The notes under the pieces were generated by a model. It had not been told where the DNA came from. It made no database searches and saw only the letters and a program-made list of their open reading frames with translations. 64,000 nt of DNA, taken from the NCBI RefSeq assembly GCF_001613365.1, contig NZ_BDCF01000002.1, forward strand, positions 372,001-436,000. Direction: 5' to 3'. Source of the stretch: Nocardia xishanensis NBRC 101358 (GTDB lineage: Bacteria; Actinomycetota; Actinomycetes; Mycobacteriales; Mycobacteriaceae). Of the stretch, positions 1 to 64,000 are shown piece after piece; within the stretch, counting starts at the first letter, position 1; each line of letters starts with the position of its first letter. A program made the position numbers and the translations under genes.

Positions 1-75
1 ACGGAAGGCCTGTGCCATTTGGGAGCGGCCTGCGTTGTGGACGCAGACGAACAGGACGCTGGGCTTGGAAGCCAC
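1..75 (-). CDS. arsC: Arsenate reductase ArsC (LMW-phosphatase type), N-terminal part
   Basis: This is the first 25 codons of a minus-strand gene cut by the window edge. The peptide starts MASKPSVLFVCVHNAGRSQ, which contains the CX5R phosphate/arsenate-binding loop (CVHNAGR) of low-molecular-weight phosphatase-type arsenate reductases. These enzymes reduce arsenate to arsenite in the cytosol. The start is taken as GTG at 73-75; AAAGG lies a short way upstream. The gene is the third member of a minus-strand run with cadI and the aquaporin remnant, the usual company of an arsenic operon. Only the N-terminus is visible, so the thiol partner and C-terminal cysteines cannot be judged. Confidence 0.8.
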   Translation of the reverse strand, partial: MASKPSVLFVCVHNAGRSQMAQAFR

Positions 76-143
76 TGGCGGGTGCGCCTTTCGGTCGAGG
101 CGGTGGTCAGCGGGATGAGGCGCGGACCTCGGTAGCGGTTCGG

Positions 144-628
144 TTATCGAGGGCTTCGTGAATCGGCGAGCGGGGCGTCGCGGTCGTGGTGCGGGACCAC
201 GACGTCATCGGCGACCTCGGCCGAGCCAGGGTAGAGAACTCCGACCAGTGCGAGTCCAATTGCGCCGCCGATGATTTGGGCGGCGGTGAAGGCGGGCGCG
301 GACGTGGGAGCTATTCCGGCGAAGGTGTCGGAGAAGATCCGCCGGATCGTGACCGCGGGATTGGCGAAGGAGGTGGATGAGGTGAACCAGTAGGCCGCGC
401 CGATCGCGCCGATGACCGCGCCGCCGGTCTGCGCGAGGGTGTAGACGCCCAGCTCGGCGACGGTCAACCCGATGTGGCGCCGATGACCGGCCAGCCAGTC
501 CGCCGCCGAGACGACCGGGTTGAAATGCGCGCCGGAGACCGGCCCGAAGACCAGGATCAACGCCGCGAGCCCGAACACCGTCGCCGTGGAGTTCTCCAGC
601 AGCTGCAACCCGACGTTGCCGGGAGGCC
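144..628 (-). pseudogene. Aquaporin/MIP channel lacking its N-terminus and start codon
   Basis: About 160 codons match the MIP channel family. The first pore loop reads SGAHFNPVVS and the second FANPAVT, the two NPA-type half-helices, with several hydrophobic helices between and after them. Aquaporins of this subgroup occur in arsenic operons, where they can pass arsenite. Homology begins abruptly at GNVGLQLLENS, only a few bases after the cadI stop codon. The usual first transmembrane helix (roughly 25-30 residues) and an initiation codon with a ribosome site are missing. Upstream in this frame lies only the antisense of cadI in a different frame, so a fusion is excluded. A deletion between cadI and the aquaporin explains this. 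A TTG inside the remnant could start a short product but has no convincing Shine-Dalgarno. Confidence 0.75.
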
Positions 629-634
629 GGCAGC

Positions 635-1150
635 TCAGGCGCAGCAGGACGCGCCGGACGCCTTCGCCTCGGCTTTGGCGGCGCTGCCACAGCAGGCGTC
701 CTCGGCGGCAGCCTCTTCGGCGGTGCCGCAGCAAACCTGCACGGCCTCGTCGGCGGTTGCGGGTTGGGGTGCGGCGCCGAAGGTCTCGCTGTCGGCCAGG
801 ACGGTGTAGACCTCCCAGCGTTCGGCGTCGGGGCCGCTGACCCACACCTTGTCCTGGGTGGCGAAACAACAGGTGGTCGCGATCTGCTCCTCGGTGAACA
901 ACCCAGCCTGCGAGAGCCGGGCGATCTCGGCGTGAACCCGCTCGGAGGTCTCCACCTCGACACCGAGGTGGTTGACACTGCCGCCGTGCCCGGGGTTCTC
1001 GATCAGTACGAGCTTGAGCGCCGGTTCGGCGATCGCGAAGTTGGCGTAGCCCGGCTTGCGCTTGGCCGGGGCGGTGTCGAACAGGGTCGAGTAGAACGCG
1101 ACGGCCTGCTCGAGATCGTCGACATTGAGGGCGAGCTGGACGCGAGACAT
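635..1150 (-). CDS. cadI: CadI/ArsI-type metal(loid)-inducible VOC enzyme
   Basis: A 171-residue vicinal-oxygen-chelate (glyoxalase/dioxygenase fold) protein very close in sequence to mycobacterial CadI. ArsI members of this family cleave the C-As bond of trivalent organoarsenicals; CadI of M. tuberculosis is induced by cadmium and arsenite. Key features are MSRVQLALNVDDL at the N-terminus, NHLGVEV (metal-ligand His), the TTCCF vicinal cysteine pair, and RWEVYTV with the metal-ligand Glu. The tail is cysteine-rich (three CC pairs, the last in ASCCA) and Ala/Glu-rich, probably a thiol-rich metal-binding tail. The start at 1150 is preferred over an upstream in-frame start at 1219, because GGAGGT sits just before it and the longer version would run through the operator. 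It is divergent from arsR. Confidence 0.9.
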   Translation of the reverse strand: MSRVQLALNVDDLEQAVAFYSTLFDTAPAKRKPGYANFAIAEPALKLVLIENPGHGGSVNHLGVEVETSERVHAEIARLSQAGLFTEEQIATTCCFATQDKVWVSGPDAERWEVYTVLADSETFGAAPQPATADEAVQVCCGTAEEAAAEDACCGSAAKAEAKASGASCCA

Positions 1151-1169
1151 GACATTACCTCCGGTTGTG

Positions 1170-1225
1170 TGACATATATCGAAGAGCTGACACCACGAAG
1201 TCTGCCACCTTTTCGACATATGTCA
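1170..1225. promoter_or_regulatory. Divergent arsR/cadI control region with paired operator half-elements
   Basis: The element TGACATATATCGAA at 1170-1183 recurs inverted at 1212-1225 with 13 of 14 bases matching. The second copy contains the perfect palindrome GACATATGTC at 1215-1224. Position between cadI and arsR and the AT-rich palindromic core fit ArsR/SmtB operators. Binding by the adjacent ArsR is inferred. Confidence 0.65.
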
Positions 1226-1248
1226 ACACACTCGGTAGAGTGAATTCC

Positions 1249-1608
1249 ATGCCGAAGACCTTGCCCGTGATCGATATGTCCGCTCCGGTGTGCTGCGCCC
1301 CGGTGGCCGCCACCCCGGTCGATGAAGACGCCGCGCTCGCGGTGGCACTGCGACTCAAAGCCATCGCCGACCCGGTGCGAGTACGTCTGCTGTCGCTGCT
1401 GCTCACCAGCCCGGCAGGGGAAGAAAACGGCGGTGACCTCGCCACCGCGGTCGGACTGGGCGAATCGACGGTGAGCCACCACCTGACCCAGCTGCGCAAC
1501 GCCGGACTCGTCGCCTCCGAACGGCGCGGGATGAACACCTTCCACTCCGCCCGCCGTGACGCACTCGCGGCACTGTGCGTGGTCCTCGACCCGAATTGCT
1601 GCCGCTGA
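1249..1608 (+). CDS. arsR: ArsR/SmtB-family metalloregulator
   Basis: A 119-residue winged-helix repressor. The recognition region reads ESTVSHHLTQLRNAGLV, followed by the wing ERRGMNTFHS. Cys15-Cys16 near the N-terminus (APVCCAP) matches the vicinal pair used by Corynebacterium glutamicum ArsR for As(III). The third cysteine of that sensor (position 55) and the classic CxC of E. coli ArsR are absent; instead a C-terminal NCC pair (117-118) is present. Sensing of a trivalent thiophilic ion is therefore likely, with an unusual ligand set. The start at 1249 is chosen because earlier in-frame starts would lie inside the operator. It is divergent from cadI and probably represses both. Confidence 0.85.
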   Translation: MPKTLPVIDMSAPVCCAPVAATPVDEDAALAVALRLKAIADPVRVRLLSLLLTSPAGEENGGDLATAVGLGESTVSHHLTQLRNAGLVASERRGMNTFHSARRDALAALCVVLDPNCCR

Positions 1609-1631
1609 AGGCGTCCTCCGGACCAGCACGA

Positions 1632-2129
1632 CTACGGGTTCATCGCGCTGCTTCGCATCACCTGAGCGCGGCGGGTGAGCCAGGCATCCAGCGACCAGCG
1701 GCCGGGCCCGGCCCACACCAGGAAGATCAGCCCGAGCAACATCGCGAAATCCGTACGGGCGTCGTGCGCCATCCCCCAAAAACCCTGCACGCCCTGGAAC
1801 CCACCTGGTCGCAGCTCTCGCAGCTTGGTCAGCACGATCGCCAAGCTGATATCGACGAGCAGCGGCAGCGCCGCCAGCCGAGTCAGCAGACCGATGACGA
1901 TCAAAGCGCCGCAGACGATTTCGACGACACCGTCGAAGTAGGCGAAGAACGTGGGCGCCGGTATCCCGATCTTGTCGAACCGGCCCGGCCCCAGCTTGTC
2001 CGGATAAAGAAACTTTTGGATTCCCTCACTGAGGAATACCAGCCCCACCGCAACCCGGATGCAGATCACCGCCGCCGGGCCGTCCGCGCCCAGAACACGT
2101 GGCCACGACCACCGATCAGCTCCAGCCAT
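1632..2129 (-). CDS. DoxX-family membrane protein
   Basis: A 165-residue integral membrane protein with four hydrophobic segments and the DoxX pattern (RVAVGLVFLSEGIQKFLYP, then ALIVIGLLTRLAALPLLVDI). DoxX proteins are small quinol-related or redox membrane subunits; the precise role is unknown here. The start at 2129 has a GGGAGG site about nine bases upstream. It lies tail to tail with arsR, with only 23 bp between them, so it may be part of the same stress island. Full length for the family. Confidence 0.85.
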   Translation of the reverse strand: MAGADRWSWPRVLGADGPAAVICIRVAVGLVFLSEGIQKFLYPDKLGPGRFDKIGIPAPTFFAYFDGVVEIVCGALIVIGLLTRLAALPLLVDISLAIVLTKLRELRPGGFQGVQGFWGMAHDARTDFAMLLGLIFLVWAGPGRWSLDAWLTRRAQVMRSSAMNP

Positions 2130-2240
2130 GGCATTCGCCTCCCGACATCGTCACCCGAGCCTACCGACGAGCACTACGCGCAGAGGGCCTTCACCGCTCG
2201 GACCGGCCGGACGCGCGACAGCTTGAAGGTTCATCATTTT

Positions 2241-2429
2241 CTGAATACTTTCCAACCACCCGGCCTGCCTGCGCGGTTGCGGACTGGTCGTCGCGGTCCC
2301 CGAGGCCGGCGCAGCCGCTACGAACTGGCCGATGCCCGGATCGCGGTCGCGTTGGAGGATTTGCTGGGGCCGGCGCTGGCGGTGGATCCGACCTGCTGCC
2401 CGGCCGCTGATAGCGAAGGCTGCTGCTGA
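2241..2429 (+). pseudogene. CmtR-like metalloregulator remnant
   Basis: The C-terminal half of a CmtR-type ArsR-family repressor (Cd/Pb sensor). The first frame reads SNHPACLRGCGLVVAVPE, matching the CmtR region with two metal-ligand cysteines. After a one-base deletion near 2307 the frame continues YELADARIAVALEDLLG and ends with DPTCC and SEGCC. The N-terminal half is missing or unrecognisable, and an in-frame stop lies just upstream of the homology. The stop overlaps the start of the next remnant by one base (TGATG), so the two were once translationally coupled. It cannot make a functional regulator. Confidence 0.7.
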
Positions 2430-2588
2430 TGGCTTCCCTGGGCATGCCCAGCCTGCCGTCGGCGGTGACCCACGGGCCCGATCCGGTGCGCAAGGCGGCG
2501 CTGACCCGGCGGATCCGCCGGCTCGTCGCGGCGACCATCACCTAACGTGATCGAAGCCGCGGTCGCGCTGACCGAGGCGCGCGGGTGA
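2429..2588 (+). pseudogene. Cation diffusion facilitator (CDF) gene, 5' remnant
   Basis: The reading frame starts MASLGMPSLPSAVTHGPDP and continues KAALTRRIRRLVAATIT before a premature TAA at 2543-2545. In the next frame the expected continuation NVIEAAVALTE is still visible, so a small deletion created the stop. Homology then ends and TGA follows. The N-terminus and the coupling to a CmtR-like gene suggest a metal-efflux transporter whose transmembrane part has been lost. The call rests on recall of actinobacterial CDF N-termini, so it is moderate. Confidence 0.55.
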
Positions 2589-2669
2589 ACAAGGGCCGGT
2601 CACCGAGTCCGTGCCGCATCTCCTACCGCCGTCGAATGGTCCTCACGGGAACCACTCGTCGGCGTCACA

Positions 2670-3002
2670 TCACTTACGACGGTGACCCGTTCTGACCATG
2701 CGCAGGCCCCAAATTTCCAGAGCGGTCGCCATGGTCATGTACTGCACATAGGCGACGATGACCAGCCAGCCACCGTAGTCGTGCACCCATGCCCGCAGCG
2801 GCAGCAGCGCCGCGACACCGAGACAGATCAGCAGCGTGCCCAGCACGAGTGCCGGGATCCGCAGCGGCGCCAGCTGCTCATAGCGACTTCGGGCAGACCA
2901 GGCCGTATCCGAAGTAGTCACCCTCGGGCTCGGCCTCGACGCGGAGGTCATACCGGTACGGGCGGTCTCGAAGGGGTTGGGTAGGGACGCGGAGGTAGTC
3001 AT
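2670..3002 (-). CDS. Small two-TM membrane protein, paralogue of the gene at 4593
   Basis: A 110-residue protein with a polar Ser/Thr-rich N-terminus and two hydrophobic segments: IPALVLGTLLICLGVAALL (about 58-76) and GGWLVIVAYVQYMTMATAL. No catalytic motif is visible and the family is not recognised. The start at 3002 has a GGAG site eight bases upstream; a longer in-frame start at 3113 has no such site. The second half aligns well with the plus-strand gene at 4593 (shared pattern LVLG...G.AALL..R.W..DYG.WLV.VAY..YM). The two copies diverge around a broken PucR gene. Function unknown. Confidence 0.6.
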   Translation of the reverse strand: MTTSASLPNPFETARTGMTSASRPSPRVTTSDTAWSARSRYEQLAPLRIPALVLGTLLICLGVAALLPLRAWVHDYGGWLVIVAYVQYMTMATALEIWGLRMVRTGHRRK

Positions 3003-3549
3003 AAGCGTTCTCCGGGCCGACACTTCGATCGACCGAGTAGCGATTCGACACGGAACATGGCACACACGGGATGGGCGTCGGCATCGGCGACCGATTCCGA
3101 TGTGAAACGGCATTGCTACACGAGGTTCAACCAGGCTAACTGTTAGTTATCGAAAAGGAAGGGGAGATGCGGCATCGAATGCGGACCGGCCGCCGGACGG
3201 ACCGCAACCACGATCACGAGACCAAATTGTGATCTGGCTCACGAATTGCTCTGTGACCTCGCGAATCCTTCGGCTCGAACCGCGGGTTCCAGGCCAGGTT
3301 GGCGGGTGAAGCGGTTCGCTGGCGTTACCGAACCGATATCCAGCTGGCTGACCGGCACCGAGTCGGCGTGCCCACAACCGAATCGTGCCCTATCCAGCTA
3401 CCACTGCTGATCCGTTGCCACCGGTCATCGCCCGCACAACGGTTCCCCAGCAACGCCGATGGCTTCCGGGGCCACGAGTCCACAGAAACACCTGCCCGTG
3501 GCGCCGGAGCGCGGTACCTACGATGATCCGGTGACGACTTCTCGTCGCG
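3003..3549. other. Intergenic region upstream of the small membrane gene
   Basis: No convincing gene is seen. A 76-codon minus-strand frame at 3147-3377 has no ribosome site and an Arg/Gly/Ser-rich composition typical of chance frames. The region holds the CRP-like site at 3228-3243. The end near 3540 may contain lost upstream parts of the PucR pseudogene, but no homology could be read. Confidence 0.5.
3228..3243. promoter_or_regulatory. CRP-like (cAMP receptor protein) site
   Basis: The sequence TGTGATCTGGCTCACG matches the actinobacterial/enterobacterial CRP palindrome TGTGA-N6-TCACA with one mismatch. It is about 225 bp upstream of the minus-strand gene starting at 3002 and lies in AT-richer DNA. 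The target gene is uncertain. Confidence 0.45.
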
Positions 3550-4324
3550 ATGGAGAAGTCGAGCTCGGCCACCACCTTGTTCGCCTCGATCACCTGGCAG
3601 GTGGTCGCCGTTTACCGGGGTGAGCGGGAACAGTGGCTGGAGAACCAGAACAGCCTGCGCGCCCTCGAGGTCCGCGAAGTGCTGTCCGGGACGAGCGTCG
3701 TCGACGTCGACGCGGCGACCGAGTCGATCCGCTATCCGCTGCGCTGGCATCATCTCGCACTCGTGCTGTGGTATCCGGAGCTGAGCACCGACGGTGACGA
3801 GCTCCCCCGGATGCAGCGGTTCGTGCGGGAGCTGGCCGACGCGGCGGATACGGCGGCACGCCGACTGTTCGCGGCCGCCGACCGGGTCAACGCATGCGCC
3901 TGGCTGCCCTACCGATCGCTTCCCGTCGACCTGGTCGGCACCGTCCGCGGGTTCGCGCGCGACCGCGCCGACGCTCCCTGCATCGCGATCGGCACGCCCG
4001 GCGACGGGACTCGCGGGCTTCCGCCGATCACATCGGCACGCTCAGGCCGCGCGGGCGGTCGCGCTCGCTCGCGGCACAGACCATCCGATGGTGTTCTCCG
4101 CGACCGATCCGGGACGTCGGCCGCAGCCCTGCCGTGTGGCGACGTCGAGCTACAAGGCCGCGGCCGCGGAGATGAACCTGCACGCCGATTCCGTAAAGTA
4201 GCGGGTAGCGCGGGCGGTGGCGCGACGGGGTCGGCCTATCGACGAGGACCGGCCCGAGGTCGAGATGGCATTGCCGGCATGCCAGTGGTACGGGGCGGCG
4301 GCATTGCGCCAGGACCCGGCATAG
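3550..4324 (+). pseudogene. PucR/CdaR-type transcriptional regulator, degraded
   Basis: The first part is a clean regulator segment: QVVAVYRGEREQWLENQNS, then a GGDEF-like CdaR domain around SIRYPLRWHHLALVLWYPE. Near 4008 one extra base shifts the frame, and homology continues in the next frame as AGFRRSHRHAQAARAVALA and DHPMVFSATDPG. Another shift restores GDVEL. About 40 residues are then missing, and the sequence jumps to SSYKAAAAEMNLHADSVK, the C-terminal PucR helix-turn-helix. The following codon is TAG where Tyr is expected (K-Y-R), after which homology continues as RVARAVARRGRPIDEDR and QWYGAAALRQDPA. The N-terminal domain is also absent. With at least two frameshifts, one deletion and one nonsense codon, it is not functional. 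Confidence 0.75.
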
Positions 4325-4592
4325 GGCGTCCGCCGGTGACAAACGTCTGCGCATACTTCGTGCTCTCGAGACGATGGCGCGACCCTCGCGGCGGTCTATG
4401 TTTTCGACATCAATCGTGAGCGGATGTCGGCAAAGTAGCCCACGCCATCCATCGACCCGATGTTCATCGACAACCTGGCCACCGCGTCGAAGTCGGCAGC
4501 GCGTCACCACCGCACCCGCACGACAGCGGCACTTCGACCGATCACGAACGCTGCCGGGTCCCGGTTGTCGAAAGATTCAGAAAGAGTTGATC

Positions 4593-5027
4593 TTGTCGAT
4601 ACCGACCGAATCATCTTCCCCGCAATCGAATACGCCTGTCGCCACCGATGTCCGGTCGGTAACGAATGGTGCCGGAATCCTCCCTGCCCCCACAACGCGC
4701 GGCGAAAACGCCGATATCGCCCCGCTCGGTGCACCCGTGCTCGTTCTGGGCGTCATGCTGATCGGCGCCGGGCTCGCCGCATTGCTGAAGGTACGGAGCT
4801 GGTCGAGCGACTACGGCTGGTTGGTCTACGTCGCCTACCTCCTGTACATGAGTCTCGCCGGTTTGTCGAGCGTGTGGGGCTTCCGCTTGACCCGCAACTC
4901 GAAGGTGCCGAACCCACCCGCAATTCGCAACCGGACCTCCTCGGCGAATACCGGTGGGCGATCGCGCTCTCGAACGGCGCCGAGAAAGCGGCGAGATCCC
5001 CGGGCGACGCTAGGGGCCGCGGGCTGA
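4593..5027 (+). CDS. Small two-TM membrane protein, paralogue of the gene at 2670
   Basis: A 144-residue protein starting at TTG (LSIPTESSSPQ), with AAAGAG about eight bases upstream. Upstream codons in frame are Arg/Pro/Ser-rich and look non-coding. Two hydrophobic segments, GAPVLVLGVMLIGAGLAAL and WLVYVAYLLYMSLAGLSSV, align with the two segments of the divergent gene at 2670-3002. The basic C-terminal tail of about 45 residues has no counterpart in the paralogue and may be a read-through extension after a lost stop. Function unknown; a membrane-stress or transporter-accessory role would be a guess. Confidence 0.5.
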   Translation: MSIPTESSSPQSNTPVATDVRSVTNGAGILPAPTTRGENADIAPLGAPVLVLGVMLIGAGLAALLKVRSWSSDYGWLVYVAYLLYMSLAGLSSVWGFRLTRNSKVPNPPAIRNRTSSANTGGRSRSRTAPRKRRDPRATLGAAG

Positions 5028-5174
5028 CTCCGGCATGACCGCCCGTGCTGAATTTGCGGCGGCGGAGAAATTTTCGTTCGCGGGACTGCGCGGTCCGGCA
5101 CACCGAGCGGGAATGTGCGGGCGGGGAGATGCCGGGCACCACCGTCGGTGTCGTTCGGTGATCTCGACGGGTGA

Positions 5175-5681
5175 TCACGATGCCTTGTCGACGGTCCACA
5201 GCTGATGGCCGCCGTTGGGTTCGCACTTCGCGATCCGCGCTTGTTCGTTGGGCACATTCGGGTCGGTCACCCGGGACAGGCACAAGTTCTCGGTGTCGGA
5301 TCGGATCCGACCACCCCCGCCGGAGGGCTCGAATACCCATTTCGGGCTGCTGGGTTTGCATTTCATGAGGGCCGCGAGTTCGGCATCGTTGGCCGACACC
5401 GCCAAGCACGCCGTCTTGCTCGTGATGGGTGCGATAGTGGAGAACCCGGTCCCATCCTTGGCGATCCATCGTTGCTCCAGCTTCTGGTTGCACGGAAGGA
5501 AGCGCAGAATGTTCGATCTCGATCCGGGAAGAGTCAGACACCTGCCATCCGAGCTCTTGATCACGATTTCCTCGTTCGCTGCCGGCCAGTCGGCATGCGC
5601 TGTGCCGCAGGACATTCCGGCTGCGCAGACAATCGCCGCGCCGACCCCCGCTATCGCCACGTGAAACGCCGCACCACGCAC
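5175..5681 (-). CDS. Secreted ricin-type beta-trefoil lectin-like protein
   Basis: A 168-residue exported protein. The signal peptide (hydrophobic VAIAGVGAAIVCAAG) ends at AHA before DWPA. The mature part shows repeated trefoil features: SSDGRCLTLPGS, KLEQRWIAKDGTG, TACLAVSAN, ENLCLSRVTDP, and the terminal HQLWTVDK, with paired cysteines in each lobe (RCL...PCN, ACL...KCK, LCL...KCE). This fits a single RICIN domain for carbohydrate or surface binding. No enzymatic domain is attached. Single gene, convergent with the gene at 4593. Confidence 0.7.
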   Translation of the reverse strand: MRGAAFHVAIAGVGAAIVCAAGMSCGTAHADWPAANEEIVIKSSDGRCLTLPGSRSNILRFLPCNQKLEQRWIAKDGTGFSTIAPITSKTACLAVSANDAELAALMKCKPSSPKWVFEPSGGGGRIRSDTENLCLSRVTDPNVPNEQARIAKCEPNGGHQLWTVDKAS

Positions 5682-5964
5682 ATCGTCTCCCTAGGTCGCT
5701 CCGAACAGTACGAGGCTCGGACCGCCGACGCAGCAGGACTCCTGTCGAAGCCCCTACCCGCCCGGATCCCGTCGCCTTCATTCGCCGCCGATAATTCCTG
5801 ATGCGATGGGTGTTGTCGTGCGCATGCGGCGGCGTGTCCTCGCCCGGCGGTCGTAGTAGGCGTGGTCGACCCGGGCCATGGCTCATCGGCAGTCCATCGC
5901 GACCTCCCGGGGTCGGCGTCGCTGCCGCCTGGTCTAATGGTCGGAACTTGGAGGGGAGGCAACG

Positions 5965-7305
5965 GTGCCGGAGGAAACGCGCGCGGACGCGACGCCGTCG
6001 CGCGCCGTCACCGCGTGGACGCAAGGTCTGCTCTGTGTGGCGATCGTGGCGAGCGGCGTCATCGTCGGCGGCCTGCTGCACGAACCGGATCCCGGCCTGA
6101 CGACCACGCCTACGTCCGCGACCCGCGCAACCACCGAGGCCGAGCCGCCGCAGCCGTCCTTCGTAACCCCGCCGGTAACCTATCCGACGCAGATTCCCGG
6201 CTGCGCCACCGTTGAGCCGCCCGGCGAAGGCGGGTTGATTGGCTTCGCGTTCAGCGGCGAATTCGGTTACGACAACCCGGCGTATCCGTGGTTCTCCGGG
6301 CCCAAAGCCGTCGCGATGTCGACCGCGCTGCGCGAGGCGCTGCCCGATGAAGTGGTCATCGGCTTCGCCCCTGTCGGTGAGTCGCTGTTGTTCCAGCCGA
6401 TCCTCGGGAACCCCGGTGACTCGGCCGAATTCGCGAAGTTCGGCGGTTCCACCGAAGCACGCGCCACACTGCGGCGCGGCGATCTGGCGGGGTCGCTGTC
6501 GATTTCGGTGCGGAAATCCACCGCGCCGATCCCGCCCTGTATCGCCGGGGAGCTCGACGAGCGTCGCCCGCTCGCCGACGGTACGACGGTCGACACACAC
6601 GACACCTGGTCGCAGGTCGACGGGGTGCGCACCCTGTCCCGCACTGCCCGCGCCTACGCACCCGACGGCAGCGTTGTGGTGGCCTCTGCCACCGACGAGC
6701 CGCCCGGGCTCGGTCCCACCGGGATCGTGCCGTTGTCCGTCGACGAACTCGTCGGCCTGGTGAATGCCCCGGGGGCGCGGATCACCGCACCCGTGCCGCC
6801 CGGAACGCCGGACCCGCCCGAAGACTGCCGCCTCGCGACCGCGAATGCCGCCGCGATCGACGAGGCCGAATCGCGCAGGCTGGACGCGGTGCTGGCGCGG
6901 ATCCCCCTCGATGGCCTCACCATGGACCGCCCGCTGGGATCGCTGCGTCCCGGTGCGGACGGCTCCGGCGGAGTGTGCCAGGCGGTTCGGGTCACCGCCG
7001 CGGGCCGACGATCCCGGCTGAGCATCGCGATCGACGCCGGTCGGACCACGCCGGCGACGGAATCCGCTGTGCCGTCGAGCGGACAGCCGGTGACCGCACG
7101 GCAGCTCCCGGACGGAACCATCGTCGAAAGCCGGGAGCTGCGAACGACTCTCGCGGCGAGCTCGGAGCTGACGCGCACGGTCGTCGTGACCCGCTCATCG
7201 GGGTCCGCGGTACAGGTGGTTTCCGCCGCGGAAAGTCCGGCCGAGCCGCTGAGCGTCGCGCAGTTGGAGGCGATCGCGCTGACTCCCGGACTGGAGGTGT
7301 CGTGA
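5965..7305 (+). CDS. Membrane-anchored two-domain protein, unknown function
   Basis: A 446-residue protein with a cytoplasmic N-terminal stretch, one transmembrane helix (GLLCVAIVASGVIVGGLL, about 20-37), a Thr/Pro-rich linker, and two weakly repeated extracellular domains. Each half carries a similar pattern (a C...-containing start, ATLRRGDLAGSLSISV or RRSRLSIAIDAG strands, DGTTV/DGTIVE, then LSVDELVGL or LSVAQLEAI). This resembles actinobacterial anchored domain proteins of unknown role. The GTG start has an excellent GGAGGGGAGG site. The stop overlaps the next gene's start by one base (TGATG), so the two are translationally coupled. Confidence 0.7.
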   Translation: MPEETRADATPSRAVTAWTQGLLCVAIVASGVIVGGLLHEPDPGLTTTPTSATRATTEAEPPQPSFVTPPVTYPTQIPGCATVEPPGEGGLIGFAFSGEFGYDNPAYPWFSGPKAVAMSTALREALPDEVVIGFAPVGESLLFQPILGNPGDSAEFAKFGGSTEARATLRRGDLAGSLSISVRKSTAPIPPCIAGELDERRPLADGTTVDTHDTWSQVDGVRTLSRTARAYAPDGSVVVASATDEPPGLGPTGIVPLSVDELVGLVNAPGARITAPVPPGTPDPPEDCRLATANAAAIDEAESRRLDAVLARIPLDGLTMDRPLGSLRPGADGSGGVCQAVRVTAAGRRSRLSIAIDAGRTTPATESAVPSSGQPVTARQLPDGTIVESRELRTTLAASSELTRTVVVTRSSGSAVQVVSAAESPAEPLSVAQLEAIALTPGLEVS

Positions 7306-8702
7306 TGGCGTGGCCGCCCGGCATCCGCAATCTGGTGCTGGCCGCGGTGGCCGCCGTCGTGACGAGCGCGGGCGCGGTCGCGGTGCTGCTGCATCCCGAG
7401 GACGGCACCCGCAAGATCACCGGAACTGTCGATGCCGCACCGGGGTTGGGGTGGTCGATCGACGCCGTCGCCATCGACGGGCGAGCGGCGGCGGAGTTCC
7501 GCGATCCGTTGGCCGGCACCGAATTCGATATGGACACGCTGGGTTTCGTCGACGCGGGAGACACCCTGGTGACCGTGATCGGGGTCGCGGACGGATCCAT
7601 GCTGCGCGACCCGATGATGTACGGCATCGATGCCGGGACAGGCGCGACGCGCTGGCGGGCCCCCGCGGGCGAGCTCGGCGGCTGCGCGGGAACTCCGGTC
7701 GACGGCGATATCATCTGCTTCACGTCCCCGATAGCCGAGGTACCGGCCCTGATCGGCTACGACGTCGCCAGCGGAGCGATCACCCGCACACCCATCGATT
7801 GGCTCGTCTTCTCGCTCGCGGCGGCCGACGACCGCGTCTACGTCGCGGAGGGAGATGTCGAGTCCGACGATGTGCGGGTCCACTCGGGGACGCTCGCGGA
7901 CCCGGATTCCTACTGGACCCGCGGGTTCGAGATGGGCACCTCATGGGAGGACATGCCTTCCGACGCGTTGGACGTCTCGCACGGACAGGGTGTGCTGACC
8001 CTCGGCGCCGACGTCGCCGGTTTCGACCTGCGCGACGGCGATCCGACATGGACCGCGGAACTGCACGGATGCTCCCGCATCACACAGACTTTCGACGCCC
8101 TCGTCCTGCACGACCACACCGGGTGCAGCGGAAATTCGCCCACCGGCGCCGAGATCTTGGACCGCGCCGGACATACGCTCGTCGCGACCGGCGGCGAGGG
8201 CGTGCACGATCTGACGTTCGACCGGCCCGCCGACGCGACGATCCCCGTCCTACTGGCCGATGGCGCCTACGATCGCCGGGACGGCGCCATCCGGTGGACC
8301 GATCCAGACCTGGTGCAGACCGGCCCCGACCGGAACGGCGGTGGCGCGAACCGAGGCACCGCGACGGCCGTGCTCGGTGACGTCGCCGTCCTGCACGATT
8401 CCGCGACCCGCACCGCGACCGGGGTGGAACTTCGTACCGGACAGCATCTCTGGCGTAGGCATACCGAACGCTTCGGCACGGTGCAGGGCTGGGACGGTCA
8501 CGTCGCCGTCCTCACCGACGCCACCGGCCTGTGGGCCATCGATACGCGAACCGGTGAAATCGTCTGGGACATACCGTTCCTGGCGGTCGACGCCGATCCC
8601 GACGCCATCACCGGCGGCGGTGAGCTCAGCGCGAAGGGCGACGGTCACTACCTCTACGCCGCGCGACGCACGATCATCGGCCTTCGTCCGCTGGGCGGCT
8701 AG
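7305..8702 (+). CDS. Anchored PQQ-like beta-propeller protein
   Basis: A 465-residue protein with an N-terminal membrane anchor (GIRNLVLAAVAAVVTSAGAVAVLL) followed by beta-propeller blades of the PQQ/WD-like type. Repeated blades read YGIDAGTGATRWRAP, DVASGAITR, FDLRDGDPTWTAEL, VELRTGQHLWRR and IDTRTGEIVWDI, the last two being textbook PQQ-like repeats. It is extracytoplasmic and probably a scaffold or binding protein. Translational coupling to the upstream anchored protein suggests they act together at the cell envelope. No catalytic motif is seen. Confidence 0.75.
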   Translation: MAWPPGIRNLVLAAVAAVVTSAGAVAVLLHPEDGTRKITGTVDAAPGLGWSIDAVAIDGRAAAEFRDPLAGTEFDMDTLGFVDAGDTLVTVIGVADGSMLRDPMMYGIDAGTGATRWRAPAGELGGCAGTPVDGDIICFTSPIAEVPALIGYDVASGAITRTPIDWLVFSLAAADDRVYVAEGDVESDDVRVHSGTLADPDSYWTRGFEMGTSWEDMPSDALDVSHGQGVLTLGADVAGFDLRDGDPTWTAELHGCSRITQTFDALVLHDHTGCSGNSPTGAEILDRAGHTLVATGGEGVHDLTFDRPADATIPVLLADGAYDRRDGAIRWTDPDLVQTGPDRNGGGANRGTATAVLGDVAVLHDSATRTATGVELRTGQHLWRRHTERFGTVQGWDGHVAVLTDATGLWAIDTRTGEIVWDIPFLAVDADPDAITGGGELSAKGDGHYLYAARRTIIGLRPLGG

Positions 8703-9008
8703 GTTCGAGCGCTCGGCCGTCGGCGGTATCTCGCTGGGGCTCCCAGTAGTGATCACGAATGGATCGACGGCACGGTGCCGGTCGGCAGCGGGCCCCGCTA
8801 CGACAGGCGCACGACATCGCCGGACTGTTCCATCGCGACCGCCCACCGTGCAGCCGCACGCGCGAAATCTCGCGGGGATCGTCGGCGACAACCGGCCCTG
8901 CCCTCCACCCGCGGCCGGGCCGGAAACCACAGAGTTCTCTCACGAGTCTCGGGAGCGAGAGGTCGAACCTGCGCAGTAGCATCCGCGGAGAACGAGAGGA
9001 GCTCGACC
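8703..9008. other. Intergenic region
   Basis: No gene, clear promoter or repeat was recognised. The only notable element is the AGAGGAG ribosome site directly before the gene at 9009. Confidence 0.4.
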
Positions 9009-10172
9009 ATGGCTGGTGGGCGCAACGGATTCCTGCTGCTCGCTGGTGCAGCGTCGATCGGGGCGGGTGCGCTGCACCTGTTCGCCGCGGGACTGCACAC
9101 CGAGCACGCCACCCTCGCCCGGCTGATGGTCGTGCTGGCGGCAGCGCAGTGCGTGGCCGGTCTGCTGGCGTCGGTGAGCGCTCGCAAGGCCATGCCGTTC
9201 ACGGTGATCGGCGTGAACCTCGTCGCGGTGGCGATTTGGGGGTTCACCCGGTTCGCGGGGCTGCCGTGGCCCGACGGTCTCGGCACTGCCGAGGCGCCGC
9301 AGTTCCTCGACAGCACGTGCGCGGCGCTGGGGCTGCTCGCGATCGCCGGTGCAACCGTCGCCTTGGTGCGTCCCGGGGCGACACTGCCCACGGCGTCGGC
9401 CGCGACCGCCGCCGGTCTGGCGGGCGCACTCGCCGTCGCGGCGATGCTCGGCGGCGCCGGACACGTGCACAGCCACGGCGACGGCGACCACGCCCATGCC
9501 GCCGACGACCACCACACCGACCACAACCACGGAACCGGCACCGCGTGGCCGCGGCCGTGGGATCCGGCGACCCCGATCGACCTGTCCGGCGTGCCCGGCG
9601 TGACCGCCGCGCAGGAGCAACGCGCGACCGCCCTGATTAGCAGCACCCTCGACCAGCTGCCCGCGTTCGCCGACGTCGGTTCCATCGGCGCACTGGGCTT
9701 CCGCTCCATCGGCGACTCGGCCACCGGTTACGAGCACTACATCAACACCGGCTACATCCGCGACGACCGATTCCTCGACGCCGCCCACCCGGAGTCACTG
9801 GTCTACCGGGTCGACGGCGCCGACCGGACCCTGGTCTCGGCGATGTACATCGCCAAGGGCAAGACGATCGACGACCCCGAACTGGTGGACTACGGCGGGC
9901 CTCTGATGCAGTGGCACGTCCACGACAATCTCTGCTGGAAAGCCGGCGACAACGGCCCCAAGGTCGCCGGTGTCACCGACGCCCAGGGCAACTGCCCGCC
10001 CGGCTCGATCAACCCCGGCGCCGGCAATCCGATGGTCCATGTCTGGATCACCGCCCACCAGTGCGGACCTTTCGCGGCCCTGGAAGGCCACGGCGCCGGG
10101 CAGGCGGCCACCACCCCGGACGGCCGTCGCACCGACACCTGCTCCCACGATCACTCCGGCGGCCACCGCTGA
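9009..10172 (+). CDS. Membrane protein with His/Asp-rich loop and conserved exported C-terminal domain
   Basis: A 387-residue protein. The first ~155 residues form four to five transmembrane helices. A His/Asp-rich stretch (HVHSHGDGDHAHAADDHH and following) comes next, then a soluble domain of about 200 residues containing YEHYINTGYI, LVYRVDG, SAMYIAKGK, LMQWHVHDNLCW and MVHVWITAHQCGPFAALEGH. The WHVH and H-C patterns suggest metal coordination, and the His-rich loop suggests zinc, copper or nickel binding. The domain is common in actinobacterial hypothetical proteins, but I cannot name a tested function. AGAGGAG precedes the ATG. Confidence 0.7.
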   Translation: MAGGRNGFLLLAGAASIGAGALHLFAAGLHTEHATLARLMVVLAAAQCVAGLLASVSARKAMPFTVIGVNLVAVAIWGFTRFAGLPWPDGLGTAEAPQFLDSTCAALGLLAIAGATVALVRPGATLPTASAATAAGLAGALAVAAMLGGAGHVHSHGDGDHAHAADDHHTDHNHGTGTAWPRPWDPATPIDLSGVPGVTAAQEQRATALISSTLDQLPAFADVGSIGALGFRSIGDSATGYEHYINTGYIRDDRFLDAAHPESLVYRVDGADRTLVSAMYIAKGKTIDDPELVDYGGPLMQWHVHDNLCWKAGDNGPKVAGVTDAQGNCPPGSINPGAGNPMVHVWITAHQCGPFAALEGHGAGQAATTPDGRRTDTCSHDHSGGHR

Positions 10173-10354
10173 ACCACCCCGCAGGCTGAGCATCCTGTCA
10201 CGGTCGACCTTCGGCAGGACCCCACCGCCTCACCGATCGACCTCGACGCGGTGCACGAGTGTGTCGCGGTGCAGGTGGAGGAGCTCGCCGACTGTCGAGA
10301 AGGCTACGCGCCGAGTGCCTCCAGAACCCGCCGCGCCTGGTAGTCCGCCCGCCC

Positions 10355-10374
10355 CTAGACGAGTAAGTCCGAAG
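10355..10374 (+). repeat. Left terminal inverted repeat
   Basis: Perfect 20-bp partner of the right repeat at 11167-11186. It lies five bases from the stop codon of the first transposase remnant, as expected for an IS terminus. Confidence 0.85.
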
Positions 10375-10379
10375 TCCGG

Positions 10380-10445
10380 TCAGTGATCGTAGGAGATGCG
10401 TGACCGGATGCGGGGTTGGCCGGTGGTGCGGTTGTGGCAGATGGC
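10380..10445 (-). pseudogene. IS982-like transposase, C-terminal fragment (left copy)
   Basis: The minus strand reads AICHNRTTGQPRIRSRISYDH and stops at 10380-10382. It is a diverged version of the C-terminus found in the right copy (AIWHNHTIGAPVTRSLIAYDH). Only about 21 codons survive, ending close to the 3' end of the passenger gene. Confidence 0.65.
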
Positions 10446-10466
10446 GCTATCTCCGCTGCTGAATTG

Positions 10467-10880
10467 CTACGACGTGATCAGTCGCGGCCGGGTATCTGGG
10501 CGTCCGTAGACCAGGATGCGCGGCAGCACTTCCCGCAAGCGTGCCACGTCCGCTGCTGGCGCATGCAGCAACGCCTCGACAACGGGATCGGTCAGGCCGA
10601 GATTATCCAGCGACTCGGGATCCAAGGTCACCCGAAGCACGTCGCCGGTCAGCTCCACGTCGCGTACGCAGCCATAGGCAGTGCCCTGATCGGGCGTGAC
10701 AAGGCAATGTGTGTCCATGCCCAGCGACACATCCTGTTCGTCGGGCTCGTCGAAGTCGCACATGAACAACAAGGAGAACCCCTCTTCGTCATTCGACTCC
10801 GCCACGCCCGCCATCATGCAGTCGTCTACATCTGGATCATCGAGTCCGCACGCAACCAGCGCCGTGAACCTGTACGCCAT
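10467..10880 (-). CDS. Imm10-family immunity protein (orphan)
   Basis: A 137-residue acidic cytosolic protein starting MAYRFTALVAC. It carries the Imm10 pattern: an EQDVSLGMDTHCLVT strand-turn, a central AYGCVRDVELTGDVLRVTLD, and a Leu-rich C-terminal helix. Imm10 proteins are predicted to neutralise polymorphic toxins delivered by contact-dependent or type VII systems. No toxin gene lies beside it; both neighbours are transposase fragments inside the inverted-repeat element. It may protect against toxins of competing strains or be a captured passenger. The family call is by sequence pattern and is fairly confident; the toxin partner is unknown. The reading frame is intact, so it is probably still expressed. 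Confidence 0.65.
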   Translation of the reverse strand: MAYRFTALVACGLDDPDVDDCMMAGVAESNDEEGFSLLFMCDFDEPDEQDVSLGMDTHCLVTPDQGTAYGCVRDVELTGDVLRVTLDPESLDNLGLTDPVVEALLHAPAADVARLREVLPRILVYGRPDTRPRLITS

Positions 10881-10918
10881 GCACGTGTTCTAGCATGCTC
10901 ATCTGATCCGAGTGTTGG

Positions 10919-11120
10919 TCAGTGGTCGTAGGCAATCAGTGACCGGGTGACCGGTGCGCCGATCGTATGGTTGTGCCAGATCGCGGCGGCCATCGCGAGT
11001 ATGCGCTGGGCGACGCGGATCGCGACGCCCTCGACGCTGCGGCCGCCGTGGTCTTCAAGGTCGAGTTGCATCAATCTTCACGTACAGTGCGGTCAGGAGG
11101 GCGTCCAGATCGTTCGTCAC
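10919..11120 (-). pseudogene. IS982-like transposase with internal deletion (right copy)
   Basis: The 5' part reads MTNDLDALLTALYVKIDAT from a GTG at 11118-11120, the typical N-terminus of this transposase group. It breaks at once into the C-terminal part (QLDLEDHGGRSVEGVA..., then AMAAAIWHNHTIGAPV and SLIAYDH) in another frame. The entire DDE catalytic core is deleted. The family assignment to IS982 rests on recall of its N- and C-terminal patterns. Confidence 0.7.
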
Positions 11121-11166
11121 ACAATGATCTTCGACGCCCTCCGCCCACGTCCGGGCATCACCGGGC

Positions 11167-11186
11167 CTTCGGACTTACTCGTCTAG
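11167..11186 (-). repeat. Right terminal inverted repeat
   Basis: Perfect inverted copy of the 20-bp left repeat at 10355-10374, located about 50 bp upstream of the transposase stub's start, as expected for the other IS terminus. Confidence 0.85.
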
Positions 11187-11249
11187 TTGGTTGGGAAGGA
11201 ACGGCGCGGCGGGGCCACCCGGGGTGCTGGAGAACAGCACCAGCCCTTC

Positions 11250-11500
11250 CACCCAGCGCACGCCCGGGGGCGGCAGGAGTCGTGACCGGTGGTGCCGACG
11301 ACTTCGAAGTAGTCCAGCGTCAGGATGCGGGCGTGCGGGGCGTGTGCACGGATCCCCGCGATGGTCGCGGTCACCCGGGTGGCGGCGACGTCGATGGCGT
11401 CGGTCGTGCCGTCGGTGTCACCGGTGATCATGGCGTTCCGGCCCGGTGTGGCGGCGGGATCGGTTGTGAGACAGGTGAATACGGACTCGGCCAGAGCACC
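11250..11500 (-). pseudogene. Possible SGNH/GDSL hydrolase fragment
   Basis: A minus-strand segment reads ESVFTCLTTDPAATPG, then ATRVTATIAGIRAHAPHARI and LTLDYFEVVG. The last two resemble the central helix-strand of actinobacterial SGNH lipases (R...V...IRA.AP.ARI...DY). Neither the GDS nucleophile block nor the catalytic DxxH block is present. The frame ends inside the right inverted repeat of the mini element, and its upstream part overlaps the end of corA in another frame. Probably a gene truncated by the element's insertion; weak call. Confidence 0.35.
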
Positions 11501-11546
11501 AGGAAAGCCCCCGCCGGGTCCCCGTACGAACGGATTCGCCGTCGGC

Positions 11547-12620
11547 TCAAAGCCATTCGATGCGGCGGAAGATGACATAGAGGGTGCCGCAGAGGGTCGC
11601 CATGAGTGCGAGAACGGCCGGATAGCCCCAGGCTTGTCGCAGTTCGGCCATGTGCTCGAAGTTCATGCCGTAGATCCCGGCGATCATGGTCGGAACGGCG
11701 AGGATCGCGACCCAGGCCGAGATCTTGCGCACGTCGGTGTTCTGCTGGACGGCGGTTTTCGCCAACGCGGCGCCGATGAGGGCGCTCAGGGCGTCGTCGA
11801 AGTCGTTGATGCGTTCGGCGACAGTGGTGTGGTGATCGGCGACGTCCCGCAGATAACGGCGAACTTCCTTGGGCAGCGGTGTTTCTGGTTCGCTGAGCTG
11901 GTGGAGCGGGTCGGCGAGCGGCTTGACCGCGCGCCGGAGTTCGACGATTTCGCGTTTGAGCTGGTAGATGGGTTCGATGGCGATCCGGCGGCGCGGGGTG
12001 AAGATCTCCTCTTCCATAGCGTCGACATCGAGTTCGACCGCTCGGGTGAGCTCCAGGTACGAGTCGACGACGAAATCGGCGATCGCGTGCAGCACAGCGC
12101 CGGGGCCCAGCTGGAGTCGCTGCGGGTGGGCTTCGAGGTCGCGCCGTACGCCGGCGAGGCCGGAGTGCTCGCCGTGGCGGACCGCGACGACGAAGTCGGG
12201 TGCGGTGAAAATGAGGATTTCGCCGGTCTGCACGATTTCGCTGACGCTGTGCAGTTCGTGCTCGACGTAGGCGACGGTGCGCATCACCGTCACGAGGATG
12301 TCGTCGTAGCGTTCCAGTTTCGGCCGTTGATGCGCTTTCACCGCGTCTTCGACCGCCAGTGAATGCAGCCCGAAGGTCTGCGCGATGTCGCCCATCTGCG
12401 TCTCATCGGGTTCGTGCAGACCGACCCATACGAACCCGGTACCGCGCGCGCGGACCTCGGCCAGCGCCGCGGCGTGGGTGAATTTGCCCGGGAGCCGCTG
12501 CCCGTCGACGTACACCGCGCAATCGACGATCGCCCGCGCGGTGGGGACCGGGACCTTCGGCACCACCGGAACCTGCCGCTCGGACCGCCGGAACGACGGG
12601 AGATGCGGAATATGCGACAC
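11547..12620 (-). CDS. corA: CorA-type magnesium/cobalt transporter
   Basis: A 357-residue protein of the CorA family, full length. A large N-terminal cytoplasmic alpha/beta domain (FVWVGLHEPDE, then DILVTVMRTV) is followed by a long stalk helix and two C-terminal transmembrane helices. The selectivity motif YGMNF sits between the helices (IAGIYGMNFEHM), and the last helix ends with the basic tail RRIEWL. It forms a homopentameric inner-membrane channel for Mg2+ uptake. Monocistronic; the mini element ends about 360 bp downstream. Confidence 0.92.
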   Translation of the reverse strand: MSHIPHLPSFRRSERQVPVVPKVPVPTARAIVDCAVYVDGQRLPGKFTHAAALAEVRARGTGFVWVGLHEPDETQMGDIAQTFGLHSLAVEDAVKAHQRPKLERYDDILVTVMRTVAYVEHELHSVSEIVQTGEILIFTAPDFVVAVRHGEHSGLAGVRRDLEAHPQRLQLGPGAVLHAIADFVVDSYLELTRAVELDVDAMEEEIFTPRRRIAIEPIYQLKREIVELRRAVKPLADPLHQLSEPETPLPKEVRRYLRDVADHHTTVAERINDFDDALSALIGAALAKTAVQQNTDVRKISAWVAILAVPTMIAGIYGMNFEHMAELRQAWGYPAVLALMATLCGTLYVIFRRIEWL

Positions 12621-12660
12621 CTAACGATGCTAGTCGGTTGCGCATTCTCCGGACGCTCTC

Positions 12661-12693
12661 AGTCGCGCCATAGACCAGCAAGTCGAACGTCAT
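12661..12693 (-). other. Possible 5' relic of a saccharopine-dehydrogenase-like gene
   Basis: The minus strand reads MTFDLLVYGAT from an ATG at 12691-12693, then loses similarity. This is the usual N-terminus (first Rossmann strand) of the trans-acting enoyl reductase/saccharopine dehydrogenase-like family. A full member of that family lies at 14521 on the other strand. Only 11 codons, so chance cannot be excluded. Confidence 0.25.
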
Positions 12694-12834
12694 TGCAACA
12701 ACTTGCCGACGGTGATGATTCGGACGTGAGACAGGGCAGCGGCTTCGACTCACACCACGTCGCGGACCATCCTCGTAGAGCCCGTCCCAGGGTCCTGATG
12801 CGACAACGCCGCGACGGTTGCGGTCGCCCGGGGT

Positions 12835-13482
12835 TCAGGACCTGCCGTCGCAGGTAACCAGGTCGAGGAGAACACCGGCATCGGCGCGCAGATTGCCGAC
12901 GGCGTCGTCGCGGCCGGCGAGTTTGTGTTGCAGCGCCTGCTGAAAGAGGCCGTCGTACAGGGCGTATGCCGTTTTCGACGATACGAGCAATGGCCTGCCG
13001 GACAGATCCGCGTAGCGCTGCACCACGTTGTGGATCATCCGCTCCCTGCGTCCGTCGATCTCGATGACGTCGTTGCGGAAGGATTCCTCGAAGAGACTCT
13101 GGTTGCGCAGGTCGTACCAGAGCCGGTGCAGCGGCGCGTCGGTGTCGAGGGTGGCGGCCATGGCGGCGCCGAAATCTTGCCGGAGCTCGTCGGCCGTGGT
13201 CGCGGTGGCGACGATGTCGTCGTAGCGGGTGACGCATACCGCCTCGTACTGGCGCACCGCTTGGGCGATCAGCTCGACCTTGTCGTTGAAGTAGTAGTGC
13301 AGGACGCCGTGGGTGAACTCGGACTTCTGCGCGATCTCCCGCAGGCTGGTCCGGGCGTAACCGAGTTCGGCCAAGGTGTGCAGCGCGGCGTCCGCCAGCT
13401 GTGCACGCCGTTCCGCGAACTTGTCGACCTGTCTGCGCGCGATGCGATCCCGCCTGGTCTCTACGACGTCGGTCACCGTCAC
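12835..13482 (-). CDS. TetR/AcrR-family regulator
   Basis: A 215-residue one-component repressor. The N-terminal DNA-binding domain reads LADAALHTLAELGYARTSLR and EIAQKSEFTHGVLHYYFNDK, a standard TetR helix-turn-helix. The remaining ~140 residues form the ligand-binding and dimer domain. It diverges from the SDR gene at 13685, and a strong palindromic operator lies between them. It therefore most likely controls the SDR-reductase-ligase genes and itself, responding to a substrate or CoA thioester of that pathway. The ligand is unknown. Confidence 0.85.
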   Translation of the reverse strand: MTVTDVVETRRDRIARRQVDKFAERRAQLADAALHTLAELGYARTSLREIAQKSEFTHGVLHYYFNDKVELIAQAVRQYEAVCVTRYDDIVATATTADELRQDFGAAMAATLDTDAPLHRLWYDLRNQSLFEESFRNDVIEIDGRRERMIHNVVQRYADLSGRPLLVSSKTAYALYDGLFQQALQHKLAGRDDAVGNLRADAGVLLDLVTCDGRS

Positions 13483-13555
13483 TTCTCCCGTCAGCGTCTG
13501 CGCGCCCTGCGAACCAGCTCAGTCTACGCGGCCGTGGGGAGCGGAAACGCATTCC

Positions 13556-13593
13556 TTTGACAGTCGTCAAAGAAAGTCTTGACGACTGTCAAA
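13556..13593. promoter_or_regulatory. TetR operator (perfect 15-bp inverted repeat)
   Basis: TTTGACAGTCGTCAA at 13556-13570 and its exact reverse complement at 13579-13593 are separated by eight bases. Each arm is itself near-palindromic (TTGAC-N4-GTCAA), so there may be two dimer sites. The right arm covers the -35 box of the SDR promoter, consistent with repression by the adjacent TetR. Confidence 0.75.
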
Positions 13594-13608
13594 ATTTCGG
13601 TCTACTGT
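13579..13608 (+). promoter_or_regulatory. Sigma-70-type promoter of the SDR operon
   Basis: TTGACG at 13579-13584 and TACTGT at 13603-13608, with an 18-bp spacer, about 75 bp before the SDR start. The -35 lies inside the TetR operator. Confidence 0.55.
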
Positions 13609-13684
13609 GAGCCACGTCGCAATCGGACGTGGTCCCGCATCGAGCGCGCCACGCCGCATGAGCGATCCCGAGAGGAGATGCCGG

Positions 13685-14488
13685 ATGAGTGGATACGACC
13701 TGACCGGGCGCCGAGCACTGGTAACCGGTGGAGCGCGCGGTCTCGGCGCGGGTATGGCCGAAGCGCTGGCTCGCGCCGGAGCCGCCGTCGCGATCGGCGA
13801 CGTGCGGGAGGATCTCGGCAAGGATACCGTCGAAGCGCTGCGCGCCTCGGGCGCAGTCGCCGAATTCGTCCCGCTCGACGTCACCGACGACGCGCAGTGG
13901 GAGCGGGCCGTCGCCGATACCGTGGCCTCGCTCGGCGGCCTCGACATCGTGGTGAACAACGCCGGTATCGAAATCACCAGCCCCCTGGCGGATCTGGATC
14001 CCGACGACGCGCGTCGCCTCTTGGAGGTCAATGTGCTCGGCACCGCGCTGGGCATCAAGCACGCCTTCCGGGCGATGCGCCCTGGCGGCGCGGCGGGACA
14101 GGGCGGGGCGATCGTGAACATCGCCTCGGTCGCGGCTACCATCGCTTTCCCCGCCATCGGGATGTACTCGGCGACCAAGTCGGCGGTCGATCGCCTCACC
14201 CGCGTCGCCGCGATGGAATCGGGCAAGCTCGGCTATGGAGTCCGGGTGAACTGCGTCTATCCCGGACTGGTCCCGAACGAGATGGGTACGAGACTGGCCA
14301 ACGACCTCGTCGAGATCGGCCTGTTCCCCAGCGCCGAGGCCGCCGTCGGCGCCGTGGTCGACCTGACACCGCAAGGGCGCCTCGGGGATTCCTCCGACAT
14401 GGCCGACGCGGTGGTGTTCCTCGCCTCCGACGCCGCCCGCTTCATCACCGGCGCCGGCCTGCCGGTCGACGGCGGCATGGGCATGTGA
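13685..14488 (+). CDS. Short-chain dehydrogenase/reductase
   Basis: A 267-residue classical SDR. The cofactor motif is TGGARGLG, followed by LDVTDD, NNAGIEI, a catalytic Ser in NIASVAA, the YSATK active-site Tyr-x3-Lys, and the C-terminal GLPVDGGMGM. An acidic residue after the second strand (IGDVRED) suggests NAD(H) preference. The start at 13685 is preferred over 13607 because of AGGAG just upstream. It is the first gene of a plus-strand run with the reductase at 14521 and the ligase at 15738. It probably oxidises a hydroxy intermediate of a lipid- or alicyclic-acid-type substrate; the substrate is inferred from context only. Confidence 0.85.
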   Translation: MSGYDLTGRRALVTGGARGLGAGMAEALARAGAAVAIGDVREDLGKDTVEALRASGAVAEFVPLDVTDDAQWERAVADTVASLGGLDIVVNNAGIEITSPLADLDPDDARRLLEVNVLGTALGIKHAFRAMRPGGAAGQGGAIVNIASVAATIAFPAIGMYSATKSAVDRLTRVAAMESGKLGYGVRVNCVYPGLVPNEMGTRLANDLVEIGLFPSAEAAVGAVVDLTPQGRLGDSSDMADAVVFLASDAARFITGAGLPVDGGMGM

Positions 14489-14520
14489 GAACCGAACGAC
14501 ATCGAAAGGTCCTGAATCCG

Positions 14521-15648
14521 ATGAGCACCGACAAATCCGTCGTCGTCTACGGCGCCTCCGGCTACACCGGGCGACTGATCTGTGAATACCTGCGCGAGTT
14601 CGGTATTCCGTTCGTCGCCGCGGGCCGCGACAAGTCCCGCCTTCAGGAGGCGATCGACAAGATCCCCGGTATCGACACTGTCGACCACGAGATCGTAGAG
14701 GTCGCCCACGAGGTCGGCCCGCTGACCGACCTGTTCCGCGGCGCCTCGGTGGTCTGCAATACCGTCGGCCCGTTCTCGCAATACGGCCACGAGGTGGTCC
14801 GGGCATGCCTCGCCGCGGGAACCCACTATCTCGACACCACGGGCGAACAGGATTGGCTCATCACCTGCGACGAGGAATACGGCAGCGAGATGGCCGAGCG
14901 CGAACTGCTGCTGGCGCCCGGCGTCGCGCAGATGTACACCACCGGTGAGATCGCGGCCAACCTCTGCCTGGAGACGCCCGGCATGGACACCCTGGACATC
15001 CAGGTCTTCTGGAAAGGATCACCGACCGTCGCGTCGACGAAGACGATCCTGGTCAACTCCGCGCTGTCCAAGGCCTACTACCTCGAACAGAACCAGTACG
15101 TCGAGTGGCCCGCCGACGCCGGACTCTACGACGTCGTGGTTCCCGGCCAGCACGAGATCGGGCTCGCCCTGCCATGGGGCGGCACCTCGCATCCGGTGTG
15201 GTTCAAGCGGGATCCGCGCGTCGCGAACGTGAAGGTGCTCGGCGGCGTCGTCAACCGGCCGCTGATGCTCGGCGTCCCACAGATCGTGCAGGCGGTCGCC
15301 GAGCAGGTGAAAGACCTCCCCGTGGAAGAGAAGTACCGCGTGCTGGCCGAGCATGCGTCGGCGGTGCGCAGCGAGATGCCGCCGCGGGAGAATCCGCGCG
15401 TCAACACCTCGCTGGACTCGGTGCACGCGTCCGGACCTCTGGCGCGCGCGCACTGCGTGATCTACGGCAACTGCAACTACAAGCAGACCGGCCTGCTGCA
15501 GGCCTTCGCCGTGAACTCGCTCCTGCAGACGCCGCCGAAGCGGGTCGGGTTCGCCTCGGCCTGCCAGGCGTTCGGCCACCGGGAACTGCTCGGAGTGCTG
15601 CGGGCGTTCGGACTGGTCGCCGAGCCGGTTCTCACCGTGCACGGTTGA
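14521..15648 (+). CDS. Saccharopine dehydrogenase-like NAD(P)-binding protein
   Basis: A 375-residue protein with an N-terminal Rossmann fold (VVVYGASGYTGRLICEYL) and the family pattern NTVGPFSQYG, GTHYLDTTGEQ. The C-terminal half matches actinobacterial members often annotated as saccharopine dehydrogenase NADP-binding domain or DUF5938. Related mycobacterial proteins include trans-acting enoyl reductases for lipids. It lies 32 bp after the SDR, so they are probably cotranscribed. It likely reduces or dehydrogenates the same intermediate, perhaps as a CoA ester. The exact reaction is not known. Confidence 0.75.
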   Translation: MSTDKSVVVYGASGYTGRLICEYLREFGIPFVAAGRDKSRLQEAIDKIPGIDTVDHEIVEVAHEVGPLTDLFRGASVVCNTVGPFSQYGHEVVRACLAAGTHYLDTTGEQDWLITCDEEYGSEMAERELLLAPGVAQMYTTGEIAANLCLETPGMDTLDIQVFWKGSPTVASTKTILVNSALSKAYYLEQNQYVEWPADAGLYDVVVPGQHEIGLALPWGGTSHPVWFKRDPRVANVKVLGGVVNRPLMLGVPQIVQAVAEQVKDLPVEEKYRVLAEHASAVRSEMPPRENPRVNTSLDSVHASGPLARAHCVIYGNCNYKQTGLLQAFAVNSLLQTPPKRVGFASACQAFGHRELLGVLRAFGLVAEPVLTVHG

Positions 15649-15654
15649 GCACGC

Positions 15655-15698
15655 CTCGGCCCTGTCGGAATGCGGCTCCGCCCGCCGACAGGGCCGAG
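15655..15698 (+). terminator. Strong intercistronic hairpin
   Basis: CTCGGCCCTGTCGG at 15655-15668 pairs perfectly with CCGACAGGGCCGAG at 15685-15698 (14-bp stem, 16-base loop). There is no T run. It sits between the reductase stop and the ligase start, so it may terminate partially or protect the upstream mRNA. Confidence 0.6.
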
Positions 15699-15737
15699 CC
15701 CCGGCCTTCCCATCCTCTTCGGCCCGAAAGAACGACT

Positions 15738-17279
15738 GTGCGTCTGACCGACTACCTCGACAAGGGCGCCTCGCTCGGCGCGACCGCTCCTTGTCTCACC
15801 ATGAACGGAAACACGCTGACCTATCAGCATGTTCGGCAATTGTCCTGGCAGATCGCCCGCGCGCTCGACTCCTCCGGCGTGCGCCCCGGGGACAAGGTCG
15901 CGATCCTGTCCGCGAACGACACCCTGGCCTTCGCCTGTGTGTTCGGCATCGCCCGCGCGGGGGCGGTGTGGTGCCCGATGAATCCGCGCAACGAAGCCGC
16001 CGAGAATCGTGAACTACTCGAACTTTTCGATTGCGCGTGCTTGATCTTCCACTCCGCTTTCGCACCGCTGGTGGACGTCATCGCACCGCAACTGCCTTCG
16101 TTGACCACTCTGGTCTGCCTGGATGAAAACGTCGACGGCGCAGTCCGTTTCGATGATTGGACGCGCGACTGCCCGGCGACCGAGTGGCAGGCCGAACCCG
16201 TGGACGACGTCATCATGCTGGTCGGCACCGGCGGAACGACCGGACGGCCGAAAGGCGTACGGCTCACCGGTCACAACATCGAAGTGATGACGGCGCTGAC
16301 GCTGATGAGCTATCCCTTCGAAGGGCGTCCACGCTACCTGGCGCTCGCGCCGCTCACCCACGCCGCGGGCGTACTGTGCTTCCCGATCATGGCCCTCGGT
16401 GGCGAGATCGTGGTCATGCCCGCTCCCGATCTCGCCGAGTTCCTCACCCTGCTGGAACGTCATCGCGTGACGCACGCCTTCCTGCCACCCACCCTGATCT
16501 ACATGCTGCTGGATCACCCAGCCCTGTCGAGCGCCGATCTCGTTTCGCTGCAATGCCTTTGGTACGGCGCGGCGCCCATGTCGACCGCCCGGCTAGAGCA
16601 GGCACTACAGCGGATCGGTCCGGTCATGGGTCAGCTCTTCGGACAGTCCGAAGCGCCCATGATGGTCTCCACCCTCGCTCCGAAGGATCACTTCCGGCCG
16701 GACGGCTCCATCGCGACCGAACGACTGTCGTCCGCCGGTCGTCCCACTCCGCTCACTCAGGTGGCGATCATGGACCGCGACGGCCGGCTGCTGCCCACCG
16801 GCGAACGCGGCGAAATCGTCGTGCGCGGCCCCTTGGTGATGGCGGGCTACCACAAGAATCCCGAGGCGACCGCCGAGGCGTCACGTCACGGGTGGCATCA
16901 CACCGGCGACATCGGCTACCTCGACGCCGACAACTACCTCTTCATCGTCGACCGCGCCAAGGACATGATCATCACCGGCGGTTTCAACGTCTATTCCGCC
17001 GAAGTCGAACAAACTCTGCTCACCCATCCCGCCGTCCAGGACTGCGCCGTGATCGGCCTTCCCGACGACAAATGGGGCGAACGTGTCACAGCCGTCGTCC
17101 AAATCCACCCCGGCCGCACCGCCACGGCCGCCGAACTCCGCGAATTCACCAAGGAACGACTCGGCGCCGTCAAAACCCCGAAGCAAGTCGAGATCTGGCC
17201 CGACCTTCCCCGCTCGAAAATCGGCAAGGTGCTCAAGGCCGAAATCCGGGCGGAACTGCGCGCCGAGAGCAGCGGCTAG
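15738..17279 (+). CDS. Acyl-CoA synthetase (AMP-dependent ligase)
   Basis: A 513-residue ANL-superfamily enzyme. The P-loop reads VGTGGTTGRPKGV, the A5-like region YGAAPM and QLFGQSEAP, the hinge/adenylate region WHHTGDIGYLD, and the A8/A10 region IITGGFNVYSAEVE ... RSKIGKVLK with the catalytic Lys. It activates a carboxylic acid with ATP and loads CoA. It starts at GTG 15738; longer in-frame extension runs antisense-like through the reductase and is rejected. Position after the TetR-controlled SDR and reductase suggests a small catabolic or lipid pathway. The substrate is unclear. Confidence 0.88.
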   Translation: MRLTDYLDKGASLGATAPCLTMNGNTLTYQHVRQLSWQIARALDSSGVRPGDKVAILSANDTLAFACVFGIARAGAVWCPMNPRNEAAENRELLELFDCACLIFHSAFAPLVDVIAPQLPSLTTLVCLDENVDGAVRFDDWTRDCPATEWQAEPVDDVIMLVGTGGTTGRPKGVRLTGHNIEVMTALTLMSYPFEGRPRYLALAPLTHAAGVLCFPIMALGGEIVVMPAPDLAEFLTLLERHRVTHAFLPPTLIYMLLDHPALSSADLVSLQCLWYGAAPMSTARLEQALQRIGPVMGQLFGQSEAPMMVSTLAPKDHFRPDGSIATERLSSAGRPTPLTQVAIMDRDGRLLPTGERGEIVVRGPLVMAGYHKNPEATAEASRHGWHHTGDIGYLDADNYLFIVDRAKDMIITGGFNVYSAEVEQTLLTHPAVQDCAVIGLPDDKWGERVTAVVQIHPGRTATAAELREFTKERLGAVKTPKQVEIWPDLPRSKIGKVLKAEIRAELRAESSG

Positions 17280-17357
17280 CTGTTCTGGCGCCGTGATCCG
17301 TGCGCTCGACCGCGACTATGACAGTGTCACGGCTAACCGTTGGATGGCTCTACGGTC

Positions 17358-17705
17358 TCACCGGAAACGGCCGAGCGGTCCCGAACAACCCGCCCAAGGA
17401 CCCCAGCCCTCAGCGGCGAGTACCTGCTCGGCGACGGCGATCTGCTGCTCACGGGTGGCTTGGTCGGCGGTCCGCCCAAACGCGGCGCCGCCATATGCGG
17501 CCCATGTGCCCGGCGCGAACTGCAGGCCGCCGTGAAAACCGTTTCCGGTGTTGCTGCTCCAATTACCACCCGACTCACACGCGGCGAGGCTGTCCCATTC
17601 CTGATCGGTGGCGGCGGAAGCTGGGCCGGCGTATGCCATGCCTGCGCCACCGACGATCGCGCCGATGGCGACGATCTTCTTCAGTGGGGTGCCCAGAGCA
17701 CTCAT
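17358..17705 (-). CDS. Resuscitation-promoting factor, transglycosylase-like
   Basis: A 115-residue secreted protein. The signal peptide (IVAIGAIVGGAGMAYAG) is cut after ASA at about residue 31. The Rpf domain follows: WDSLAACESGGNW with catalytic Glu44, GFHGGLQFAPGTWAAYGG, and QIAVAEQVLAAEGWGPWAGC. Rpf enzymes cleave peptidoglycan glycan strands and help wake dormant cells. The domain is complete and there is no LysM, G5 or other extension, so it is the short RpfC/D/E-like type. It has a long leader upstream, common for rpf genes in actinobacteria. Confidence 0.9.
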   Translation of the reverse strand: MSALGTPLKKIVAIGAIVGGAGMAYAGPASAATDQEWDSLAACESGGNWSSNTGNGFHGGLQFAPGTWAAYGGAAFGRTADQATREQQIAVAEQVLAAEGWGPWAGCSGPLGRFR

Positions 17706-18026
17706 GTCGCAATTCCTTTCGAGTCAGAAAACCAATACAGGTGTCCAAGCATGAAAGGTGATCACAAGATCTTTTGCGCCCGTTCGAGTGTGTGCCGGGC
17801 GCGGTGAGCCCAAGTGACAGTCATCGATATCGTGTCCACATCGAAATGCAGACCCATCGCGTGAACCACGCTCACGCACGGCGGGCTTGCGGGCCTCGAC
17901 TGGCCCCGAGAGTTTCCAGAGCTGGGCACAGCTCGCCGTCGGCGGATATTCGCTGGCGGTAATCCCCCTGGATACGGGATCATTGCTCACCTGCATTGCT
18001 CGTCGATTCCAGACGCGAGGGGGAGC
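17706..18026 (-). other. Long leader of the rpf gene; possible riboswitch
   Basis: About 290 bases precede the rpf start on the minus strand without a convincing gene. Several hairpin-forming stretches are visible on the transcript strand (for example GAGCTGTGCCCAGCTC). In many actinobacteria such leaders carry a cyclic-di-AMP (ydaO) riboswitch. I could not match the consensus with certainty. Two short minus-strand frames here (17724-17996, 17762-17983) look non-coding. Confidence 0.35.
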
Positions 18027-19808
<1,782 letters not shown>

Positions 19809-19815
19809 CGCCGGC

Positions 19816-20049
19816 CTACGAAAACAGACGGCGGATGCGCTCGCGGATGCCGACGGCGTCCCGAGGTACTGGCGCGGCGGTTTCGGCGGCCGCTTCGGAC
19901 GCGGCCGCCTGAGCGAATCGCATGTGCAGTTGTTCGCGGACCTGGTCCGGCGTGTAGGCACGGCGACGGCGCTCAGCGCGCACGATCACCACACCGGTCG
20001 CGACCACACCGGCCGCACCCGCCAATCCCACTGCTTTCCACCACCTCAT
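19816..20049 (-). CDS. Small single-pass membrane protein
   Basis: A 77-residue protein beginning MRWWKAVGLAGAAGVVATGV, an N-terminal transmembrane helix, then a basic stop-transfer RAERRRR and a cytosolic Ala/Glu-rich helix. The start at 20049 is preferred to 20244, because upstream codons overlap antisense to the divergent hydrolase. Divergent from the gene at 20068 with only 18 bp between starts, so promoters overlap. Function unknown; similar small proteins are common in Nocardia and mycobacteria. Confidence 0.6.
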   Translation of the reverse strand: MRWWKAVGLAGAAGVVATGVVIVRAERRRRAYTPDQVREQLHMRFAQAAASEAAAETAAPVPRDAVGIRERIRRLFS

Positions 20050-20067
20050 ACCGCATAGGCTACGTCC

Positions 20068-20724
20068 ATGACGGGTACGAGCATCAGTCTCGATCGAGCG
20101 CTCGAGATCACCAGAACCGGCGACATCTGGCTGTTCCGTGGCCATTCGGCAGCCGACCGTGCGATTCGGATGACTACGAACAGTCCCGTGAACCATGTCG
20201 GTATGTCGGTGGTGCTCGACGATCTGCCCGCGCTGATCTGGCACGCGGAGCTCGGCCGATCACTGCCCGACATGTGGACGGGAGTCGCGCACCGCGGCGT
20301 CCAGTTGCACAACCTCGGCGACGCGGTACTTGTATGGGCACACCGCTACGGTCAGCAGGCGTGGTTGCGCCAATTGAACCGCCCGGCAACCAAAGAGATG
20401 GAAGACAGCTTGCTGCGCACCATCGCCCGACTCGACGGAACCCCCTTCCCTTCTACTGCCGGTCTCGCCGGACGGTGGCTACGCGGCCGAGTACGGCTCC
20501 CGCTACGCCGATCGAGCCGAGCGGCCGCCCAGGAGCTGGAAAGCGCGTACTGCGCGGAGATCGTGGCCGCGACCTACCAATCGATGGGACTGCTGACGCA
20601 ACAGCGAAGCCCCAACTGGTATGACCCCGGTCGGTTCTGGAGCGGTGACGGACTGCAACTGAGTGGCGGCTACGAACTGGGTGGCGAGATAGCCGTGCAG
20701 ACACCCGCCGAGCCGAACTCCTGA
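20068..20724 (+). CDS. Permuted NlpC/P60-like (YiiX/YebB-type) cysteine hydrolase
   Basis: A 218-residue protein. The start reads GDIWLFRGHSAADRAIR, then SPVNHVGMSVV with the likely catalytic His43. The catalytic Cys lies in ESAYCAEIVAATYQSMGL near the C-terminus. This order (His before Cys) is the circularly permuted papain-like fold. Such enzymes act on lipids or amide bonds at the membrane. No signal peptide is visible. The activity is inferred from the motif order alone. Confidence 0.65.
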   Translation: MTGTSISLDRALEITRTGDIWLFRGHSAADRAIRMTTNSPVNHVGMSVVLDDLPALIWHAELGRSLPDMWTGVAHRGVQLHNLGDAVLVWAHRYGQQAWLRQLNRPATKEMEDSLLRTIARLDGTPFPSTAGLAGRWLRGRVRLPLRRSSRAAAQELESAYCAEIVAATYQSMGLLTQQRSPNWYDPGRFWSGDGLQLSGGYELGGEIAVQTPAEPNS

Positions 20725-20832
20725 AGACCGCAGCCGATGGACAGCGGCGCGGCGTGGAAAACCCGTTGGCGGACCACGACAACCACTGCTAGCCTTCCGA
20801 AAGCCGTGCCAGAGAAGAAGGAGGTGGTACCC

Positions 20833-20886
20833 GTGAACGCAGTATCGACATGGGTGCTCCCCTCCGGGGTCACGGTCGGGCGATAG
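20833..20886 (+). CDS. Possible 17-codon leader peptide
   Basis: GTG at 20833 is preceded by a perfect GGAGG (20819-20823) and encodes MNAVSTWVLPSGVTVGR before TAG. The next gene starts 45 bp later at 20932 with only a weak site. It could be a translated leader that influences the downstream hydrolase, or the relic of a lost gene's start. Confidence 0.3.
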   Translation: MNAVSTWVLPSGVTVGR

Positions 20887-20931
20887 GTCGTCCGGGAGCG
20901 CCGCTCGAGAGCACTCCCGAAAGGCACGACC

Positions 20932-21663
20932 ATGCAATTCACTTCCGAACAGCGCCTCGACGACGGCGTCCTGGAACGCGAATTCACCCTCGGCGAGATC
21001 CCTGGCATCCTGTGGACACCCGGATCCGCATCCACACCAACACCGCTGATCCTGATGGGCCACCCCGGCGGACTACACATGATGTACCCGCGATTGGTGG
21101 CTCGGGCCCGGCACGCCGCGGCGGAGGGCTTCGCCGCGGCCACCATCGAGGGCCCCGGCAGCGGTGAGCGGCCCCGGTCCGCCACCGCCGAGCAGGCCCG
21201 CGCCGACTTGCGCCGGGCGGTGGAGGCCGGCGAGCCGGTCACCGACGAGATCGTCGACCGGCTCGTCCTCCCGCTGGTCGACAAGGCGGTCCCGGAATGG
21301 CGGGCCGCCCTGGACGCCCTTCTCGCGCTGCCGGAGATCGGCGGCCCGGTCGGGTATTCGGGAGGGGTGATCTCCGTCGGCACCCGGCTGGCGGTGGTCG
21401 AGCCGCGCATCTCGGCCGCCGTTCTGTTCGCCGGGAGTTTCGTGCCCCGCACCATGTTCGACGAGGCCCGTCAGGTCACCATTCCGCTGCATGTCCTGCT
21501 GCAGTGGGACGACGAAGGAAACGGCCGGCAAATGGCGCTGGACCTGTTCGACGCCTTCGGCTCCAAGGAGAAAACGCTGCACGCCAATATGGGCGGGCAC
21601 ACCGGCGTCCCGCAGTACGCAGGCGAGGAGGCGAACCGGTTCTTCGCCCGGCACCTGAAGTGA
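20932..21663 (+). CDS. Alpha/beta hydrolase
   Basis: A 243-residue single-domain hydrolase. The oxyanion region reads LILMGHPGG, and the nucleophile elbow is GYSGG (G-x-S-x-G) at about 142-146. The acid is probably in LLQWDDEG and the catalytic His in MGGHTGVPQ. No signal peptide, so cytosolic. It likely hydrolyses an ester or small amide; the family is similar to actinobacterial dienelactone-hydrolase-like proteins. Monocistronic apart from the putative leader upstream. Confidence 0.8.
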   Translation: MQFTSEQRLDDGVLEREFTLGEIPGILWTPGSASTPTPLILMGHPGGLHMMYPRLVARARHAAAEGFAAATIEGPGSGERPRSATAEQARADLRRAVEAGEPVTDEIVDRLVLPLVDKAVPEWRAALDALLALPEIGGPVGYSGGVISVGTRLAVVEPRISAAVLFAGSFVPRTMFDEARQVTIPLHVLLQWDDEGNGRQMALDLFDAFGSKEKTLHANMGGHTGVPQYAGEEANRFFARHLK

Positions 21664-21673
21664 GGCGGGACCG

Positions 21674-21961
21674 TCAGGCCGACAGCAGACGATAGAAGCT
21701 GTCGGCCGGGACGCCGCTGACCGAGGACAGGTCCCGGCCTCCTCGATGGCGGTGGCCAGCAGATGCCCCCCGACCGGCCGGTACCGGCCATCGGCGTACC
21801 GGCCGGTCTGGGCCAACACACCGGCCTCGGTCGAGAAGCCGTGAAAAACCTCGTGGTAGCGGATGACGGTGACCGGGACACCTTCCGCCTCCAGCCGCGG
21901 CGTACGCCTCGGCATCGTCGCGGATCGGGTCCTCGGCCGTGACGACCAGTGCGGGCGGCAC
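21674..21961 (-). pseudogene. HSL-type alpha/beta hydrolase, C-terminal relic
   Basis: The minus strand reads PPALVVTAEDPIRDDAEAYA, the Asp block of hormone-sensitive-lipase-like esterases. It then shifts frame to RLEAEGVPVTVIRYHEVFHG (the catalytic His block) and QTGRYADGRYRPVG, and shifts back to PADSFYRLLSA. The GDSAGG nucleophile block and the N-terminal two thirds are absent. Two frameshifts and a large deletion mark it as dead. It is unrelated in frame to the intact hydrolase beside it. Confidence 0.65.
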
Positions 21962-22143
21962 CGCAACGATTCCGCCCGCATCGAAGCAGCGAGGGCATCC
22001 GCGAGCTCGCGCCGATCGGTGTGGTGCGACGAAGGTCCTTCCCGGGATGGCGGTTCGGCACTGTCGAGGCGGGCGGTAGCGGTCGTAGCGTCGTGGCTTG
22101 GAGAGCTGACGGCAAGACCGGATTCCCGACAGGTGGCAAGGTC

Positions 22144-22830
22144 ATGCGATGGATCGTTCCTGTGTTGGCCACGGGCGCAGCGGCGTTGACGTTGCGGCGT
22201 CGGATGTTGCGATGGGGCGCCAACGCGGCGGAGGCGGCCGCCGAGTATCCCGGTGACATGCTGGTGCCCGATGCCACGGGTCGATCCACCATGGCGACGA
22301 CGCTCGAGGGGCCCCCGGAGGCGGTCTGGCCCTGGCTGGTTCAGATGGGCGTCGACCGTGCAGGCTGGTACAGCTGGGATCGTCTCGACAACGGTGGCAG
22401 GCCGAGTTCGACGCGGATCGTGCCGGAATGGCAGGAACTGCGCGTAGGTGACCGAATCAACGCGACGGTTGGCGGACGTGCCTATTTCACGGTGGCGATC
22501 GCCGATCGCCCGACGACGCTGGTGCTGCGCAGCGATCTCGCGTTGCCCACCGGCCACCCTTTCGAGCCGCGCGGACCACTCCCCCGGATGTTCAGCCAAG
22601 GCGTGTGGGGCTTTCACCTCACCGAGCTGCCCGGTGGGCGCACTCGCTTGGTCGTGCGCACGGTCGGTCGAAACGCACCGCGTCCGCTGATGGCGGTCGT
22701 CGACTTTCTCGTCGGTCAGCCCGCTCACCTGATCATGCAGGCACGGCAGTTCGCCAACCTACGCCGCCGCATCGACGCGGCGAAGAACACCCCGGCTGAT
22801 ACCGGTGTCCTCGCCGATTCCGGGCCGTGA
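22144..22830 (+). CDS. SRPBCC-family membrane-anchored protein
   Basis: A 228-residue protein with a short N-terminal hydrophobic stretch (IVPVLATGAAALTL) and a Bet v1/START-like (SRPBCC) core: PPEAVWPWLVQMGVDRAGWY, SWDRLDN, VGDRI, LVLRSDL and RTRLVVRTVGR. This is a hydrophobic-pocket binding fold. A C-terminal amphipathic helix (LIMQARQFANLRRRID) follows. The start at 22144 is chosen; codons upstream overlap the hydrolase relic and lack homology. Function unknown; perhaps lipid binding. Confidence 0.75.
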   Translation: MRWIVPVLATGAAALTLRRRMLRWGANAAEAAAEYPGDMLVPDATGRSTMATTLEGPPEAVWPWLVQMGVDRAGWYSWDRLDNGGRPSSTRIVPEWQELRVGDRINATVGGRAYFTVAIADRPTTLVLRSDLALPTGHPFEPRGPLPRMFSQGVWGFHLTELPGGRTRLVVRTVGRNAPRPLMAVVDFLVGQPAHLIMQARQFANLRRRIDAAKNTPADTGVLADSGP

Positions 22831-22877
22831 GTCCTGTCCGCCACAGCCACCAGGTCGCCGCGCACCATCGATCCTGA

Positions 22878-24332
22878 TCATCGCGGCATCCGCCGCCGGC
22901 GCGCCGCCGACAACCACCCGGACTTCCGCAGCGTCATCGGAATCAGATCGAAGTGCATCGCCATCCCGCCGGTGCCGACGTCGTGGCCGAACACGATCCT
23001 GCCGGTGCCGAGCCCCCACCGAGTCAGGTCGATGCGGAAGACGAAGGGATCATCCGGATCGTCGGGATGCAACCGCAGTCCGCGTAGCAGAGCGGGAATC
23101 GGGGTCAGCACCCGCAGGACCGGCAGGCCACCGCTGATCCGCACCTCGACTCCGGCTCCCACCATCGACCGCGCGCGAACATCGGTGAGCGATCCGGACA
23201 TCGGATAGTAGCCGCAGATCTCGGACCAGATCTCGGGGTGGTGGGCGACATCGTCGCGAATCGCAGGCTCGGCGACGCCGAGCAGTCCGTGCATCAGCGT
23301 CGCGGTCTCGGCGGGTAGCCAGAGCATGGCCTGGCGGCCACCGGTGACGAGGGCCATGAGGCCCAGCCGGTCGTCCGGCGCCAGCCATATCTGGGAATTG
23401 AACCCGGGCAGGATGCCTTGATGCTCGATCACGCGATGACCTCCCGCGGACCCGCGGAAGAACCCGAAACCCATGCCCGGCACGCGGGGATCGGGCTGGT
23501 ACTGCGGCGCGAACATCAGTGTCAGCGTGTCGGGGTGCAGGACCGCCCCGTACTCGTTGCGGCCACCGTCGAGCAGTGCGGACAGATACCGGCCCATGTC
23601 ACGCGGCGTGGAGTAGATCGAGGCCGCGCCCGCGGTGATCATCTCGCGGTGCGTGACCGCTTCGGGGCCGTGTGCTCGGAGCGTGTATCCGGTGGCGCGG
23701 CACAGTGCCTGGTCAGGGGGCGTGAGGCTCGTCGCGGTCATGCCCAACGGCAGGAAGACGTGCTCGCGCAAATGGTCGGCCAGTGCGGTGCCGGTGACGT
23801 CGGCGACGATCTGACCGAGGGTGGCGAAGCCGTGGTTGGTGTAGGTCCATCGTGTGCCTGGTTCGGCGCCGACTCGCAGCCCGCGCCGGTAGTACACGCT
23901 CAGCGGCGGAACCGGGGCGCCCGGTGCGACGCTTTCGCCGAAATCGGGTCCGAGGACGCGCGAGGGATGGGCCGTCTCCCCGACGCCGGATGTATGGGTC
24001 AGCAAATGGCGAATCGTCACCGGACCGAACGCCGGGTCGTCGGGAATCAGGCGATAGGCACGCAGGTGGTCGTTCGCCGGATCGTCGAGATCGATGAGAC
24101 CTCGTTCCCACAACTGCATCACCGCGATGGCGGTGAACGTCTTCGAGATCGAGGCGATCCGGAAGATCGTGTCCTCGGTGATCGGTCGATGCGTGGCGAT
24201 GTCCGCCGAACCGTGGCCCGCGAACTCCATCCGCCCGCCACGCACGACACCGACGGCGGCGCCGACAACCGCATGACGGTTGAACATTGTGGCGATCCGA
24301 GTCGCCAACGGGGCTTCTTCGACTGTGTCCAC
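22878..24332 (-). CDS. Serine beta-lactamase/esterase-like protein (class C fold)
   Basis: A 484-residue protein of the beta-lactamase/transpeptidase-like (ABC-hydrolase) family. The nucleophile motif is SISK, with the YTN tyrosine triad partner (RWTYTNHGFATLG) and HLLTHTSGV, all typical of class C-like esterases. The third motif (HQGILPGF) is a variant HxG. The C-terminal 130 residues are an additional beta domain. GTG at 24332, directly after GGAGG, is preferred over the longer frame at 24446. No clear signal peptide. It may be an esterase or D-aminopeptidase rather than a drug-resistance enzyme. Confidence 0.8.
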   Translation of the reverse strand: MDTVEEAPLATRIATMFNRHAVVGAAVGVVRGGRMEFAGHGSADIATHRPITEDTIFRIASISKTFTAIAVMQLWERGLIDLDDPANDHLRAYRLIPDDPAFGPVTIRHLLTHTSGVGETAHPSRVLGPDFGESVAPGAPVPPLSVYYRRGLRVGAEPGTRWTYTNHGFATLGQIVADVTGTALADHLREHVFLPLGMTATSLTPPDQALCRATGYTLRAHGPEAVTHREMITAGAASIYSTPRDMGRYLSALLDGGRNEYGAVLHPDTLTLMFAPQYQPDPRVPGMGFGFFRGSAGGHRVIEHQGILPGFNSQIWLAPDDRLGLMALVTGGRQAMLWLPAETATLMHGLLGVAEPAIRDDVAHHPEIWSEICGYYPMSGSLTDVRARSMVGAGVEVRISGGLPVLRVLTPIPALLRGLRLHPDDPDDPFVFRIDLTRWGLGTGRIVFGHDVGTGGMAMHFDLIPMTLRKSGWLSAARRRRMPR

Positions 24333-24575
24333 GGCTCCTCCATTCGCTTCTCGCTCATCCAGCGAGCGCAGCTTCCATCGTGCGGTTCGGTGGACAACGG
24401 CCGGAGGAGCACATCGGCTCGAAGTCCGTGGCCTAACGTCACTCATGCCCGGCGGCCTCGCTCATTTCGCCGCCTCGGCAGTGCCGGGGCGCGAGAGCCG
24501 CGAGGAGGTGATCGGTGCGGCTTCACCAAGTAACTGTCCGGCCGCGTCGCGACATCCGCGGCGGACGACCATGTC

Positions 24576-25862
24576 TCACAGTCGTGTGTAGTTTGTCTGG
24601 TCTTGCTCGAACGCTGTCAGAATCTCCGGTGTCAGTGTCAGGCGGGTGTTGGCGACGGCGGTGAGGTAGTCCTCGAGGTCGGCTGGTCCGCTCGTTTCCT
24701 CGCGCATCGCGCGTTCGAACGCCGACTGGGCCCCGGTGCGGGCGGCGTACTCGATGTCAGCGGGGGTGAAGTGGGCTGTGGCCTGCACCAAGTGGTCAAG
24801 GTCGATCGTCTCGGCCGCGGGGCCAAGATAGCGCCGCCAGATCTCTGTGCGTGCGGGCTCGTCGGGCGGACCGACCGGGATCACGTAGTCGAAGCGGCCC
24901 GGCCGCAGGAACGCCGAATCCAGGGAACGAACGGAGTTGGTCGCGCAAATCAGCAACCGGCTGTAATCCTCTCGGAATACCGGAATCAGTTTGAGCAGCT
25001 CGTTCGTCACGCCATGCGCCGGACTGGTCGCCGTCCCTACGCGCGCACCGGCGATCTCCTCGACCTCGTCGATGAACAACAGCAGTTCATCGAGCTCGGC
25101 CAAGTCAGCGAACACCTCACGCAGAGACGCCGCGAGCCCGCCGCTCGCCGCGGCAGCCAACCGAGACGGAAACAACTCCACGAACGGCCAGCCCAGCCGT
25201 GAGGCGACCGCTTTCGCGAAACTGGTCTTCCCGGTACCCGGCGGCCCGAACAAGATCACGCTCTTGGGTGGCCGAACCCGATAACGCTCGGCGACGTCCG
25301 GGTTCGCCAACGGCAACACGATCCGCCGTTCGATGATCTCTTTCTCCCGGTCCATCCCCGCCATCGACTGCCACAACCCAGCGGGCAACAGCCGACCGCC
25401 CAGCTCGGCCAGCAAACTGGACTGCGCCGGCGCCAGCGGTTCGACCAGCTCGTAGTAGACGAGACCGGTCCTGCGTAGGTAGCCGGAGTTCTCGAACGCG
25501 ACCGACCCGGTGGCGCCCTCGGGAACGAGCGCGCAGATTCGCCGCACCCCGTTCGAGCGCAGCCGCCTCTCCAGCTCGGTCAGCAACGCACTGCCGATAC
25601 CGCGCCGACGCCACTGCGCAGCCAGCGCCACCAGCAGAACCCACGCACGCTCGCCCTGGATCCGCGCGACCGCCATTCCGACCATCTCTTCGCCGACCTC
25701 GGCCACCACCGCGGGCTGCCCCGCGCGGGCGGACGCGAGCACCTCGGCCAACGCGAACACCGGCTCACCCGCGGTGGCCATACGGCTCTGCTCCCAGACC
25801 TGAATCGCCTGGTCCAGATCGTCATCGCGAAATTCGCGAAGTCGCCATACCGGCATACACAC
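24576..25862 (-). CDS. GNAT acetyltransferase - AAA ATPase fusion
   Basis: A 428-residue cytosolic fusion. Residues 5-140 form a GNAT domain (acetyl-CoA loop QWRRRGIGSALL at 83-94, AFENSGYLRRTG at 122-133). Residues 160-430 form an AAA domain of the FtsH/Cdc48 type: Walker A GPPGTGKTS (206-214), Walker B LLLFIDEVEE, sensor 1 CATNS, arginine-finger region FLRPGRFDY, and the AAA C-terminal lid. Start is GTG 25862 or ATG 25856; GAGG suits the latter. AAA domains remodel proteins; a GNAT acetylates an amine. The fusion suggests ATP-dependent recruitment and acetylation of one substrate. No partner gene is adjacent. Confidence 0.8.
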   Translation of the reverse strand: MCMPVWRLREFRDDDLDQAIQVWEQSRMATAGEPVFALAEVLASARAGQPAVVAEVGEEMVGMAVARIQGERAWVLLVALAAQWRRRGIGSALLTELERRLRSNGVRRICALVPEGATGSVAFENSGYLRRTGLVYYELVEPLAPAQSSLLAELGGRLLPAGLWQSMAGMDREKEIIERRIVLPLANPDVAERYRVRPPKSVILFGPPGTGKTSFAKAVASRLGWPFVELFPSRLAAAASGGLAASLREVFADLAELDELLLFIDEVEEIAGARVGTATSPAHGVTNELLKLIPVFREDYSRLLICATNSVRSLDSAFLRPGRFDYVIPVGPPDEPARTEIWRRYLGPAAETIDLDHLVQATAHFTPADIEYAARTGAQSAFERAMREETSGPADLEDYLTAVANTRLTLTPEILTAFEQDQTNYTRL

Positions 25863-26018
25863 CTCGCATCGCCATCGAAGAATGGACGAACCGCTCCCCG
25901 CCAGTAAACACCTCGCAGCGCCCTTGAGCAGGCCGTTTCCCAGCTCCAGTGCAGAGGCGGATCGGCGGCCCGTTGTGCGAGTCGGCTTGTCGTCAGGTGG
26001 ACCGGGTCGCCGGGCGTT

Positions 26019-26735
26019 CTAGGCGTTCGGCAGTCCGACGAGGTCGGCCATGAGGTTCATCTGGTGATCGAAGTAGTCGGCCCTGGCTTCGATGGTGCCT
26101 TCGAGGCGTCCGAAGATCTCGAAGCTGACGAGGCCGAAAAGCTGTGTCCAACCGGTGAGTACGCGGGCGAGCGTGTCTTCGGGGAGGTCGGCGGTGAGGT
26201 GTTCGGCCTCTGTTCGTTGGTCGATCAGCACACGGAGATCCGCGCGGACGGGTGCGGGAAGAAGAGTTGGCAGGGGCGGAGGGTCGATGCGTCCCGCGGC
26301 CGTCGCGGCCGTGGCGATGTCGGAGAGCAGGAGAACGACGGTCGAGGCGGGGCGGATGGTGTCTCGCGGGGCACTGTAGCCGGGCACCGGGCTGCCATAG
26401 AGCAGGCCGTATTCGGTCGGGTGAGCCAGCGCCCAGTCACGAACAGCGGTGCAGACGGCGAGCCATCGGCCGCGGTAGTCGCCCTCCGATACCGCCGCCG
26501 CAGCGGAAGTGGCTGCGGCGCCGAGGGATTCATAGCCTTCCAGGATAAGGGCGGTGAGCAAGTCGTCGCGGCTTGGGAAGTACCGGTAGAGCGCCGAAGC
26601 GGCGATACCCATATCGCGCGCGACCCCGCGCAGCGAGAGATTGGCCCCGTCCACGGCAAGCCGTCGGCGCGCGACGACCTTGATCTCCTGGATCATTTCC
26701 GCGCGGACACGGGCTCGCAGCGTAGGGGCGGACAT
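26019..26735 (-). CDS. TetR-family regulator
   Basis: A 238-residue regulator. The helix-turn-helix reads LSLRGVARDMGIAASALYRY, and the C-terminal domain contains WALAHPTEYGLLYGSPVPGY, typical of TetR proteins with the WHG C-terminal domain (TetR_C_25-like). The start is MSAPTLRARV at 26735 rather than 26783. It diverges from the epimerase at 26889. Two copies of an AGAAC-N3-GTTCT palindrome lie between them, so it probably represses both genes. Confidence 0.85.
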   Translation of the reverse strand: MSAPTLRARVRAEMIQEIKVVARRRLAVDGANLSLRGVARDMGIAASALYRYFPSRDDLLTALILEGYESLGAAATSAAAAVSEGDYRGRWLAVCTAVRDWALAHPTEYGLLYGSPVPGYSAPRDTIRPASTVVLLLSDIATAATAAGRIDPPPLPTLLPAPVRADLRVLIDQRTEAEHLTADLPEDTLARVLTGWTQLFGLVSFEIFGRLEGTIEARADYFDHQMNLMADLVGLPNA

Positions 26736-26787
26736 ACCCGCCACTGTAGCGAACGCGGAACCAAAACGAGAACAGTCGGCCATTTAG

Positions 26788-26800
26788 AGAACTCTGTTCT
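26788..26800. promoter_or_regulatory. TetR operator, copy 1
   Basis: AGAAC-TCT-GTTCT palindrome just upstream of a -35 TTGACA (26800-26805). With TAGCGT at 26823-26828 (17-bp spacing) this forms a plausible promoter for the epimerase. A half site (GAGAAC) lies at about 26767. Confidence 0.6.
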
Positions 26801-26840
26801 TGACAGCTTCTACCTCGACATCTAGCGTGAAAAGCGTCGC

Positions 26841-26855
26841 GAGAACGCTGTTCTC
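26841..26855. promoter_or_regulatory. TetR operator, copy 2
   Basis: GAGAAC-GCT-GTTCTC perfect 6-bp-arm palindrome, same core as copy 1 and about 53 bp away, between the -10 and the epimerase start. Two helical-phase-spaced sites are typical of TetR autoregulation. Confidence 0.65.
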
Positions 26856-26888
26856 GAAACGGAACGCCTGACAGGATCGAGGATCGCC

Positions 26889-27818
26889 ATGCCCCTGCAC
26901 GTCGTCGTCGGAGCCGGACCCGTCGGATCGGCCACCGCAACCCTGCTGGCCGAGCGGGGCGACGACGTTCGCCTGCTCACTCGCAGCGGATCGGGACCCG
27001 AGCATCCGCGTATCGCACGCATCCGAGTCGACGCCACCGACACCGAGGCCCTCACCGCCCAGTGTGCGGGGGCGAGAGCGCTCCATCACTGCGCCGGGCT
27101 CGCATACACCCAGTGGGCCACCGGATTCCCGCCGCTCATCCACGCCGCGATCAACGCTGCCGCAGCCTCCGGCGCGCTTCTGCTCACCGTCGGAAACCTT
27201 TATGGCTACGGCGAATTCGATGGCCCGGTCGGCGAATCCCATCCACTGCGCCCCAACTCCACCAAGGGGCAGGTGCGCGCCGATCTCTGGAACGAGGCCT
27301 TGGCCGCGCATCGAGACGGCCGCATTCGCACCGCGGAAGTGCGTGGCTCCGACTACCTGGGAGCCGGAGCCAACTCGGCCTTCACCGCAGTGGTCCTGCC
27401 CGCCGTCACCGCGGGCAAGACCGCGCTGTTCCCGGGCGACCCCGACGCTCCGCACAGCTGGACAGCCATCGACGACATGGCACGCACCCTCGCCGCCGTC
27501 GCCGATGACGAAACAGCCTGGGGCAGAGCATGGCACGCGCCCACCGCCGCTCCGATATCGGTCCGCGCACTCGCCGACCTGACCGCCAACCTCACCGGCA
27601 CATCCCCGGCACGAGTCCGCCGCATGCCCTCGGCAATGCTGTGGGCCGCCGGCCTGTTCAATGCCGACGCCCGTGAAATACGGGAGTTGCGCTACCAATT
27701 CGACCGCCCGTTCGTGGTCGACTCCACCGCCGCGACCGAGAAATTCGGTATCGAACCCACACCGACCAGAGCCGCCCTGCAGGCCACCGTCGGCATCAGG
27801 ACCACCGCTGGGAACTGA
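26889..27818 (+). CDS. NAD-dependent epimerase/dehydratase (extended SDR)
   Basis: A 309-residue extended short-chain dehydrogenase. The NAD(P) site is VVGAGPVGSATATLL, then RVDATDTEAL, HHCAGLAYTQW, SGALLLTVGNLYGYG and the catalytic Tyr region. The Lys of YxxxK is not in the usual place, so either a variant active site or an NAD-binding protein is possible. Likely an oxidoreductase or sugar-nucleotide-type epimerase, cytosolic. Under divergent TetR control. Monocistronic. Confidence 0.8.
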   Translation: MPLHVVVGAGPVGSATATLLAERGDDVRLLTRSGSGPEHPRIARIRVDATDTEALTAQCAGARALHHCAGLAYTQWATGFPPLIHAAINAAAASGALLLTVGNLYGYGEFDGPVGESHPLRPNSTKGQVRADLWNEALAAHRDGRIRTAEVRGSDYLGAGANSAFTAVVLPAVTAGKTALFPGDPDAPHSWTAIDDMARTLAAVADDETAWGRAWHAPTAAPISVRALADLTANLTGTSPARVRRMPSAMLWAAGLFNADAREIRELRYQFDRPFVVDSTAATEKFGIEPTPTRAALQATVGIRTTAGN

Positions 27819-27952
27819 GGACCCTGCCACCACAAGAAATGACCGTCCTCTCGGCGCCGCCTACTACATACGCGGCCGACCGGTCGGAATACGGCAGGTC
27901 AACCGACCGTGGACACGGGCCATGGAATTGCGGCGGGTCAGCCGATGGTTCG

Positions 27953-28705
27953 TCAATCCGGCATCCCGATCCTGGGCGGGCAGACGACTCGGTCGGGGTT
28001 GGCTCGCAAGTATTTGAGGCCCTGCTTCATATAGACGCGGGGGTTGGTGTCGAGGTGCTTGGCCCACAGCGGCCTGGGATCGCCGCGCATCACGCTCCAG
28101 CAGGCGAGCGCGTACCCGAACATCGGCTGCGAGAGATAGCCGAGCCGCTCGGATCGCCAGCCGTGGCGGCTCTGGGAGAACTGGAACGCCGCATTGGCAT
28201 TGAAGACGCCGAGCCCCAGGTACACGGTGACCAGATCGGTGAGCTGCTCGCCATCGTGCCGATCGGGCGCGATGCGGTCCTCGCCGAGCAGCCGTTCGTG
28301 CGCCAGCTCATGGGCGACGGTCGCCACCAACGCGACCGGCGAGCGCATCTGCGACATCGACAGCGACACCACCGCACGGCCGCGCTCCAAGCGGTAGTGT
28401 CCCGCCTCCCCCAGCGAAGAACCCTCCAGAAACGTGGCATCGTCCGGCAGCACATCGCCGTCCGTGTCGACCTCCACGACGACGCGATCCCGACGGACAC
28501 CCATGTACCCGCTCACGCGCTCGACCAAGGACCGGACCTCCGGCTCGGTGCCGGAGTACGCGTCGGGAAAGAAATCCGAAGTCGGCAGAATCACCGGTGT
28601 TCGCAGCGTCCTTGGTCCGAATTGTGTTGCGCACCAGCTCAACATCTCCTCGACCCACAGCCGCTCGATCTCCCCCACCGGGCATGTCGGCTTGAAAAAT
28701 CCCAT
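27953..28705 (-). CDS. HExxH-type metallopeptidase-like protein
   Basis: A 250-residue cytosolic protein with the zinc-binding signature HELAHE at 132-137 inside a helix (VALVATVAHELAHERLLG), preceded by beta strands and followed by DLVTVYLGLGVFNANAAFQF. The downstream EQLTDLVTVY supplies a possible third ligand. It resembles M48/M78-like minimal peptidases or immunity-type ImmA/IrrE relatives, but no further match is recognised. No signal peptide or membrane segment. Conserved hypothetical in actinomycetes; substrate unknown. Confidence 0.6.
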   Translation of the reverse strand: MGFFKPTCPVGEIERLWVEEMLSWCATQFGPRTLRTPVILPTSDFFPDAYSGTEPEVRSLVERVSGYMGVRRDRVVVEVDTDGDVLPDDATFLEGSSLGEAGHYRLERGRAVVSLSMSQMRSPVALVATVAHELAHERLLGEDRIAPDRHDGEQLTDLVTVYLGLGVFNANAAFQFSQSRHGWRSERLGYLSQPMFGYALACWSVMRGDPRPLWAKHLDTNPRVYMKQGLKYLRANPDRVVCPPRIGMPD

Positions 28706-28982
28706 GCGGCATTATCTCTGGCGACGCACGGTTCGCTCGGTTGCCGTTCAGGCGGTGAGCAGGGACGCCGCCGGCCGCCCACATCGATTTTCGACCACAC
28801 CCACCCGCGGGGCCGCGCGTATCGCGCACCACCTGGCACATAGCCACAGATTTGCCAAATATGCCGATGACGCGGCGGTTCTCCCGGGCTCTGCCGCACA
28901 GGCCGCTTAAGCTGTCTGCGCCGCAACGTGCGACACATTCGAGGTCCGGAAGCGCTCAGAGGTAGACGTCCAGGAGGCGGGA

Positions 28983-29711
28983 ATGCCGGAAACCGGTCGT
29001 AGGCGGTCACGTCCGATATTGATTGCGAGCATGTTGCCGCTTGCGGTCCTGCTCGGCACAGGAGTAGCCAACGCATCCCCGCACAACGCGGCACAGGCGC
29101 CTGCCACGCCACCGACGACAGCGGAACGGCTATCGCGCCACGAACAGGGGCAAGATTCCTCCCCGTCGCCGATCCTCCTCGTTCTGGTCGCGCAGTCGCC
29201 GGTCGACACCACATCGGCGGCGGACACGGGCCGCGTCGATGGCGCCCTGGCGAAGGCGGTCGCCGACGGTCGCACCGGACTCGTGACGGTAGCCGGACCG
29301 GACTCGCCGCCGCTCGTGGATCAGCGGCAGATCGAGGAGTTCTGCGCGCAAATCCCCATAGATCCCCGCCGATGCACCGTCGTCGCCGTCGAAGCGGGCG
29401 TCGGTGCGGCCAGCGGTGCGGCCATCGGTGCGGGCATCGCCGCGGGAGTGTCCGCGCCGGTCGCGGTAGCCGCCGCATTGGCGGGCGCGGCCGCCGGGTT
29501 CCTCGTCGGCATCCCGTTCCTGCCTACCGGCCTTGTTGTCGGCCCGCTCCTCGGCGCGGCCGTCGGCGCCACCGTCGTCGCCATACCCGCCGCCCTGCTC
29601 GGCGGGGCGCTCGGGGCGTCGATCGGGGCGCTGGTCGGCTTCACCACGCCCCTGCCGCAAGAGGGCGCCCGAACCGAGGGATCCGAGGCACCTGCCTCCT
29701 CGCCGAATTGA
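28983..29711 (+). CDS. Exported glycine-zipper-like protein
   Basis: A 242-residue protein. A signal peptide (ILIASMLPLAVLLGTGVANA) ends near residue 31. The middle is polar; the C-terminal half (about 135-225) is a Gly/Ala-rich set of hydrophobic helices with repeated GAAIGAGIAAG, GAAAGFLVG, GAAVGATVV patterns, the glycine-zipper type that inserts into membranes. GGAGGCGGGA precedes the ATG. Such exported pore-like or envelope-associated proteins are widespread in mycolata; function unknown. It ends nine bases before the NRPS stop (convergent). Confidence 0.65.
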   Translation: MPETGRRRSRPILIASMLPLAVLLGTGVANASPHNAAQAPATPPTTAERLSRHEQGQDSSPSPILLVLVAQSPVDTTSAADTGRVDGALAKAVADGRTGLVTVAGPDSPPLVDQRQIEEFCAQIPIDPRRCTVVAVEAGVGAASGAAIGAGIAAGVSAPVAVAAALAGAAAGFLVGIPFLPTGLVVGPLLGAAVGATVVAIPAALLGGALGASIGALVGFTTPLPQEGARTEGSEAPASSPN

Positions 29712-29720
29712 ACGCGGCCA

Positions 29721-32700
29721 TCACTCCAGTCGCGCGTCGATAATCCGGGCGATCTGCGCCATCGCACCGGGTTCGGTCATCGCGAGGTGGGTCGCATCGA
29801 TGTCGAAAGCCGAGATCTGCCCGCGCACCACCGGTGCCCATCCCTCGTGACCCGCGGCGTCGGATCGCCTTTCCCGCGTCGCGGTGAAATAGAGCATGTC
29901 GGTGTCCAAGACCGCGGGCCGCCACACACTGACCGCACGGATCGCCTGGTTGTAGGCATCGGTCAGGCGCTCGATCCGTGCGGCGTCGATACCGAGGCTG
30001 CTGCCCAGATGCCGTTCGATCAGCTCGGCGGCTTCCTCGGCGGTCGCATCGGCGCTCACGAAATCGACGCCGAGGACCGGGCCGAGATTGCTGATCAGTT
30101 CTCCGGCGGTGACGGCGGGGAATGCAGGCTCCTCCACACCGTCCGCCTCGGCGTCCAACAGCGCCAGTAGCGCGACCTGTTCACCGGCTGCGCGCATCTC
30201 GACTGCAACGGCATGGGCGATCACACCACCCAGCGACCAGCCGAGGAGGTGATAGGGGCCGTGCGGCTGAACCGTGCGAATCTCCTCGAAGTAGCGTCGA
30301 GCCATTTCTTCGATCGAGGTCGGACCAGGGACCTCACCGCCGATTTGGGGCGCCTGAAGTCCGTAGATCGGCCGGCCGTCGGAGAGGTACCGGTCGAGCG
30401 TGCGGTAACACCACGACAGGCCCGCCGCCGGATGGATGCAGAACAGTGGCGGCCGCTCGCCGCCCGTCCGAATCGGAAGCAGCACGTCGAAGCCGTGATC
30501 GGTCCGGTCGACGGCGTCATCCGAGCACATTCCGGACTTGATCCGGTTCGCCAGGTCGGCCGGGCAGGGGTCCGACAACATCCAGGCGATCGGAACCTCG
30601 TAGCCGAGTTCTTTCCGCAACTCGTTCACCACCTGTACCGACTTCAGCGAGTTGCCACCCAAGGCGTAGAAGTCGTCGTCGGCGCCCACCCGATCCACGC
30701 CGAGCACCGCTCCGAAGATTCGTGCGACCGCCTCTTCCAGCCACGACGAAGGCTCCCTGAACTCTCCTACCGCCAGCACCGGCTCAGGTAGCCGCGTGAG
30801 GTCCAGCTTGCCCGACGGGGTGAGTGGCATCGTGTCGAGCACCACGACCGTGGTGGGCATCATGTATTCGGGCAGTTCGGTCGCCGCGTGCGCCAAGACC
30901 GCCGCGGCCTCGACCGTGGCGCCCGCGGCGGGTACCAGGTAGCCGACCAGGTGCTCCACCGCACCGGTGGAGCGCACCACAGCGATCGCCCTGGCAATGC
31001 CGGGATACTCGGCCAGTACTGCCTCGATTTCACCCAGTTCGATACGCAGGCCGCGCAGCTTCACCTGGAAATCGGTGCGGCCCAGGTATTCCAACCCGCC
31101 GGTGTGCCGCCAGCGCACCAAGTCGCCGGTGCGGTACAGGCGACTGCCATCGCCGTACGGGTCGGGCACGAACCGTTCCGCGGTGAGGCCCGGACGTGAC
31201 CTATAGCCGCGCGCGAGCTGGGCGCCCGCCAAGTACAGCTCCCCGGCGACACCGGGCGGCACCGGGCGCAACCGGTGGTCGAGGACGTATGCCCGCGCGT
31301 TCCACACCGGTGTGCCCATCGGGATGTTCCCGCTGTCGGCTTCCGTCACCCGGTGCGCGGTCGCGCACACGGCGAACTCGGTCGGCCCGTACAGATTGTG
31401 CAACTCGACGCCGGGCATTGTTCGCCGCACCGCGGCCACCACCTCGGGGCCGAACGCCTCACCACCCACCAGCAGCGTCCGCACCGAGTCCAGCGACCGC
31501 GCGGGCGCCGCGTCCACGAATACCGCCAGCATCGACGGCACGAACGCGGTGACCGTGACGCGCTGGGCGGCAATGGTTTCGGCGAGGTAGGCCGGGTCGG
31601 CATGCCCGTCGGCTCGCGCGATCACCATCCGCGCTCCCACCGCCAGTGTCGCGAACAGCTCCCACACCGACATGTCGAACGTGGCCGGGGACTTATGGAG
31701 CACTACGTCGTTCGGAGTCAGTGCGCAGAGCCCGCTGATCCACCGCACCTGGTTCAGCATCGAAGAATGGGATACCGCGACGCCTTTCGGTCGCCCGGTC
31801 GATCCAGAAGTGAAGAGCAGGTAGGCGACGTTGTGCGGTCGCAGCGGTGCGAGCCGATCCGCGTCGGTGACCGGGGCGTCATCGAACCCGGACAGCTCGA
31901 GACCATCGAGGGACGACAGCTCCAACACCGGTGCGGCGACCGACAGCATGTACGCGATGCGGTCGGCCGGAAGATCCGGGTCGACCGGCACGTACCCGCC
32001 ACCGGCGGCGTGCACCGCGTACATGGCGGTGACCTGGTCCAGTGAACGCCGCATCCGCAGCGCCACCAACGACTCAGGGCGCACTCCGCGGGAGATCAGC
32101 CACCGCGCCAATCTGTATACGCGGGAGGAGAATTCCGCATAGGTCAGCGACTGTTCGCCGGACACCACCGCGGGCCGATCCGCATACGCCCGCACGGAGC
32201 CGGCGAAGACCGAGGGCGGCGTCTCGTCGAGAGGTAGCCTGTGATCGGTCGAATTCCACTGTGTCAGAACGGCTTCACGTTCCTCAGTGGAGAGCAGATC
32301 CACCTCGCGCACCGGCTGCGCCGGATCGGTCACCAGTGCGCCGAGCAACCGCAGCAGGCGATCGACGATCATGGTCACCGTCGTCTCGTCGAAGAGGTCA
32401 CTGGCGTAGGTCACCGCACCGCCGACGCCGGCCGGGGTGCCGGCGGAATCGTAGGAATCCGATACCGAGATCTGTAGATCGAACAGTGCGGTGTCGGTGT
32501 CTGCCGTCACGGCCGACGCCGAGAGCCCCGGCAGTTCGAACTCGGCCATGCCGATGTTCTGGAACGCCAACATCACCTGGAACAGTGGATGGTGGGCGTG
32601 CGACCGCGCCGGGTTCAGCTCCTGCACCAACCGCTCGAACGGAACATCGGCATGCCCGAACGCGGCCAGATCGGTCCCGCGCACATGCTCGAGCAGCTGG

Positions 32701-35700
32701 CTGAACGTCATCCCCTGGGTCAATCGGGTCCGCAGGACCAGGGTGTTGACGAACATGCCGACCAGATCGTCTAGTTCCGGCTCGCCGCGTCCCGCATACG
32801 GAGTGCCGATCGCGATATCGTCCGTGCCGGCCAGCCGGGCCAACGTTGCCGCCAGCCCGGCATGGAAGACCATGAACAGCGTCGTGTTGTGTGCCCGCGC
32901 GACGCGCTGCAATCCCGCGTGCAGATCGGGATCGACGGTTATCGGTACGCTCGCGCCGGCGTGGGTCTGCACGGGCGGACGCGGTCGATCGGTCGGCAGC
33001 TCGAGCAGAGCCGGGAGTTCCGCCAATTCCGCTGTCCAGTAGTCGATCTGGGCGCGTAGCAGCGAGTCGGGATCGTCTTCGGTCCCCAGCACGGTCCGCT
33101 GCCAGATCGCGTAGTCGGCGTACTGCACCGGCAGCGGCGGCAGGTTCGGTGTCTCCCCGGCCAGGCGTGCCGCGTACGCGATCATCATGTCCCGCGCCAG
33201 CGGGCCGAGCGACGATCCGTCGCAGGAAATGTGGTGCACTACGACGGCCAGCACCCACTCGGTCGGCCCGAGCCCGAACAACCGGACCCGCACCGGCGCC
33301 TCGACCGTCAGATCGAACACCGTCGAGACGAACGCCGACAATGCCTCGGGCAGTTCCTGTTCCGCTATCGAGATCACGGTCTCCGGCGCGATCGCCCCGG
33401 CGGCGGGAAGGACGACCTGAGACGGCTCGCCCGCGCCGTACGGGTATACGGTCCGCAGTACCTCGTGCCTGTTCAGCACATCCTCGACGGCCGCGCGCAG
33501 GGCGTCGAAATTCAGCTCTCCGGACAGCCGAAGCACGATCGGAATGCTGTAGGCGGCCGAGCCGGGCTCGAGCTGGTTCAGGAACCACATTCGCTGCTGT
33601 GCGTACGACAGCGGAATTCGCTGCGGCCGTTGCTGCGCGGTCAGCGCCACCCGACCGGTGTCGGCTCGCGATTCGGCGTAGGCGGCCAACCGCGCGACAG
33701 TCGGCGCCTCGAAGATCATCGACGCCAGGATGGTCGCGTCGAGCGCCGCGCCGATCCGCGCGGCCAGGCGGATGGCCACCAGGCTGTTGCCACCGAGTTC
33801 GAAGAAGTCGTCGTCGGCGCCCACCGGACCGTCGATGCCGAGGACGTCGGCGAATACGCCGGCCACTATCTCCTGCACGGGAGACTCCGGGGCCCGGAAT
33901 CGCTTGGCCTGTACGACGGGTGCGGGCAGAGCCGCGCGGTCGAGCTTTCCATTCGGCGACAGCGGAATCGCGTCCAGGATCATCACCGCGGCGGGCACCA
34001 GGTACGACGGCAGCACTTCGGCCAGCGACGCCCGCAACTGTTCACCCGACAGGCCGGCCCCGGTTTCGGGCACCGCATACGACACCAACATCACCTGACC
34101 GGTGTCGTCCCGCCGCGCCACGGTGACCGCGTATGCCACATCCGCCCGCGCGCTCAACACCGCGTCGATCTCGCCGAGCTCCACACGGTAACCGCGGATC
34201 TTCACCTGGGAATCGTTGCGCCCCAGGAACTCCAGGGACCCGTCGGCATTCCAGCGAACCACGTCACCTGTGCGATACATGCGTCGTCCCGTTTCCCCGA
34301 ACGGGTGCGCCACGAACCGCTCCGCATTCGTCGCCGCCCTGTTCAGGTAACCACGCGCCAGCGCAGGGCCCGCCAGATACAGCTCCCCGGCCACCCCTAC
34401 CGGCACCGGCTGCAACCGGGTGTCCAGGACCAGCGCCTGAGTACCCGGCAGCGGGGCACCGATCGTCGGCCGGTCATCCGGTCGCAGCGCACCTGCCGCC
34501 GTGGCGGCGATCGTGGCCTCCGTCGGCCCGTACAGCACCTGGAAGGTCCTCGCGCCCGCGATATCGGTGCCGGTCCATCGGCTCACCAGATCTGCCGGTA
34601 CCTCCTCACCGCCGGACATCACCAGCCGCAAGTCGTCCAGGCCTGCCGGATCCACCGACGCGAGCGCGGCCGGGGTCAGGAAGGCGTGGGTGACCCGCTG
34701 CACGCGCAGGAGCTCGGCCAGCTCGCCGCCGCCGTAGATCCCCGTCGGCGCCACGACCAGCACAGCGGCCCGGCTGACCGCGATCAGGATCTCCATCAAT
34801 GCGGCGTCGAACGACGGCGACGCGAAATGCAGCACCCTGGACGTGTTCCGAAGCTCGCTGTGGGCGCGCCACCCCGAGACGAATTCGGCGATGCCGGAAT
34901 GCGTGACGGCGACGCCCTTCGGCGCCCCGGTCGATCCCGAGGTGAAGATCACGTAGGCGACATTCGAGGCCCGCAGCGGCCGCGTCCGCTCTTCGTCGCC
35001 GATCGTGCCGCTCGCCGACGCCTCGATCCGCGCGGTGACGGCCGGGTCGTCGAGCACGATCCAGTTCACCGAATCGGGCACCTCGGCGCGTGCCGACGAC
35101 ACCGTGATGCCCAGCGTCGCACCGGAATCCGAGACCATCTGCGCGATCCGGCCCGCGGGATAGCCCGGGTCGACCGGTACGTACGCCGCACCCGTCTTGA
35201 CCACCGCCCACCACGCGACGACGGAATCCATCGACCGCGCCGCCGCCACCAGCACCGGATGCTCCGGTCCGGCGCCGAGGCCGATCAGTACCCTCGCCAG
35301 CCGGCTGGACCGCTCGTCCAGCTGCGCGTACGACAACGTGGCATCCCCCGCGACGACGGCGATACCGTCGCCATTGTCTCGCACGGCCGAGGCGAACACG
35401 TCCGGTAACAATCCGGAGGGCTCCAGCGCGGCCACGGTATGTGCCCCGACCCGCGACGTGAGCGCCGAGCGCTCGTCGGCCTCCAGCCAGTCGATATCCC
35501 CGATCACCACCGCCGGATCGTCGGCGACGGCTTCCAGCACCCGCACCAACCGCCGGACGATCGCCGCCGCGGTCGCCTCGTCGAACAGATCCGTCGCATA
35601 GGCCATCGTTCCCGAGATACCTTGCGCCACACCGACATTGCTGATCGAATCGGACAGCGCCAGTTGCAGGTCGAACTGCGTCGCCCCGGTATCGACATCC

Positions 35701-38700
35701 ACTCGGGCAACCCGGACGCCGGGCAGCGCCATATCGCCCGTCGACACGTTCTGGAACGCCAGGGCCACCTGGAACAACGGATGCCGCGCCGCCGATCGCT
35801 CCGGGCTCAACGCCTCGACGATCCGCTCGAACGGCACGTCCGCGTGCTCGAACGCGAGCAGGTCCGTCTCGCGGGTGCGAATCAGCAACTCGGCGAACGA
35901 CTCGCCCGTATCCACCCGGGTCCGCAATGCGAGCGTGTTCACGAACATCCCCACCAGATCTTCCAGAGCGGGCTCACCGCGACCAGCGACCGGGGTGCCG
36001 ATCACTATGTCATCGCTGTCACCGAGCCTGGCCAATACCGTTGCCAGCGCCGCGTGCATCACCATGAACAGCGACGAACCCCGCGACCGTGCGAGCGCGA
36101 GCAACCGCTCGTGCAGCCTCGCGTCGATCTCCACCGGCACCCGGCTTCCCGACAGCGACGCGACCGCCGGGCGTGGTCGGTCCGCGGGCAGTTCCAGCCG
36201 GTCCGGTGCGCCCGCGAGCGTCGAGCGCCAGAACTCCAGCTGCGCGGACATCAACGACGCCGGATCGTCCTCGGCCCCCAGCATCTGCCGTTGCCACCAC
36301 GCGAAATCCGCGTATTGCACGGCGAGCGGCTCCCATTCGGGCGCGCGCCCGGCCAGTCGCGCGGCATAAGCCGCCATCACGTCACGGGCCAGCGGCCCCA
36401 TCGACTGACCGTCGCCCGCGATGTGGTGGACCACCAGCACCAGCAGGAATTCTCCTGTGCCACCGTCGAGCTCGAACAATCCCACTCGCATCGGGACTCC
36501 GGCCGTCACATCGAATCCGCGCCGCACGAACTCTCCGACCACATCCGGGACCGCATCCGCTGGCACCCGCACCGGCTCCACCGGCACCGCGGGCTCGTCG
36601 AGAACGACCTGCCGCGGCTCGCCGGAGACTTCCGGATATATCGTCCGCAGCACCTCGTGACGTGCCATCACATCGGCGAGTGCGGCCGCCAGCGCCGCGG
36701 TGTCCAGCCGTCCCGTCAGCCGCAGCATCACCGGAATGTTGTATGCCGCAGAGTCCGGATCGAGTCGGTTCAGGAACCACATCCGCTGCTGCGCCAGAGA
36801 CAGCGGCACGGGGTCGGGGTGCGCTCCGGGCAGCAAGGGCAACCGTCTCCCACCGCTGAGCGTTCCCGCGAGCGCGGCCAATTCGGCGACCGTCGGCGCC
36901 TCGAACACCGACCGCACCGGCACGCGCACGTCCATGGCCGCACCTATGCGCGCCACCACCAGGGAGGCGCTGAGCGAATCGCCGCCAAGCGCGAAGAAGT
37001 CGTCGTCGGCTCCCACCTGGTCCACGTCGAGAACCTGCTCGAATGTCCGCGCGACCAACTCTTCCAACCCCGGCGACGGCGCCCGGAATTCGCGGGCGAC
37101 GGCAACCGGTACGGGCAACCGCTCGCGATCCAGCTTCCCGTTGGGGGTCAGCGGCACCTCGTCCAGCACCACCACCGCGGATGGCACCATGTACCGGGGC
37201 AACGCCTCGGCCAGCGCCGCACGCAACTCCTCGCCCGATACCTCCGCCCCGGGTGCGAGCACCACATAGGACACCAGCAGCACCGGTCGCCCTTCGTCGC
37301 TCCTCGGCACGGTGACGGCGTATGCCACATCCGCGCGCGCGCCGAGCACCGCGTCGATCTCGCCCAGCTCGATCCTGGTGCCACGAACCTTCACCTGAAA
37401 ATCGTTGCGCCCCAAGAACTCCATCTCACCATTGGCGGTGCTGCGCACCATGTCACCGGTCGCGTACATGCGCTGGCCCGGCTCCCCGAACGGACATGCG
37501 ACGAACCGCGCCGCAGTCAATCCCGTCCTGGCGACGTACCCATCGGCCACGCCCGGGCCGAACAGGTACAGCTCGCCCGCGACGCCGGGCGGCACCGGCC
37601 GCAACCAGGTATTCAGGACCACCGCCGCGACCGTGCCGATCGGCCTGCCGATCGTGATCGCGGCGCCCGGCGCCATCGGGTCGCCGGAGGTCGCCCAGAT
37701 AGTGCATTCCGTCGGCCCGTAGACATTGACCATGGCGCGATTCGGCGCCCACCGTTCGACCAGTTCCGGCCCGACCGGCTCACCGGCCGGCGCCAGCACG
37801 CGCAACCCGTCGAGACCATCGCACGGGACCGTCGCCAGCGCCGAAGGGGTCACGATGGCATGCGAAACGCCTTCTCGCCGGATGAGATTCGCCAGCTCGG
37901 GACCGGCGTAGATATCGGCGGGCGAGACGACGAGCCGACCGCGCGAGCCGTGCGCCATCAACACCTCGAACACCGAGGCGTCGAAGCTGGGCGAGGCGAC
38001 CTGCAACACCACCGACGTCTTGTCGACGCCGAGTAGTCGCCGTTGCGCCGCGACGATCTCGGCCAGGCCGCGATGGCTGACGAGAACGCCCTTGGGCGTT
38101 CCGGTCGATCCGGAGGTGTAGCTCAGGTACGCGGTCTGATCCCGCCGGATCGGCCCGCCGCGTTCGGCATCGGTGATCGGCGCGGCAGGTCCCGAGTCCA
38201 GGGCGCCGAGCATCTGTTCCGTGTCGAGGACCAGCCAGTCGACACCTTCGGGAAGATGCTTCCTGGTCGGCGTATCGGTCAAGCCGAGAGCTGTTTTCGA
38301 GTTCGACAGCAGAAATCCGATGCGCTCCGAAGGCAGGATCGAATCGATCGGCAGAAGGGCGGCGCCGGTCTTGGCCACGGCCCACAGGGCGACCGTCGCC
38401 GCAAGGGATCGCGGAAGCACGGAGGCGACGACCTGTCCCCGCCGGGCGCCGTGCCGCAGCAGGATCCGCGCCAGACGCGCGGATCGCTCGTCGAGCTGCC
38501 GATAGGTCATCGCGGCCCCGCCGCACCGCACGGCGATCGCATCGGGTTCGGCCGCGGCGGAAGCGGCCAGTATTCGGTCCAACGTGTCCGGAATCGCGGC
38601 TTGCGCACTCCGAACCGGCCACGACGGTCCCGGTTCCTCGTCGAGCGGCAGCTCGCCCAGCCGCACGTCCGCGTTCGCGGCGATCCGGCACAGCAACTCG

Positions 38701-41700
38701 ACGAAGCGGTCGAGGATGCGGCACGCCGAGTCCCTGTCGAACGCATGCTCGTGGAATCGGAGGACGATCCGCAGCCCCTGCGCCTCGCCGTCCTCGGACT
38801 GCTTCGGTTCCACGGCCAGGCTCAGCGGGTACGGCGTCGCGTCCACACCGCTGAGTCCGTCCACCCGCAGGCCCGCCGAATCGACGAGCTCCTGTAGCGC
38901 TGTCCGGTCCACGGGGAACGACTGGAAGGTGACGACGGTGTCGAAGAGTTCGGGAAGACCTACGCTGCGGTGGATCTCGGGTAGGCCGATATGGTGATGC
39001 TCCAGCATGCGGGCGTGCCGCGCCTGAATGCCGGTGAGCAATTCGCGCACCGTCATGGTGGGTTCGAGCGGGACTCGCACCGGAATCGTGGTCAGGAACA
39101 TGCCGAGCGTGCGATCGACCAGCGGCAACTCCGGAGGCCGTCCCGACACCGCGGCGCCGAAGATCACGTCGGTCTCCCCGGTCGATACGCGCAGATTCAA
39201 GGCCCAGGCCGCGGCCACCACTGTATTGATGGTGACGGCCGTCTCCGCCGCCACTCGACGGAGTTCCGCGAAACGATCCGCCGCGAGTTCGACCGCGATC
39301 TCGGCGGCGGATACGCCGCTCGCCGCAGCGGATTCGCCGGACACCCGTGTCGGTGCGTCGACATCCGAAAAAGCCTGCGCCCACGCGGCTTTGGAGGCTT
39401 CACTGTCCTGCCGAGCCAGCCAGGACAGATAGTCGCGGTAGGAGGGGGCGGGCCCGGCCGAGTCGATATGCGCGGGCGATCCGTAGTAGTCGAGCAGTTC
39501 TCGCATCAGCAACGGCATCGACCAGCCATCGAGGATCACATGGTGATTCGTGACCAGGAGCCGGAAAGAGCCTGCATCGAGACGGATCAGCGTCAAGCGC
39601 AGGAGCGGAGGAGCCGACAGATCGAATCCCGCCGCCGCGTCCGCCGCCGCAATGGATTCCGGGTCTGCGGGGGATTCCGCATCACCACCACTGGCGAGAT
39701 CGATTTCCCGGAACGGGATTTCGGCATGCTCTAGCACGATCTGGCACGGCCCTGCCGCCGTCTCCACAAAGGCGGCGCGCAGGATGTCGTGCCGGTCGAC
39801 CACGGCCTGGGCGGCACGTCGCAGGCGCTCGGCGTCGACCGCGCCGGAGAATCCGATCATCGTCTGGACGGTGTAGTTGTCCCCGGCATCAGGGTCGAAC
39901 GTCGAGTCGAAGTACATCCCGGATTGCATGGGCGACAACGGCCATATGCCGGACAGGCCGTGGTGCTGCCGTTCGAGCCGATCGATGTCCTCCGCCGTCA
40001 GCGTGACGAGCGGATCATCCGAGGTGCGATCCGCCGTCGGGCGTCGCGGGGGTTCCTCGATGATCACCGGAGCCGCATCGCGGCCCGCCAGTGCGGCGAG
40101 GGCGGCAACCGTCTTGGCTTCGAACACATCTCGCGGTGTGAACGTGAGCCCGGCGGATCTCGCCAGCGCCACCAGTCGCATCGAGACGATGCTGTCCCCG
40201 CCGAGCGCGAAGAAGTTGCTGTCGGCGGACACCGTGTCGAGATGAAGCACCTCGGCGAACAGTTGCGCCACGAGTTGCTCCGTAGGCGTGGACGGCGCTC
40301 TGCCGCCCGTGGCGTCGGCAGCGAAGGCGCGCTGGCGCAACGCTTTCCGATCGATCTTGCCCGTGGGCGTGCGCGGCATCTCCTCGAGCCGCACGATCGC
40401 CGTGGGATTCATATAGCGGGGTAACCCGGCCGCGAGATCGTCACCGATTGCCGCCACATCCACCTCGGAGCCCGGCGCCGAGCTGACATAGGACACCAGA
40501 ACCGGTTCGCCCGCGGGCCCTTGCACCGCGACAGTGGCGACGCTCGCCACGTCCGGGTGCCTGGCTATGTGGGCATCGATTTCCCCCGGCTCGATCCGCA
40601 GGCCGTGAATCTTGACCTGCTGATCGCAGCGGCCCAGGTATTCCAGTGCCAACCCGGCGGGTCCGCGCACCCAGCGCACGGAGTCACCGGTGCGGTAGAT
40701 CCGCTCGCCGCGGGTGGATCGCGGATCCGCGACGAAGCGCGACGCGGTCACGCCCGGTCGATCGATGTACCCGCGGGCAAGTCCGGGACCACCGACATAG
40801 AGTTCGCCCGCGACACCGACCGGCACCGGCCGCAGCCACGTGTCGAAAACCACCGCGGACGCACCGCGGATCGGGCCACCGATCGTCACCGGCTCGCCGG
40901 GCACGAGGGCATCCGACCCCGTCGCCCAGATCGTGCACTCGGTCGGTCCGTAATGATTCATCAACCGTCGCCCATGGCCCCATCGGTACACGGTGTCCGG
41001 CCCGGTCGCTTCGCCGACGACCGCGAGCGTTGTCAACGAGGGTGTGCGAGATGGATCCATCGTGTTCAGCACGGACGGGGTGATGATCGCGTGCGAAACC
41101 CGCTGGGACCGAAGCAGTTCCTCGAGGTCGGCCCCGCCGTACACCTCCGGCGGCGCCACGACCAGACATGCGCCGCTGCCGTGCGCCAACAGCAACTCCG
41201 ACAGGAAGGCGTCGAAGCCCGGCGACGCGACCTGCAACACGCGCGAATCCGCATCCACACCGAAGGCGTCGGCGTGCGCCGCGACCAGTCCGGCCAGACC
41301 GCGATGGCTGAGGTAGACCGCTTTCGGTTTGCCGGTCGAACCGGACGTATAGATCGCGTATGCCGCGTGGTCGGCGGACAGCCGGTCGGTGTAGGCCGGA
41401 CCGGATAGATCATCGTGAGCGTCCGAAGCCGGAGCATCCAGCAGCATCCAATCGACAGTATCCGGAAGCTGTTGCGCCACAGCGCTGGTCGTCACGCCCA
41501 GACCGGTCCCCGAGTCGGACAACAATTCACCGATCCGCGCGGCGGGATTGCCAGGATCCAACGGAAGGAAGGCGGCGCCGGTCTTCGCCACCGCCCAGAT
41601 CGCGACGACCAGTTCGGCCGAACGGGGCACGGCCACCGCGACGATCGACTCGGCGCGAGCACCACGGCCGGCCAACACGCGAGCGAACGCGTCGGCGCGA

Positions 41701-44700
41701 CGCTCCAGCTCACGATAGGTCCACGTGGTGCCACCGCACCGGACAGCCACGGCATCCGGATACCTCCCCGCCGTGCCCCACAGAATGTCGCGCAGCACGA
41801 GCTGCGCGGCAGGCTCCTCGCCGCCTACCGAAAGCAGCTCCGCACGTTCGGAATCCCGGCAGGAGGAGATCGCGGCGACCTTCCGGGCGGGATCGCCGAC
41901 GATCTGCTTCAGCAGCAGCTCGAATCGTTCGAGCAGTGTGCGCGCATCGTCGGCATCGAATCGGTCGGTGGCGAATTTCAGTGTCACCGTGTAGGTGCCG
42001 GGCTCGTCGGCGTCCGGTTGCCCGTCTCGGCCGGCCTGCGGCGGGGTCACCTGCAAACTCAGCGGATAAGGCGTGGCATCGTGTGCGTCGATCTCGACGA
42101 GCCGCAGTCCGGCGTCGGAGAGGTTACGCGCCAACATTTCCCGGCCCAGTGGATAGGACTCGAGTACCGTAGCGGTGTCGAACAGATCGGTGATACCGAT
42201 GGCCCGTTGCAGCTCCGCCAGACCGATGTACTGGTGATCCAGCATCGCGGCCTGCTCGGATTGCACACGGACGAGCAGGTCACCGACGGTTTCGCCGGGT
42301 TCGAGCCGGACCCGGACGGGCAGCGTGTTGACCAGAAGCCCCACCATGCGCTCGATATCCGGAAGCTGCGGCGGGCGCTGGGACAGCGTATTGCCGAACA
42401 CCACGTCCGACCTTCCGGTCATCGCGGCGACCAGCAATGCCCACGCCACCTGCAAGGCCGTGTTGGCGGTGACGCCGTGCGAGCGACCCAGATCGAGAAT
42501 CGCGGCGGTGGTCGCCGCGTCCAGGTTCAGGCCGACCTCACCGGCGTCCGCGGTGGCTGTCCGGTCCGCCGCGCCCGCGACCCGCGTCGGACTGTCGATT
42601 CCGGCGAGCATCTTCCGCCACGCAGCGATCGCGGCGTCGCGATCCCGAGTTTGCAACCACCGCAGATACTCTCGGTACGAACGAGGGGGCGCGAGTTCGG
42701 CGGTATCGCCATCGGAGGCGTACAACGCGAGCAACTCGTGGATCAGCAGAGGCATCGACCAGCCGTCGAGCACGAGATGGTGGTTGGTGACCAGCAGCCG
42801 GAAGTTATCGACGCCGGTGTGCACGAGATGGAATCGCACCAGCGGCGGGTGGGCCGGGTCGAACGGAGCCGCGGCCTCCTTCGCGAGTCGCCGGAGTGCT
42901 TCGTCCCGCCGGCCGGGATCGCCGATATCGGCGACACTCGACTCGCTCCACTGAAACCTCGTGTCGCGCAAGACAATCTGACGCGGCCCATCGGAACTCT
43001 CGACGAACGCGGTCCGCAGGCTGTCGTGGCGGTCGATGAGCACCTGCGCGGCCCGCCGCATCCGCTCCGCATCCACTGGCCCGGCGAACGTCAGCGCCGC
43101 CTGCACGATGTAACCGTCGTCGCCGTCCCGGTCGTAGATCGTGTGGAACAGCAACCCGGCCTGCAGGGCGGTGAGCGGCCAGACGTCGGTCATCGACGGG
43201 TACTCCCGCAACCAGATGTCGATATCGTCCTGCGATACCGCGGTGAGCGGAAAGTCGGAGGGGGTGAAGCCCGGTGTGGTGTCGGATCGGACGTGATCCG
43301 CCAGCGCCGCCAGGGCTCGAGCCCACAGTCCGGCGAGTTCGTCGACGTCGTCGGCATCCAATACCTGCGAGGCGAACTCCCAGGTCGCGTCTAGTTCGAG
43401 TCCGTCGCTGCCTTCCTCGGCGATCGCATTGATGTCGAGCACGGCGGCCAGCGCCATCGCCGGATCGCTCGTCGCGGTCAGTGCGGTGAATTCGGTGGTG
43501 GGGGCCCACGGCCCCGAGCGGTCACCGGCGCCGACCCGCCCGAGGTAGTTGAAGCTGATCTGAGGTTCGGGCAGGCCTGCGAGCTCGGCACTCCCCTGAA
43601 GATCGAGCCAACGCAGCATTTGGTAGCCGATGCCGTTGTCGGGCACCGCACGCAACTGTTCCTTCACCTGTTTTATCGCCAGTCCCGCACTCGGGCCGCC
43701 GGCCAGCGCATCATCGAGATCGATGTCGTCCCATACGATCCGGACCGGGAAGCGGGTGGTGAACCAGCCCACGGTGGCGCTGAGATCCGCGCCGGGCACC
43801 GGCCGCTCTTCGCGGCCGTGCCCCTCCAGCGAGATCACCTCTCCGTCCGCCGCCGTACCGCGCCTGCGTCGCCACGCACCCAGTGCCAGTACCAGAGCCG
43901 CCAGCAGCGGATCGTTGGCACCGCAGTGGAAGCGGTCCGGAATGGTGGTGACAACGGCCTCGGCGATCGCTGCCGGGATGCGCTGATGGACCCGGCCCGC
44001 CGTGGCCCCGACGTCACGATCCGGCAGCAGGCGGCGCGCTCCGAGCAGCTCATCGCCGCGCTCGAGCACGTCTTTCCACAGTTCGAGCTCCGTCGACCGC
44101 CGGTCCGGCGCCTGCGCGACCAGGCCGTGCGCCCATCTCCGGAACGACGTGGTGAGCGGGGCGAAATGCGGTTCGCCACCGTCGGACACCTGCGACCAGG
44201 CCTGCGCGAGGTCGGCCAGGACGATGCGCCACGACACCGCGTCGACGGCGAGGTGGTGGATCACCAGCCACATCAGGTCGGGTCGTGAGCCGTCGCGATC
44301 CCGAAGCCAGACGGCCTGCACGAGCACACCGTTGCCCGGATCCAATCGATCCGCGGCCTCCTGCAAGTGGCGGTCGACTTCGGTGGCGTCACGTCGATCG
44401 AGCCGCACGTCGACCAGCACGGCGTCCGGGGAAACGGCTTCCCGATCGAGTACCTCGACGTACTTATCGTCCGAATCGCCGCCGCGCAGCACGGCGCGCA
44501 ACATATCGTGGCGGTCCAGCAGGGCTCCCACCGCGCGCACGAGTCCCGCTCGATCGACCCCCTCGGGCAGCTGCACGAGCGCGGCCTGCGCGAATCGGTC
44601 GTAGTGACCCCGATCGAGCATTGCCCGCATGATCGGCGACAACGGCATCGAGCCGACGCCGGCGCCGGGCAACTCGGCCAACTCGACGGTGTCGACGGCT

Positions 44701-47700
44701 TCCGTCGCCGTGGCCGCCAAGCCCGCGACGGTCTTGTGCACGAACACGTCCTGGGTGGAGAAACTCAGCCCCTCGGCCTTGGCCCACGCCACCAGCCGGA
44801 TCGACAGAATGCTGTCGCCACCGAGTGCGAAGAAGCTGTCGTCCGCCCCGACCTGGGGCACGCCGAGCACCTCGGCGAACAACCTCGCGACTGTCTTCTC
44901 CCGAGCCGTAGCCGGCGCCCGACCGGCCGGCGCGGTCCCGAATTCGGGCTTCGGCAAAGCGCGGCGATCGACCTTGCCGAACGCGTTCACCGGAAGACTG
45001 TCCAACCCGACGATCACCGCCGGAACCATATGCGGCGGTAGCGAATCGCGAGCGAAGCGCTGGAGTTCGAGCGGATCGATGCGACGGCCATCGACCGGGA
45101 CGACATAGGACGCCAACACGGTTGTACCTACATTGTTCCGTACCGGCACCGTGACGGCGAGATCCACGTCCTCGTGGGTGGTGAGCGCGGCGTCGATCTC
45201 ACCCGGTTCGATCCGGTACCCGCGGATCTTGACCTGGAAATCGCTGCGCCCCATCAGTTCCAGCGTCATCTCCGCGTCGTCACCGGTCCAGCGCGCGATA
45301 TCGCCGGTGCGGTACATCCGCTCGCCGGCGTCGCCGTACGGATCGGCGACGAACCGGGCCGCGGTGTCGACGGGCAGCCGGCTGTATCCACGGGCCAATC
45401 CCGCACCGGCGAGATACAACTCGCCCGCGGTGCCCTTGGGCACCGGCTGGAGCGTTCGGTCCAGCACCATCGCCGAGACGCCACGGATGGGGCCGCCGAC
45501 CGCGTGGGCGCGGCCGGGTCCCAGCATGGCGCCGGCGGCGGTCACGGTGGTTTCGGTGGGACCGTATTCGTTGTACATGGACAGTGAATCCGTCCACCGC
45601 TCGATGACGTGCGGTGGGCATACGTCGCCACCGACCACGACCACACGCAAGTCGGTCGCTGGACCCGGATCCACGGTCGCCAGCATCGTGGGCGTCAGCG
45701 TCAAGTGGGTCACGTGCTCGTCGGCGAGCAGTCGCGTGAGCGGCTCACCGCCGGTCACCTCGGGCGGCACGACAACCAGCGTGGATCCGTTCGCGAAGCA
45801 GGTCAGAAACTGTTCCAGGGACGCGTCGAAACTGGGCGAGAGTGCGTAGGACACGCGCGATGTCGCGCCGAGGCCATACGTGGCGGCGCGGTCGGCAACG
45901 AGATTCGCGAGGCCGGTGTGGGTGACCTGGACGCCCTTTGGGTTCCCGGTGGATCCGGAGGTGTAGGTGATGTAGGCGATGTTGGACGGCCGTAGGGGGC
46001 GGATACGGTCATCGTCGGAAATCGGCCCGCTCGCGGCCTCGCATTCGCCCAGGGTTGCGGGGTCGTCGAGAACCACATGGTGCATCGCTTGCGGGAGCCG
46101 CCCGCGCAGGGCATCGATCGTGATCGCCACTGTCGCACCGCTGTCTGCGATGATGTGGTCTATCCGCTTGGCGGGATACTCGGGGTCCAATTGGACGAAC
46201 GCCGCGCCGCATTTCGCGACCGCCCATGTCGCGACGACCGATTCGACCGAGCGGGACAGCATGATCGCCACCGCCGCCTCCGGTCCACAACCCAGAGCTA
46301 TCAGATGCCGGGCCAGCTGGGAGGATCTGGTGTCCAGCTCGCCGTAGGTCATCGTCTGCCCGGCCGAGGTGATCGCGCACGCATCACGATTCCGATGCGC
46401 GCTCTCGCTCAAAATGTCGGGGAGCAGCCGTGTTTCGACCCCGCTCGGCCCCCGCACCGGCAGCAGCGCTGACCGTTCCTGTATCTCGAGCAGCGGCAGC
46501 CTGTCTACCGGGAATTCCGCTCCCCCGGCCAGGAACTCGTGCAGGAACATGAGGAACCGGCGGTGGTGACCGGCGAGTTCCGCAGGGCTGTAGGCATTCG
46601 GATTTCCCTGGAAGTCGATGTGCGTACTGTCCTTGCCCGCGCCCGGATAGATATTGACGAAGAGGTCGGCGGTTGGGCCCGAGGTGAGAACGTGCAGGCG
46701 TCCTGTCGTGTGGCCGAGCACGACCTCGTTGTCGACCATCATCAGGTTCACGGCCGGCCCGAAGGATGCCGCCTCGTCGCGCGCGATCCCCATATCGCGG
46801 AATATGTCCTCTTGGCGGTAGCGCTGCCGTCGAAGCGCACTCGTCAACTCGCTCAGCACAGCGGCGATCAGCTCGCCGACACTGCGGCCCGCGACCCGCA
46901 CTCGCAGCGGGACCACATTTGCCACCATTCCACCGGAACGGCGCAGCACGGCGGAATGCCGCCCCGAAACCGGCAGGCTCAGCAACACTTCATCGCTTCC
47001 GGTCATCCGCGCGAGGTAGGCGGCGAACGCCGCGACGATGGTCGGTGTCACGCTCGGCCCGTACCCGAGGACGACGCTTTCCAGCAAATGTGCTGTGTCC
47101 TGGGGTAATTCGGAGCTGATCAGCGTCGGATGGATGGTGGCCTTGCCCGTGCGACCGGAAAGGCTGACGACGGGGGGCGCGCCCGCCAGATGCTCCGACC
47201 AGTAGCCGCGGTCGTTGTCGAAACGCTCCGAGACCCGGTACGCCAGGTCCTGCTCGACGACGACCTCCAAGTCCTGTGCCGCGCACGGCGGCGCTTCCTC
47301 GGACTTCACCCACGCGTTGTACAGCTCGGTTATCCGGTGCAGCATGGTTACCGCGGCGAATCCGTCGAGCGCGATATGGTGCGCCCTCTGATACCACAAG
47401 AAATGGCTCGCGCCGACCTGGAAGATCCTGCTCACCATCAGGTCGTCATGCAGCAGGTCGAGTGGAGCCGAATAATCCCGAACCATGATTTCGTGGGCAG
47501 CCGCAATCGGATCGGCGTGTCGGCGCAGGTCGATCAGCGACACCTCGGATCCACGTTCCTGACCGATGAACTGACGTGGCTCTCCATCGACCTCGATCAG
47601 GCGCACATACCCTGATCCGAACTCCCGACCGGCGGTTTTGCATGCCTCGGCCAGCAGTTCCACGTCCAATTCGCCTACGATTTCGACGTATTGGGCCACA

Positions 47701-47921
47701 GATATCGGCGACGATTCCGCGAGATGCTGGGCGAACCAGATGCCCCGCTGGGCCGCGGTCAGTGGCAGAATGCCGGAGGATGGAAGTCGCGCGTATCCAT
47801 TGCCGTCGGAGCGCGGCCCGGAAACGTTACCCGAATCCGAGTCTTCGGAAGAACGGAATGGGCTGATCTCGGACCGTTTCGACCGGTCCCGACTGCCATC
47901 GATGCCACGCTTTCGGCCCAT
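29721..47921 (-). CDS. Five-module non-ribosomal peptide synthetase
   Basis: A 6,066-residue NRPS read as C1-A1-T1-E / C2-A2-T2 / C3-A3-T3 / C4-A4-T4 / C5-A5-T5-TE. Carrier serines lie at about 1037, 2577, 3649, 4713 and 5758. Condensation His motifs: HHIALDG (180), HHLVLDG (1713), HHVILDG (2793), HHIAGDG (3830), HHISCDG (4894). The E domain has HHLAVDAVSW (about 1222). The TE nucleophile is GWSLGG (5896). Pocket residues read by eye: A1 DAETVGEVT, A2 DASSAVHIW, A3 DAFSAAVIW, A4 DAMAMGLIA, A5 DMWSLGLVC; A1 may take a basic residue, the others are unassigned. C2 and C3 are DCL-like, yet module 2 has no E domain. An N-terminal C domain suggests acylated or transferred starter. GGAGG precedes the ATG. 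No MbtH or tailoring gene is nearby. Confidence 0.93.
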   Translation of the reverse strand: MGRKRGIDGSRDRSKRSEISPFRSSEDSDSGNVSGPRSDGNGYARLPSSGILPLTAAQRGIWFAQHLAESSPISVAQYVEIVGELDVELLAEACKTAGREFGSGYVRLIEVDGEPRQFIGQERGSEVSLIDLRRHADPIAAAHEIMVRDYSAPLDLLHDDLMVSRIFQVGASHFLWYQRAHHIALDGFAAVTMLHRITELYNAWVKSEEAPPCAAQDLEVVVEQDLAYRVSERFDNDRGYWSEHLAGAPPVVSLSGRTGKATIHPTLISSELPQDTAHLLESVVLGYGPSVTPTIVAAFAAYLARMTGSDEVLLSLPVSGRHSAVLRRSGGMVANVVPLRVRVAGRSVGELIAAVLSELTSALRRQRYRQEDIFRDMGIARDEAASFGPAVNLMMVDNEVVLGHTTGRLHVLTSGPTADLFVNIYPGAGKDSTHIDFQGNPNAYSPAELAGHHRRFLMFLHEFLAGGAEFPVDRLPLLEIQERSALLPVRGPSGVETRLLPDILSESAHRNRDACAITSAGQTMTYGELDTRSSQLARHLIALGCGPEAAVAIMLSRSVESVVATWAVAKCGAAFVQLDPEYPAKRIDHIIADSGATVAITIDALRGRLPQAMHHVVLDDPATLGECEAASGPISDDDRIRPLRPSNIAYITYTSGSTGNPKGVQVTHTGLANLVADRAATYGLGATSRVSYALSPSFDASLEQFLTCFANGSTLVVVPPEVTGGEPLTRLLADEHVTHLTLTPTMLATVDPGPATDLRVVVVGGDVCPPHVIERWTDSLSMYNEYGPTETTVTAAGAMLGPGRAHAVGGPIRGVSAMVLDRTLQPVPKGTAGELYLAGAGLARGYSRLPVDTAARFVADPYGDAGERMYRTGDIARWTGDDAEMTLELMGRSDFQVKIRGYRIEPGEIDAALTTHEDVDLAVTVPVRNNVGTTVLASYVVPVDGRRIDPLELQRFARDSLPPHMVPAVIVGLDSLPVNAFGKVDRRALPKPEFGTAPAGRAPATAREKTVARLFAEVLGVPQVGADDSFFALGGDSILSIRLVAWAKAEGLSFSTQDVFVHKTVAGLAATATEAVDTVELAELPGAGVGSMPLSPIMRAMLDRGHYDRFAQAALVQLPEGVDRAGLVRAVGALLDRHDMLRAVLRGGDSDDKYVEVLDREAVSPDAVLVDVRLDRRDATEVDRHLQEAADRLDPGNGVLVQAVWLRDRDGSRPDLMWLVIHHLAVDAVSWRIVLADLAQAWSQVSDGGEPHFAPLTTSFRRWAHGLVAQAPDRRSTELELWKDVLERGDELLGARRLLPDRDVGATAGRVHQRIPAAIAEAVVTTIPDRFHCGANDPLLAALVLALGAWRRRRGTAADGEVISLEGHGREERPVPGADLSATVGWFTTRFPVRIVWDDIDLDDALAGGPSAGLAIKQVKEQLRAVPDNGIGYQMLRWLDLQGSAELAGLPEPQISFNYLGRVGAGDRSGPWAPTTEFTALTATSDPAMALAAVLDINAIAEEGSDGLELDATWEFASQVLDADDVDELAGLWARALAALADHVRSDTTPGFTPSDFPLTAVSQDDIDIWLREYPSMTDVWPLTALQAGLLFHTIYDRDGDDGYIVQAALTFAGPVDAERMRRAAQVLIDRHDSLRTAFVESSDGPRQIVLRDTRFQWSESSVADIGDPGRRDEALRRLAKEAAAPFDPAHPPLVRFHLVHTGVDNFRLLVTNHHLVLDGWSMPLLIHELLALYASDGDTAELAPPRSYREYLRWLQTRDRDAAIAAWRKMLAGIDSPTRVAGAADRTATADAGEVGLNLDAATTAAILDLGRSHGVTANTALQVAWALLVAAMTGRSDVVFGNTLSQRPPQLPDIERMVGLLVNTLPVRVRLEPGETVGDLLVRVQSEQAAMLDHQYIGLAELQRAIGITDLFDTATVLESYPLGREMLARNLSDAGLRLVEIDAHDATPYPLSLQVTPPQAGRDGQPDADEPGTYTVTLKFATDRFDADDARTLLERFELLLKQIVGDPARKVAAISSCRDSERAELLSVGGEEPAAQLVLRDILWGTAGRYPDAVAVRCGGTTWTYRELERRADAFARVLAGRGARAESIVAVAVPRSAELVVAIWAVAKTGAAFLPLDPGNPAARIGELLSDSGTGLGVTTSAVAQQLPDTVDWMLLDAPASDAHDDLSGPAYTDRLSADHAAYAIYTSGSTGKPKAVYLSHRGLAGLVAAHADAFGVDADSRVLQVASPGFDAFLSELLLAHGSGACLVVAPPEVYGGADLEELLRSQRVSHAIITPSVLNTMDPSRTPSLTTLAVVGEATGPDTVYRWGHGRRLMNHYGPTECTIWATGSDALVPGEPVTIGGPIRGASAVVFDTWLRPVPVGVAGELYVGGPGLARGYIDRPGVTASRFVADPRSTRGERIYRTGDSVRWVRGPAGLALEYLGRCDQQVKIHGLRIEPGEIDAHIARHPDVASVATVAVQGPAGEPVLVSYVSSAPGSEVDVAAIGDDLAAGLPRYMNPTAIVRLEEMPRTPTGKIDRKALRQRAFAADATGGRAPSTPTEQLVAQLFAEVLHLDTVSADSNFFALGGDSIVSMRLVALARSAGLTFTPRDVFEAKTVAALAALAGRDAAPVIIEEPPRRPTADRTSDDPLVTLTAEDIDRLERQHHGLSGIWPLSPMQSGMYFDSTFDPDAGDNYTVQTMIGFSGAVDAERLRRAAQAVVDRHDILRAAFVETAAGPCQIVLEHAEIPFREIDLASGGDAESPADPESIAAADAAAGFDLSAPPLLRLTLIRLDAGSFRLLVTNHHVILDGWSMPLLMRELLDYYGSPAHIDSAGPAPSYRDYLSWLARQDSEASKAAWAQAFSDVDAPTRVSGESAAASGVSAAEIAVELAADRFAELRRVAAETAVTINTVVAAAWALNLRVSTGETDVIFGAAVSGRPPELPLVDRTLGMFLTTIPVRVPLEPTMTVRELLTGIQARHARMLEHHHIGLPEIHRSVGLPELFDTVVTFQSFPVDRTALQELVDSAGLRVDGLSGVDATPYPLSLAVEPKQSEDGEAQGLRIVLRFHEHAFDRDSACRILDRFVELLCRIAANADVRLGELPLDEEPGPSWPVRSAQAAIPDTLDRILAASAAAEPDAIAVRCGGAAMTYRQLDERSARLARILLRHGARRGQVVASVLPRSLAATVALWAVAKTGAALLPIDSILPSERIGFLLSNSKTALGLTDTPTRKHLPEGVDWLVLDTEQMLGALDSGPAAPITDAERGGPIRRDQTAYLSYTSGSTGTPKGVLVSHRGLAEIVAAQRRLLGVDKTSVVLQVASPSFDASVFEVLMAHGSRGRLVVSPADIYAGPELANLIRREGVSHAIVTPSALATVPCDGLDGLRVLAPAGEPVGPELVERWAPNRAMVNVYGPTECTIWATSGDPMAPGAAITIGRPIGTVAAVVLNTWLRPVPPGVAGELYLFGPGVADGYVARTGLTAARFVACPFGEPGQRMYATGDMVRSTANGEMEFLGRNDFQVKVRGTRIELGEIDAVLGARADVAYAVTVPRSDEGRPVLLVSYVVLAPGAEVSGEELRAALAEALPRYMVPSAVVVLDEVPLTPNGKLDRERLPVPVAVAREFRAPSPGLEELVARTFEQVLDVDQVGADDDFFALGGDSLSASLVVARIGAAMDVRVPVRSVFEAPTVAELAALAGTLSGGRRLPLLPGAHPDPVPLSLAQQRMWFLNRLDPDSAAYNIPVMLRLTGRLDTAALAAALADVMARHEVLRTIYPEVSGEPRQVVLDEPAVPVEPVRVPADAVPDVVGEFVRRGFDVTAGVPMRVGLFELDGGTGEFLLVLVVHHIAGDGQSMGPLARDVMAAYAARLAGRAPEWEPLAVQYADFAWWQRQMLGAEDDPASLMSAQLEFWRSTLAGAPDRLELPADRPRPAVASLSGSRVPVEIDARLHERLLALARSRGSSLFMVMHAALATVLARLGDSDDIVIGTPVAGRGEPALEDLVGMFVNTLALRTRVDTGESFAELLIRTRETDLLAFEHADVPFERIVEALSPERSAARHPLFQVALAFQNVSTGDMALPGVRVARVDVDTGATQFDLQLALSDSISNVGVAQGISGTMAYATDLFDEATAAAIVRRLVRVLEAVADDPAVVIGDIDWLEADERSALTSRVGAHTVAALEPSGLLPDVFASAVRDNGDGIAVVAGDATLSYAQLDERSSRLARVLIGLGAGPEHPVLVAAARSMDSVVAWWAVVKTGAAYVPVDPGYPAGRIAQMVSDSGATLGITVSSARAEVPDSVNWIVLDDPAVTARIEASASGTIGDEERTRPLRASNVAYVIFTSGSTGAPKGVAVTHSGIAEFVSGWRAHSELRNTSRVLHFASPSFDAALMEILIAVSRAAVLVVAPTGIYGGGELAELLRVQRVTHAFLTPAALASVDPAGLDDLRLVMSGGEEVPADLVSRWTGTDIAGARTFQVLYGPTEATIAATAAGALRPDDRPTIGAPLPGTQALVLDTRLQPVPVGVAGELYLAGPALARGYLNRAATNAERFVAHPFGETGRRMYRTGDVVRWNADGSLEFLGRNDSQVKIRGYRVELGEIDAVLSARADVAYAVTVARRDDTGQVMLVSYAVPETGAGLSGEQLRASLAEVLPSYLVPAAVMILDAIPLSPNGKLDRAALPAPVVQAKRFRAPESPVQEIVAGVFADVLGIDGPVGADDDFFELGGNSLVAIRLAARIGAALDATILASMIFEAPTVARLAAYAESRADTGRVALTAQQRPQRIPLSYAQQRMWFLNQLEPGSAAYSIPIVLRLSGELNFDALRAAVEDVLNRHEVLRTVYPYGAGEPSQVVLPAAGAIAPETVISIAEQELPEALSAFVSTVFDLTVEAPVRVRLFGLGPTEWVLAVVVHHISCDGSSLGPLARDMMIAYAARLAGETPNLPPLPVQYADYAIWQRTVLGTEDDPDSLLRAQIDYWTAELAELPALLELPTDRPRPPVQTHAGASVPITVDPDLHAGLQRVARAHNTTLFMVFHAGLAATLARLAGTDDIAIGTPYAGRGEPELDDLVGMFVNTLVLRTRLTQGMTFSQLLEHVRGTDLAAFGHADVPFERLVQELNPARSHAHHPLFQVMLAFQNIGMAEFELPGLSASAVTADTDTALFDLQISVSDSYDSAGTPAGVGGAVTYASDLFDETTVTMIVDRLLRLLGALVTDPAQPVREVDLLSTEEREAVLTQWNSTDHRLPLDETPPSVFAGSVRAYADRPAVVSGEQSLTYAEFSSRVYRLARWLISRGVRPESLVALRMRRSLDQVTAMYAVHAAGGGYVPVDPDLPADRIAYMLSVAAPVLELSSLDGLELSGFDDAPVTDADRLAPLRPHNVAYLLFTSGSTGRPKGVAVSHSSMLNQVRWISGLCALTPNDVVLHKSPATFDMSVWELFATLAVGARMVIARADGHADPAYLAETIAAQRVTVTAFVPSMLAVFVDAAPARSLDSVRTLLVGGEAFGPEVVAAVRRTMPGVELHNLYGPTEFAVCATAHRVTEADSGNIPMGTPVWNARAYVLDHRLRPVPPGVAGELYLAGAQLARGYRSRPGLTAERFVPDPYGDGSRLYRTGDLVRWRHTGGLEYLGRTDFQVKLRGLRIELGEIEAVLAEYPGIARAIAVVRSTGAVEHLVGYLVPAAGATVEAAAVLAHAATELPEYMMPTTVVVLDTMPLTPSGKLDLTRLPEPVLAVGEFREPSSWLEEAVARIFGAVLGVDRVGADDDFYALGGNSLKSVQVVNELRKELGYEVPIAWMLSDPCPADLANRIKSGMCSDDAVDRTDHGFDVLLPIRTGGERPPLFCIHPAAGLSWCYRTLDRYLSDGRPIYGLQAPQIGGEVPGPTSIEEMARRYFEEIRTVQPHGPYHLLGWSLGGVIAHAVAVEMRAAGEQVALLALLDAEADGVEEPAFPAVTAGELISNLGPVLGVDFVSADATAEEAAELIERHLGSSLGIDAARIERLTDAYNQAIRAVSVWRPAVLDTDMLYFTATRERRSDAAGHEGWAPVVRGQISAFDIDATHLAMTEPGAMAQIARIIDARLE

Positions 47922-48495
47922 TTCGACCTCCGACGATATCGTTGATTTCAGGAGCTCAGTTTTATTGCCGTAAGGTTGCCTACATCGAATTGTTAGGAGT
48001 TTGCAACATAGTTACGACAACCGGAATACGTGCTCAGGAAAATCACGGCGATCGGCAACCGATCGCCAACGGCGTTCTCGCCGGTCGGACGTCTCCGTCA
48101 TCCGCCCGTTGTCAGGTCACCTGCGGCGCAACGCCCAGGGACCGAGGTCACAGTTATGGATACGACGCACCATCTCGCAGCAAATATAGCGCACACACTT
48201 GCAACTTAGTCAAGGTGCCCGTAACCTGGCACGGGTTGTCGATCAAGCAGTGCTCGTGGCCGTATCAATAGCTCAGCAATACGTTAGCTAACACTTGCCC
48301 TGGAGCCGTTGACAGGCTTCCCACAGTTCCCCCGCTCCGCGGTCGGCCCGGAACCACCCGGCCAACCGCGCGAGCTTTTTCGAATACTCCAGCTATTCCC
48401 GGGACCGGCCCGGAGGTCTCGTTTTGGCCGACGTTTCAGTGGCCGCCGAATTCTCGCTGCGAAATACCCGCTTGCCCGGGCAAGCGAAATGTAAG
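47922..48495. other. Upstream region of the NRPS
   Basis: About 570 bp without a gene and clearly more AT-rich than its surroundings. Two weak IdeR/DtxR-like sequences are seen: TAAGGTTGCCTAC near 47970 and the palindrome GTTAGCTAAC at 48283-48292. Neither fits the 19-bp iron box fully. The region must hold the NRPS promoter. Confidence 0.4.
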
Positions 48496-49161
48496 TCAGC
48501 GGAGCACAGGCAGGCCCTGAACGAGTGCCGCGCGTATCCGGAACATGTCGAGTTGGCCGCTCTCGCCGAAATATTCGGGGCGTACGGTATCGGACCGGCT
48601 TTCGATCGGGTGGTCGGCGCCGAGGTAAGAATTGCCGGAAGCGCCGATCCGCCTGGGCACACGGACATCATCGAAGTAGATCGCGCCTCGGTCACAGTCC
48701 TCCAGCCACGCCTGAGCGAAGACCGACTTCTTCACGACCAAGTGACCAGCATCCGTCAACGCTGTCGCGAGCAGCTGGTCTACGTGCAGCGCGCCGCCGA
48801 TGAAAAGGCAACTGTCCCATAGGCAGATCAGATCGCGCGCCTTCATCGAACCGGTGACATAGAGCGAGGTGTAGATGTCCATGTTGAGGAAGCTGACCGG
48901 GCCGTCGACAGTCAGGTTGCCGTCGACGACGTAGACGGTGTCCTCGTCTTCGCCGGGGCCGTTGCCCAGCACGAGCGGGCCATCGACCACGATGTCGCCG
49001 GTGTGTACGTAGAAGCGCTGGGGTTCGTCGCCGAACAGGTCCTCCAGGTACACACTGTCATCGCTCGCCTCGCCGATGTCGTAGCGTTGTATCGCCTGCG
49101 CCAACGGCATCGGCTTCCAGTCGCCGGGCATCCCATCGAAAAACATTCTCAGCCAATCCAA
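48496..49161 (-). CDS. Beta-repeat protein of unknown function
   Basis: A 221-residue acidic protein. It starts at TTG 49161; ATG at 49146 (MFFDGMPGDW) is an alternative and neither has a strong ribosome site. The middle is a ladder of short beta strands: YVHTGDIVVDGPLVLG, VYVVDGNLTVDGPVSFLN, YTSLYVTGSMKARDLI, LFIGGALHVDQLL, GHLVVKKSVFAQAWLE. This pattern of strand plus turn suggests a right-handed beta-helix or bactofilin-like fold. Similar proteins occur beside polymorphic toxins as possible immunity proteins, but I cannot name a family. Confidence 0.55.
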   Translation of the reverse strand: MDWLRMFFDGMPGDWKPMPLAQAIQRYDIGEASDDSVYLEDLFGDEPQRFYVHTGDIVVDGPLVLGNGPGEDEDTVYVVDGNLTVDGPVSFLNMDIYTSLYVTGSMKARDLICLWDSCLFIGGALHVDQLLATALTDAGHLVVKKSVFAQAWLEDCDRGAIYFDDVRVPRRIGASGNSYLGADHPIESRSDTVRPEYFGESGQLDMFRIRAALVQGLPVLR

Positions 49162-49610
49162 ATCGGTCGGTCAGTGAAAACCTCTGGCGCGCAATGTACT
49201 CCAGAAGCAAGGTCGGCCCTCGGGCGCACTCGCTGGACCGTGTCCAGGCACTTCGCCGTCTCCAAGAGAGTCGCGCCATCATCTCCACGTGTACGAGCCA
49301 CAGCCGAGAGGAGGCGCCGGACGTTGTGTGCGACGAGCTTGTGCCCGTCGGCAATCACGACCGGTTCACAGCGGCGAGGGCTGCTCCCGGCGAAAGCAGA
49401 TCGTTCGGAGTCACCGTTGGTGAGGTCGGCGGTACCCTCGGCATCATTTCGGCCCGACGGCCGTCAGCCGCGTCACCCGGTTAGATTTTGTCGCCGGGGA
49501 TGCTGAGCGGAGCGCATCCAAAGAAGGGTGTTCTCCGCTGCCGAAACCAGGGCGCGATTTGGGGCAAACGCCTCATGCGACCACGGAGGCGGCGGACCGA
49601 TGATCAGGGC
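49162..49610. other. Intergenic region
   Basis: No supported gene. A 69-codon minus frame at 49149-49358 has reasonable composition (MIADGHKLVAHNVRRLLSAV) but no ribosome site or known match. The stretch before 49611 has only a weak AGGGC site. Confidence 0.35.
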
Positions 49611-51389
49611 ATGACGAAACGAGTTCAGGCATCACGCAGATCACCGGTCATGACCGAATGGACATTCGAATCACCGCCTGTCGAGCGGTTCGATACGTGC
49701 ACTTCAGATCACGCAGCTGGAGCGCCGGGCGGCGGGCGAGTCGATGCGGTCGACGTAAGCCGGCGTGTCGGGGCGCGGCAGATCCTCCAGGAGCTGTCGT
49801 TGTCGATCGAACCGGGCGAGTTGGTCGCCATTGCCGGCGGCAGTGGAGCAGGAAAGAGCACACTGCTGGAGATCCTCGCGGGACTGCGGCCACCGTCTGC
49901 CGGGGAGGTTCGGCATGACGGCGTCGTTCGAGGGGCCCGAGCCGGCGCCGATTCCCGTATCGGCTACGTGCCCCAGGAGGACATCATCCACCTCGAGATG
50001 CCGCTGCGCCGCACGCTGCGCTACGCGGCGCGGCTGCGGCTGCCCGCGGGCACATCGGCGGCCGAGGCGGACCGGGTGGTCGAAGAGACCATGCGTGATC
50101 TCGACCTGGCCGATCGGGCCGAGGTGCCGGTCCGTGCGCTCTCCGGCGGCCAGCGCAAGCGGGCCAGTATCGCCGTGGAGCTACTGACCCGGCCACACCT
50201 CTTCTTCCTCGATGAACCCACCTCCGGGCTCGATCCGTCGACCGCGGCCGACGTGATGCGCCTGCTGCGCCGACTCAGCCAACGCGGGGTCACAGTCGTC
50301 CTGACGACGCATGAGCCGGCCGGCATCGACCGGTGTGACCGGGTGGCATTCCTGGCACGCGACGGCCACCTGGCCTTCACCGGCAGCCCGGCCGAAGCTC
50401 GGCGCTACTTCGGCGTGCAGGATCTCGCCGAGGTGTACGAGCGGCTGGCTCGTGAGCACACCCCTCAGATCTGGGCGAAGCGATTCGCGGACAGCGGTGG
50501 GAAGCCGAAAGTGCCTGGCTCGGCTCTACTGCCCGACCCTGCCACCCGTTCGGACGTGAAGCGCACGGGCACGGTCCGGCAATGGTGGCTGCTCACACGA
50601 CGCAATATCGACGTTCTCCTTCGCAACCGGCTGACCCTGGCGGTCCTGCTCGGGTCGCCGGTGCTGGTCACCGCGATGATGGCGACGCTGTTCAAGCGCG
50701 GCGCGTTCGATCCGCGTAGCGAAGCAGCCGACCTCGGCCCGGCCCAGATCGTGTTCTGGATCGCATTCGCGGGCTTCTTCTTCGGCCTTACCTACGGCCT
50801 GCTCCAGATCGTCGGGGAGATGGCCGTCTTCCGGCGGGAGCGCCTGGCCGGACTCAGCGTGGGCGCCTACGTGACGTCCAAGATGACAGCGCTGCTTCCG
50901 GTGCTGGCTGGAGTGAGCGCGGTGCTCCTCGGTGTGCTGCGAGCGCTCGGTCGGCTCCCCGCCGTTGGATGGGACGTGTCCGCCGTCCTGTTCGTGACGA
51001 TTGTGATCGAGGCGACCTCGGCACTGGCCCTCGGATTGCTCGCCTCGGCCGCGGTCTCCAACGCCGCGCAGGCCGCCCTCGCCCTGCCGATGCTCTGCTT
51101 CCCTCAGGTCCTGTTCGGTGGCGCCATAGTCCCCGTCGACGAGATGGCCTTCCCGGGACGCCTGATGAGTCTCGGCCTAGCCAACCGCCACGCGTTCGAA
51201 GCGCTGGGTCGCGACCTGGATCTCGACCGGTACACCGCCACGCTGCCTGCCATGTCCGCCTACGGCGACACCTTCCACGGAGGCACCGGCGCCAGCCTCT
51301 TCGCGCTCGCCTCGTTTGCCGTTGGCCTCGTGCTGGCCACGATATGGGTCTTGGACCGGCGGTCCCGGCCCAGCGCATCCGGGCGATGA
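49611..51389 (+). CDS. ABCG-like ABC transporter (ATPase fused to ABC-2 permease)
   Basis: A 592-residue protein with ATPase first, membrane domain second. ATPase: Walker A GGSGAGKST, Q-loop YVPQEDIIHLEM, signature LSGGQRKR, Walker B LFFLDEPTSGLD, H-loop TTHEPA. This order and ALSGGQRKRASIAVELL are typical of the ABCG/White-like group. The C-terminal ~250 residues hold six transmembrane helices of ABC-2 type. Probable homodimeric exporter or lipid/drug pump. ATG 49611 is chosen; 49650 is an alternative start, and an upstream frame from 49488 is Arg-rich and unlikely. Confidence 0.85.
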   Translation: MTKRVQASRRSPVMTEWTFESPPVERFDTCTSDHAAGAPGGGRVDAVDVSRRVGARQILQELSLSIEPGELVAIAGGSGAGKSTLLEILAGLRPPSAGEVRHDGVVRGARAGADSRIGYVPQEDIIHLEMPLRRTLRYAARLRLPAGTSAAEADRVVEETMRDLDLADRAEVPVRALSGGQRKRASIAVELLTRPHLFFLDEPTSGLDPSTAADVMRLLRRLSQRGVTVVLTTHEPAGIDRCDRVAFLARDGHLAFTGSPAEARRYFGVQDLAEVYERLAREHTPQIWAKRFADSGGKPKVPGSALLPDPATRSDVKRTGTVRQWWLLTRRNIDVLLRNRLTLAVLLGSPVLVTAMMATLFKRGAFDPRSEAADLGPAQIVFWIAFAGFFFGLTYGLLQIVGEMAVFRRERLAGLSVGAYVTSKMTALLPVLAGVSAVLLGVLRALGRLPAVGWDVSAVLFVTIVIEATSALALGLLASAAVSNAAQAALALPMLCFPQVLFGGAIVPVDEMAFPGRLMSLGLANRHAFEALGRDLDLDRYTATLPAMSAYGDTFHGGTGASLFALASFAVGLVLATIWVLDRRSRPSASGR

Positions 51390-51458
51390 AGGCACACGCA
51401 GTCGGTCCCGCCGGATGTCTGACCAGATGTCGGCGGGACCTGGCGCGCAGCGGATGCT

Positions 51459-53066
51459 TCAATTTCCCACGGCCGCATTCCCCTGGAATCCCGCCAGACC
51501 CCGGTCGATCGCGGCGAGAGTGGCCTGTGTGCGGTTGTTGACGCCGAGCTTGGCGTAGACGCGTTCGACGTGGTTGCGTGCCGTTTTCTCGGCGATGAAC
51601 AGTTCGGCGGCGATTTCCCGGTTCGATCGGCCCTGCGCGACCAGTCGCAGGATCTCGACCTCGCGGTCGGTCAGCCCGGCCGGCCATGGCGTCCGCCGCG
51701 AGACCCGCGGACCGGCCACCGCAAGCACGGCCGCGGCCGACTCGGCGTCGAAGCGTCCGGCTCGCGCCTCCTTTCGCAACCGATCGGCAGCGCCGCGAGG
51801 ATCGAGCGGCGGCCGGTCGGGACGCGGCTCGAGCAGTCGCTGATAAGCCTCCGCCGCGGCAAGCAGCCGGTCCCGCGCGGTCAACTCCGCGCCGGAGATC
51901 CCCCGGGGAAAGCCGGACCCGTCGATCCGTTCCCGGTGCTTCATCGCGATGGGTACCACCGACTCCAAGCCGTTGACTCGGCTCAGTATCCGGCCGGTGA
52001 GATCCGGATACATCCGTACCCGTTCCCATTCGGCCGTGGTGAGCGGCCCCTTCTTCTCCCAGATCCGGTTGGACACTCCCATTTTGCCGAGGCCGTGCAC
52101 TAGCCCGGCACGGTAGAGAAGCGTGATGTCCGACGGCGACATGCCCAGGTGCCGAGCTGCTCCGGCCGCCAGATTCGCGACGCCACGCGAATGCCCCAGA
52201 GTGAATGGACATTTGAGATCGGCGAAATCAGCCATGGCCTCGAGCAATTCGTCGCTCTCCTCGACCGTGAGGGTTCGATCACGATCCGGCGCTTGGGCCA
52301 ACGCTGTGGTCCAGACGTCGATTTCGAGCAACCCGTCCACGATCGCCGCCGCGTCACGATCGAACACCGCCGCAACGGCTGGGCTGAACTGGCTGCCGCG
52401 CCGAGAACGGAGAACATGCTTCGCATGCTCGAGCCCACCCGTCCGCAGGTGCACCTCGATGACGTCTGCGACGTGCGCGATGTGGATCTCGACCGGGATA
52501 TCTTCTCCGCGAGAACCTTTGGGCAACCCCCGGCCGTCCCAGCGTTCGAAGACGTAGGCCAGCGCCTTGCCGACCTGCTCGTCCAAGCCCATCCGATCGG
52601 AGAGAACCCCGGCGGAACTGCAATGCGACTGGATCAGTGTCGCGACCTGGCCGCGAGCCGTGACCAGAAAGGCGGTGGCACGGATGCCGCGCTCCCAGCC
52701 CGGCAATCCGCGTCCGACATGACTCATCATCAGCCGCAGAAACGGCAGGCCGGTCGTGTCCACCGTGTAGGTGTCTGCCCGGAAGGCGATGTCGTCGCCG
52801 AAGAGCGCCGAGAGTTCGTGGGAGTCGGCGTGACAACCGATCCACCCGACCAGATTGGCGTAGTACACGGTCGCCCGCTGTTGCGGGTCGAGCCCCATCC
52901 GCTCGGCGATCCGCGTCGCGATCAAGGACGACCGAAGCATGTGTTCCATCGGCTGACCCAGACCGAGGTCGATCGCAAGCGATATCGCGGCCAGCAGTTC
53001 GGCCCTGCTCAGACCCTTTCCCGAGCCGGGCAGCGTCCCGTGCGCGTGCATCTTTCCATTGTCCAC
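51459..53066 (-). CDS. HD-GYP-like / LuxR hybrid regulator
   Basis: A 535-residue cytosolic protein. Residues 60-210 resemble a degenerate HD-GYP half ([17 protein letters not shown] at 174-190). Residues 285-410 form a second half: [30 protein letters not shown] (316-335), [14 protein letters not shown] (376-389). The expected HD of the metal site reads HG (His324-Gly325), so cyclic-di-GMP hydrolysis may be lost. Residues 464-525 are a LuxR/GerE helix-turn-helix ([20 protein letters not shown]). It probably senses a nucleotide or ligand through the HD region and regulates transcription. Confidence 0.8.
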
Positions 53067-53120
53067 CCGAACAAACGGCCATCTCGGCGAAAGACGAGAC
53101 AGCGGCCTGATCTTCGGATT

Positions 53121-54668
53121 TCAGGCGAGGGCCGATGACGATCCGATTCGGTTACTGCGGCGGGATGGGTATCCCCGTGTGTAGAGCAGCGCGGCGACAG
53201 CGGCCAGACCGATGAACCAGACCAGCGCGATCAGCAGTGCTTCGATCTCGTCGAAGTGGTCGGTGAGGGCGGTGTCGAACAGGACGCGGCTGGCGCCGTA
53301 ACCGGGCATGGCGCGCGCCCACGGCTGGGGTTCGGGACGCAGCATCGGGCTCTGTATCAGGCCGAGGTCGAGGAACGGGATGAGAAAGGCGACGAACACC
53401 CCGGCGACCCGCCCGAACAAGGGGCCGATGATGACGCCGATGAGCGCATAGGTCGCGGCCAGCAGCAGATTCGCCGCGGCGTATCCGGCCCAGTTGCGGG
53501 CGTCGAAGACGGTCGCCGTGATCGCGAGTGCCGCGGCGGTGACCACGAGTACCGCCACCGCGATCACTCCCAGCCGCGCCGTGAGCAGGACACCGGCGCG
53601 GTACCCCGCGAGCCGCAGTCGGCGATCGCCGTCGGCGGTGTCGAGAACGAGGAACAGCCCCGCCAGCGTGGCCAAGGAGCCGATCGCGATCGGCGTCATC
53701 GTTCCGGCGTGTACCTCGGGGAACCAGAAGGACATGGTGACGGCTGCGCTGTTCTCTCGCAGGGTCAACACCATCGAACGGGCCGGGGTGGTGATCTTGG
53801 CCAGCAGCACGAACACCACTGGCACCACGATCAACAGCACCGCGAAAACCGGGTTCCGGCTCAACTCGACCACACCTAGACGCAAGCCGGTGCGCAGCTG
53901 TCCGGCGGCCCGTCGGGTGGGGCGGGCGATGCGCGAACTGGCTACCAGTGCGGCGGCCGCGATCAGTACAGCCGCGGTCACCCAGACCAGTGATGCGCCG
54001 AGGTCGCCGAGGCGTCCGGCGTGGCCGGTGGGCAGGCCGACCATCCATCGGGCGACGAAATGGGTGGGGAACCAGCGGCTGATCGGCTCGGTGGTGTCGC
54101 CGACCTGGCCGATGAACACGTCGATGATCCACACGAACAAGATCACGACCGCCCCGTTGACCGGGTTGCCGGCGAGGATGCCGACTACTGCGCCGATCGC
54201 CAGGTAGATCACCGCGAACATCAATGTCGCGGGGATCACCCGGACCGGGTCATCGATCCCGGCGCGGGCGGCGAGTGCGAGCAGCGACACCGTCGACACG
54301 AGCACCGCCAGCGCCAGCCCCGTCGTCGCCCGGGCGCCGACCAGCCCCACCGGGGACAGTCCGGCCAGTACCAGCCGTCGATCGGTCGCCCGCGCGGATC
54401 GGACCTGGAAGTACATGGCGACGCCAGCCAGGAACGCCGCCGCCCACCCCGCGGTCGCGGTCTCCACGGCCGGCCGGGATCCGAGACTGCGGCCGAGCAA
54501 TTCCATTGCCTGGGCGATGCTTCCGGCCGCGACGAGCACGAACACCGCGGGCACGAGTACCAGCACGATCAGGTTGACCGGGTTGCGGAAGTAGTCGCTG
54601 ACGAAGCACCGGACGAACGGCGCTACCGCCGTCGGCGGTGGCGCCGCGACCGGCGCGGGGGCAGTCAT
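53121..54668 (-). CDS. ABC-2 type permease
   Basis: A 515-residue membrane protein with about twelve predicted transmembrane helices in two similar halves. Each half starts with a soluble stretch next to FRNPVNLIVLVLVPAVFV or LSRNPVFAVLLIVVPVVFV, the usual permease repeat. It overlaps the preceding ATPase gene by four bases (ATGA), so the two are coupled and form one exporter. Substrate unknown; ABC-2 pairs usually move drugs, antibiotics or lipids. Confidence 0.8.
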   Translation of the reverse strand: MTAPAPVAAPPPTAVAPFVRCFVSDYFRNPVNLIVLVLVPAVFVLVAAGSIAQAMELLGRSLGSRPAVETATAGWAAAFLAGVAMYFQVRSARATDRRLVLAGLSPVGLVGARATTGLALAVLVSTVSLLALAARAGIDDPVRVIPATLMFAVIYLAIGAVVGILAGNPVNGAVVILFVWIIDVFIGQVGDTTEPISRWFPTHFVARWMVGLPTGHAGRLGDLGASLVWVTAAVLIAAAALVASSRIARPTRRAAGQLRTGLRLGVVELSRNPVFAVLLIVVPVVFVLLAKITTPARSMVLTLRENSAAVTMSFWFPEVHAGTMTPIAIGSLATLAGLFLVLDTADGDRRLRLAGYRAGVLLTARLGVIAVAVLVVTAAALAITATVFDARNWAGYAAANLLLAATYALIGVIIGPLFGRVAGVFVAFLIPFLDLGLIQSPMLRPEPQPWARAMPGYGASRVLFDTALTDHFDEIEALLIALVWFIGLAAVAALLYTRGYPSRRSNRIGSSSALA

Positions 54669-55366
54669 CGCTCGACCGCCCGACCGTCGCGCAGTTCGAC
54701 GATGCGGTCGAAGCGGTGTTCGTCGGCGACGAAGTGACTGATGATCAGCACAGAGCGGCCGGCGGCGCGGCGGTGTGCGACGAGTTCCCAGAATTTGAGG
54801 TAGGTGTCCCAGTCGAATCCGGCATACGGTTCATCCAGCAGCAGCACATCGGGGTCGGCGAGCAACGCCAACGTGAGGTTGAGTTTCGCCAAGGTCCCGC
54901 CGGAGAGTCGGTCGGCGCGCGTGCTTGCGTAGCGTTCGAATCCCAGCGCCGCGTAGAGCTCACGCCGCGCACGGTTTTCAGCTTCCCGGGTCATCCGATA
55001 GGCCCGGGCGAACAACTCGATGTGCTCATCGCAGGTCAGCCGCTCGTACAGGACCGGTTCCTGCGGGCAGTACCCCAGCCGCCCCGGCCGGGTGACCGAG
55101 CCCGCGTCCGGAGACAGGTCGCCGACCAGGATCTTCATCACCGTCGATTTGCCCGACCCGTTCTCCCCGACCAAGCCGACCACTTCACCGGGCAGCAGCC
55201 GCACATGGAACCCACGCAATACGGGAACGCGCGGAGAAAAGAACCGGCCGCCGCGGCGATACGCCTTCTCGAGACCCTCGGCCACCAGAAGCGGCGCCGC
55301 GTCTCCCGCGGCTGCGGTGACCGGCTTTGCCGCCGTGGCCTCGACCGCGGCGGGCTCAGTGGCCAC
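54665..55366 (-). CDS. ABC transporter ATP-binding protein
   Basis: A 233-residue ATPase: Walker A GENGSGKST, Q-loop CPQEPVLYE, signature LSGGT, Walker B VLLLDEPYAGFDWDT, H-loop His in ISHFVA. It starts at GTG 55366 with GGAGA upstream. It couples directly to the ABC-2 permease gene that follows. The export of hydrophobic compounds is the usual role of this group. A separate promoter probably lies in the 100 bp before it. Confidence 0.85.
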   Translation of the reverse strand: MATEPAAVEATAAKPVTAAAGDAAPLLVAEGLEKAYRRGGRFFSPRVPVLRGFHVRLLPGEVVGLVGENGSGKSTVMKILVGDLSPDAGSVTRPGRLGYCPQEPVLYERLTCDEHIELFARAYRMTREAENRARRELYAALGFERYASTRADRLSGGTLAKLNLTLALLADPDVLLLDEPYAGFDWDTYLKFWELVAHRRAAGRSVLIISHFVADEHRFDRIVELRDGRAVER

Positions 55367-55460
55367 GGTGTTCTCCGAGGTGACTCACACGCCGCGAAAC
55401 GCTGGAACGACGAGGATGTGCTGGGCCGGACATGGTGCGTTCCTCACCTTCGCGGGGCGT

Positions 55461-55688
55461 TCAGGACCGGCCGGAAGCGGGGCCGTGGTCGTGGCGTTTG
55501 CTCACCTCGTATGGCTTGTCGCCATTGCCGCCGTGTCCGGAGCCGCCCATCATGAACATCATCATCAGCGGGCACGCCAGCGCCACGAGCAGTACCAGCA
55601 GCGTCGACACCGACACGCCCGAAAGGGCGAGACCGGCGACCAACACGGCCAACGCGAGCACATACCACGGAAGATAGCGGGTGTTCAT
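55461..55688 (-). CDS. Small two-TM protein, DUF2933-like
   Basis: A 75-residue protein starting MNTRYLPWYVLALAVLV (ATG 55688, AGAAGGGA before it). Two helices (ALAVLVAGLALSG and LLVLLVALACPLMMMFMMGG) are followed by a Gly/His/Asn-rich polar tail. The pattern ACPLMMxFMM is typical of DUF2933 proteins that accompany copper resistance genes. The longer in-frame start at 55793 is rejected. It reads away from the copper-box and the DUF6153 gene, so the two genes are divergent around the box. Confidence 0.65.
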   Translation of the reverse strand: MNTRYLPWYVLALAVLVAGLALSGVSVSTLLVLLVALACPLMMMFMMGGSGHGGNGDKPYEVSKRHDHGPASGRS

Positions 55689-55803
55689 CGCATTCCCTTC
55701 TCTCGCAGTCACCTCGAGTCTGCGCTCGTACATCGGTGCCGGGCATGGGAGAAGGTCGCCTCGAGCGGCGCCGAAGGACCCATATCCGACCACCGGAGGT
55801 CCC

Positions 55804-55818
55804 TACCCGCATGGGGTA
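55804..55818. promoter_or_regulatory. RicR/CsoR-like copper-responsive operator
   Basis: TACCCGCATGGGGTA fits the palindrome TACCC-N5-GGGTA described for RicR in Mycobacterium. Outer CCC/GGG bases extend it. It lies between the DUF2933-like gene and the DUF6153/multicopper oxidase genes. The mycobacterial RicR regulon includes the multicopper oxidase MmcO, so copper control is likely. The regulator itself is not in this window. Confidence 0.6.
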
Positions 55819-56014
55819 TTGGGACGGCACGTCGATGACACGGCACGATCGCCGCTGCGGGCCGGTCAGCGCGTCAGGATCGTGGCGAGGTCGCCGGTGC
55901 GGATGCCGACCCCCGAACCAGCGCCTGCCCGCGACGGCACCGATGAAATCGCTCCCGAGAACAAGCGCTGACAATGCCACGCCGAGGTAGCGACGCCGAC
56001 CCTATGATGACGGT

Positions 56015-56422
56015 GTGACGCAGCACCACCAGTCATCGCGGGCACCCCGGTCGGTCCGGATGCTCGCCCTGCTGGTGCTGATCTTCGGGATCACCGCCAT
56101 GCATACCGGCGGGTTCCACATCCGTTCCGACGCTCACCACGCCGGCTCCTCTCCTGCGTCCGTCACAGCCGGACCGAACCTCCACCACGAGGTCGCCATC
56201 GCGGGCGGCTATCACGATCTCGGCCATGAAGCGATGCACGACTGTGTGTTCATCCTGTCCACCCTGACGCTGGCGATCGGCCTGGTTCTGCTGTACCGAG
56301 CGGGCTACCTCTCCCCCGGCATCGGGCCGGCACCGAGAGCGGCGTCCTGGCGCGTGCACCGCGAACGACCACCCCCCTGGGCCGTCCCTTCCCTGGCCGA
56401 ACTATCGATTCTGAGGATCTGA
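56015..56422 (+). CDS. DUF6153-like small exported/membrane protein
   Basis: A 135-residue protein. One N-terminal helix (MLALLVLIFGITAMHTGGF) is followed by a His-rich stretch (HIRSDAHHAG, LHHEVAIAGGYHDLGHEAMHDCVF) and a second helix (STLTLAIGLVLLYRA). The pattern MHTGGFH ... H...CVFIL is that of DUF6153 proteins, which sit with copper genes and may bind copper through His. It starts at GTG 56015. It lies directly upstream of the multicopper oxidase; the role resembles mycobacterial LpqS in position. Confidence 0.65.
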   Translation: MTQHHQSSRAPRSVRMLALLVLIFGITAMHTGGFHIRSDAHHAGSSPASVTAGPNLHHEVAIAGGYHDLGHEAMHDCVFILSTLTLAIGLVLLYRAGYLSPGIGPAPRAASWRVHRERPPPWAVPSLAELSILRI

Positions 56423-56431
56423 TACGCCTAC

Positions 56432-56457
56432 CGCTTCCGCGATGCCCCGGAAGCGGC
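56432..56457 (+). terminator. Hairpin between DUF6153 gene and multicopper oxidase
   Basis: CCGCTTCCG (56432-56440) pairs exactly with CGGAAGCGG (56449-56457), an eight-base loop. No T run follows, so attenuation or partial termination is more likely than a full stop. Confidence 0.5.
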
Positions 56458-56629
56458 AGGCCCCTGCTGACGGAACGCGGCGCCGTGTTCACCGCCGCCT
56501 ATCCGGGCAGGGACAGCCGGAACGGTTCGATGCACTCCATGGCATCCGCCCGATCTGGCTGCACCAGATCACGGGCCTCCGCCCTGACACCACGGCGGAA
56601 CCCCAATCGTCACCCCAGGAAGAAAACCC

Positions 56630-58186
56630 ATGTCATCCAGTCAGTTCCCCCACCCGCCGTCGATGAGTCGCCGCGGCTTCCTCGCTCTCGGCACCGGCGT
56701 CACCGCAGCCGCCGTTCTCGCCGCCTGCTCTCGGGACTCCACCGCATCACGCGCACTCGTCGAACCAGACTCCGAAGCAGTCCGCGCAGCCGAGAACACG
56801 CGCCGGGCGACGGGTGCCGCCGTCAGGGAGGTGAGGTTGCGTGCCGAGCAGGCCACCGTCGACCTCGGCGGCGTGCAGGTCCAAACCTGGGCCTATGACG
56901 GCAAACTGCCCGGCCAGGAAATCCGCATCACCAAGGGAGACGTACTGCGGGCCGAACTCACCAATGCATTGCCCGTACCGTCGACGGTCCATTGGCACGG
57001 GATCGCGCTGCGCAACGACATGGACGGCGCACCCGAGGTGACACAACCGCAGATCCCGCCGGGCGGCACTTTCGGCTACGAATTCACCGCACCGGAACCC
57101 GGCACGTACTTCTTCCACCCGCACGTCGGAGTTCAACTCGATCACGGCCTGTACGCGCCCCTGATCGTCGAGGATCCCGCCGATGGCAAAGACTACGACC
57201 TGGAAGCCGTCGTGGTGCTCGACGACTGGCTCGACGGCGTCAACGGCCGCGACCCGGACAAGGAACTGGATCGACTGCGCGCCAAAGGCATGTCGGGCAT
57301 GAGCATGGGCGGCATGAACCACGGCGGCATGGACATGGGCGGTTCTTCCACGATGGCGATGCCGACCGACCCCAACGCGCCGCTCGGCTCCGACACCGGA
57401 GACGTGACCGACTATCCGTACTATCTGATCAACGGCCGCATCGGCACCGATCCGGCCACGATCACCGCTCGTCCCGGCCAGCGAATCCGGCTGCGAATCA
57501 TCAACGCCGCCTCCGACACCGCGTTTCGCGTCGCCGTCGGCGGCCACCAACTGCGCGTCACGCACAGCGACGGCTTCCCCGTGCAGCCGGTCACCGCCTC
57601 CAGCCTGCTCATCAGCATGGGCGAACGGTACGACGCCGTCGTCGAACTGGCCGACGGAGTGTTCCCTCTGGTCGCTTCCGCCGAAGGCAAGGCAGGCCAA
57701 GGCTTCGCCCTCCTGCGCACCGGCGCAGGCGCACCACCGCCCCCGGAAATCCGCCCGGCCGAACTGTCGGCGCCACCACTCACCGCCGACCGGCTGGTGT
57801 CCACCGAATCCGTACGGCTGCCCCACCGCAAGCCAGACAAGACACTCGACCTCACCCTCGATAACGATGCGGCCAAATACCTCTGGATGATCAACGGCAA
57901 AGCTTTTCCCGAGCACGCCATGCTCGATGTAACCGAAGGACAACGGGTTCGGCTGCGGTTCATCAACCGGACAATGATGTTCCACCCCATGCACCTGCAC
58001 GGTCACACCTTCCAGGTCGTCACCGCCGCGGGCACCGGCCCCCGCAAGGACACCTCCATCGTGCCGTCGATGCAGACCGTCGAAGTCGACTTCGACGCCG
58101 ATAACCCTGGACAGTGGATGGTCCATTGTCACAACGCCTACCACGGTGAAGCCGGAATGATGAGCATCATTTCCTACATGCGGTGA
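56630..58186 (+). CDS. Tat-exported multicopper oxidase lipoprotein (MmcO-like)
   Basis: A 518-residue three-domain cupredoxin enzyme. The Tat signal SRRGFLAL (about 13-20) leads to a lipobox LAAC with Cys33, so it is a periplasmic-side lipoprotein. Copper sites are complete: HWHG (121-124), HPH (163-165), HPMHLHGH (452-459), HCHNAYHGEAGM (499-510), giving the type 1 and trinuclear sites. A Met/Gly/His-rich loop (MSGMSMGGMNHGG and on) lies at about 222-245. It oxidises Cu(I) to the less toxic Cu(II), as MmcO and CueO do. Start ATG 56630. Confidence 0.92.
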   Translation: MSSSQFPHPPSMSRRGFLALGTGVTAAAVLAACSRDSTASRALVEPDSEAVRAAENTRRATGAAVREVRLRAEQATVDLGGVQVQTWAYDGKLPGQEIRITKGDVLRAELTNALPVPSTVHWHGIALRNDMDGAPEVTQPQIPPGGTFGYEFTAPEPGTYFFHPHVGVQLDHGLYAPLIVEDPADGKDYDLEAVVVLDDWLDGVNGRDPDKELDRLRAKGMSGMSMGGMNHGGMDMGGSSTMAMPTDPNAPLGSDTGDVTDYPYYLINGRIGTDPATITARPGQRIRLRIINAASDTAFRVAVGGHQLRVTHSDGFPVQPVTASSLLISMGERYDAVVELADGVFPLVASAEGKAGQGFALLRTGAGAPPPPEIRPAELSAPPLTADRLVSTESVRLPHRKPDKTLDLTLDNDAAKYLWMINGKAFPEHAMLDVTEGQRVRLRFINRTMMFHPMHLHGHTFQVVTAAGTGPRKDTSIVPSMQTVEVDFDADNPGQWMVHCHNAYHGEAGMMSIISYMR

Positions 58187-58249
58187 CGACTCCGAGGCGT
58201 TGTGCGTGATCGGTCGGGCACCGAACTCGAATGCGGTCACCGGTATCCG

Positions 58250-58582
58250 GTTGCGAACCTCGTTCGGGGCGAGGACGAAGGCTGGTCCGTAGCAGAACTC
58301 GTACCCCGCGATGACGTCGCAGTGGTCGCCGGTCGCCCTGGCGAGCCAGGGATAAGCGTCCCTCCATTCGGCAGTGCCCTTCTCAGCTTCAGCGCGGCCT
58401 TCGGCGACGGCGCTGAGCGTGAGGTAGTCGTATCCGTACAAGTCCGCCACCCGGCGGAGCCCACCCAGGAGTGGCGCGGAGTCGTTCTCGGCGAAGAACA
58501 CGGTGTGAATCAGTTCGGGTTTCTCGCGCATCTCTTCGAGCAGCGAAGGCTCGATCTTCGCCAGTTCCAACCACATGGACAC
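58250..58582 (-). pseudogene. DUF1877 gene, 3'-truncated
   Basis: The minus strand reads MSMWLELAKIEPSLLEEM, then VADLYGYDYLTLSAVAEGRA and IAGYEFCYGPAFVLAPNEV, the DUF1877 (YfbM-like) pattern. After about residue 110 homology ends and the frame runs antisense through the multicopper oxidase without a natural stop. DUF1877 proteins are usually 150-200 residues. The 3' end was probably removed when the copper genes or neighbouring DNA moved in. Confidence 0.6.
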
Positions 58583-58625
58583 GGTCGGTTACTTCCTATC
58601 CAGATGTTCGATCGGCCCCTGACGG

Positions 58626-59741
58626 TCAGTCCGCCGCGCCCGCCATGAGTAGCTGGTGTAGCGCGCCGTCCACATCCTCGCGCTCGCCGAAGAGCCGCAC
58701 CAGCAGTGCGCGCTCCGCCGCACCGTGCTCCGCGGCCAGCACCAGTTCCGTTGCGGCATCCCGCATTTCGACGCCGGATTCGTCGGCGAGCGACGCCACG
58801 ATGTCGGCTGCGCTCTCCGTGGTCCATACCCCGGGAATCGCGGCCGCGACCTCGCTCGCGGGCGGGGCGGCGCCGCGATACCAGTGGGCGCCCTCCCACC
58901 AGTAGCAGAAGGAGAGCAACCCGGACCCGGCGCGCGGGTTGAGCAGCGGGTTCGCCACCCACCCCGGCGCGCCCGCGTAGAGATCCGGCATGGGAGCGCC
59001 TGCGTTGTAGACCGCGTCCAGCACCGGGTCGTTCCATACTCCGCCGGAGAGCACCGCACGGTCGCCAGGGACCAGCCATAGCGAGGAACCGCTGCGTTCG
59101 GCTCCCTCGAACATGCCGAGCGCGGGCAGCACCCTCGGCCCCCACGGAGATCCGGCCGCCACGAACGCCGCGGCGATCGCCGCCCAGCGCATCGCCAGCA
59201 ACGGCAGCGCCGGCAATGTCGTCTCGATTTCCGGGGTGCGCGTGGTGGTCCTGGCCAGTGCCCCCGCCTGCTCGGTGGGCCGAGACTGCCGGTTCTCGTG
59301 ACCGACATAGGCTGCCAGCCAGACCGGGAGCCGCGCCCGCGGAAACGCCTCCAGGTCGGCCCGATACACCTCCGGCGGGAAGAGGTGGTCGTCCGGGAAG
59401 GGCTCGGCGCCGAAGTCGTGCTCGGCACCGATCTCGCCGGACGCCGACGCCGTCACCAGGTAACGCCACCACGGGCCACCGGGCATGGCGGCCGATGCCT
59501 CGCGGTGTCGACGGACCAGTGCCAGCACCTCCTCGGAGGGCAGCACCTGGGCCGGGTGGCCTTGCTCGTCGGTGAAGAAAACCGACGCCAGCTCCGATAC
59601 GGCGGTCAGCGCGAACACCGCCTGCATCTCGTGCCAGCCCGGCGGGGCGAGCGCGATCAATTCCGCGGCGATCCGGCGGCTCGCCGCGTCGGCGAGCGGT
59701 GACTCGGAATCGATGGGAAGCGAATCCTCTGCTGCGGTCAC
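58626..59741 (-). CDS. Conserved hypothetical protein at type VII locus border
   Basis: A 371-residue protein starting at GTG 59741 (VTAAEDSLPIDSES) with GGAGG nine bases upstream; the longer frame to 60032 overlaps antisense to the secretion gene and is rejected. The sequence is Trp/Pro-rich: IALAPPGWHEMQAVFALTAV, LPVWLAAYVGHENRQS, VLPALGMFEGAERSG, LWLVPGDRAVLSGGVWND, GLLSFCYWWEGAHWYR. No catalytic motif, signal peptide or membrane helix is seen. Similar proteins accompany T7SS gene sets in nocardiae, but I cannot assign a role. Confidence 0.5.
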   Translation of the reverse strand: MTAAEDSLPIDSESPLADAASRRIAAELIALAPPGWHEMQAVFALTAVSELASVFFTDEQGHPAQVLPSEEVLALVRRHREASAAMPGGPWWRYLVTASASGEIGAEHDFGAEPFPDDHLFPPEVYRADLEAFPRARLPVWLAAYVGHENRQSRPTEQAGALARTTTRTPEIETTLPALPLLAMRWAAIAAAFVAAGSPWGPRVLPALGMFEGAERSGSSLWLVPGDRAVLSGGVWNDPVLDAVYNAGAPMPDLYAGAPGWVANPLLNPRAGSGLLSFCYWWEGAHWYRGAAPPASEVAAAIPGVWTTESAADIVASLADESGVEMRDAATELVLAAEHGAAERALLVRLFGEREDVDGALHQLLMAGAAD

Positions 59742-59885
59742 GAAAGCGGCACCTCCTCGATCGGGTCCGCAGGCTACCACTCGGGAGCGAACGGCGCCGG
59801 AGCGGCGAATTCGTTTGCCCGTCATTGCGAATTCAACTGTCTGCGTTGTAATCCCACGACATCGAACGCCGAGAGGAGAGCTGCG

Positions 59886-59933
59886 GTGAGCAATCCGGCG
59901 GGGCGGTACGGAGCCGCCGCGGTGCAGCGATGA
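59886..59933 (+). CDS. Possible 15-codon coupled leader
   Basis: GTG at 59886 follows AGGAGAGC and encodes MSNPAGRYGAAAVQR; its TGA overlaps the ATG of the next gene (ATGA, 59930-59933). The downstream ATG has no good ribosome site of its own, so this leader could deliver ribosomes by coupling. Confidence 0.35.
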   Translation: MSNPAGRYGAAAVQR

Positions 59934-61690
59934 CCATTCACATGCCCGAGGGGTTGCAGTGGCTGGCCTGGGTGGCCGGAACCACCTGGCCAGAGGGCGA
60001 CGAGGACGTCGCATGGGCGGTGTCGGAGGCATGGAAGACGGCGAGCGCGGAGCTGACGGCCCTGCTCGCCGATATCGATGCGGCCAAACAGGCCACCGTC
60101 GACGCCTATCCGCAGGGCGAGGGCGGCACCGCGATGGGCGCCCGCTACGACACGCTGCGTACCGGTGACCATTCCATCGAGGCGCTGGCGACCTTCATGA
60201 GCACCGTCGGCGACAGCACCTTCGACATGGGCACCGAGGTCCAGGCCACCAAGATCACCGTCATCGTGACGCTGGCCTGGCTGGCGCTGGAGATCCTGTG
60301 GGCCTGGCTCTTTCCGCCCACCGCGCCCGCGGTGGAGGCGGCCGCGATCACCACCACGCGCTCCTTCCTCAAGGTGTTCGAGGACTTCGTGCAGAAGGCG
60401 ATCACCAATCTCGCTGCACGCCTGGGTGCTTCGACCGCCAAGCGCCACTTCTGGACCCAGGCCGCTCGGCTGCGGCCGGTCTTTCCCACCGCGAAGGGCT
60501 GGGGCGTCTACGGCGTGCGGGCCATGGAGGCGACCGCTATCACCGCGACCATCAACGGCTCGGTGCAGGTCGGCCAGCTCGCGGCGGGCAAACGACGGCA
60601 CTTCAACGGCAAGGAGTTCGGGCTGTCCATCCTCGCCGGTGTCGCGGGCGTGGTGCCCGGGCGCGAATTCGGGCGCTATCTCGGGCACGGTATCGACAGG
60701 GTTGCGGGCAAGCAGTTGAACAACATTCCGGGCCGGGTCGGTCGTGGCGCGGTGATCGGTGGCGCCTCCGGTGCGGTCGGCACCGCCTTCGGCAACCTGG
60801 CCGTGGGCGCGGCGACCGGAGACTTCTCGTCTTTCGCCTCCGCGCCGGGCTGGGTCGGCGGTGTCGCGCGGGGTGCGATGGTGGGCGGTGCGCGTGGCGG
60901 TTTCGCCATCGGCAAGCCGATTCCGCCGGGGCACGGCGACATTCGCTCCTATGTCTGGATGCCGAAACCGAATTCCGGCAATCCGGCGCCCCGGCCGCCG
61001 GTGAGCGACGGTTCGTCCAGCGGGTCGAGTTCCCGGCCGTCCGGCCGTTCCGATGCGAGCGTGTCGTCCTCGGTTCAGCCGGTGCACTCCACCGTCGCGG
61101 GCTCGTCGAGCCGGCCGCCGTCCTCGCACAGCAGCGTCTCCGGTAACAGCGTCTACCACGATGCCGCGAGCTCGTTCTCCAGCGGCGGGAGCAGTTCGAG
61201 CAGTAGCTCGGGCAACAGCGTTTACCACGACGCCCGTACCAATCAACCCCCGACCTCGTGGTCGTCCTCGGTCGACGGCGGCTGGACCCCGCCGCCTCCG
61301 TCCGCCTCGGGATCCTCGCACGCCGCTCCCCCGGCGCCGATCGGGTCGTCCTCCTCCTCGAGCAGTGGGCATTCCGGCTCCGGCGGTGCGCAGCCACGCC
61401 CGCTCCCGCCGTCTGGTGCTCCGGTGACCGGCGCGAATGGCGGGAGCGGCAACGGAAACCCGATCGCCACCCACCACAGCGAACCGTTCCTCGGCGAGGG
61501 CAAGGACGTGCGCGGCAAGACGAGGCCGAAGCAGTGGCCGTGGGTGGAACCGCTGCCCGGCCCGTATTCACCACCGTCGTCGAGTGGCTCCTCCTGGCAG
61601 CAGTGGTTGCCTGCCCCTGGCGCCGCGCCCGCGGCGGGTGCGCCACTCGAGAACGCCGGCGAGCAGGTCGACGTCCCGTTCACCCCGTAA
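59930..61690 (+). CDS. Type VII secretion protein with CpnT-N-like domain and Ser/Gly-rich tail
   Basis: A 586-residue protein. Residues 1-100 match the WXG100-like N-terminal domain of CpnT and related polymorphic-toxin carriers (LQWLAWVAGTTWPEGDEDVA, then ALLADIDAAKQATVDAYP). A transmembrane stretch (ITVIVTLAWLALEILWAWLF, about 108-127) follows. Residues about 230-330 are Gly/Ala-rich and hydrophobic, a possible pore or channel region. The last 250 residues are Ser/Pro/Gly-rich, with SGNSVYHDA repeated twice. No toxin domain is visible at the C-terminus. It may be a secreted scaffold or an adaptor of the EspB-like gene downstream. Confidence 0.7.
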   Translation: MTIHMPEGLQWLAWVAGTTWPEGDEDVAWAVSEAWKTASAELTALLADIDAAKQATVDAYPQGEGGTAMGARYDTLRTGDHSIEALATFMSTVGDSTFDMGTEVQATKITVIVTLAWLALEILWAWLFPPTAPAVEAAAITTTRSFLKVFEDFVQKAITNLAARLGASTAKRHFWTQAARLRPVFPTAKGWGVYGVRAMEATAITATINGSVQVGQLAAGKRRHFNGKEFGLSILAGVAGVVPGREFGRYLGHGIDRVAGKQLNNIPGRVGRGAVIGGASGAVGTAFGNLAVGAATGDFSSFASAPGWVGGVARGAMVGGARGGFAIGKPIPPGHGDIRSYVWMPKPNSGNPAPRPPVSDGSSSGSSSRPSGRSDASVSSSVQPVHSTVAGSSSRPPSSHSSVSGNSVYHDAASSFSSGGSSSSSSSGNSVYHDARTNQPPTSWSSSVDGGWTPPPPSASGSSHAAPPAPIGSSSSSSSGHSGSGGAQPRPLPPSGAPVTGANGGSGNGNPIATHHSEPFLGEGKDVRGKTRPKQWPWVEPLPGPYSPPSSSGSSWQQWLPAPGAAPAAGAPLENAGEQVDVPFTP

Positions 61691-61714
61691 TCCGACGACA
61701 CAGAAGGGAGTGCC

Positions 61715-62059
61715 ATGGCCGCGGACCGGTTGGAAGTCGATCCCCAGAAGCTGCGCCACGCCTCGGATCTGACCCGGGAGCTGTCGAACGCCGCCAAGGG
61801 GGTCGCCGAGAAGCTGCGCAACACCCTCAGCGGTATCGAGTCCGACGGCACCGTCATGCCGTGGGGTGATGACAAGCGCGGCCACAAGTTCTTCGACGGT
61901 GACAAGGGCTACAAGGCGGCGCGGGACAACCTGATCGAGGGCGCCATCGGCGCCGCGACCACGTTGGGCGACATGGCGACCGGTCAGCGTGATGCCGCGG
62001 ATGCCCTGGCCGCTACCGACGCCGGCAACGCAGGCCAGTTCGGGAGGCCCACGCCGTGA
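61715..62059 (+). CDS. WXG100-like type VII secretion substrate
   Basis: A 114-residue helical protein starting MAADRLEVDPQKLRHASDL. The WXG-type turn is PWGDD (about 49-53; W-G-D instead of W-x-G). The first and last thirds are amphipathic helices rich in Ala, Asp and Lys, the helical-hairpin fold of ESX substrates. AGAAGGGA precedes the ATG. Length is near the family norm. It overlaps the next gene by four bases, so the two are translated together. Confidence 0.7.
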   Translation: MAADRLEVDPQKLRHASDLTRELSNAAKGVAEKLRNTLSGIESDGTVMPWGDDKRGHKFFDGDKGYKAARDNLIEGAIGAATTLGDMATGQRDAADALAATDAGNAGQFGRPTP

Positions 62060-62544
62060 CCGGGCAGCCCGCCGTCAACGAACGCTTGCGCGCCGACATG
62101 GCGACGCTGTTGGAGGGTCTCGGCGAGCAGTTCCGCGGCATCGCCGAACTGCAGCAGCGCCGTTCGCGGCTCACCGAGACGGTGAGCGTGTGCGATCAGC
62201 GCATCGAGGTCACGGTGAACGCCGACGGCATCCTGATCGACACCAAGTTCGCCGACGACGTCCTGGATCTGACCCTCGAGGAAATCGCGGAGAACGTCAC
62301 CGCGGCGGTGCAGGCCGCCGCGGCGAAGGTGGCCGAGCGCAGCCGGGAGCTCATGCGCCCGCTGCTGGAACGCAAGAACGCCCTGCCGAAGCTCTCCGAG
62401 ATCATCGAGGGCGCACCGGATTTGGGGTCGCTCATGCCGACGGCGCCCCCGCCGCCGCTGAGTCCGCCGGACCCGAACCGCTGGCCCGACGACGATTCCG
62501 GCGCCCGTGCGCCCCGGTCCGTGGTGGCCGACAACGACGACTGA
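62056..62544 (+). CDS. YbaB/EbfC-like protein in a type VII locus
   Basis: A 162-residue protein with a coiled-coil N-terminus, a central strand set (VSVCDQRIEVTVNADGILID) and the helix LTLEEIAENVTAAVQAAAAK, which together match the YbaB/EbfC nucleoid-associated fold used in ESX clusters (EspL-like chaperones). A Pro/Asp-rich tail follows (LMPTAPPPPLSPPDPN). It starts at GTG 62056, overlapping the WXG100-like stop by four bases. In EspB loci such a protein helps stabilise or guide the partner substrate; here that is inferred. Confidence 0.6.
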   Translation: MTGQPAVNERLRADMATLLEGLGEQFRGIAELQQRRSRLTETVSVCDQRIEVTVNADGILIDTKFADDVLDLTLEEIAENVTAAVQAAAAKVAERSRELMRPLLERKNALPKLSEIIEGAPDLGSLMPTAPPPPLSPPDPNRWPDDDSGARAPRSVVADNDD

Positions 62545-62589
62545 CGCGGCGCACGCGGTGCGCCCGTACGACAAGAAGGGTGAACGGGG

Positions 62590-64000
62590 ATGGCTCTCGA
62601 ACCGGGCACGTGGTCGGGCCTGAGGAATCAGGCGCAGGCCGGGTATCTGAAGTTCGACACGTCCGACGCGCTGGCCGCCGCTCGCGCGTGCGCCGATCTG
62701 GTCGACGACCTGCTCGGTATGGCCGCGACCGTGACGAATCTGCGTCTCGACGATTTCGCACCGATCGGCACCCTCACTTCCGGCACCCAGCTGGCGATGG
62801 CGTTCACCGCCAAGGGAAACCGGCTGCGAACCATCCTCCAAGATCACGCCGACATCGTCACGGACATGGGCGAGACCTACATCGCGGCGGGCAAGGCGTA
62901 CGCGAACGCCGAGGGTGAGTCCGAGGGCGACTTCGAGGCGCTCGACGACCTGAAGATGCCGACCGTGGCAGGCCCCTACACCCCCGGCGCACGCAAGCCG
63001 GGCGGGCCGGACGCGGAATTCGACAGGGCGAACGGCGGATTCGCGTGGATCGGCAAGGACGGCAAGCCGCACGTCCAGAACGCGAACGCAGAGAGTTTTC
63101 CCGCCTCGCTGAAGGACTACCAGGGCGAGAAGGATCCGGGCGTCACCGCCAACATCGAGAACAAGGACAGCCTCGCTTTCAGCGAATTATACGAGCTGGG
63201 ACGCGATCTCGACCCGGCTCCGGTGCTGGCCGCCGCTGGCACCTGGCACAGCATGGCCAACGACCTGCTCGGCAAGCTCAACACCTTCGTGAACGCCATC
63301 AACACCGGCACCGAGGCATGGGAGGGACAGGGCGCGACCGCGGCGGCCGCGGCGATCACGAACTACTCCGAGGGCGTGCAACCGCTGGTCACCTCGATGA
63401 TCGCGATGAGCCAGAACCTGGACTACAGCGCGCAGTGGCTGCACCTGACCAAGCTCAGCATGCCCTCCAGCCCCGATCCCGGTGACTGCTGCCCGGGCCG
63501 GGTGACCCGCCGGTACCGCAACGAGTGGCAGAAGCACTACGGCGAGGGCATGAAGAACACCGTCTCGGCGATGCCCGTGGTGAACGGTCCGATCGCCGAG
63601 CCGGCGCCGCAGGGTGGTCAGGGCCGGAACCAGCCCGGGAACGACCAGCAGGGCAACGGTCAGTACGGCAACGGCAACGGCCAGAACGGGGACAACCAGG
63701 ACGGCTACTGGAACCCGCAGCCGGACCCGAGGTACCAGCTGGACTACGGGCAGGCCGACCCGGCGAGCCAGTCCGGTTACGACACAGCGGGTTCCGGCAC
63801 AACCCCGCGCCCTGACAGCGCCGGATCGCACGGCGCCGGATCGGGCGGGGGCGCCCCGCTGCCCAACAGTGCCAAGGGCGGTGGCGGCGCCGGTTCCGGG
63901 TCGCAGGGGCAGCTCCCGCCTGGCTACGAAGCCGCGCGCAGGGAGGCCGAGTCCGCCGCGGCCGGAGCCGGTGGTGCGGCGACCCCGGTCGGCTCGTCCG
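62590..64000 (+). CDS. EspB-like secreted protein (3' end beyond window)
   Basis: The first 470 codons of a plus-strand gene starting MALEPGTWSGLRNQAQAGYL. Residues 1-110 form a helical hairpin with an EspB/PPE-like W-x-G turn (GTWSGL), followed by a second helical region with WEGQGATAA (WxG). The C-terminal part seen is Gly/Asn/Gln-rich and of low complexity, with repeated GNGQ and GSG motifs. EspB of mycobacteria is a WXG100/PE-PPE fusion that assembles into heptameric pores. AAGGGTGAACGGGG precedes the ATG. The stop codon is not in the window. Confidence 0.65.
   Translation, partial: MALEPGTWSGLRNQAQAGYLKFDTSDALAAARACADLVDDLLGMAATVTNLRLDDFAPIGTLTSGTQLAMAFTAKGNRLRTILQDHADIVTDMGETYIAAGKAYANAEGESEGDFEALDDLKMPTVAGPYTPGARKPGGPDAEFDRANGGFAWIGKDGKPHVQNANAESFPASLKDYQGEKDPGVTANIENKDSLAFSELYELGRDLDPAPVLAAAGTWHSMANDLLGKLNTFVNAINTGTEAWEGQGATAAAAAITNYSEGVQPLVTSMIAMSQNLDYSAQWLHLTKLSMPSSPDPGDCCPGRVTRRYRNEWQKHYGEGMKNTVSAMPVVNGPIAEPAPQGGQGRNQPGNDQQGNGQYGNGNGQNGDNQDGYWNPQPDPRYQLDYGQADPASQSGYDTAGSGTTPRPDSAGSHGAGSGGGAPLPNSAKGGGGAGSGSQGQLPPGYEAARREAESAAAGAGGAATPVGSS

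Follow-up and report, generated by a model that had tools for sequence, protein, structure and literature searches.

The window, the whole stretch of 64,000 nucleotides of Nocardia xishanensis DNA analysed here, carries at 10355-11186 a small element bounded by inverted repeats (Table 1). Read in the minus direction, the arms enclose an N-terminal transposase stub, a transposase C-terminus (residues 258-306), a gene of 137 codons and a second C-terminus (residues 285-306). The arms match over 23 nt at 96% identity, with 20 nt exact, the part that a sequence-only reading of the locus had noticed. Shuffling the 3-kb region 300 times with dinucleotides kept, and requiring 100 nt or more between the arms, never gave an exact repeat of 20 nt; 17 nt was the maximum. 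Transposase residues are numbered after an intact sibling, P0001 from the genome G105, which matches the IS982 transposase profile (NF033520, 185 bits, cut-off 130). All three transposase pieces of the window align to P0001, residues 27-257 are missing between the stub and the longer C-terminus, and plain IS982 copies of about 984 bp have ends like the window arms. The same reading had proposed an IS982 origin, a lost transposase core, and repeats that belong with the two C-termini and the stub, and each of these proposals holds. The window element is confirmed as a non-autonomous IS982 element. The window's own genome contains neither a second copy of the element nor another IS982 transposase at E <= 1e-20.

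Table 1. Features of the element and its insertion site, in window positions.
Feature	Position	Strand	Remark
Left terminal inverted repeat	10355..10377	+	20 nt exact; end shared with plain IS982 copies
CTAG, left	10355..10358	.	Read as target-site duplication, or as outermost 4 nt of the end
Outer IS982 end with transposase C-terminus remnant, residues 285-306	10383..10448	-	
Captured unit	10464..10895	-	Common to the IS-free copy of G065; limits almost equal in G130 and G020
Intact passenger gene, 137 aa, Imm10 family	10467..10880	-	PF15588
Putative -10 box TAGAAC (TGC-TAGAAC)	10887..10892	-	6 nt before the ATG
Degenerate inner IS982 end	10896..10921	.	Terminal GGTCAGTGG as in the outer end; outer bases decayed
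Transposase C-terminus, residues 258-306	10922..11068	-	92% to P0001
Transposase N-terminal stub, residues 4-26	11070..11138	-	78% to P0001
Right terminal inverted repeat	11164..11186	-	Outermost CTAG is 11183-11186
5' part of the interrupted gene	11187..11578	-	Resumes on the left side, down to about 10305

The gene interrupted by the element is SGNH-hydrolase-like by eye only, and Pfam gives no match for the ORF at 11183-11578. Relatives in the genus carry this gene uninterrupted: at least six of eight fetched relatives align across the joined flanks of the window with the element absent, and the insertion site reads CGAG in five and CCAG in one of six relatives. The window element has CTAG at both sides. 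Of 85 plain-length IS982 copies, 81 have CTAG at the left end and 84 at the right, and sequence further out is not repeated above chance. A single CTAG is common to the neighbours in all four head-to-tail IS982 pairs (L129, L080, L147, L212), which is why we read CTAG as the duplicated target. The evidence favours this reading; alternatively, CTAG could be part of the IS982 end.

The imm10 gene, its copies and its putative partners

The intact gene matches the Imm10 profile (PF15588, E 7.8e-12, 45.8 bits against a cut-off of 28.6), and NCBIfam returns no meaningful match. The gene is a member of the Imm10 family by profile, as had been suspected from its sequence pattern, and a role as an antidote is predicted. 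The profile exceeds its cut-off in seven of 148 genomes, four of which carry the gene on IS982. One scan of viral contigs yielded no relative of the protein, and a single-sequence structure model (mean pLDDT 52) was left unused.

A DNA search across 150 genomes of the genus gives long matches in G116 (92%), G101 (92%) and G082 (89%); the same ends recur around imm10 outside the window genome, as had been anticipated. G101 holds the whole composite, with 1522 bp between the outer ends; imm10 there lies at the C-terminal side of a transposase that is almost full-length but frame-shifted. G116 and G082 retain imm10 together with a single outer end and pieces of a damaged transposase. The second C-terminus of the window element (residues 285-306) belongs to the outer end of this composite unit, of which G101 has the fuller form. 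Compared all against all, the 4-kb flanks of the four imm10 units have nothing in common at E <= 1e-5; the unit occupies unrelated sites in the window genome and in three further species of the genus. A passenger gene lies here between two IS ends and appears to have moved with them as a unit.

Homologous imm10 genes are present without IS982 in G065, G130 and G020. Alignment to these IS-free copies (blastn) places the limits of the shared stretch at 10464-10895, 10465-10895 and 10476-10895 of the window. As similarity to the IS-free homologues stops at the gene, the captured stretch would consist of the gene and about 15 nt upstream. The region of the -10 box reads GTTCTAGCA on the plus strand in six of the seven homologues and GTTTTAGCA in G130. 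Allowing the one base change of G130, the TGC-TAGAAC box is found in all seven, with a spacing to the ATG that is 1 nt longer in G082 and G020. This box is a putative leaderless-type promoter of imm10 itself.

All four IS-borne copies of imm10 are open and all four accompanying transposases are broken. Pairwise dN/dS among these imm10 copies is 0.17-0.24. In 4000 runs of a neutral simulation, 0.3% were as conservative as the pair of G116 and the window, and none was as conservative as two other imm10 pairs. These values indicate that imm10 stayed under purifying selection as the transposase of each of the four copies died. Divergence at synonymous sites of imm10 (dS 0.09-0.29) lies below that of rpoB (0.29-0.49) in all six pairs of IS982 carriers, whereas it lies above rpoB (0.55-1.76 vs. 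0.13-0.48) in the 15 pairs with an IS-free copy; related genomes do not yield independent pairs, and the comparison covers 382 shared rpoB codons and leaves out another rpoB-like locus in G101 whose frame was misread. Since rpoB is a conserved gene, the lower dS of imm10 argues for transfer between species and points to horizontal spread of the IS-borne gene. Together with the four unrelated sites, this supports the mobility that the sequence-only reading had attributed to the element.

No toxin gene is found among eight neighbours of the three IS-free imm10 copies or in five Streptomyces plasmid imm10 regions, as annotated, and a recognised toxin neighbour is absent for all seven Imm10 copies of the genus. 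The profile of the Pput_2613 deaminase (PF14427), the toxin family already known to pair with Imm10, matches none of 148 genomes, but controls are equally silent, so this result is no evidence either way. An Imm10-fold protein acting alone at another task, such as regulation, defence against phages or plasmids, or housekeeping, would suit the lack of toxin neighbours in the seven genus copies and five plasmid copies viewed, as well as the length of 137 aa and the promoter box that are constant in all seven copies. We regard such a solo function as unlikely, given that Imm10 is reported with a deaminase toxin and in heterogeneous polyimmunity loci (PMC3482391), that one plasmid Imm10 copy has an SMI1/KNR4-type neighbour, that sister IS982 elements bear Imm32 and barstar, and that the Imm10 protein has no match in an anti-phage library. 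Toxin resistance is the predicted contribution of the window imm10 gene.

The plasmid stretch L231 (736-1906, Streptomyces venezuelae) has an SMI1/KNR4 gene adjoining an Imm10 gene near a linear plasmid end, and is perhaps a small polyimmunity locus.

IS982 passengers across the genus

IS982 transposase stretches of the genus number 32, and 20 of these have two ends within 4 kb. We left out L072 (the second 'end' has three mismatches, is far off and resembles a chance match), L148 (same locus as L071) and an 819-bp stretch of L080 (which includes imm32 but has a doubtful end). Extra genes are enclosed by 14 of the 17 copies with both ends located, and three copies have plain length; the window element and an element of G140 are additional to the 17. 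Outside the genus, seven of 95 two-ended IS982 copies are longer than plain, and none of six passenger proteins from five extended copies is an immunity protein. The stretch L167 (1183-3540, Streptacidiphilus neutrinimicus) is longer than plain because a reverse-transcriptase gene, by eye probably a group II intron, lies between an IS982 end and the transposase.

Twelve passenger types are present in the genus (Table 2), leaving out L108, which has one end only. Four types match Pfam immunity families, with imm10 in four genomes, imm32 in two, barstar-a in three and barstar-b in one, amounting to ten copies in seven genomes. The odds of four immunity types among 12 range from 3e-11 at a background rate of 0.05% to 2e-3 at 5%, and those of three among 11, without the window finding, from 2e-8 to 1.5e-2; these background rates are assumed rather than measured, and the immunity category was chosen after the first case. 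Capture of immunity genes by IS982 recurs in the genus, so that "transporter IS" elements of this family appear to have taken up orphan immunity genes more than once.

Table 2. Passenger types of IS982 elements in the genus.
Passenger	Genomes	Profile evidence
Imm10	Four genomes	PF15588
Imm32	G026, G116	G026: 65 bits, cut-off 27
Barstar-a	G116, G140, G055	G116: 66.6 bits, cut-off 23.4
Barstar-b	G116	24.5 bits, marginal, just over cut-off
Oxidoreductase + TetR	G105	
DUF4440/SnoaL + HxlR/MarR-like gene	G143	
Mycothiol-enzyme-like protein	G025	
Rhodanese + MarR	G011, also G010, G072	
182-residue protein	G086 (L078)	No family
106-residue protein	G116, also G072	No family
62-residue protein	G115, G125, G119	No family
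187-residue protein	G018	No family

The remaining eight types fall outside known immunity families, which is what would be expected if IS982 picked up any gene caught between two ends and imm10 were a load without benefit. Such neutral hitch-hiking seems distinctly unlikely, as imm10 shows purifying selection alongside a dead transposase in four of four copies, and as four immunity types among 12 are improbable at assumed (unmeasured) background rates up to 5%.

The element of G140 has 713 bp, IS982 ends and an intact barstar gene, and its transposase N-terminus runs directly into the C-terminus. Like the window element, it has lost the transposase core, here around a different antidote family. 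The barstar-a genes of G116 and G140 have a dS of 0.10, compared to 0.55 for rpoB. In the Imm32 element of G026, the transposase frame is open over 297 codons; hence immunity-bearing IS982 elements may still be autonomous. G116 has five IS982 passenger elements, four of them with immunity families (imm10, imm32, barstar-a and barstar-b), and its barstar-a element is broken by two nested IS that are IS3- and IS30-like by eye.

Further arrangements were seen around IS982 ends. In L080 of G116, an imm32 element (4960-5778) and the 106-residue element (5775-7198) are arranged head to head and have one CTAG in common; this second imm32 copy (ORF 5281-5673, minus strand) is 95.8% identical over 801 nt to the G026 element. 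A 72-bp piece with two facing IS982-like ends in L081 of G112 (4596-4667) is MITE-like. Elements of about 1375 bp in L102, L103 and L107 (G115, G125, G119) share a conserved 62-codon gene. Rhodanese and MarR genes adjoin an IS982 end in L104 (4825-7562), L284 and L285 (G011, G010, G072) and appear to form another mobile passenger set. The 182-residue passenger of G086 (L078) resembled SUKH/SMI1 by eye; this assignment was rejected, as the protein has no Pfam, NCBIfam or PADLOC match and is not similar to the one annotated SMI1/KNR4 protein compared.

Origin of the element and relation to known systems

The window element is likely a decayed, non-autonomous derivative of a transporter IS of the IS982 family, in which imm10 was kept as an antidote against an incoming toxin. 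Alternatively, the gene could simply sit between leftovers of two unrelated insertions of IS982, with outer repeats defining no single unit. This view would explain the two C-termini and the weakened inner end, which show that more than one IS982 end contributed. It is hardly credible when the same composite with the same junctions recurs at four unrelated sites, each in a different species, and when in G101 both outer ends flank the composite in complete form. Under a transporter IS origin, the ancestral unit would have comprised an outer IS982 end, imm10 with its own short promoter, and a complete copy of IS982 whose inner end was weak. With another IS982 end next to the gene, the transposase could skip its own inner end and move the gene as well. 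The IS982 transposase would have recognised the outer ends, moved the whole unit and inserted it at CTAG, duplicating these four bases. Decay of the inner end (10896-10921) might have fixed the composite as one unit. Later loss of the transposase core would have left the 832 bp seen today, mobile only if an IS982 transposase is supplied in trans; its own genome has none. Imm10 would neutralise a toxin delivered by competing bacteria and may have been retained for that reason.

More tentatively, IS982 in the genus could act as a scattered store of immunity with one gene per element, built up by capture, spread between species and loss of the transposase, with the antidote kept by toxin selection. 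We consider this broader view possible, if somewhat doubtful. The 106-, 182- and 62-residue passengers are perhaps part of such a store. The usual vehicles of orphan immunity genes are taken to be large islands or toxin loci. Should single antidotes travel on IS of kilobase size, defence against rivals would move in the smallest mobile unit known, and an antidote could be fixed by loss of the transposase. Such elements could be found by searching for IS ends around short genes. New immunity families might then be sought among the passengers without a family, and the antidotes would point to toxins in use among actinomycetes. Very small mobile pieces of DNA may thus spread resistance to the toxins of rivals.

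Passenger-bearing IS and orphan-immunity islands are each known separately, and we found no report of IS982 with an orphan immunity passenger among the open-licence papers searched. Toxin-antitoxin passengers of Tn3 transposons are alike in placing toxin-neutralising genes inside a transposon. Tn3, however, moves toxin and antitoxin as a pair, whereas here the immunity gene travels alone. Transporter IS (tIS) are IS derivatives with passenger genes and, as described in PMC9330008, share with our elements one transposase, two IS ends and an unrelated passenger inside. In contrast to the tIS described there, the elements here belong to the IS982 family and bear orphan immunity passengers, and the window copy is without a transposase core. 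Mobile insertion cassettes of the MIC231 type, named in PMC6542083, are likewise non-autonomous, combine IS ends with a passenger and need a transposase in trans. Unlike those cassettes, the window element keeps transposase fragments at both junctions, so that its origin from an IS982 composite is still visible. The acquired interbacterial defence islands of Bacteroidales, AID and rAID (PMC12247911), are similar in that a mobile structure holds orphan immunity genes unaccompanied by toxins. The rAID type is an array beside a tyrosine recombinase, whereas the window element has a single gene between IS982 ends, with neither a tyrosine recombinase nor an immunity array, and is therefore not a rAID island. 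In these actinomycetes, single immunity genes instead reside on separate IS of the DDE type.
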